Source: a virus
Reading direction: 5' to 3' (one strand)
Virus record (IMG/VR): IMGVR_UViG_3300012954_000040
Coordinates: 1-32,268 of that record
DNA length: 32,268 bases
Shown: positions 1 through 32,268 of the stretch, in pieces
Layout: every line of letters starts with the position of its first letter
Position numbering within the stretch: position 1 is the stretch's first letter
Program-made: the position numbers and the translations under genes
The notes under the pieces: model-generated
Databases searched by the model: none
The model's input: only the letters and a program-made list of their open reading frames with translations
Told to the model about the DNA's origin: nothing

Positions 1-3000
1 GAAGACTGTGAACCACCCAGTGTGTTGCTGTTATCGAAACCAGTAACAACAACGTCGCCACCTCTTAGTTTCAGGAATTCAACTTCCGAGATCGAAACCG
101 TACCCGTGAAGGTGATGTTACCAGTTCTGTTCTCGATCTTAGCGAATGTACCAACCTTGAAGTCACCTAGTTCGTCAGTACCAGAGACATATGTTCTACC
201 ATAGTTTTCAGATACTTGTTCGTTGGAGTCGATCTTAACACCACCGTTCTCAGGTAGAGCATTGTAGTCAGTACCAGAACCAACGAATTCCCACGTGTGA
301 GAAGAAGAGTTACAAATAGATGGTCTGTGTAGAGCAATTAACTTGGTAGAAAGTGTGCTGTTGGCAACGATATTACCTGTAGTCTTGTTCCTGAAGCTAG
401 CGGCACCACCACCAGAACCATCAGTGATGGTAATTCTTGCTCTGTATGGAGGACCCTCTCTTAGGAGTTCTACCTTATCGATGAAGTATTCATCTTCTAG
501 ATCGGTAGATTCGTGATCATCAATTCTAACAATGTAGTGCTCCAAAGGAACTCTACCGATGTTATCAATGGTAAGTTCGGTGTTACCAGTTACACTTTCA
601 GAAACAACGTCAATGAAGGCACGGTTGTAACCAGAAGAAGTTCTGAAACCAGCGTCAAATTCGTATGGTTCTCTTCTAACACCTGTCGCTCTTAGAGCAA
701 ACTGACCGAAGTTAGAAGCGGAGTTGGTAACAGAAGCGTAACCACCAGATTCACAAAGGATACCATCAACAGTAAAGATACAGAAGACCGAAACCAACTG
801 GGTGTAACCATCTTCGATAACCTTATAACCAATACCATTCTGCTCGGAAACAATCGTGAATGCCGAGGCAACCATGGACTTACCCTGGTTGGGGAAGGTT
901 GCTCTGCCGTCAGTTAGACCAGCGAAAGGACAGTTTGGACTCTTGACTTTAGAACCGTCAATCAGAGCACCACTACCACCAATCTTGGAGATGATAGAAG
1001 AGTTCTGGGTGTATGGAGATGCCGAGATGATAGGTAGATCATCGTAGACAGCACGGATAGTAACAGTGTTGTTTAGAGCATCACGTAGAATGTTGTCTGG
1101 ATACGAGATAACATCATCACCAGCATATAGTGTGCCAGTAGTTCTAGTCGTGGTTCCAGGTTGAATTGCTGAACTACTGAGAGGATCTGAGGCATACTCA
1201 AGGATACCATCTACAATTCCGAATGAAGTTGAGATAGTGGATTCTACGTTGGCACAGATAGCATTACCACCAGCAGGATAAGCAGAAACTGGGTTGGTTC
1301 CTACAGTCCTCCTAAAGGTGTGTGACGACTGTGGTAGATGCTTGACAGCACCTGTGGTAGCACTTACAAACGTGTGAGCAGACTGTGGTAGGTGCTGAAT
1401 AGCACTTGAGGTTGCTCTAATGAATGTGTGGGTAGATTGTGGAAGATGCTTGACAGCGTTAGCAGTAGCACCTTCAAAGTAATGTGTGGATTGTGGTTCG
1501 TGCTTGATCGCTTGAGCGGTAGCACTTACGAATGTGTGTTGTGTAGTGTTAGAAGATGTTCCAACATCAATGGTGAACGTACCGTCTTGACGCTCAATGC
1601 CATTAGTAGAAGCACTTACGAACGTATGGCTGCCAGTGTAAGAAGAAGATCCAACGTTAATTTGGAAGGTGTTTGTAGTTACACCATTGATCTCCATCCA
1701 ACGACCAGATGGATAATCGTAGTTAGCACGTGGGTAAGACTTCTGTACTGTGTTGCCATCTAGATCACAAGTATAAACTAGGGATCCGTCAGCAATCTTA
1801 ACGTAGTCGCCGTTAGAGAAACCGTGGTTGGCAACAGTGAAGGTGATGATGCCAGTGGAAGCATCATAAGGAGCATCAGTTGCTGTATGCTGAGTAGAAC
1901 CAACAGCAATGATAGGAAGTGATGTGCCACTTGCTGGATCAGTTGCTCTAGGATATGTGTGGGTCGATTGGTCGCTATCTTGAGCACAGGTAAATGTTAG
2001 TGAGTTGTCAGCGATAACAACGCCACGTCCTACGCCAAGACCATGCTGTCCTACCGTAAGAGTTAGGTAACCTGTTACAGGACTGTACGTAGCAGCAGAT
2101 GGTTGGAAATACTTGTTAGGACCAGAGATACCAGCATTGATGGTAATCGTATTTGCTGTAACAGCAGTGATAGGAACAGATCTACCAGAGTATGGGTCAA
2201 TACCAGGACGTGGATAAGTCTTCGTGTCAGTACGATTATCCATGTCACAAGTGAATGACAAGGAGTTGTCAGCAATGACGACACCAGTGCCGACTGCCAG
2301 ACTGTGTGTACCAATTGTTAGTTCTAGTTCTCCAGTAGCAGGATCGTAATCGGCACCTGTTGGAGTGAACTGTACATCGGAACCAGCAGTACCAACATTG
2401 ATGGTGAAAGTTCCGTCTTGTCTCGAAAGACCATTAGGTGTGAAACTTACAAAACTATGAGCAGAGGTATCTCTAGGAATTGGTAGACCTTCGATACGAT
2501 ACTGGTTGGCATCAATAACAGTGATGTCAAACCATCTACCACTGCCGTAGTCATAACTACGTGGGTATGTGTGGTTAGAAGCATTGCTGTCTAGATCACA
2601 GGTAAAGGTGATAGCATTGTCATCTACCTTGATGTAGTCACCTGTAGAGAATCCATGACTGTTCTGGGTGAATACAATTGTTCCTGCTGTTGGTGAGTAA
2701 ACAGCATTAGATGGAGTGTGAGTTGTAACACCTACGCTAGTGATAGCAATAGACTTACCAGCGAATGGATCAACACCAGGACGGGGATAAGTCTTCTCCG
2801 TGGCGTTGTTGTCCATGTCACATGTGAATGTGAAGCTGTTGTCTTCTAGGACAACACTACGACCAACACCAAGACCATGCTGTCCTACGGTGACAACCAT
2901 GTCACCAGTAGCAGGATCGTAATCAACAGCGGATGGTTGGAAGTTTTGATTAGCTTTGGAAGCGCCTACGTTGACTGTAATCGAGGTCGGTGTGGACCCC

Positions 3001-6000
3001 GTAATCTTCATAGACTTACCAGCGAATGGGTCGATTCCTGGACGTGGATACGTCTTCTGGGAATCATCTCCATCCATAGCACACGTGAAGGTGAAACTAT
3101 TGTCATCCAGGACAATACCTTCTCCTAGAGATAGCGAGTGAGTGCCAATCTCCATGGTAAAGTTACCATTGGAAGGATCGTAAGTAGCAGCAGTTGGAGT
3201 AAATGTTTGATCAGGACCAGAAGCACCTACGTTAACTGTAATAGTATTAGTGGTTACTGAACTGATTGGTAGTAGACCTGAAGCAGCAGTCTGATCAGTG
3301 TCTGGTAGGTAATGCTCAGTCTTATTACCATCCATGCCACAAGTGAACACGAACGATTCAATGTTTAGACGAATAGATTCGTTTGTGGTTACTCCATGAG
3401 CACCAGCGAATGTCATTACAAATTCGCCGTTAGCGGGATTGTAAGTAGCGTCAGTAGGTGTTAGTTGTGCTGTAGGAGTTCCGTTAGCATCAACTAGGAT
3501 GGTGTTATCAGTGAACTGAGGGATTACAGTGAAAGCATTTGTAACCGCTGATCCAGATGCTGTCTCCCAGTTTCTCATTGCCTGGATAGACAGGTCTCTA
3601 ACTTTCTGGAAAGCAAATCTAGTAGCACCTAGTTCACTAGCAGGGATTCCAGTTAGGGTGGTTCCTGTGTAGTAGAGTTCAGCAGCATTTACAGCACCAG
3701 TGTTACCACCAAGTACCAAGTCTCTCAAAACACCACTGAGAACTTTATTGATATCTCTACGGCACTTACGCTCGTCAATGTTGTTGAGACCAAGAGAAGG
3801 ATAAGATTGCTTGGTATTCAGATATGCTTCATCAGCAATTAGATCTCTGTTTCTAGCAATCAGATAAGCAGCATCTAGATATGTACCAGAAGCATTGTTG
3901 GCAAGAACATCAACAAACAGATACGACAGTGTGTTGATAGCGTTTGCTACGTTAGCACAAGCAGGAGATCCTACAGTATCATCAATAATGGTTGGATCAA
4001 TATAAGCATCTAGGGTGGTGTATACAGGATTGTAAACAGGACCAGTTAGTCCATTACCAGTACGCCACTTTCTCATGGCGAAGATTGCTAGTTCTCTAGC
4101 ATACTCAATAGCACGGACAGTTTGAATGATTTCATAATCTACATATTCAATCTGACCAGCATCAACATACTTGAGAGCACCTTCAATAATATTGTAGTTG
4201 CTACCATACTCCAAGTCACGAATCAAAGCATTCAAGAAGTGCTTGACATCTCTACGGCACTTCTCGTCACTGACAGGAATACTGAAACTTGGATATTCTT
4301 TCTGGGTAACAACTCCATTGATAGTACATTGTACTAGGATACCTTCAATCTTAGCGGTATCATCTTCTAGTAGACCATGTGGGTTGTCAACGGTAACCGT
4401 AGCTTCTCCAGTTACATCGTGGTCATAAGAGAAGTCAGTAACGTTTAGAGTAGTTCCGCCAACAGTTACTGTACCACCACTTACATAGGTGTGAGCATAT
4501 GGATTGGTTCCAAGATAGATCTTGAAGTTTAGAGTCGTTACATCATATACAGAGTAATATTCTTTCTTGAATTGATCATTAACTCTACCTACAACTTCTT
4601 CAGCAATGAAGTCTAGGTTGTTTCTAATTTGTAGGCAAGCATCCTGGAATCTTCTTTCTACAGGTTGAGATTCGGGGAACTTGTTTGGTGAGTTGAGTAG
4701 TGATAGTGTTACTGCTTTAGAAACACTCTTAACACTGATAACAGCACCTTCCTGTTCTGGGTTCCAATCTGAAATGTTATTCAGACCTAGAGCTGGATCA
4801 ATTTTCTTAGGAATAACAAATCGTCTTGCTCTACCATCAGCGTCTTCAATTACCTTGTAAATTCTTTGTACGCCATTGAGGAAACTGAGGTTTGGTGTGA
4901 CCGTAGGCATACCAGTGATCTCAATCTCTTCGCCCTCTTTGAAGTCGTGGACGTTACTAGCACCTTCTAGTAGGTTGGTGTAGAAGACAACACCACCTAA
5001 ATCTTCGCCAGTACCATAGATGTTGCTATTGAAACCACCAGTGGTAATGCTTGGATCTCCTTGTAGGGAGAAGTCAATTCTTACGACAGGTACTTCTTCT
5101 ACTGGTTGAACTGCTTTGTCACGACCTTCAAATACAACTTCACCTTCTGCTCTAGTTGATGTTACGTTGTTAGCATTGAACTCGTAAGCATCTCTTACAT
5201 ACGTATAGAATACTTGTCCACCATCGTCGGTAGTTGCTGTAGAGTCAGTGTGAGTAGGACCGACAGTACCAGATGTACCAGCAGTGGTTACCTCATAAAC
5301 TGAGTCGATGTTCCAGACTAGATCACCTAGTTGGTATACGACGCCACCATCCCATCTCTGTGTGCCAGCACCACCATACTTGAAAGCTTCTGAAGATTGG
5401 AATGTACCAGAGATACCAACAACGTCAGCAATATTACCTGTAACGAAAGCATTAGCATCGTTAACATCAGTAATATCGAATTCTACGCTGTTAATTCTAG
5501 CAACAACACCAGTAGTAGCACCTCTAGCAATCGTGCCACCAACTAGATCGTTAGCGCCAGTGTTGAAAGTAAACGAAGCTTTAAATTTCTGTGGACCAAA
5601 GAACTGGTGACCAATTGGGAAACTAGTTCCAAAATCTCCATTGGCACTAGCATCATATGTAATTCTTTGCTTGTCGTCAAAGACCATAGCAAAGTCCCAA
5701 GTACCAACAGAGGCACCTGAGGAGTTAACTTTATCTTGATACGTTACACCAATAACATAGTTCTTATCACCGAACTTGAAGATGTGCTTACCAGGATTGT
5801 TAGGTCTGATAATAACCAGACGGAGGTTGTCACCAACAATAGAAGCGTCTGGTGGAATTGAGATTGGGTTATCTTCTAGGTATTCACCACCAGCGATGAT
5901 AACCGATTCTTTTACGCCAGGTGTTGCCCATGCCAACTGACATGCTTTCTTGATCGTTCTAACTGGGTTAACTGGGGAACGACCATCGTTATCGTCATCA

Positions 6001-6917
6001 CCAATTTGTTCTGAAACGTAGATACGACCACCAACGTCATTCGTTGCTAGGTTGAGGACGTATTCTGTGGTAGCAATTTTATCTGATCTATCACCAAGTA
6101 GAGGAGTAATAGAACGGGGGAAGATGCCAGAGTTTCCACCCTCACCATAGAACTTATCATTGGGAGCATCTACTCTAAAACCAATGTGCTTGAAGATAAC
6201 GTCGCCGTTGAGAGCGTTTCCGTCTTCATGTGTTGGGGGGAGAACATCACAAGTACCAGTATTCAGTGCCTGGTAAACATTTTTGTTGGAATAGAAATAC
6301 GAGTTGATCTGTACGGGTTCTGCCGTATCTGGGAAAGGTACACCTACACCATTCAGGAATACTTTGAGGTGGGGAGCACGCACCTTGATATCTGGGGTAA
6401 CCAGATTATCAATATCAAGGTTGAGAATATTTGCTGTATCAGAAATGATAGACGTAGACGTTCTGATAGCACCATTGATGTCAAGTTCAAAATCAATAGT
6501 ATCGAGAAATGCTTCAGCAGAAGCACCAAAACCATTACCACCAGTGATAGTTACAGTTGGGGCAATTTCATAACCATCACCAGGATTATCAATCAGGATG
6601 GAAATGATTCTACCAAAACTATCAGTATCAGCGGTAGCAACTGGTACGATACCTCCAGGTAGAGTTGGAGCAGAGAAATTAATGGTAGGGGTATCAGTGT
6701 AACCTGTACCTGGAGATAGAACATCGATACGTTCTACTCGTCTTCCAGTTCTGTTGATACCAACACGTGGAAGATTTGTGCCAGAGTCAATAACTGCTTG
6801 AACGATCTCACGTTCATTCGATCCAGCACCCGCTCGGAGGCGTACCGAATTAGAACCGACGATGGTGGAATCTACGCCTCTAATCTGTTCTCTGTCAGAA
6901 TTAAACTGAAAACTCAT
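1..6917 (-). CDS. Giant repeat-rich virion structural protein, C-terminus beyond the window (at least 2305 aa)
   Basis: I read this frame by hand: it opens at ATG 6915-6917 and has no stop down to base 3. The product begins MSFQFNSDREQIRGVDSTIV. Domains in order: two GxGY beta motifs (about residues 68-125); a fibre-like SDKIATTEYV stretch (about 285-295); a stretch resembling right-handed beta-helix surface proteins (IYVSEQIGDDDNDGRSP, then PDASIVGD; about 300-360); two related helical segments with KCRRD motifs (near 886 and 1050); seven copies of a TFTC-containing repeat (bases about 1560-3475); a His-rich 18-residue tandem repeat (bases 1323-1538); and a second helix-like region with SNFGQFALRATG. 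A CTAAATA late promoter lies in the 48-base gap upstream. The Shine-Dalgarno is weak (GGTAGTAAC before ATG). It is probably a peripheral baseplate or fibre protein, since it follows the gp8 to gp9/10 cluster. That role is inference; I recognise no enzyme. The reading frame itself is near certain. Confidence 0.9.
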   Translation of the reverse strand, partial: MSFQFNSDREQIRGVDSTIVGSNSVRLRAGAGSNEREIVQAVIDSGTNLPRVGINRTGRRVERIDVLSPGTGYTDTPTINFSAPTLPGGIVPVATADTDSFGRIISILIDNPGDGYEIAPTVTITGGNGFGASAEAFLDTIDFELDINGAIRTSTSIISDTANILNLDIDNLVTPDIKVRAPHLKVFLNGVGVPFPDTAEPVQINSYFYSNKNVYQALNTGTCDVLPPTHEDGNALNGDVIFKHIGFRVDAPNDKFYGEGGNSGIFPRSITPLLGDRSDKIATTEYVLNLATNDVGGRIYVSEQIGDDDNDGRSPVNPVRTIKKACQLAWATPGVKESVIIAGGEYLEDNPISIPPDASIVGDNLRLVIIRPNNPGKHIFKFGDKNYVIGVTYQDKVNSSGASVGTWDFAMVFDDKQRITYDASANGDFGTSFPIGHQFFGPQKFKASFTFNTGANDLVGGTIARGATTGVVARINSVEFDITDVNDANAFVTGNIADVVGISGTFQSSEAFKYGGAGTQRWDGGVVYQLGDLVWNIDSVYEVTTAGTSGTVGPTHTDSTATTDDGGQVFYTYVRDAYEFNANNVTSTRAEGEVVFEGRDKAVQPVEEVPVVRIDFSLQGDPSITTGGFNSNIYGTGEDLGGVVFYTNLLEGASNVHDFKEGEEIEITGMPTVTPNLSFLNGVQRIYKVIEDADGRARRFVIPKKIDPALGLNNISDWNPEQEGAVISVKSVSKAVTLSLLNSPNKFPESQPVERRFQDACLQIRNNLDFIAEEVVGRVNDQFKKEYYSVYDVTTLNFKIYLGTNPYAHTYVSGGTVTVGGTTLNVTDFSYDHDVTGEATVTVDNPHGLLEDDTAKIEGILVQCTINGVVTQKEYPSFSIPVSDEKCRRDVKHFLNALIRDLEYGSNYNIIEGALKYVDAGQIEYVDYEIIQTVRAIEYARELAIFAMRKWRTGNGLTGPVYNPVYTTLDAYIDPTIIDDTVGSPACANVANAINTLSYLFVDVLANNASGTYLDAAYLIARNRDLIADEAYLNTKQSYPSLGLNNIDERKCRRDINKVLSGVLRDLVLGGNTGAVNAAELYYTGTTLTGIPASELGATRFAFQKVRDLSIQAMRNWETASGSAVTNAFTVIPQFTDNTILVDANGTPTAQLTPTDATYNPANGEFVMTFAGAHGVTTNESIRLNIESFVFTCGMDGNKTEHYLPDTDQTAASGLLPISSVTTNTITVNVGASGPDQTFTPTAATYDPSNGNFTMEIGTHSLSLGEGIVLDDNSFTFTCAMDGDDSQKTYPRPGIDPFAGKSMKITGSTPTSITVNVGASKANQNFQPSAVDYDPATGDMVVTVGQHGLGVGRSVVLEDNSFTFTCDMDNNATEKTYPRPGVDPFAGKSIAITSVGVTTHTPSNAVYSPTAGTIVFTQNSHGFSTGDYIKVDDNAITFTCDLDSNASNHTYPRSYDYGSGRWFDITVIDANQYRIEGLPIPRDTSAHSFVSFTPNGLSRQDGTFTINVGTAGSDVQFTPTGADYDPATGELELTIGTHSLAVGTGVVIADNSLSFTCDMDNRTDTKTYPRPGIDPYSGRSVPITAVTANTITINAGISGPNKYFQPSAATYSPVTGYLTLTVGQHGLGVGRGVVIADNSLTFTCAQDSDQSTHTYPRATDPASGTSLPIIAVGSTQHTATDAPYDASTGIITFTVANHGFSNGDYVKIADGSLVYTCDLDGNTVQKSYPRANYDYPSGRWMEINGVTTNTFQINVGSSSYTGSHTFVSASTNGIERQDGTFTIDVGTSSNTTQHTFVSATAQAIKHEPQSTHYFEGATANAVKHLPQSTHTFIRATSSAIQHLPQSAHTFVSATTGAVKHLPQSSHTFRRTVGTNPVSAYPAGGNAICANVESTISTSFGIVDGILEYASDPLSSSAIQPGTTTRTTGTLYAGDDVISYPDNILRDALNNTVTIRAVYDDLPIISASPYTQNSSIISKIGGSGALIDGSKVKSPNCPFAGLTDGRATFPNQGKSMVASAFTIVSEQNGIGYKVIEDGYTQLVSVFCIFTVDGILCESGGYASVTNSASNFGQFALRATGVRREPYEFDAGFRTSSGYNRAFIDVVSESVTGNTELTIDNIGRVPLEHYIVRIDDHESTDLEDEYFIDKVELLREGPPYRARITITDGSGGGAASFRNKTTGNIVANSTLSTKLIALHRPSICNSSSHTWEFVGSGTDYNALPENGGVKIDSNEQVSENYGRTYVSGTDELGDFKVGTFAKIENRTGNITFTGTVSISEVEFLKLRGGDVVVTGFDNSNTLGGSQS
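1323..1538 (-). repeat. Four tandem 54-nt units encoding an 18-residue His-rich repeat
   Basis: In the minus-strand frame of the left-edge protein, four consecutive 18-residue units follow the pattern HTFVSATxxAVKHLPQST, starting at bases 1538, 1484, 1430 and 1376. A fifth partial unit (HTFRR) starts at 1322. Each unit has His at positions 1 and 13. The spacing is exactly 54 nt throughout, with scattered substitutions, so the array is coding and fairly old or under selection. A degenerate relative (SHTFVSASTNGIE) lies just upstream at about 1590-1630. Confidence 0.9.
1560..3475 (-). repeat. Seven diverged protein repeats with a TFTC core, about 75-115 residues each
   Basis: Within the left-edge protein the same module recurs seven times: a YDPATG-type turn, then GxHGLxxG, then a DNSLTFTCDMD-type core, then KTYPRPGxDP, then a strand ending ITVNVG. 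Examples of the core are SFTFTCAMDGDD, SFTFTCDMDNN, AITFTCDLDSN, SLSFTCDMDNR and SLTFTCAQDSD. The first copy is degenerate (FVFTCGMDGNKTEHYLP). Two copies (the fourth and the seventh) end in a YDYxSGRW variant and carry an extra SFVSFTPNG or TFVSASTNG tail followed by a RQDGTFTI segment. That points to duplication of a larger unit of about three modules. Almost every copy has exactly one cysteine, in the FTC motif. Confidence 0.88.
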
Positions 6918-6956
6918 GTTACTACCCAGTCTACCGTATGGTTTTATTCTCTTATC

Positions 6957-6963
6957 TATTTAG
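6957..6963 (-). promoter_or_regulatory. T4-type late promoter box CTAAATA upstream of the left-edge gene
   Basis: On the minus strand the sequence just after the TGA of the 171-aa gene reads TGCTAAATAG, containing CTAAATA at 6963-6957. Its last base is 40 nt before the ATG at 6917. It resembles the T4 late consensus TATAAATA and is identical to the box before the DUF4815 gene. T4 late promoters need no -35 element, so its absence is expected. Promoter activity is inferred. Confidence 0.6.
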
Positions 6964-6965
6964 CA

Positions 6966-7481
6966 TCATGTCCAGTCGATGCTGACTACTTCTACGTATC
7001 CTACCCACTTAATAGTTTGTCCTGGAGTACCACCTTGTTTGGCAACCGAGTAACTAAATCTGTTCAATGCACCTGTATCAAAAAGTTCTGTGGTCCATGT
7101 TTCTCCAGATGGAACACTGTCTTTAACGATAGTAATTAGATTAGAAAGTTCTGTTGGAGCTCCAGTATCATCTACGATAAGTACAGATTCAATTTTCTGT
7201 GACAGGTGACCTGTTCCCAGATTATTGACACCAATGATATGTGCTGTAACAAAGTTGACGCTAGTTGTTGGAATTGGAATCTGAGCGCCAGCGCCATCCA
7301 ATGCCAGAACATCGGTGGTGTTTCCTCTAAGAACATACTTAGAAGAATAAGCATCATCGAAATTTGTGTTTTTAATTTCTACAGAGTTAACGTTAACAAG
7401 GTCTTTTGTTTCGTTAACTATAGTAAGATTCTCTACAGAAAATCCCCCTACCGAATCCAGGGGTGTTAAATTGGATGCCAT
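6966..7481 (-). CDS. Small fibre-tip-like virion protein (171 aa)
   Basis: This gene is a 171-residue ORF beginning MASNLTPLDSVGGFSVENLT. From about residue 48 it follows a pattern I know from the C-terminal domains of phage tail fibres: YVLRGNTTDVLALDG, then a beta-sandwich stretch with FVTAHIIGV and IESVLIVDD, ending in IKWVGYVEVVSIDWT. The start is supported by AGAGGT (minus strand, 7496-7491), 9 bases before the ATG. The gene begins 7 bases after the stop of the 1618-aa gene, so the two are probably co-transcribed and perhaps translationally coupled. The role is inferred: a trimeric tip or cap domain made as a separate polypeptide next to the fibre-like gene. It could instead be an independent minor baseplate decoration protein. 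Family assignment is from memory of the pattern. Confidence 0.85.
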   Translation of the reverse strand: MASNLTPLDSVGGFSVENLTIVNETKDLVNVNSVEIKNTNFDDAYSSKYVLRGNTTDVLALDGAGAQIPIPTTSVNFVTAHIIGVNNLGTGHLSQKIESVLIVDDTGAPTELSNLITIVKDSVPSGETWTTELFDTGALNRFSYSVAKQGGTPGQTIKWVGYVEVVSIDWT

Positions 7482-7488
7482 TTATTGT

Positions 7489-10400
7489 TTACCTCTTGGT
7501 GATGGTTTTTACAAAGGTGATTTCTACATTATCATTCAGTCCCAAATTAGAGTCCAAAGTAACTGTAATTCTAGAGTTATTTAAACCATCAATGTCAAAG
7601 GTTGCTGAAATAATATCAACACCTGTTTTAATATTATTAATTTCGGTGTAGTAGAGATCAGTACCATCATCGATTACATTGTATTCAATAATCTCCTTAT
7701 CACCAGTAGTAGTGTTGACAGCGGTAACTAGAACTTTACCAGAAGACTCGGTAGATAGATTATACAGAGTGGCATTACCAGCAGCACCTGATTGTCTAGT
7801 GAGAGAAAGTCTTGAAGTATTCAATCTGAAGTGATTGAGATCTAGGTTAGTAAGTTCGTCATCCAGTAGAGTGATATTGTCTGGAGTACCTGTGGTGAAT
7901 CCTAGGTTAAAGATAACATCACCAGTATTTGTTAGTCTAAACAGATGATCGTTGTTGAGACCAGAAGAAAGACCAATATCAAGTTTATCTCTTGTGGAGT
8001 AGATGAAAGTAGTATCAGCAGCAGTGTGATCAACATTCAACGATAGACTAGAGATTCCTAGAGTCTCAGCATCGATATTCATTACCTCGCTTACAGACTC
8101 GAAGGTATCGATGGTGTCTAGTGTCAACGCTGTTCCAGACAACCTCATGGTGTTACTGCCACCATTGAAGAAGTAAAGAATATCTTCGTCAGCGTTGGGA
8201 GCAGTCTCAGGCATAATCTTGGTATCCTGGTCAATATCCTTGACGCCACCAAGACCGCCCCACTGAGCGCCGTTGTATCCTTCAAACTGACTGTCGTCAG
8301 TGTTATATCTAACAGAACCCTGGATAGGATTACCTTTAGAGTTGTTGTCTCCTACAGGAAGAACAAGAGAAGATTGACAATCAATCTGTACCTTCTGACT
8401 TCCATTAGGACTGATAACAATATCGTTAGTGATCGAGGAGAAAGTATTTCCAGAGAACTTCAGTTCACCGTTAACCGAAAGAGCAGTGAATCCCAGAGGA
8501 TCAATCTTAACTTCGGAGATCTCTTCAAAAGTTAGTGGAGAAACAGCAGAGATATACCAAGTTAGAGTTACATCTCCGTTAGTAGCATCGCCACTGGTAT
8601 GAATTGGTTCACTACCAGAGACTGCTAGCAAGTTGATACCACCAGAATTAGCAACCGCTGTTACCTCGTAAATATTATTCTGATACTTGAGGTAATCTCC
8701 CAACTGAACTGGTGCTTGAGCAGCCCAATCAGTATATGTTGGAGCAGCAATGTTTGGAGATCTTACCTTCTTGACATTGACAAACTCTAGGTAAGTTGGA
8801 GAAACTTTGAGTGTGTTTACATTATCATTGATAAACCACAGAGTATTATCGTTTGCCCCGACAGTTTCTTCGGCAAGAATTGTTGTATTACCATCTAGGT
8901 CTCTAACGCCACCAAGAGAAGACCATTGAGCATTAGTAGAACTATAACCTTCGTAGGAGTTAGTTTCGGTATTGAATCTAATAGCACCATCTTGAGCGAT
9001 TGGAGTATTAGGACGTTGACCTGTAGTACCAGTAGGAATAACCAAAGCGGTACTGGTTTCCACCTTAGCAACTCTGTTCAAAGCAGGAACAAGAGTGATG
9101 TCGTTAGTTCCTGTAGTGGTAATTTCGTTATCAGCAATAGTAAGAATATTGTTGATATTCAAACCAGAGTTTGCTCTAACATTACCCTGTGTAACCAAGT
9201 TACCATCAGTGTTGCCAATAGTAAGTTTGCTATCTCCAACCGTTACATTACCTTCAATGGTAAGAGCAGGAGAATCTAATACTAAAGTGCTAGCAGATTC
9301 AATTTCAGGAGCAATAACTTTCTGCTGTACATTAATAGTTTTTGTTGAGATTAAAGTGTCTACAGTAAGATCATCAACAGTTCCAGTCTCGATGTCAATA
9401 TCTTGAGCAACTACTCTGCCGTTTAGTACGTCCAATGTAATTACATCTTGATCAGAAACATTGATAAGAGTAACTACCAATCCACTACCAAAAGAATTTG
9501 GGTTGTTTGGATCAATAGTTAGTGTAGCACTACCACCCATTCCAGCATGACTGGATGTACTATCCGATCCACCAGAAGTACAGAAGTAATAGAGTGTACT
9601 AGGGGTGTTTGCTGTGACCTTAATTCTAAGACCTTCGCCAACGTTTACTACACCATCGGTGTAAGGAACACCAGCAAATGTTAGTGTTGCTGCTCCACTA
9701 CCAGTTGGGTTGTCGGATAGAGTTAGTGTTGTAGCACTATCAACTGACTCGACGGTAGTATCTAGAGATAGAGTACCATCACCACTAGCAGTGATTGCCA
9801 TTCCAGGGAAAATACCACTAGTGGAAGCAACCGTAATTTGAGTCTGTGAAGCAGTAAGAGTTGTAGCAACATTTTCTACTACATTATATGTTCCACCATC
9901 ATAAGCACTTAGAGCGAAGTTATGACTACCGTTCGATGAATCTTCAGTATTGAATAGGTATGTGCTGCCAACATAAAGAGTTAGGTTTGGATGAATTGTT
10001 CCATCAATATAAAACTTACTTTTATCTGCTACTGTGTCAACTTCGATTGTAGTAGCACTTCCTTGTTTGTTAATATCAACACCACTACTAGCACCAAGAG
10101 ACTCTACTAGAATCTTAGTAATATCACCACCGACTTCAGTTACTTCGATGACCTCTCCAGTAACAGCAGAAAGACCATCATCATATTCCATGGTATCACC
10201 AACAGAAATAAATCCTGCTGCTGGTCTATCACTGACTACAAAGACAATCTCTTGGAAGTCTTGAACAGTTACTACACGTGTAATTGGTTGTACTAGATTT
10301 GTACCGTCTACAGTTAGGTTGTCTAATCTAGAGTAACCGTTACCACCATTATCTACCTGGACAAGTTCTACAGCACCAACAGAACCAACAGTATATTCAA

Positions 10401-12345
10401 AACTAGTAGATGGAGTGCTCCATGGTGGAATGAATGTTAGAGTTACAGCTCCAGCATCGTCAGCATCAGTGCTAAGTGTGATGGTGTTAGTTTGATCATC
10501 GATAGACTGTACTGTTGTTCCCGTTGGGATTGATCCAGCACCTGTTGCTGTGACAAAGAAACCTACACCGATACCAGCGAGACTTGAAACTACGATCTCA
10601 TTGTCACTACCATCGGAAGTAAATGTCAACGATGCTGATCCAGCAGTAGTTGGTGCTTGATCGATAGTAATTGTATTACCAGAAACGTTAGTTACAACGG
10701 TTCCTTCTGCTACTTGACCAGTCTCCAAAATAGAAGATGATACTACCTGACCAACAGCAATGCCTTGGGAAGTAGAAACGCTGAAAGAAGTTCCTGCTCC
10801 CAGAGTAACTGCTAAATCAGAAACCGTTCCGTTAGTAGTACCAGTTACTCCAGTAACATTAGTACCAAGTCCTAATACATCTCCTACTTGATACCCACTT
10901 CCTTTTACATCAAAAGTAATACTGTTTACTTGTCCAGGATTTGTAGTAATCGTGTATTGGAATCCACTACCGCCACCACCACCGAGATCTGAGTCAGCAG
11001 CAGACAGAACATCATCCTTTAGATATCCACTACCTTGATCATTAACTGTGACTGAGGATACAACACCAGTGAAAGCAATTGCTGATAGGGTATAGAGGAA
11101 TCCAGAACCACCAGACAAACTAGACTGGACATCACCATTGTTGACAATCAGTGTATCACCGACTTCGTAATCTGAACCAGCATCGGTAATAGTTACAGCA
11201 GTAACAGCACCACTAGCAATCTCAATGGTAGCTTGCATGCCTTTACCACCGTTGCCAGGAGTTCCTGCTTGTACAGAAATGGTGTTACCCATTCCAGAGT
11301 GAACCTGACAGACATAAGTGATAGTTTCTGTAGCGGCACCAGGACCGACAGTGAGATACAAAGCAGCGCCAGCATTTCCTTGAGCGCCTACTTCAATAAT
11401 AGTATAGTGCTCGTTACCTAGTTGAAGTCCACCAGCATCTGCTAGAGCAAATGGGTGACCAGAAAGAGTAGAACTGCTTAGATCAAATTTATATGTGTTG
11501 CCCTTCTCAAAGGTAAGGGTAGGATTATTCAGACTGTTAATCTGGAAAATATTGTTTGGTGGAGGAGTACCAGGATTAGATACAACAGTGACAGTATATG
11601 TCGATGCTGGTTCGTTAATCAGATTTACATCACTGTAGACACCATCGGTGTAACTAGTACCAGCAGAAGTGATGTTACCTGAGAATACAGTATCACCAGA
11701 TACGATGATATCTGCTATAGCACTAGATCCGTTACCGCCTGTTAGTGGGACATCGTTATAAATTCCAGGGGTATATGCTGAACCCTCAGTAGTGATATCA
11801 CCATTGATACCATCAATTTCTACTGTAGCTTCTGCTCCAGTGCCATTACCACCAGTGAGTAGAACATTGGAATAGGTGCCACCATTATATCCATTACCAT
11901 TATTAGTAATGGTTCCGACAAATTCGGTTACTTCGATATCAAATGTAGCGCCCTCACCTGTACCACCTAGAACAGCAATATCTTCATAACTTCCTGGATC
12001 ATAGTTTGCTCCAGGGTTAGTTACTTCAATATCACTAGATGAGATAACACGCTTCTGAACAATTAGATTCTTATAGTTAACTTGACCAGCAGTTGTAATA
12101 TCAAAGAGATTCTTTCCAGCAGATACAAAACCAATACTACCAGTTGACGGTCTGAAAATACCTAGAGATCCTTCGTTGATGAACGATAGAGACGGCACAC
12201 CTCGGGTGCCATCCCCCAACTTCAGATTACCTGTGGACAGGTCACTACCACCTTGAGAGATCGAGAACAAGTTTGCTCCAATCTCGTTGATCTTTTGCCT
12301 TTGAGACTCAAAGGTGTCTGTTCTACTAACGTTAATTGCTGGCAT
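7489..12345 (-). CDS. Large fibre-like baseplate protein in the gp9/gp10 position, with two cupredoxin-like domains (1618 aa)
   Basis: The N-terminus (MPAINVSRTDTFESQRQKIN, then LSTGNLKLGDG) matches large cyanophage tail proteins and loosely recalls the docking N-termini of T4 gp9 and gp10. Order of parts: four GxxYxxGxYxxVxLxGG repeats (about 107-246); a cupredoxin-like domain (about 265-358) with His297, Cys346, His349 and Met352; GxGYxxGD repeats (385-490 and 665-680); two related beta modules (about 512-637); a second cupredoxin-like domain (about 778-945; His808, Cys922, His933, Met936) interrupted by a third such beta module (827-891); a duplicated segment with a YEGY/FEGY motif and LGGV (about 1110-1180 and 1340-1400); and a C-terminal beta domain ending VEITFVKTITKR, loosely like the end of T4 gp9. 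Its ATG overlaps the 66-aa gene by 14 bases; AGAGAG lies upstream. The gp9/10 role is positional inference. Confidence 0.93.
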   Translation of the reverse strand: MPAINVSRTDTFESQRQKINEIGANLFSISQGGSDLSTGNLKLGDGTRGVPSLSFINEGSLGIFRPSTGSIGFVSAGKNLFDITTAGQVNYKNLIVQKRVISSSDIEVTNPGANYDPGSYEDIAVLGGTGEGATFDIEVTEFVGTITNNGNGYNGGTYSNVLLTGGNGTGAEATVEIDGINGDITTEGSAYTPGIYNDVPLTGGNGSSAIADIIVSGDTVFSGNITSAGTSYTDGVYSDVNLINEPASTYTVTVVSNPGTPPPNNIFQINSLNNPTLTFEKGNTYKFDLSSSTLSGHPFALADAGGLQLGNEHYTIIEVGAQGNAGAALYLTVGPGAATETITYVCQVHSGMGNTISVQAGTPGNGGKGMQATIEIASGAVTAVTITDAGSDYEVGDTLIVNNGDVQSSLSGGSGFLYTLSAIAFTGVVSSVTVNDQGSGYLKDDVLSAADSDLGGGGGSGFQYTITTNPGQVNSITFDVKGSGYQVGDVLGLGTNVTGVTGTTNGTVSDLAVTLGAGTSFSVSTSQGIAVGQVVSSSILETGQVAEGTVVTNVSGNTITIDQAPTTAGSASLTFTSDGSDNEIVVSSLAGIGVGFFVTATGAGSIPTGTTVQSIDDQTNTITLSTDADDAGAVTLTFIPPWSTPSTSFEYTVGSVGAVELVQVDNGGNGYSRLDNLTVDGTNLVQPITRVVTVQDFQEIVFVVSDRPAAGFISVGDTMEYDDGLSAVTGEVIEVTEVGGDITKILVESLGASSGVDINKQGSATTIEVDTVADKSKFYIDGTIHPNLTLYVGSTYLFNTEDSSNGSHNFALSAYDGGTYNVVENVATTLTASQTQITVASTSGIFPGMAITASGDGTLSLDTTVESVDSATTLTLSDNPTGSGAATLTFAGVPYTDGVVNVGEGLRIKVTANTPSTLYYFCTSGGSDSTSSHAGMGGSATLTIDPNNPNSFGSGLVVTLINVSDQDVITLDVLNGRVVAQDIDIETGTVDDLTVDTLISTKTINVQQKVIAPEIESASTLVLDSPALTIEGNVTVGDSKLTIGNTDGNLVTQGNVRANSGLNINNILTIADNEITTTGTNDITLVPALNRVAKVETSTALVIPTGTTGQRPNTPIAQDGAIRFNTETNSYEGYSSTNAQWSSLGGVRDLDGNTTILAEETVGANDNTLWFINDNVNTLKVSPTYLEFVNVKKVRSPNIAAPTYTDWAAQAPVQLGDYLKYQNNIYEVTAVANSGGINLLAVSGSEPIHTSGDATNGDVTLTWYISAVSPLTFEEISEVKIDPLGFTALSVNGELKFSGNTFSSITNDIVISPNGSQKVQIDCQSSLVLPVGDNNSKGNPIQGSVRYNTDDSQFEGYNGAQWGGLGGVKDIDQDTKIMPETAPNADEDILYFFNGGSNTMRLSGTALTLDTIDTFESVSEVMNIDAETLGISSLSLNVDHTAADTTFIYSTRDKLDIGLSSGLNNDHLFRLTNTGDVIFNLGFTTGTPDNITLLDDELTNLDLNHFRLNTSRLSLTRQSGAAGNATLYNLSTESSGKVLVTAVNTTTGDKEIIEYNVIDDGTDLYYTEINNIKTGVDIISATFDIDGLNNSRITVTLDSNLGLNDNVEITFVKTITKR
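7491..7496 (-). promoter_or_regulatory. Shine-Dalgarno AGAGGT for the 171-aa gene
   Basis: The minus strand reads AGAGGTAAACAATAAATG. AGAGGT overlaps the TAA stop codon (7491-7489) of the upstream gene and lies 9 nt before the ATG at 7481. It fixes this ATG as the start. Confidence 0.7.
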
Positions 12346-12532
12346 TTCTTACGATCTCTCTAAGAAGTAGTTTGATTTCAGATAGTTCTTCCTTCAAAGT
12401 ATTTATGTCTTCTAGCGCATTGTTAAATGTACGAGAAAAGTTTCTAGGAGCGGGTTTGTCAGTATTGACAATCGCTCCTGTATGGACATCACGATAAAGA
12501 TTTTCGTGACCCTCAACTTTTAGGTATCTCAT
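12332..12532 (-). CDS. Small coiled-coil protein between the large structural genes (66 aa)
   Basis: The product starts MRYLKVEGHENLYRDVHTGA and ends with a predicted amphipathic helix (ALEDINTLKEELSEIKLLL). The EGHxxLxRDxxTxAIxNT opening is one I recognise from small conserved hypothetical proteins in cyanophage structural clusters, with no known function. Its ATG shares one base with the TGA of the DUF4815 gene (TGATG, base 12532), and its TAA lies 14 bases inside the next gene, in another frame. No strong Shine-Dalgarno is visible, so translation by coupling is likely. The short globular head plus coiled coil could suit a trimerisation or assembly role beside its giant neighbours, but that is a guess. 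Position and overlaps support a real gene. Confidence 0.85.
   Translation of the reverse strand: MRYLKVEGHENLYRDVHTGAIVNTDKPAPRNFSRTFNNALEDINTLKEELSEIKLLLREIVRNASN
12400..12407 (-). promoter_or_regulatory. Possible late promoter box CATAAATA for the 1618-aa gene
   Basis: CATAAATA lies at 12407-12400 on the minus strand, inside the 66-aa coding sequence and 55 nt before the ATG at 12345. It differs from TATAAATA at the first base only. Because it is in coding sequence it could be chance, but its distance to the next gene is close to that of the intergenic boxes (37-40 nt). Confidence 0.4.
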
Positions 12533-15500
12533 CAGTATGAAGCTACAGCTCTTAGATCTTGAATCTTGGGCACGTATGAAGGATCATCAGTTTTCATGAT
12601 AATCTTGATAGCGAAAGATGTAAACTCAGGTAGATTAGAAGCACTGAATGTCAGTTCTTGATAATCTGTTTGCTTCTCAAACTGTCCTGAAATGGAGTTT
12701 GCTGGAGTAGCAAGATTGTTTACATCTGGGTTACCATCTACATTGAATGGAACCCAATTAATATCATCGAAGTTAGCAGAACTAGAAGACTCTCTAAGTT
12801 TATAGTAAATCTTAACGTTCTCGATGTCTGTAAGATTCATTGTAGATCTTACGTCGATGGCAGAACCAGCATTGTCAATGAATACTTCCTTAGTTACATA
12901 CTTAGCAACCGAAGAACTATTTACAGCATCTGTTTCTGGAACATAGTCAACACCAGTCGTGTATTCGATGGTATTGATCTCGATGAATTTTGGATCGTCA
13001 TCACCAGTAGATTGAACTACATCACCAATCCTGAAAATGTCAGGTTGCTGTTGAGCATCATCTTGATTTCTGGTGTATGCTGCTCCGTCTGCTGTCTTAG
13101 CAGTGTAATTATTATTAATGGGTTGATAAGAGTTTTCCACAATCAGAATCTTATCTTCGGCATCCCATAGGATGACCTTACCATTAATCTTATTAGCGTA
13201 ACTTACACCAGCATCTGTTGGCGAATAAGCAATAACATTAGAACCAACACTGAAGTTGAAATCAATTTCAGAAATAGTGGTAATAGTAATACCAACGTTA
13301 GAGATTGGGATGCCATCTGTACCAATTAGAGTTAGAGACTCACCCTGTTGGAATGGAGTGATAGTTCTCAGTCTAATGGTAGCGTTGTTGTTGGTGTAAG
13401 CAGTAATGAAACCTTCTGCTTTAGAAGTTTGACCAACCAATGAAAGGTTCTGATCAATCTGTCCAGCGTTGGTTCCTGTTACAGCAAGAGCGAGTGTGTA
13501 CAGAGGTTGGAATCTAACAATCTGATCTCTCTTACCATATCTATCTTCATAACCAGTAGCATTTTCAATTCTATTGCTAGCAGTCTTGACAGTAGCAGTA
13601 CGTAGATCAATAACAGGTGATAGAACGGAAGTTTCTGAAGACAACTTAAACTTATACTTCAATGAATGGGGTAGACCATTCATGGTCTGGTTGATTCTGG
13701 AAGCAATAACTTTTTGGTTAGTGAAGAAGTGCTCTTCACCAAGGAAAGTCTTCTCGTAATCAACGTAACTATATGAGGTATAGTTCTTAGTATTGGAATC
13801 AACAGGTACTACATCAGTAGTAGCAACAAACGATTCAATCTTAGTGCCATCTAGTTGTAGGTATGGAACCTGAGCATACAGACGCTCAAACTTTCTGTTG
13901 TAAGAAGCAAGAACCGAGTTACCACCACCAATGATGCTAGAACCAGCACCGTTTGGACTTGTGATGTTGTAAGTATCAATACCAGAGTTGGAAACTTTGT
14001 ATAGTCTTTGATTCAAAGTAACACCAGAAATACCACCGACATCTTTTGCTTCTTGGAAGAATACATAAGAGTTTCCAACATCTTCAAAACCATTGTCTCT
14101 GTGATAGACCTTGACAATCGAGTTGTTGTTCTTGAATAGTGTTGAGGTAGCATTAGTAGCAGATCTTACACTAGTCTCAAAAGGAGATACCAGTAGTTTT
14201 TCGTAACCTAGGTTCTCGTTAGTAACTTCAATCTCACCACCTACAGTTTCAAACTCAGCACGATACATGATGAATTTGATGTCTTCAAATAGATCCTCGG
14301 TCCAGTCATCAGTGTTCTGAGACTTGTACACAGAACCTAGAGAAGGTTGTGTGGTTACAATGTTACTGGTAGAAATTTCTTCCTGACCCAATACTGATGC
14401 CCATAGTTCATATTCGATAGAATCGGTTTCGATGGTTAGAGCATACTCAGTATTGTTTTGGAGATATACAGGATGCTTGAAGTCGAATCTAGTTGGAGTG
14501 GTAGATTCTGTTACACCATCATAATCAACAGCAACACCCATTCTTACAGCAGGCGTATCGATTTCGATTACAGATTCGATAACAGCACCAGCAGCACCAA
14601 GACCTACACCCTTAACAACAACTGATGGTGGTTCGGTGTAACCCCTTCCAGTAAGCGAAACCTCACAGTTGTATACCTTGCCATCGGAGACAGAGATAGA
14701 ACCTGTTGCTGAGGATCCACCAGGCAACTGAGGACTTTCTATGACAATGGAAGCAGTCTCGTAGTTGTCACCAACAGAACTAACCTTCAGGTCAGTAACT
14801 TTACCAGAATCCTTAGCGATAAAGACGCCTAGGGTTGTGTTGTTTCTAGCGTTGTATGCTGTGATAGAAGGAATCGTCAACGACTCGTTTGCTACAAACT
14901 TAGTTCCATTGTGGTTGCTAAGAACAAGAGTATAAACTTGCTCTTTGTTCATCTGGAATGAACTGCTGGTGTCATCACCAACTCTTACCAGATTAGAGTC
15001 AAATACCTTAGCAATAGGACCAGAGGCATTGGATGTCTTACCTGTTACGAACTCATCGAGAGCAACAGTAACAGTTTCAGCTTCTCCTGTGACATATACT
15101 CTTAGATATGTTTCTGGAGTCAGTGATACTTGTGTACCAGGAATGATGTTCTTGCCTGGTTTGCCAGCAGCAACGTCAGTTAGATATGCTCTAATTGGAA
15201 TAGTCTCACTCTTCTTATTAAAGAAGAGATCAACACCAGTGGTCATCAAACCACCGTCAAAGTTCTCAATCTTAAATGTCTGAGCAAGTGGATTGGGTTT
15301 GACTGGGTTATCAGTGTTGCTGTCAACCAACTGTACACCTTCATTTGCTTTGAAGAAGGAAGTAGCAGTAGATGTGATGCTAGGTGGATTGGAAGGAGTA
15401 GTACCAGAAGCATAGAACTTAACTTCAGCATAGGTATCAACTTCATTCTTGTCAGCATCATCAGAAGCAGATGTAAATCTAATGGTCTTTGTACCAGTAG

Positions 15501-18500
15501 AAAGTCTGATCTCTTCTCCAGTCTGATCGTAATCAACAGTATCTACGTTGCCAGTCCATCTAGTATTAGATACTGGAGGTAGACCAGCAGGAACTAGAAT
15601 GATGCCAGACAGGTTACCATTGGAATCAGTAACTAGAGGAGCACCGAAGGTAGACAGAGAGTTACCTGCCTTACCACTGAAGCGACTATCAGGAACAACA
15701 TAACGTCCAATGTTACGTCCTTCCATGAAGACATAAACAGCAGTATCAGGCTTCAGTCTGTTCATTACAAACTTGATGGGGATCGATCTAGCAAAGAACT
15801 GTAGAGAAGTAGCAACTTTCTTGTCGCCAACGGTCTTGGTGGAAACACCTTTACCTACTTCATTGTTCTGTGGACTTACATTAGAAGAACTAGCAATAGA
15901 AGCAGATTCAACTGTGGATTCAATGTCCTCACTGTTAATGTTAGCAAGAGATTCGATGGGTAGGATACCAGCATCAGTACCACACCAGTTAACGATGAAT
16001 GAGTTGTAGATGCTAGAGTAAGCATCTGCCACAATATCCTTCGCTAGGAAGATGGAGTTCAGTTTCGTATTGGAATCAACAACCAAAGGAGCAATGCCTT
16101 GATCATACCAGGAATCTTGCTGAGGTTCAATTACACCTTCGCCAACATACTGGATGACAACAAATGGGTTGGGGTTGATGGTCTTAGTAGCGTTCTTATT
16201 GCTCAGTAGTTCTACATTGCTGAAAGGCAGTGTAACAACACCATCATTAATTACATATCCATCGACTGCTCTCTGGTCATCTCTAGTATTGATCTCTTTT
16301 AGAACAAAACTATCTTCTTTAGACTGTGCTCTTAGAACAGACTGCTGAGTGTCAATAGCACATCTATAGTCCTCGGACTTGAGGTTACCAGTTCTGTGTG
16401 CTTCAAAGTTATCTACAAGGAAACCAGACTTGAATCTATCAAGACCAATTTCGTCCTTGACTTGCATGTTTAGTGCTTGCTGCTCAAGGATGCTTAGAGT
16501 GGTGTAATACTCAAGACGCTCGATACGCTTCTCCAACTTACCGATGTCCTTCATGGTATAACGCTTGTTATCCACAGGAACGATTCTTACATCTTTGCTG
16601 CTATTAGTATAAGCAGGGATGTGGAGATAGCAAAGAGAAACAGCATCATCTACTGGTTCTGGTTTGGATGGGTTTAGCGAAGCATTACCTTCCTTGATAA
16701 TGAAGTCGCCTTTCTTCGTGAGGAATAGACCATCAATACGATCCAGGTACTGCTTCTCACTGAAGGAGACAGTGTAAGGTAGATTGAAGTCAGGAGCAGG
16801 AGTTCCTGTTGGGATACCACCAGTTCCTAGGAAAGTGATGTAGTCAGTGCTGTCAAATCTCTCGACAATAGACTGATCTTGGAAACCAGTAATGGTAGTA
16901 TTACCGTCAACCTTAGGTCTGAAGTCGATAGAGTCTCTAAGAGAGATGACACCATTAACAGTAGAGTTGAATAGAGGAATCTCATCAGGTAGGACACCTG
17001 CTTCATGAAGATACGAGTCAACAGTACAGAAGTCACCCTGAGAATGCTCGAAGAAGTCAAACGCTGCTACTAGTTGACCAGTAGGAGCATCAAAACCAGG
17101 CTTCAATACAATTCTAGAGACATCATAGTATGTGTCTCTCTGTCCATTGTCAAACTTAAACTTGTAGGTTACATCAGTACCACTAACTAGATTACCAGCA
17201 GTATCAACTACAGGTGGGTTGGTGGTTGTACCTTCATAGACATACTTCAGTTTGAATACGTCAGAATAGGAGAAGGTTTCGATGACATCAGAATCATAAT
17301 CCTGACCTCTTAGAGGAATTACACGGTCACCAGAAGAGATGATGATAATACGCTTGTTCCTGATAGCACTCTTGAGTCTAGGACGTGCCTTGTCGATCTC
17401 AACTGTAGCAGTCAGTTTTAGTTTTGGATAGTTACCATCTAGAATGTTACCGAAGTAATCTGATGGGAGATCCTTGATTCTTAGAGCACCAGCAGTTACG
17501 CTACTAGCAGTGATCACTGAATCGGTTACTTCAATATATCTTGGATCGATGAATACAACGTCACCGTTTTCCACAACAGAGGAAGATCCTTTGCTTAGAA
17601 CAGTAACAATGAACTGCTCTTCACTGAAACTAACAAACTTCTGTGTACCAACAGGGAGTTGAGCAGTAAAGGTTAGGTTGCCACCACTAGCAGATAGATC
17701 CGTAACAAAATCCTTTCTTACATGATACTTAAACTTGGTATCAGAAGAATCGTTAACTAGAGATGCTACTTGCTTGCTACCAGTTGGGAATACCAGAGTA
17801 GCAGCACTATTAGATAGTCTAGGACGTAATCTTACAATAGTGGCATTATTAATGTCAGCAGGTAGAGCATAGTCTAGATAGATTCTAGATTTCTGTGTGT
17901 CCTGTGGTAGTGTGACATACTGTACAATGTTCTTAATAACGTTATTGTTGGCGTCAGTAAACTGGATGATGTCACCTTGAATCAGGTCACCAGTTAGATC
18001 AGCACCAAAACCATTACATTCGATAAACTTAAATCCATTATTACCGAAGAAGGTAAAGTCACTGATTTGCTTGTAGGTAGCATAAGAAGTTGACGAGAAG
18101 TCAACGTCAGCAGTGAACGTGTAGTTATTGAATGTAGACGATAGTGACTTCACATTCTGAGGAGTGAAAGTCAGTACAGTGTCCTTGAATAGAACAGGAA
18201 CAACAGTTGCCTTGTCGCCATTAGCTTCATCACCAGTAAATCCAATTGTTGGTGGGGTAGCATAAGTCTGTTGTAGAGCACTTCTGTCTTCTACACTGAC
18301 TACAACTACAGAACCACCATACAAGACGATACCAACTTTAGATTGATCGAAGGTTGTACCATTGATCACCATCTGTGAAGACGATGTGTAATTAGTACCT
18401 CTCTTTGTCACAATAAAGTGTGAGATGGTATTCTCTTTAGCAATCTTGATGGCGTTGTTCTCTTCATCAATGATTGTCTCACCAGGAATGAATTGACCTG

Positions 18501-20604
18501 ACAATGTGGTTACAAACAACGTAGAGATGCCACTGAATTGACCCTCAGTGTCATTTTCAATTACACCGTATGCCTTACTTTCCTTACCGTAGATGTACTT
18601 ACCATTCTTGAAAGTCTGGGCAATGATTTCTTTCTCTAGTTTTAGTCTAGTGAAGAAGACGGGATTGAAGTATGAGAAACCAAACGTAGCATTGTATGGA
18701 GTATTAGATCCTGTTCTACCTCTAGAGAGGATGATGTCAGAATCGGGATTGAATCCGTTGCCTCTATTGATTAGTCTGAAGTTCTTTGGTTTTGATACAC
18801 CAACGATAGGAGTAAACGATGGGTTGTAGTCAACAACTAGACCATAAGGACTAGAAGAAGTCTCCATCTGTGTTTGAGAAGTGTAGATATACCTTCTGTA
18901 GTCTGTCTCATCATTATCAAACTCCTTCATGTACTTGTCTAGGTCACCTTTGTTACCTAGAATTGTAAGTTCACCGAAGTATGCTGAGTTAGCACTATTA
19001 ACCTCTGGACGGTTGACAACTGCCTTACCGATTACCTTAGCACTCTTACCATTGATAGTTCCAGTTCCTCTGGTTGTGACAAAAAAGATTTCGTCAGGAA
19101 GTTGGGAGGTTTGTGTTGGAACATCACCAAGAGCCTGAACATAAATGGTCATGATACCTTGTTCTAGACCAAATGCTTCAGATCTTCTGCTGACAGAATC
19201 TCTAAAGTATCCATCTGGTTCTAGACCTGAGAATCCAATCGTACCATCATTGAATACACTGTTTAGAGAAACAGTTGGGTATCCAGTAAGTTCATCACCA
19301 ACGGTGTTTAGAGGGACACTACCATAAACGTTGGTAATATTGAACTCAGGAAGACCCTTCGACTTGATAGTTACATTGTCACGGGATAGGGTATCTCTAC
19401 CTTTACTTACCTCAAGAGTCTTAGTCTCTTTATTGATAATTTCATATCCTTTGACATATGCCTTACCAGAACTTACAGACAAGACCATCTTGCCTTCTGC
19501 TTCTACTGCCGAATACTTTCTGTTTACTAGACCAGTCTCATTGCTGAGGGCATACACACCATTGTTACCAGTTCTCTGGTAATACTCTCTAACATCGTAG
19601 TCGAAATCTTCTACAACGTAATCGCCAGACTCATCAAATGTTCTTCTTGCTAGAGTCTCTTCTAGTAGGGTATAATCTGCCGATTTAATTTGCTTCTCTA
19701 CAGTTCCGTTCTTGATCTGAACCAACTGGATGAAGTTTTTATCAGTATTAGCAGAATAATCAAACTTAGTAAGGTTTAGATTAATGCTAAGACGATGAGC
19801 ACCAGGAGCAGAAGAGTTAGAGAAACCTCTGGCATTATCTGCTAGTGAAGTGTCCTCCTCAGGAGTAACAATATCTTCGCTAACAGTAAAACCGACTTTT
19901 GCTGATGCTTTGTTATAATATTTGTTAATAATCAGTAGTTGTTTTGGATTTCTTACAAAGAAACCGTTAACAAAGTACACACCTTCCTGTACATCTACAG
20001 CAGTAGCAAAGCCCATGGCACGACTACCCAAGGTAGTGATGTTGCCTGAAGTAGGATCTTCTACATTAATACTGGTAGGGAGTACGCTACCATCTGTACC
20101 GACGACAAGTAGAGGAGTATTGATACCAGCGATAACTTCTAGCGTTTCACCTTGTCTGAAGGTGGTTTCGTTACTAGCAGCGCCACTAGTGGTATATTTT
20201 ACGAACAATGTATCTGCTTCAATGTCTGACCCGTACTCAGCACTTAGTACGCGCCCAACAACTCCAGAGTTTAGACCCTGGAGTTGTGTTCCAACCAATT
20301 TTTTAATATCGTATTTCTTGTAAACGATCTGTCCGCCTTCGTTTACGGCGACTTCGGATACAGAGGATAACTTGACATAATCGAGCTTGGTATTAAGTCC
20401 AACCTCTCCAGGGATGACTTGCTGTCCCTGCTTGAAGTTGAACTTACCAAAACTTTCAATTTGATTCTGGAGAATCGACTGTAGAGAAGTTAGTTCTCTA
20501 GTCTGGATCGAGTATCCAGGTCTGAACAAAACTTTATAAAAGTTTTTGCCAGAATCGTAGTCATCATAATATGGTGCTACGTTAAGATTCGTCTTTTGTG
20601 GCAT
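12532..20604 (-). CDS. DUF4815-family giant virion structural protein (2690 aa)
   Basis: The start MPQKTNLNVAPYYDDYDSGK, followed by FYKVLFRPGYSIQTRELTSL and QNQIESFGKFNFKQG, is the hallmark N-terminus of DUF4815 phage structural proteins. Other family signatures: MKDIGKLEKRIERLEYYT (about residues 1350-1400, coiled-coil-like); IPIKFVMNRLKPDTAVYVF with LVTDSNGNLSGIILVPAG (about 1605-1680); NPLAQTFKI (about 1770); and a C-terminus reading VPKIQDLRAVASY. GxGY-type motifs (NRGNGFNPDSD, VGDNYETAS, GRGYTEPPS) are inserted along the chain. The ATG is preceded by GGCGGAGTAAC, a good Shine-Dalgarno lying in one arm of an inverted repeat. Position after gp8 suggests a baseplate or tail-periphery component; function is not established. 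No enzymatic motif was seen. The stop overlaps the next start by one base. Confidence 0.95.
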   Translation of the reverse strand: MPQKTNLNVAPYYDDYDSGKNFYKVLFRPGYSIQTRELTSLQSILQNQIESFGKFNFKQGQQVIPGEVGLNTKLDYVKLSSVSEVAVNEGGQIVYKKYDIKKLVGTQLQGLNSGVVGRVLSAEYGSDIEADTLFVKYTTSGAASNETTFRQGETLEVIAGINTPLLVVGTDGSVLPTSINVEDPTSGNITTLGSRAMGFATAVDVQEGVYFVNGFFVRNPKQLLIINKYYNKASAKVGFTVSEDIVTPEEDTSLADNARGFSNSSAPGAHRLSINLNLTKFDYSANTDKNFIQLVQIKNGTVEKQIKSADYTLLEETLARRTFDESGDYVVEDFDYDVREYYQRTGNNGVYALSNETGLVNRKYSAVEAEGKMVLSVSSGKAYVKGYEIINKETKTLEVSKGRDTLSRDNVTIKSKGLPEFNITNVYGSVPLNTVGDELTGYPTVSLNSVFNDGTIGFSGLEPDGYFRDSVSRRSEAFGLEQGIMTIYVQALGDVPTQTSQLPDEIFFVTTRGTGTINGKSAKVIGKAVVNRPEVNSANSAYFGELTILGNKGDLDKYMKEFDNDETDYRRYIYTSQTQMETSSSPYGLVVDYNPSFTPIVGVSKPKNFRLINRGNGFNPDSDIILSRGRTGSNTPYNATFGFSYFNPVFFTRLKLEKEIIAQTFKNGKYIYGKESKAYGVIENDTEGQFSGISTLFVTTLSGQFIPGETIIDEENNAIKIAKENTISHFIVTKRGTNYTSSSQMVINGTTFDQSKVGIVLYGGSVVVVSVEDRSALQQTYATPPTIGFTGDEANGDKATVVPVLFKDTVLTFTPQNVKSLSSTFNNYTFTADVDFSSTSYATYKQISDFTFFGNNGFKFIECNGFGADLTGDLIQGDIIQFTDANNNVIKNIVQYVTLPQDTQKSRIYLDYALPADINNATIVRLRPRLSNSAATLVFPTGSKQVASLVNDSSDTKFKYHVRKDFVTDLSASGGNLTFTAQLPVGTQKFVSFSEEQFIVTVLSKGSSSVVENGDVVFIDPRYIEVTDSVITASSVTAGALRIKDLPSDYFGNILDGNYPKLKLTATVEIDKARPRLKSAIRNKRIIIISSGDRVIPLRGQDYDSDVIETFSYSDVFKLKYVYEGTTTNPPVVDTAGNLVSGTDVTYKFKFDNGQRDTYYDVSRIVLKPGFDAPTGQLVAAFDFFEHSQGDFCTVDSYLHEAGVLPDEIPLFNSTVNGVISLRDSIDFRPKVDGNTTITGFQDQSIVERFDSTDYITFLGTGGIPTGTPAPDFNLPYTVSFSEKQYLDRIDGLFLTKKGDFIIKEGNASLNPSKPEPVDDAVSLCYLHIPAYTNSSKDVRIVPVDNKRYTMKDIGKLEKRIERLEYYTTLSILEQQALNMQVKDEIGLDRFKSGFLVDNFEAHRTGNLKSEDYRCAIDTQQSVLRAQSKEDSFVLKEINTRDDQRAVDGYVINDGVVTLPFSNVELLSNKNATKTINPNPFVVIQYVGEGVIEPQQDSWYDQGIAPLVVDSNTKLNSIFLAKDIVADAYSSIYNSFIVNWCGTDAGILPIESLANINSEDIESTVESASIASSSNVSPQNNEVGKGVSTKTVGDKKVATSLQFFARSIPIKFVMNRLKPDTAVYVFMEGRNIGRYVVPDSRFSGKAGNSLSTFGAPLVTDSNGNLSGIILVPAGLPPVSNTRWTGNVDTVDYDQTGEEIRLSTGTKTIRFTSASDDADKNEVDTYAEVKFYASGTTPSNPPSITSTATSFFKANEGVQLVDSNTDNPVKPNPLAQTFKIENFDGGLMTTGVDLFFNKKSETIPIRAYLTDVAAGKPGKNIIPGTQVSLTPETYLRVYVTGEAETVTVALDEFVTGKTSNASGPIAKVFDSNLVRVGDDTSSSFQMNKEQVYTLVLSNHNGTKFVANESLTIPSITAYNARNNTTLGVFIAKDSGKVTDLKVSSVGDNYETASIVIESPQLPGGSSATGSISVSDGKVYNCEVSLTGRGYTEPPSVVVKGVGLGAAGAVIESVIEIDTPAVRMGVAVDYDGVTESTTPTRFDFKHPVYLQNNTEYALTIETDSIEYELWASVLGQEEISTSNIVTTQPSLGSVYKSQNTDDWTEDLFEDIKFIMYRAEFETVGGEIEVTNENLGYEKLLVSPFETSVRSATNATSTLFKNNNSIVKVYHRDNGFEDVGNSYVFFQEAKDVGGISGVTLNQRLYKVSNSGIDTYNITSPNGAGSSIIGGGNSVLASYNRKFERLYAQVPYLQLDGTKIESFVATTDVVPVDSNTKNYTSYSYVDYEKTFLGEEHFFTNQKVIASRINQTMNGLPHSLKYKFKLSSETSVLSPVIDLRTATVKTASNRIENATGYEDRYGKRDQIVRFQPLYTLALAVTGTNAGQIDQNLSLVGQTSKAEGFITAYTNNNATIRLRTITPFQQGESLTLIGTDGIPISNVGITITTISEIDFNFSVGSNVIAYSPTDAGVSYANKINGKVILWDAEDKILIVENSYQPINNNYTAKTADGAAYTRNQDDAQQQPDIFRIGDVVQSTGDDDPKFIEINTIEYTTGVDYVPETDAVNSSSVAKYVTKEVFIDNAGSAIDVRSTMNLTDIENVKIYYKLRESSSSANFDDINWVPFNVDGNPDVNNLATPANSISGQFEKQTDYQELTFSASNLPEFTSFAIKIIMKTDDPSYVPKIQDLRAVASY

Positions 20605-20605
20605 G

Positions 20606-20655
20606 TTACTCCGCCAAATACTCTACATTGTTCGTTGAAGTATTTAGCGGAGTAA
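20606..20655 (-). promoter_or_regulatory. 17-bp inverted repeat holding a late promoter box and the Shine-Dalgarno of the DUF4815 gene
   Basis: On the plus strand, ttactccgccaaatact (20606-20622) and agtatttagcggagtaa (20639-20655) are inverted copies with one difference, separated by 16 bases. In minus-strand RNA the difference becomes a G-U pair, so all 17 positions can pair. The 3' arm ends one base before ATG 20604 and contains GGCGGAG (20615-20609), the Shine-Dalgarno. The 5' arm contains CTAAATA (20647-20641). A full-length hairpin would therefore block ribosome binding. A transcript starting about 6 nt after the box would begin inside the loop and lack the blocking arm. The structure is visible; the regulation is inferred. 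Confidence 0.75.
20641..20647 (-). promoter_or_regulatory. Late promoter box CTAAATA upstream of the DUF4815 gene
   Basis: CTAAATA lies 36 nt before the ATG at 20604, in the 59-base gap after gp8. It matches the box before the left-edge gene and is one of the variants expected for gp55-type late sigma recognition. It sits in the upstream arm of the inverted repeat. Confidence 0.62.
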
Positions 20656-20663
20656 AAAAGAAA

Positions 20664-22541
20664 TCAGAACTCAATAACGAGTTTGATATCTTCAATCTGG
20701 TCAGCAGCACGGGTGATGAGACGACGGTTCTCAACGTAGATGATCTCACCAGAGTTGTTACCGATCTCAGGAGTGGCAAGACCACTAGCGAAAGTAACAC
20801 CTACGAGCGTGTCGTTACTGGTAGCATCGACAGTACCAGAAGCAAGGGACTGAGCACCAGAGATAGCGTTACCACTGTTCTCGAAGTCTCTTACAACACC
20901 AGCATCGGTGTGGAGTGAAGGCGACTGGATGTACTTAAGTACACCAGCACCACCAGGACCAGCGTTACCAGCATCTCTTTCCCAAGAGACGACAGTACCG
21001 ATAGCAGTACCACCAGCGGCAGCAGTCTGTGAAATTACTTCGTCAGCAACGAAGTCAGCAGTAGCACCAGTGACTTTAACAGCATATACACCACTTAGGG
21101 TAGGAGCGGTAGCGAAAGTAGTACCACCAGCAGCAAATGGGTCACGGATAATACCGATACGACGGAAGTCGTTGTCAACAGGGAAGTCGCCAGAACCTTC
21201 AGCGTAGGTTAGACGGATGTTCGTCATAACACGCTTGCCGTTGAGTTCTTCTTCAAAGTTGGAACCATGACCACCTTGAGGAGGAAGAACTACTTCCATA
21301 GCACCAGTAGCGTTAGCAGGAACAACGTTAGAGGTCTTGGTTGTTAGACCAGCATCGGTGTAAAGACCTACAGGAGCACCAGTCCAACCTGGATCGCCGT
21401 TCTCAAGACCATCTTGGAGAGGAACGGTAGCATAGGTGTAACCAGAACCAGGGTTAGATACGGTTACAGCGGTAAGAGCACCACCAGCAACGGTGATTTC
21501 TACAATACCACCAGTACCATCACCAACAATAGGAGCATAGTACGTACCGTTGGTAAGACCCTGACCAGCGTTCTCGATTAGAACAACGTTGATTGAGTTA
21601 GGATCAGCGGTAGCAATTGCTTCGGTTGCCTGACGGGAAGCGTTCGCTGGAAGAACGATAGGCATGAAGTCAGTAGAGAGGAAACGTAGTACGTCATCGG
21701 TTGGGATGGTGTACATGTACTTCCAGATATAACCGTTAGCAGCAGGATCTTCGGTGAAGATTCCAGTAGCACTGGTGTAAGTACCTTGACCGCCAGAAGG
21801 AGTAGTCTTAGGCTCGTTAGTAGCAGTTTGACCAGTAGGGTTAGCAGGGTTCTCTCCGTTATAGAGACACTTGAATACTTCGTACTGGGAGTTAACTAGG
21901 TAATACTTGGCATCAGCAATGTTGGTAGCACCAGTAGCAGATGCTTTACCAATTTGACCACCACTACCAGGAGTAGTAGAATAGTCAGGCTTCCACATGT
22001 CAAACTTAGGGTTAGCAGCGGTATCCCAGTTGAAACGACGGATTACGCTACGAGCAAAGTCGGTGGTGATACGCTTAGCAGCAATGATGTCGTCATAAAC
22101 ATCATACTTCTCGGTTTGGTTGTCGAGGGGTACAGGGGGAACGTCCTCTGTAGCGTAACGGTAAACGCCAGTCAATGCTTCAGCATTGGTGTCGGCAGTA
22201 CCATTCCAACCTTTCAGTGCTTGACCAGCGGTAGGAACAGAATTGGTCTGTGGTCCTACGCTGTGAAGGAGGAGGGAATTTTCGTAAACAGCTCTAATAG
22301 TAGCTTTGAAGGTGGCGGAAGCGTAGTTAGCGCCGATATAAACTTCATCGCCAGCTACAAAAGCAGTAGCATTAGCATTGAAAATTTCAAGGTAAGCATC
22401 CCATCTTTGGGGACGACCCACGAAGAAATACATCCTCGTTCTTTCAGCAGAAGTGTCTGCGCCGCCACTGGGCTCAGACAACGACTCAAGGAATTGGGTG
22501 GCGTTAAAAATTCTAAACTTATCTGAGATAATGGCAGCCAT
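20664..22541 (-). CDS. 8: Baseplate wedge subunit gp8 (625 aa)
   Basis: gp8 is a core wedge component of T4-like baseplates. Matches to T4 gp8, recalled from memory: ISDKFRIFNATQFLES at the N-terminus (T4 VTSKFRTEKMLNFYNS); MYFFVGRPQRWD (T4 IFITFGRSEPWS); SVIRRFNWDTAANP (T4 AVIPRRDWGDTRYP); GYIWKYMYTIPTDD (T4 GYVWEYLFEIPPD); RIGIIRDPF; and the C-terminus NSGEIIYVENRR then AADQIEDIKLVIEF (T4 HSGEMIYMENRP, MDQTEEINILFTF). At 625 aa it is nearly twice T4 gp8 (334 aa). The extra mass is mostly a module at about 54-103, a GxGY insertion near 362-400 and a Gly/Ala-rich segment near 510-590. A double TATAAATA lies upstream. Two hand-counted lines have 50% and 55% GC, above the neighbouring genes. 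The start is favoured by alignment with T4 and by promoter position; the Shine-Dalgarno (CGAGAG) is modest. Confidence 0.95.
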   Translation of the reverse strand: MAAIISDKFRIFNATQFLESLSEPSGGADTSAERTRMYFFVGRPQRWDAYLEIFNANATAFVAGDEVYIGANYASATFKATIRAVYENSLLLHSVGPQTNSVPTAGQALKGWNGTADTNAEALTGVYRYATEDVPPVPLDNQTEKYDVYDDIIAAKRITTDFARSVIRRFNWDTAANPKFDMWKPDYSTTPGSGGQIGKASATGATNIADAKYYLVNSQYEVFKCLYNGENPANPTGQTATNEPKTTPSGGQGTYTSATGIFTEDPAANGYIWKYMYTIPTDDVLRFLSTDFMPIVLPANASRQATEAIATADPNSINVVLIENAGQGLTNGTYYAPIVGDGTGGIVEITVAGGALTAVTVSNPGSGYTYATVPLQDGLENGDPGWTGAPVGLYTDAGLTTKTSNVVPANATGAMEVVLPPQGGHGSNFEEELNGKRVMTNIRLTYAEGSGDFPVDNDFRRIGIIRDPFAAGGTTFATAPTLSGVYAVKVTGATADFVADEVISQTAAAGGTAIGTVVSWERDAGNAGPGGAGVLKYIQSPSLHTDAGVVRDFENSGNAISGAQSLASGTVDATSNDTLVGVTFASGLATPEIGNNSGEIIYVENRRLITRAADQIEDIKLVIEF

Positions 22542-22577
22542 TGATAGTCTCTCGGTGTGTGAACGTTTTGTCTGATT

Positions 22578-22591
22578 TATTTATATTTATA
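22578..22591 (-). promoter_or_regulatory. Double T4 late promoter box (TATAAATA twice) upstream of gp8
   Basis: The minus strand reads TATAAATATAAATA: two copies of the exact T4 late consensus at 22591-22584 and 22585-22578, overlapping by two bases. The upstream copy covers the TAA stop (22589-22587) of the gp7-position gene. The downstream copy ends 37 nt from the gp8 ATG at 22541. This is the best promoter in the window. Confidence 0.8.
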
Positions 22592-25500
22592 CGATTGAGA
22601 AGGGAATTATCTCGTCGTTAACACTGATTAGATCAGTGCCTCGGATGACCGTACATCCCTCTAATGTAGTAGCAGTTTTGGATGTGTAAGAGATTACAGA
22701 TCCGTCCTCCGTCAATACGTGACCAGAATCAGCGAAATAGGTCGTGTTTTGTACAGCAAGAGACCCGCTAACTGTGCCAGTAAAATTACTGATGGTAACG
22801 GGATGCTGGATAGAAGGTATACCCATGTTAAATCTCGATCCATTCCCAAGAAGGGCGGAGTCATGACGGAAGTCAAAGTCACGAATAGTCATGGTTGGGT
22901 AGATAGAGTGTACATCCTGTAGTGTCATACCAGAGGAAACTCCAGTATCGATTAGAGCATTGTCTTGGAAAGACCCTAGAGTCAAACCAGCATTGCCGAG
23001 ACTGTAATCTTCAAATCCAAGGGGTTGACCTTGATCTCTATTCTCTACCAAGAATGATCCGCCATTACGTAGGATAACCTCGTTATATGGAGCGGCAAGA
23101 GTTACAACATTACCATTTCTTTGGTTGATAAACGTCTCTAGTACATATTCTTCAATAATATAGTCAACGATAGCAGATCGGTAATCAATCTCTGTACCAC
23201 CAGATAGTGAATTAAAGAGACCACCCAATACTAGGGTGACCCTTGAAGAAATGGTATCAATATCTTGGATCGAGTTAACAACCTTAGTTGATCTGTGGTG
23301 CATAACGAACGGACTAGGAACACTCTCGAATTCCTTAACAGCAACTCTCGTTACATCCAGATTTGTGAATGTGACGATGTTGGAAGACAACGTATCAATA
23401 CGAGTCTGTGGATTTTCAACAATTTGTGTAGAAACTCCAGTTACCGTGTTGAGTACATCGAATTGGACTTCATTTGTTACAATAGTTTTTTCATAAGATG
23501 AAGTAATAACTTGTGATGTAGAAGCAACGGTGGCAGCAACACTACCGATAGTAACTGTACTGATAACTGCTGCTGTGTCAAGTGAAAGTTGCTGTTCTTG
23601 AGTTAACTGTACATCGACCTCGGTAACAGAGGCGACATTTGAAGTTACTAGACCAGCAGCTTCTTGAAGACCAGCATTAACGAAACTTACCTTACTCAAG
23701 GTAGAGTGAACGTTAGTAACAATGTTATTAGAAGTTGGTGGAATAATCGTAATTTGTTGATGTACTACACCAACCATGTCAACTACATCTTCTATATCAA
23801 ACAATTGCTTGATCTCATTGGTATCAGTGAAAGCATCAATAACGTCACTGATAACCTGGATTTGTGCTGTCTTCTCAATCTCTGTAGTAGAGGATTGAGC
23901 AACACTACCCTCACTGAGGATAACGTTGACACCACCAGAAACGAGAGTAGTGAATTCTGGTTGAGATAGAATTAGTTCACCTGGAGCATGAGGAGCAGCA
24001 ATAGATCCTTGGAATGCTCTAACAACATCGAGGAATCTGTATTGTTCCTTCCTTCTATAGTAAATGTATTCACCAGCAATTAGAATTCTACTTGGAGTAT
24101 CTGGGAATCCTTGGGTGTTGGCAGCATAGATGATAGTAGAGTTCTGAGAAACAGGAGCATCAACAAATGTTCCCAAACCACCAGCGGTTGGGATTCCTTT
24201 GGGCAAGAATGCTTTGTTTGCCTTGATTTGGATAATCTTATTGACTTCCTCTGTAGTAATAGTCTCCAGAGTAGCAAGTGCTTCAAATCCAACAACACCA
24301 CCAGTAATTTGAGTGATTTGCTGAGCAACATCCAGTTCCATTTCTGGTGCTACGATAGCAGGAGACTGTACCCTCGCTTCCGTTGGGAACTGCTCATTAG
24401 TCATCAAGACTTTATTTTCTTCGCCAGCAAGAGTGTTGATACCAGAAGTAATCTGTCTATCACTATTAACATCAGCGATGAAACCACCGAGAGAAATAAT
24501 ACTAGTAATACCCTGAGGACTGAATGGACCACCCTCAATTCTAATTTCGGTATTACCGAGCATAGTGAAGACAGAATCAATATCAGTTTGAATTCTGAGT
24601 TCAGTTAGAGTATCAATCTTACGAGTCTGTTCTTTGATTCTCTTATATCTTCTTGCTACTACAACTCTTGGTGGTTGGGTGTATCCACTACCACCATCAG
24701 TCAGAATAACATCTAGAATTTGACCACCATAAGCAATAACTTCTGCTTTCGCTCCACCACCATTACCATCTACAGGAATGAAGTGAACTTCAGGTGTAGT
24801 AAAGTATTCGTAAGCAGTTGGTTGTAGGAGAATACCCTCGTCAAAGAATAGTGTTAGGTCTCTTTGGTTGAACTGGATGTCAGCAACATTGAGAGTTGTG
24901 ATAGCACCAAACTGGTTTACATTAGCAGTAACACTTAGACCTTCGCCCTCGGTGTCGCCCTCATAGTTAGTTGCCTGTACCTTAGCATAATGCTCATTCT
25001 GAATATAATAGTCATCAACATATGACTTGGTATATACCTGATCGGGAGTTCTTATGATCTCACGATACTCGCTCTCACCATCAATAAGAATCTTATCTCC
25101 AGGTAGCAAGTTAGCGAACATGGAGTTCTTATTGTTCCATGCCTTGTTACCACCTTCTACACCATACAACCAAGAAGGAACATTCTTTTCTAGAACTCTT
25201 TCTCCTTCGTCATCTACTTTATATTCTGCTTTTACAGTATATGATCCATTGATATCGTAGGAACTGAATCCAGCATTCTCTGGACAGATGGCAATAACAG
25301 TATTCTCATCAACAGTAACGTTAGTAGTATTCTGTAAAGTCAGGATAACTTTATCAGCACTTTCTTGACTTACATTCTGAACCTTACCAAGGATAGTATC
25401 ACCTTGCTTGATATGGAAGTTTACACCAGAATACTCATACAATTCAGTAACTACCGTTTCAGTAATTCCAGTACCTTCGAGTGTTAGGTAAATTGTATTA

Positions 25501-28500
25501 TTATAGGAGAACGGTTCAAAATCATAGAAAGTAAGAGTCTTCGCTACATCTCTACCATACATCAAAATGATGTTGACATCTTGGGTCGCTCTATTACCAG
25601 CACTATTTCTAGAGAACTGGAGTGGTTTTGTGAATGTAATGTTTGGACCAACGATAGTGTAGGAATCAGTATCTCTCTGTAGAACACCATCAATAAAGAC
25701 CAAAGCATACTTTGGATCGTCGATTTTTCTTACAGATTTAGTTACTTCATCCTGAATCAGATATGGTCCACCAAATCTATATTCATACAAATCACTATTG
25801 ATGTTGAAACGTTCGTAACTACCAATACTATAGATAAAGCACTTCTCGTAGTTCTTTAGAATTTCAGGAATCTCTTCAGGTGGTCCATAAAGATCATCGT
25901 TATCAATAGGTGGTTTTGTAAAACGGATGATGTCTGCTACAGTATCATCTTCATCTCTAATGATAGAGTAGGCATTACCGAATGGTTCGGTCTCTGTAGT
26001 TCTAGCTTTCTGAACAACACCGTTTAGAGTGACGATTAGATTTTCGTATGGATCTGTCTTTACAATAGATCCATCTTCCCAATATAGAGGGAAATCAGAC
26101 TGGACACCATCAAACTGGTCAGCAATAGACTTGACTTTCCTGAAGTACCTGTCATTAAGAGAAGACTTCTTGAATTTGATTGCTCTACCGTAGAACTTAA
26201 CAGAATCTGTCTGTTGACCTTCAGTAATCCTTTCACCTAGTGGTGGTTGAGCAAATGTAATTGTGTTTCCACTAATAGTAAATGCTGTGCCTGGTTCTTG
26301 GAAGATACCATCTAGAGTACAGATTAGTTGCTCATTCTTAGTAAGTTGTAGTGCTAGACCACTCTTCTTATCAATCAACGTAAATACAGTGTTGCCAACT
26401 AGGTTACCAGTAGATGGATCAAACTTACCATCAAAGGCAGGAGATAGACTTACGTTATATGTTACAGTTTCAGTAGCATCAAAAGTATCAATAGAGATAG
26501 AACCACGTCCTTCTTCTACTTTAAGATCTTCTAGTTTCTGTTGAATAACAGTAACAACTCTCTTCGATGTGATAGAAGAAATTTGTACAGGTGGCAGTTC
26601 AACTGTACTGATGTAATTAATAGATGGTTGAGAGACAGGCATTGGTGATGCGCCATCACTCTCGATGATCATCTCACCGAACAACTGGAAACCAGCAGGG
26701 TGTGTGGTTCTCTTAATTAGATCACGCCACTCATTAATAGAAGTCTTCGATCTAACTACGTAGGAATAGTCCTGATAGAAGTAAGAGTCTTGTAGACGCT
26801 GGTTAGCATTACTGAGTTTACCTCTATCAGAAGAGAAGAATCCAAAATTGTCTACATACGACCTAATGTCTGGTTGGAAGTCTGTACAATACTGTGTGTA
26901 CAGTGTAGCGTTTCTATTGCCAAGATCTGATTTGATCTGAGCACCACTATCGAAAACCCCAGTGATACCAACGACTTTCAGCAGGTTACTTCCTTCTCTG
27001 TAACCATTATTAGCAACAATAGCAGTAGCACCTGTAGAAACCTGAACAATCTTCTCACCAAAGAAGAATGGTCCATTAATGTTTCTAAGTACGAATGTAG
27101 TAGGAGATTTGTAATATCCTAATTGAGATTCGTCGTTGTTAAATCCACGACCAGGATTGTTGATCCTAATATTTTGTGGAACACCGATGTTTGTAGACTC
27201 TAGATAGACCTTGACATCAGATTCGATAATTTTTGCTGTGGGTTTGTATGTAAACCCTCTACCTTCTTTCAGTACAGCAACTTCAGTGAGTTCTCCACCA
27301 TTTTGCTTACAAACATACTCATACCTCTCACCATCAGTGTTTGTCAAGATGATGATTGGTTTTGAATAGTTCTCGCCTTGACCAATAATATTGAATCCAG
27401 TAACCACCTGTCTAACTGGATCCCAGATAGGATCTACAGATGCTTCATTTACTGAGGAAGGAACTACACCAGTTACAATTGGGATGTTGTTGTATCCTTG
27501 TCCTGTATTAACAACACGGACAGAATGAATATTACCAACAGCAAGTGTAGAACTAGTAATATAAGAAATTGTACCACTACCATCATATGCTGGTGTTTCG
27601 TTTAGTTGATATACGAATTTTGTATCGGTGTTGTATATAACATCCTTTGTCCCTGTTAAAGGATCATCGATTATCCTTAAATAAGAACCACCAGTATCAA
27701 CATCTGGAGATACCTTAATGAAGTAGAAGTAGTTTTGGAAATTAATACTTCGTCTTTCTTGGTATGTGTTTGTGTAGATAGCAGGACCAAATCCTAACTT
27801 AATACAAACAAAAGCACCAGCATTACCAGGAGCAATGCCAGAAGTCTCTTTTTCTTCAGTAAAGATATTGTAGTTAGCACTAGAAGAGAAATCTAGGAAT
27901 GTGTCTGCCATGGAGAAATGACTGACATCAAACTTATACTTGTAATACTTCTGAATATCTAGAACTGGGTTGATATTGAAGTTGGTGTTGTCTGTGGAAA
28001 ACTCTAGTTTGAATGCTTCCTCATCTACTGTTCTGAATAGAACTAGTTTCTGTGGGATACTACTATCGAAGAAAGAAGAACTATTAGATAGAACTTGAGG
28101 TTGATTAGAGTTATAATCATACGACACATCAATAACTTGTGTAGTAGGATCGTAATCGATCAAGAATGGTTTTGCTATATCAGCACCAAAAGGTCTGAAT
28201 CCATCATCGAATCTGTAGAAAGCATCTTTTAGTGATACAGCAGCGTTATGATAATGGTTAGTTGGTGTTGTACCTTGCTGACCTCTCTCAACAGTAACTT
28301 CGTCGTTAAGTGGGTCAACTGCTTTAACTTTCAGAATTTCTTGACCAATTTTCAAGAAATCTTCTTGAGATACGTTATTAACGTTAGTTAGTTTGAGAAC
28401 AGTGTTATTGTAAGCAAAACCTACGTGGTCAACTTCCAATACTAGTCTTTGTGGTGAGGTTTCAGTAACACCTCTGTTCAGGTCAGCATCAGCAACAGTT

Positions 28501-31500
28501 AGGATGTCACCTTTCTTGTATCCTTCACCTTTGGTAGTGATTAGAATTGATGCTACACCACCAGAACCCAAACCTTGTGGATTGGATACATCAATGGTTG
28601 CTCTAGCATTACCAGAGTCTCCTGGTCTACCAATATTGTTTCTTGACAGCGAAGAATCACGGAAAATTAGTTCAACATCATAATAGATGTCGCTAGCATA
28701 TCCAAAACCACTGTTGAGTACATCAGCACTACCAATACCCTTGTCTACAATGGTAGAATTGTGCTGTGGTTGTAAAGCAGTAGCAGTTTGATATAGACGC
28801 TTTCTTACAAAGTAAGTTGTCTCTGTAAAGTTGTCGTCTGGAAGGAGATCTACAGTTACCTTATCACCTTTACCTAGATTATGGTTTTCATCTGTAGTAA
28901 CAATAGCAATATTGTCATTGATGACAAAAGGTGTTAGTCCTGTGCTCAATGATGATACAGATACAATCTCAACACGGTTGGTATCACTGAGACTAGAACT
29001 TCTTAGGTAATAATCGGAGGTTACAAAGAAATTATCAAGACTAGTAACTCTAATCTTGACAGAGTTCTGTCTTCTAGTAGTTTCTAGGATAATTCCTGTT
29101 GCCTGGTCCTCATTATCATCGTTGGTCAACCTCATCGTAGCACCAGCGGTGAAGTTGGCGTCACTGTCCAAAACCAAGGTCACGACTAGGGTTTCGGAGT
29201 CGATAGTGGCGTCTAGATTGTATGTGCCGTTTACATTTCTAAGAACGAGTTCATTATCATTAAATACGTCACCAATCAAGTCTCCAGTAGCAAAGACTGT
29301 GCCATCAGGACCTGTTTGGGTGATCGTGTCACCTTCAAACAAGTAAGCATTTTCTTGTATTTTAATTTGTGCTGCCTTAGTCTGGGTCGATTCAATAGAG
29401 GTTACAGTTTTACCAGTAACTTGGTCTACGACAACAACACCATCTTTACCGTTGGTTGCTGTATTGTCAATGAATACATTGTTACCAGGAGAGAAGTTTC
29501 TTGTAGAAGATTCGACATATCCAGAAGTAATATTACCAGACTTGACATCTAGTAGAGAACCAGAGAACCCAGATCCATTTCTTTCGGACAAGGATGTTCT
29601 GTATGCTTGGAGACCTACTGGAATATCGTCTTGTGAGATATTAGAGTTGTAGTTGGAGTCTACAGGCAATGAGTAGAAGTTAACACCAAGAATATATGGG
29701 AACTGTGGAACTTCATTAGCATCTACTGTAACAAAGTAAGCATAGGTGCCATCTGGATATTCTGGAGTTATACAGAATCTACCGTTGTTCTGATCTAGTT
29801 CTGTCTTACCAGAATCTACACTAGGAACCCAACGATAGTCATCAACAAACGATCCAAGAGGATATTTGCCAGTATCAGGACCATCAGGTCTAGATCCGTT
29901 AAGAACATAACCAGAAGCAAGTTTTGAGATACCACTTCCCGAATTGTATGGGTCGGTGTAACCTAGAGGACCATAGATTGGGTTGCCATCATAGGCATAA
30001 CCAATAATGGGTGAGTGTACAGAACCATTCAGTAGGTTGGTATTGTAACTAGCGTTATTCAGGTATGCTGCTGATCTAGCATCAACTGGGTTTGCAACAT
30101 AAGCATAACCGTAATCCTTCAGTGGATCAAAGTTACTGAAAACTGTTCCATTGCTGCTATCAAGGTTATTTTTGAGTTGCTGGTATCTATTAAATACCCA
30201 ACGCTTGATTTTAGCGTCAGCAGCAGCATTCTTACCAACTGCTTCGACTGTAACATCAGTAAATCCTCTAGTATAGAATCTACCAACAGAAATTTTCTTT
30301 ACTTCACTAATACTACCATCAGAATCGAGAATTGCTTCAAACTCAGCAAAGTTTCCCTTACCAAGGGTATCTACAATACGAATGATAGGTGGAGAAGAGT
30401 AATATCTACCAGCATTGATGATATTCATGCTAGTGATAGCACCAGCAGTAATAACAGGTTCTAGTACAGCATTCTCACCAGATGTAATCCTGATAGCAGG
30501 ATCTTCATCAAAGTTTTCTGTAGTAAGAATCTCGATATCACCTACAACACTACCATTGAGTGTACATCTTGCTTTATTAGGAAGTTCGTTAACAAGAACG
30601 AAAGGTGGGTTTACATAAGAGAAACCTCTAGAGGTAATCTTGACAGATTCAATAGCACCTTTCCTGACAAACTCATCTGATTTGTAACCTAGGGCAGGAA
30701 CACCATTGATAAAGATACCAACATCTCTACTAGGAGTTGTATAAACCTCTGTAGTAGTGATGGGTTGCTTACGAATTAGTTTCAGGTGCTTCTGATCTAG
30801 TAGACTGACGCTATACTCTGTATCTACAAGAATATTCTTGCTAGGATAGGAAGATGAACAAATATAGTAGTATTGATCGTCTTCAAAGACTGCTCCGACA
30901 TCAGCAACAAAGTTTTGCTGTGTTCCTTTGATTCTACTGACGTTATTAGTGGGATCTTCGTTGATTCTCCATCTAACTCTATTATTGATACTATCGAAGA
31001 CAATAGGATCGATAGTTTCAAAACCAGCATCACCAACTTGTACCAAATCACCACTAGCTGAATATGGAGCAGTATATGAAGGCAGCATGTTATACAGCAT
31101 ACCTAGCGTAATGAATTTTACGCCATTGGTATTGACTGTAGAATAGCGATATACAGTTTTACCAACGTTATGGTTTCTGATTGGACCAATACGTTGATCA
31201 ATGATAAACTGATTGACAGTTTTATCCTTGTAAGTAATAATTTCGTCACCAACTAGGATCTTACCCGTCCTAGGGAATCCCATGGTGGACTTTACAGTAA
31301 TCGTGTCGTTTGTAGTAGATCCAGAAGGTAGAAGTACAGTTGTGCTAGTTCTTCCAGATACTTGGAACCTACCATTTACAGTAGATGGTTCTAGAATGAC
31401 CTCATACAGGTCTTCTTGTCCATCACTACCAATAGAAATTACATTATCAACAATTGCTTGAGCAAACTCGATTCCCTGGTCGTAACCATCGATCTCTTGG

Positions 31501-32268
31501 GTTACACGCTGACCAATTAGACTAAAGATGTCACCACTAGTGACTTTTACCTTTAGAGAATAGTTCTTAGTCCAATCAGAAACCGATGACTTAAGTGTAA
31601 AGTCTTTTGGATTGATGACTTCAGGTACATCCTGAGGATCATCAGTAATAATAGCATTGAACAGGAACTTGATTGACTTATCAGTACCCTTCGCCTTGTA
31701 GAACGAAGTAATGTTCTTAATTAGTGATCTCTTGTCAACATCCTCTTTGAGATATGCCTCTGGAAACTCTGCCAGGTAGGTCTTCTCAAACTCTTTGACT
31801 AGAGCATATAAGAATAAGTTACTAATATTTCGTACAACATCACCCTGATAATGAGGGGCAGATGAAGTTGTAACAAATGTTGATTTGTTGTATAGATCTC
31901 CTAGAGTGGTGTTACCACTTACACCTCTAGAGACTTCCGAGAATACATTACCACTTCTAGATTGATAAAATAGGATTTCATCACCAATCTGAACATATCC
32001 ATCTTTTTCGGGGAAAGATCCACCATCATCTACGGTGAACGTATTTACATCCGCAGTAATAGATGATGTTAGTTTGGATTGCTGTTGTAGTAGGTTCTTC
32101 TCATAGTAATTGATATCCCTATACTTCTCAAAGTTAGAGATGATGTCAAGTGGTTGACCAGCAGCCTCTTGCTGCTCGTAGTATTTTTCTACGAACTTCG
32201 AGAAATTTTCGTACTCGTACTGGATAAACCCTGGGAGTTGGGACTCGATCAGGGACGATAACCTTCTC
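22587..32268 (-). CDS. Giant baseplate protein in the gp7 position, N-terminus beyond the window (at least 3226 aa)
   Basis: The frame is open from the right edge to TAA 22589-22587. The first in-frame ATG (31283) is internal: about 328 codons upstream are open and encode family-like sequence, including SSLIESQLPGFIQYEYENFS and FYKAKGTDKSIKFLFNAI. That opening looks like an N-terminus, so perhaps only a few residues are missing. Further along are several copies of a GFPxxGxILIGDEIIxY module; GxGY motifs (for example ILTDGGSGYTQPPRVVV); and a YHYH-like domain (about bases 29660-30010) with GYAYDGNPIYGPLGY, LDQNNGRFCITPEYPDGTYA and FPYILG. The C-terminus is a truncated IGDEI-type copy. Lying immediately before gp8, it takes the place of T4 gene 7 (baseplate wedge, 1032 aa), but sequence homology to gp7 was not shown. 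It is surely structural; the gp7 assignment is positional. Confidence 0.92.
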   Translation of the reverse strand, partial: RRLSSLIESQLPGFIQYEYENFSKFVEKYYEQQEAAGQPLDIISNFEKYRDINYYEKNLLQQQSKLTSSITADVNTFTVDDGGSFPEKDGYVQIGDEILFYQSRSGNVFSEVSRGVSGNTTLGDLYNKSTFVTTSSAPHYQGDVVRNISNLFLYALVKEFEKTYLAEFPEAYLKEDVDKRSLIKNITSFYKAKGTDKSIKFLFNAIITDDPQDVPEVINPKDFTLKSSVSDWTKNYSLKVKVTSGDIFSLIGQRVTQEIDGYDQGIEFAQAIVDNVISIGSDGQEDLYEVILEPSTVNGRFQVSGRTSTTVLLPSGSTTNDTITVKSTMGFPRTGKILVGDEIITYKDKTVNQFIIDQRIGPIRNHNVGKTVYRYSTVNTNGVKFITLGMLYNMLPSYTAPYSASGDLVQVGDAGFETIDPIVFDSINNRVRWRINEDPTNNVSRIKGTQQNFVADVGAVFEDDQYYYICSSSYPSKNILVDTEYSVSLLDQKHLKLIRKQPITTTEVYTTPSRDVGIFINGVPALGYKSDEFVRKGAIESVKITSRGFSYVNPPFVLVNELPNKARCTLNGSVVGDIEILTTENFDEDPAIRITSGENAVLEPVITAGAITSMNIINAGRYYSSPPIIRIVDTLGKGNFAEFEAILDSDGSISEVKKISVGRFYTRGFTDVTVEAVGKNAAADAKIKRWVFNRYQQLKNNLDSSNGTVFSNFDPLKDYGYAYVANPVDARSAAYLNNASYNTNLLNGSVHSPIIGYAYDGNPIYGPLGYTDPYNSGSGISKLASGYVLNGSRPDGPDTGKYPLGSFVDDYRWVPSVDSGKTELDQNNGRFCITPEYPDGTYAYFVTVDANEVPQFPYILGVNFYSLPVDSNYNSNISQDDIPVGLQAYRTSLSERNGSGFSGSLLDVKSGNITSGYVESSTRNFSPGNNVFIDNTATNGKDGVVVVDQVTGKTVTSIESTQTKAAQIKIQENAYLFEGDTITQTGPDGTVFATGDLIGDVFNDNELVLRNVNGTYNLDATIDSETLVVTLVLDSDANFTAGATMRLTNDDNEDQATGIILETTRRQNSVKIRVTSLDNFFVTSDYYLRSSSLSDTNRVEIVSVSSLSTGLTPFVINDNIAIVTTDENHNLGKGDKVTVDLLPDDNFTETTYFVRKRLYQTATALQPQHNSTIVDKGIGSADVLNSGFGYASDIYYDVELIFRDSSLSRNNIGRPGDSGNARATIDVSNPQGLGSGGVASILITTKGEGYKKGDILTVADADLNRGVTETSPQRLVLEVDHVGFAYNNTVLKLTNVNNVSQEDFLKIGQEILKVKAVDPLNDEVTVERGQQGTTPTNHYHNAAVSLKDAFYRFDDGFRPFGADIAKPFLIDYDPTTQVIDVSYDYNSNQPQVLSNSSSFFDSSIPQKLVLFRTVDEEAFKLEFSTDNTNFNINPVLDIQKYYKYKFDVSHFSMADTFLDFSSSANYNIFTEEKETSGIAPGNAGAFVCIKLGFGPAIYTNTYQERRSINFQNYFYFIKVSPDVDTGGSYLRIIDDPLTGTKDVIYNTDTKFVYQLNETPAYDGSGTISYITSSTLAVGNIHSVRVVNTGQGYNNIPIVTGVVPSSVNEASVDPIWDPVRQVVTGFNIIGQGENYSKPIIILTNTDGERYEYVCKQNGGELTEVAVLKEGRGFTYKPTAKIIESDVKVYLESTNIGVPQNIRINNPGRGFNNDESQLGYYKSPTTFVLRNINGPFFFGEKIVQVSTGATAIVANNGYREGSNLLKVVGITGVFDSGAQIKSDLGNRNATLYTQYCTDFQPDIRSYVDNFGFFSSDRGKLSNANQRLQDSYFYQDYSYVVRSKTSINEWRDLIKRTTHPAGFQLFGEMIIESDGASPMPVSQPSINYISTVELPPVQISSITSKRVVTVIQQKLEDLKVEEGRGSISIDTFDATETVTYNVSLSPAFDGKFDPSTGNLVGNTVFTLIDKKSGLALQLTKNEQLICTLDGIFQEPGTAFTISGNTITFAQPPLGERITEGQQTDSVKFYGRAIKFKKSSLNDRYFRKVKSIADQFDGVQSDFPLYWEDGSIVKTDPYENLIVTLNGVVQKARTTETEPFGNAYSIIRDEDDTVADIIRFTKPPIDNDDLYGPPEEIPEILKNYEKCFIYSIGSYERFNINSDLYEYRFGGPYLIQDEVTKSVRKIDDPKYALVFIDGVLQRDTDSYTIVGPNITFTKPLQFSRNSAGNRATQDVNIILMYGRDVAKTLTFYDFEPFSYNNTIYLTLEGTGITETVVTELYEYSGVNFHIKQGDTILGKVQNVSQESADKVILTLQNTTNVTVDENTVIAICPENAGFSSYDINGSYTVKAEYKVDDEGERVLEKNVPSWLYGVEGGNKAWNNKNSMFANLLPGDKILIDGESEYREIIRTPDQVYTKSYVDDYYIQNEHYAKVQATNYEGDTEGEGLSVTANVNQFGAITTLNVADIQFNQRDLTLFFDEGILLQPTAYEYFTTPEVHFIPVDGNGGGAKAEVIAYGGQILDVILTDGGSGYTQPPRVVVARRYKRIKEQTRKIDTLTELRIQTDIDSVFTMLGNTEIRIEGGPFSPQGITSIISLGGFIADVNSDRQITSGINTLAGEENKVLMTNEQFPTEARVQSPAIVAPEMELDVAQQITQITGGVVGFEALATLETITTEEVNKIIQIKANKAFLPKGIPTAGGLGTFVDAPVSQNSTIIYAANTQGFPDTPSRILIAGEYIYYRRKEQYRFLDVVRAFQGSIAAPHAPGELILSQPEFTTLVSGGVNVILSEGSVAQSSTTEIEKTAQIQVISDVIDAFTDTNEIKQLFDIEDVVDMVGVVHQQITIIPPTSNNIVTNVHSTLSKVSFVNAGLQEAAGLVTSNVASVTEVDVQLTQEQQLSLDTAAVISTVTIGSVAATVASTSQVITSSYEKTIVTNEVQFDVLNTVTGVSTQIVENPQTRIDTLSSNIVTFTNLDVTRVAVKEFESVPSPFVMHHRSTKVVNSIQDIDTISSRVTLVLGGLFNSLSGGTEIDYRSAIVDYIIEEYVLETFINQRNGNVVTLAAPYNEVILRNGGSFLVENRDQGQPLGFEDYSLGNAGLTLGSFQDNALIDTGVSSGMTLQDVHSIYPTMTIRDFDFRHDSALLGNGSRFNMGIPSIQHPVTISNFTGTVSGSLAVQNTTYFADSGHVLTEDGSVISYTSKTATTLEGCTVIRGTDLISVNDEIIPFSIV
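29660..30010 (-). other. YHYH-like domain inside the gp7-position protein
   Basis: Read on the minus strand this segment encodes IIGYAYDGNPIYGPLGY, then a linker, then LDQNNGRFCITPEYPDGTYA, YFVTVDA and FPYILGVNFY. The DGxPIYGP, LDxxNGRF and FPYIxG motifs in this order match the YHYH domain family. The eponymous YHYH tetrad is replaced here by YAYF. The family's biochemical role is unclear to me. Confidence 0.65.

Follow-up and report, generated by a model that had tools for sequence, protein, structure and literature searches.

Translation that depends on where a message begins is established for genes e, soc, 49, and I-TevI of phage T4 (PMC3014915) and has been described for segB and for mobE of phage Aeh1 (PMC2988022). 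In gene e, long transcripts hide the Shine-Dalgarno (SD) sequence in a stem, and the late promoter lies in the DNA that specifies the 5' strand of that stem, which late transcripts therefore lack; early transcripts are thereby silenced against early lysis, an effect measured at approximately 100-fold (PMC3014915). The stems of soc and 49, genes carried on long polycistronic RNA, follow the same principle and are named without detail in that source (PMC3014915). In the homing endonuclease genes I-TevI and segB of T4 and mobE of Aeh1, which sit inside early or middle units, read-through RNA folds into a stem that sequesters the ribosome-binding site, and the RNA made from the I-TevI late promoter is unable to form this stem (PMC2988022).

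The box of a T4 late promoter occupies 8 bp, from -13 to -6, with its last A at -6. At -13/-12, the Aeh1 late box carries a/gC instead of TA, so that its last A is also at -6 (PMC2988020), and the late box of cyanophage S-PM2 is NATAAATA (PMC2984593). An inverted repeat is likewise present in a cyanophage 5' untranslated region at a gene with a late promoter, psbA of S-PM2, but this is a different gene, and the authors suggest a role in mRNA stability or light regulation (PMC5931967). Our literature search found no cyanophage report of a start-dependent gate or stem of the T4 kind and no map of cyanophage late start sites.

Here, we describe a layout that has been established experimentally for T4 e and I-TevI (PMC3014915, PMC2988022), situated between the genes for gp8 and a DUF4815 protein in an IMG/VR virus record whose nearest relatives are T4-like cyanophages (Kyanoviridae). 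The window referred to throughout is the whole stretch of DNA that was analyzed, 32,268 bases in length. As in gene e, long transcripts would hide the SD and a late promoter lies in the DNA for the 5' strand of the stem, and as in I-TevI, RNA from that promoter is predicted not to form the stem. Unlike in gene e, silencing is here predicted from sequence; unlike in e, soc, and 49, the upstream gene is itself late and structural, and relatives swap the stem for a terminator; and in contrast to the endonuclease genes, the gene that would be gated encodes a giant virion protein and follows a late gene.

RESULTS

The gp8/DUF4815 junction

The gp8 stop codon (which ends at 20664) and the DUF4815 ATG (20604-20602, minus strand) are separated by 59 nt, which read TTTCTTTT TTACTCCGCTAAATACT TCAACGAACAATGTAG AGTATTTGGCGGAGTAA C on the sense strand. 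An inverted repeat takes up 50 of these 59 nt, starting 9 nt past the gp8 stop, with arms of 17 positions that are 94% complementary around a 16-nt loop; the sole mismatch, T20646 against G20615, is read as U-G in the sense RNA and still pairs. GGCGGAG (20615-20609) lies in the 3' arm, whose end is separated from the ATG by a single base, and the 5' arm contains a T4-type late box (Table 1). An earlier, sequence-only reading of this DNA had proposed that the repeat, with its single G-U pair and 16-nt loop, fills most of the gap, with the SD within the 3' arm and the box CTAAATA within the 5' arm, and the coordinates bear out each of these details.

No other inverted repeat in the 32-kb window combines arms of 14 nt or longer with complementarity of 90% or more and spacing below 60 nt, and the two-arm sequence pattern of this repeat is expected 0.00 times by chance. 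The junction RNA (minus strand) folds at -34.7 kcal/mol, compared with a mean of -15.6 for shuffled sequences (z = -6.92; 0/200 shuffles). No Rfam covariance model matched the window at its gathering score.

Relatives of the DUF4815 protein are annotated as structural or virulence-associated proteins. Since the DUF4815 gene, the 66-aa gene, and the 1,618-aa gene overlap in series, the gate might act on three proteins: the two smaller genes may be gated indirectly, through a series of translational couplings headed by the DUF4815 start. The next structural gene downstream has a late box, CTAAATAG, at 6956-6962 (minus strand), about 45 nt before its ATG and without a comparable stem.

Table 1. 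Features of the junction and neighboring genes (window coordinates)
Feature	Position	Strand	Basis
gp8 (baseplate wedge subunit), upstream gene	20664..22541	minus	ORF; PHROG phrog_438, E 4e-171
DUF4815 gene, 2690 aa, presumed tail/baseplate structural protein, putatively gated	12532..20604	minus	Pfam PF16075, E 1.8e-47; PHROG phrog_358
66-aa virion structural gene, ATG overlaps DUF4815 stop (TGATG)	12332..12532	minus	PHROG phrog_473; sequence
1618-aa virion structural gene, 14-nt overlap with 66-aa gene	7489..12345	minus	PHROG phrog_6005; sequence
Late boxes TATAAATATAAATA just 5' of gp8, without comparable stem	22578..22589	minus	sequence
5' stem arm, TTACTCCGCTAAATACT	20639..20655	minus	inverted repeat; fold
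T4-type late promoter box GCTAAATA within 5' arm (CTAAATA = 20647-20641)	20641..20648	minus	sequence; T4-family consensus
Loop; predicted late transcription start ~20635	20623..20638	minus	fold; T4 late geometry
3' arm, AGTATTTGGCGGAGTAA, contains SD	20606..20622	minus	inverted repeat
SD core GGAG, 4 nt 5' of ATG	20609..20612	minus	sequence

Predicted start site and switch

The sequence GCTAAATA fits the late consensus of the T4 family (PMC2988020, PMC2984593), and applying the T4 geometry to this box (20648-20641) places the predicted start at about 20635, within the loop and one base from the position (about 20634) put forward in the sequence-only reading. To express how accessible the start codon would be in different messages, we varied the 5' end of the RNA and for each one predicted the energy required to unfold the start region, positions -15 to +3; we call this energy the opening cost. 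According to these folding predictions, 5' ends at 20654 or upstream carry a cost of 23-25 kcal/mol; the cost drops steeply across 5' ends from 20652 to 20642 and is 6.7-6.9 kcal/mol for 5' ends from 20640 to 20630 (6.9 kcal/mol at 20638-20630); because it is constantly low over this last interval, the switch would tolerate a start site misplaced by several bases. By both predicted fold and opening cost, the SD is paired in longer RNA initiated upstream, whereas RNA begun at the position set by the late box would lack the 5' strand and leave the SD open (6.9 kcal/mol at 20635). The core of the sequence-only reading, an SD hidden in gp8 read-through and exposed in the local transcript, is as a prediction well supported by these computations and by the comparisons below.

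Such a stem is not a general property of late promoters, a possibility ruled out by a near relative with a complete stem. In this near-complete genome (198 kb scanned), the junction alone, among 28 late-box-plus-ORF sites, has a z score below -3, and it shows the largest change in accessibility; the median z of the other late-box sites is near 0.

Junction designs among relatives

Scans of IMG/VR together with phage records yielded 334 gp8/DUF4815 junctions, 163 of them distinct, nearly all of which belong to one of three designs. (A degenerate-pattern scan of viral contigs returned mostly chance matches in coding sequence, and the real ones were gp8/DUF4815 junctions only.)

(i) Design P has a late box and no terminator and includes 56 distinct junctions. 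Five of these, the S-PM2/Syn1 type, carry another palindrome, and most of the remaining 51 have a 5' arm and an SD arm that are complementary, although in some terminator-less relatives (L020, L112, L080, and L316) the stem is weak. The complete stem was seen only in uncultured viruses and in none of the phages found in the isolate collection. Two contigs, L246 and L292, have an insertion of about 160 nt right after the gp8 stop, which ends in a repeat of its TTCTAG-like starting sequence, and keep the stem and late box beyond it; the insertion is carried by those two contigs only and matched neither Rfam nor phage records. The different palindrome is present in L165 (S-PM2), L049, L056, and L058 and in the isolates Syn1, S-RIM32, and S-H9-2; in its fullest form, CCTAACCTCCTAAATAAGGTTAGG, the late box lies in the loop of a 10-bp stem and the SD is uncovered.

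(ii) In design T, gp8 is separated from the late box by an intrinsic terminator, often of the form CCCCCGA-loop-TCGGGGG-T8; this design includes 64 distinct junctions, 58 of which have the same type of SD arm. Terminator and late box occur together at this junction in S-RSM4, S-H9-1, S-B43, S-WAM2, and the ACG-2014 phages. These junctions resemble the one in the window in their place, late box, and type of 3' half and presumably also uncouple DUF4815 from gp8, but they would stop RNA rather than translation, and their pairing adjacent to the box is interrupted.

(iii) Design C, with 42 of the 163 distinct junctions, has no box, terminator, or stem in a gap of 23-47 nt, and DUF4815 must be translated from a message begun upstream, presumably that of gp8. 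In four box-less junctions of 23-31 nt (L120, L123, L139, and L158, L013-type records), the SD region is partly paired in read-through RNA.

Median opening costs in read-through RNA are 14.5 kcal/mol for P, 11.7 for T, and 4.7 for C; in locally started RNA, they are 6.6 kcal/mol for P and 6.5 for T. Opening energies and arm pairing were used in place of accessibility averaged over -14 to -4, which blurred the design classes.

Conservation of pairing

Complementarity to the SD arm sets these late boxes apart from others: of the 6 nt that precede the box, all 6 match the SD arm in 29 of the 51 terminator-less junctions and 5 do so in another 14 (43/51 at 5 or 6), compared with 0 and 4, respectively, of 86 other late boxes. 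Across the 41 distinct P sequences that were aligned, TAAATA is invariant, and 80% of the cells in the ten lower pairs hold a standard pair, a share that falls to 21-49% if the arms are slid by 1 to 3 columns. Two-sided changes occur at four pairs, a count reached by 17/500 shuffles, and the covariation score is reached by 3/500. Variants that preserve pairing include CTCTGC/GTGGAG, CTTCGC/GCGAGG, a longer stem in L132, and the TTTTACCC/GGGGTAAAA stem of L041; pairing is also kept through U-G changes, with C-G replaced by U-G in several relatives. The excess of G-U over A-C in the lower stem, a possible signature of the RNA strand, is only 11 versus 7 among distinct arms and was not used as evidence. 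The compensatory changes for which the sequence-only reading had proposed searching are present in part: pairing is maintained, with some two-sided changes and wobble, but covariation, though real, is modest, since the SD and the box constrain most positions, and in other relatives a terminator replaces the full stem.

Exchange of stem and terminator

The pairs beside the box (three pairs scored) are all complete in 45 of the 51 P junctions and in 0 of the 58 T junctions. That the stem is wholly missing from terminator-bearing phages is ruled out by folding, which shows it to be interrupted; because the upper stem and part of the lower stem are retained, we call the change graded. When the terminator label is mapped onto a tree of DUF4815 gene sequence (600 nt), about 11 changes are required, and the independent P/T pairs on well-supported branches all differ in the expected direction (6/6; sign test, p = 0.031); the independent-pair test is not significant (p = 0.25) with extra opening cost split at the median. 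The association may have spread as a few recombining modules, in which case true independent events may be fewer.

Three P/T pairs (L122/L059, L244/L051, and L293/L385) have an identical 41-nt half from box to ATG and differ upstream only. One member has a short complementary 5' flank there; in the other, a terminator is present and the flank is less complementary. Opening costs on the stem and terminator sides are, in the same order, 25.3 and 12.0, 21.8 and 17.8, and 18.1 and 13.7 kcal/mol.

Other roles for the stem

A stable stem of 17 pairs directly 3' of gp8 could instead process or stabilize RNA, either protecting the 3' end of the gp8 mRNA or allowing an RNase III-type cut that separates the gp8 and DUF4815 messages and could itself free the SD. 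Trade with a terminator, which also gives gp8 a 3' end, would agree with this role, but a stem serving it would have no need to overlap the late box and the SD or to keep the box outside the local RNA, and the complementarity is specific to the SD arm; we consider this explanation unlikely.

Translational coupling, in which ribosomes finishing gp8 open the stem such that DUF4815 is made in proportion to gp8, is an improbable account of the junction. Classical cases do use stems that hide a downstream start, and the stem is close to the gp8 stop (9 nt here, with the 5' arm beginning 3 nt after the stop in one clade), but the 5' arm lies outside the coding region, and the distance from the stop to the lower arm varies among 3, 10, 11, and 13 nt and extends to 163-165 nt in two stem-bearing phages. 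Coupling would also leave both the late promoter in the arm and the terminator trade unexplained.

The identity of the stem as an intrinsic terminator is ruled out by the lack of a T-run on the coding strand: the stem is followed by CATGCCACA, without a U-run, and is absent from the list of terminator-like sites from the window scan. It is very unlikely that the stem ends gp8 transcription as an unconventional terminator lacking a U-tract: the host is Rho-less, many cyanobacterial transcript ends are non-canonical, and the stem alternates with a real terminator, but such ends broadly have no strong structure (PMC13289151).

The base facing the box T (20615 versus 20646 in the window) is G, never A, in all 109 box-bearing P and T junctions; an A at 20615 would create an inverted late box pointing into gp8. 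The invariant wobble G would thus keep the RNA stem while avoiding an inverted late box that drives antisense RNA into gp8. It also makes it highly improbable that the repeat acts at the DNA level, as a palindromic operator bound by a protein at the late promoter, with RNA folding playing no role: the box does lie inside the palindrome, and an operator covers the late promoter of T4 I-TevI (PMC2988022), but this G maintains RNA pairing while breaking DNA symmetry, as do the C-G to U-G swaps.

DISCUSSION

In the mechanism that we propose, a read-through message from gp8 would carry both arms, fold into the 17-pair stem, and hide the DUF4815 ribosome-binding site, and a message from the late box in the 5' arm would start in the loop, lack the 5' arm, and be open for translation. 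DUF4815, and possibly the two overlapping downstream genes, would be translated only from its own late promoter, and the stem would insulate DUF4815 from gp8 read-through at a place where many relatives have an intrinsic terminator. We consider it probable that this junction represents, in the Kyanoviridae, a translation gate of the T4 e/soc/I-TevI type that depends on the position of the transcription start. This reading is built on sequence, geometry, predicted folds and opening costs, conserved pairing, uniqueness, and the terminator trade, from which we infer promoter activity, the start site, silencing, and the reason for insulation. Counting against a gate are the short spacing of 4 nt between SD and ATG and the box-less relatives, which manage without insulation and show that it is dispensable in some lineages.

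The sequence-only reading had likened the junction to T4 e, soc, and 49. The principle is real (PMC3014915, PMC2988022), but its purpose in T4, to prevent late proteins from being made from early and middle messages, is unlikely to apply here: gp8 is itself a late structural gene and, given the late boxes just upstream of it, probably has its own late promoter, so the purpose of the gate is probably not timing. Sites resembling sigma-70 promoters are at chance level in the window, and early read-through from far upstream may still occur. The further suggestion of that reading, a gate that would set the ratio of gp8 to DUF4815 in the baseplate, is not supported in the form given; many relatives (42 of 163 distinct junctions) lack both late box and stem and presumably make DUF4815 from the gp8 message. 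Cyanobacteria lack Rho (PMC13289151) and so would have no such factor to truncate read-through RNA that is left untranslated, which offers a plausible reason for built-in insulation.

A broader proposal, whose chances we judge to be even, is that, at this one structural-gene junction of the Kyanoviridae, the SD-hiding stem (acting on translation) and the intrinsic terminator (acting on transcription) are interchangeable insulators that have been swapped repeatedly in evolution. In a Rho-less host lineage, the stem would then tell one late RNA from another, serving insulation or stoichiometry and not timing. The predicted gate would work like those of T4 e and I-TevI, as a candidate rather than a proven member of that group; its new aspects would be late-on-late action and alternation with a terminator.

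The T4 device has been explained as one of timing, and a stem between two late genes, present where the terminator is missing, makes insulation or stoichiometry testable against timing. The pairs with identical box-to-ATG halves are natural constructs for comparing a translational with a transcriptional insulator in a Rho-less host. If the proposed mechanism is true, it would place a post-transcriptional gate on structural genes in an abundant group of marine phages.
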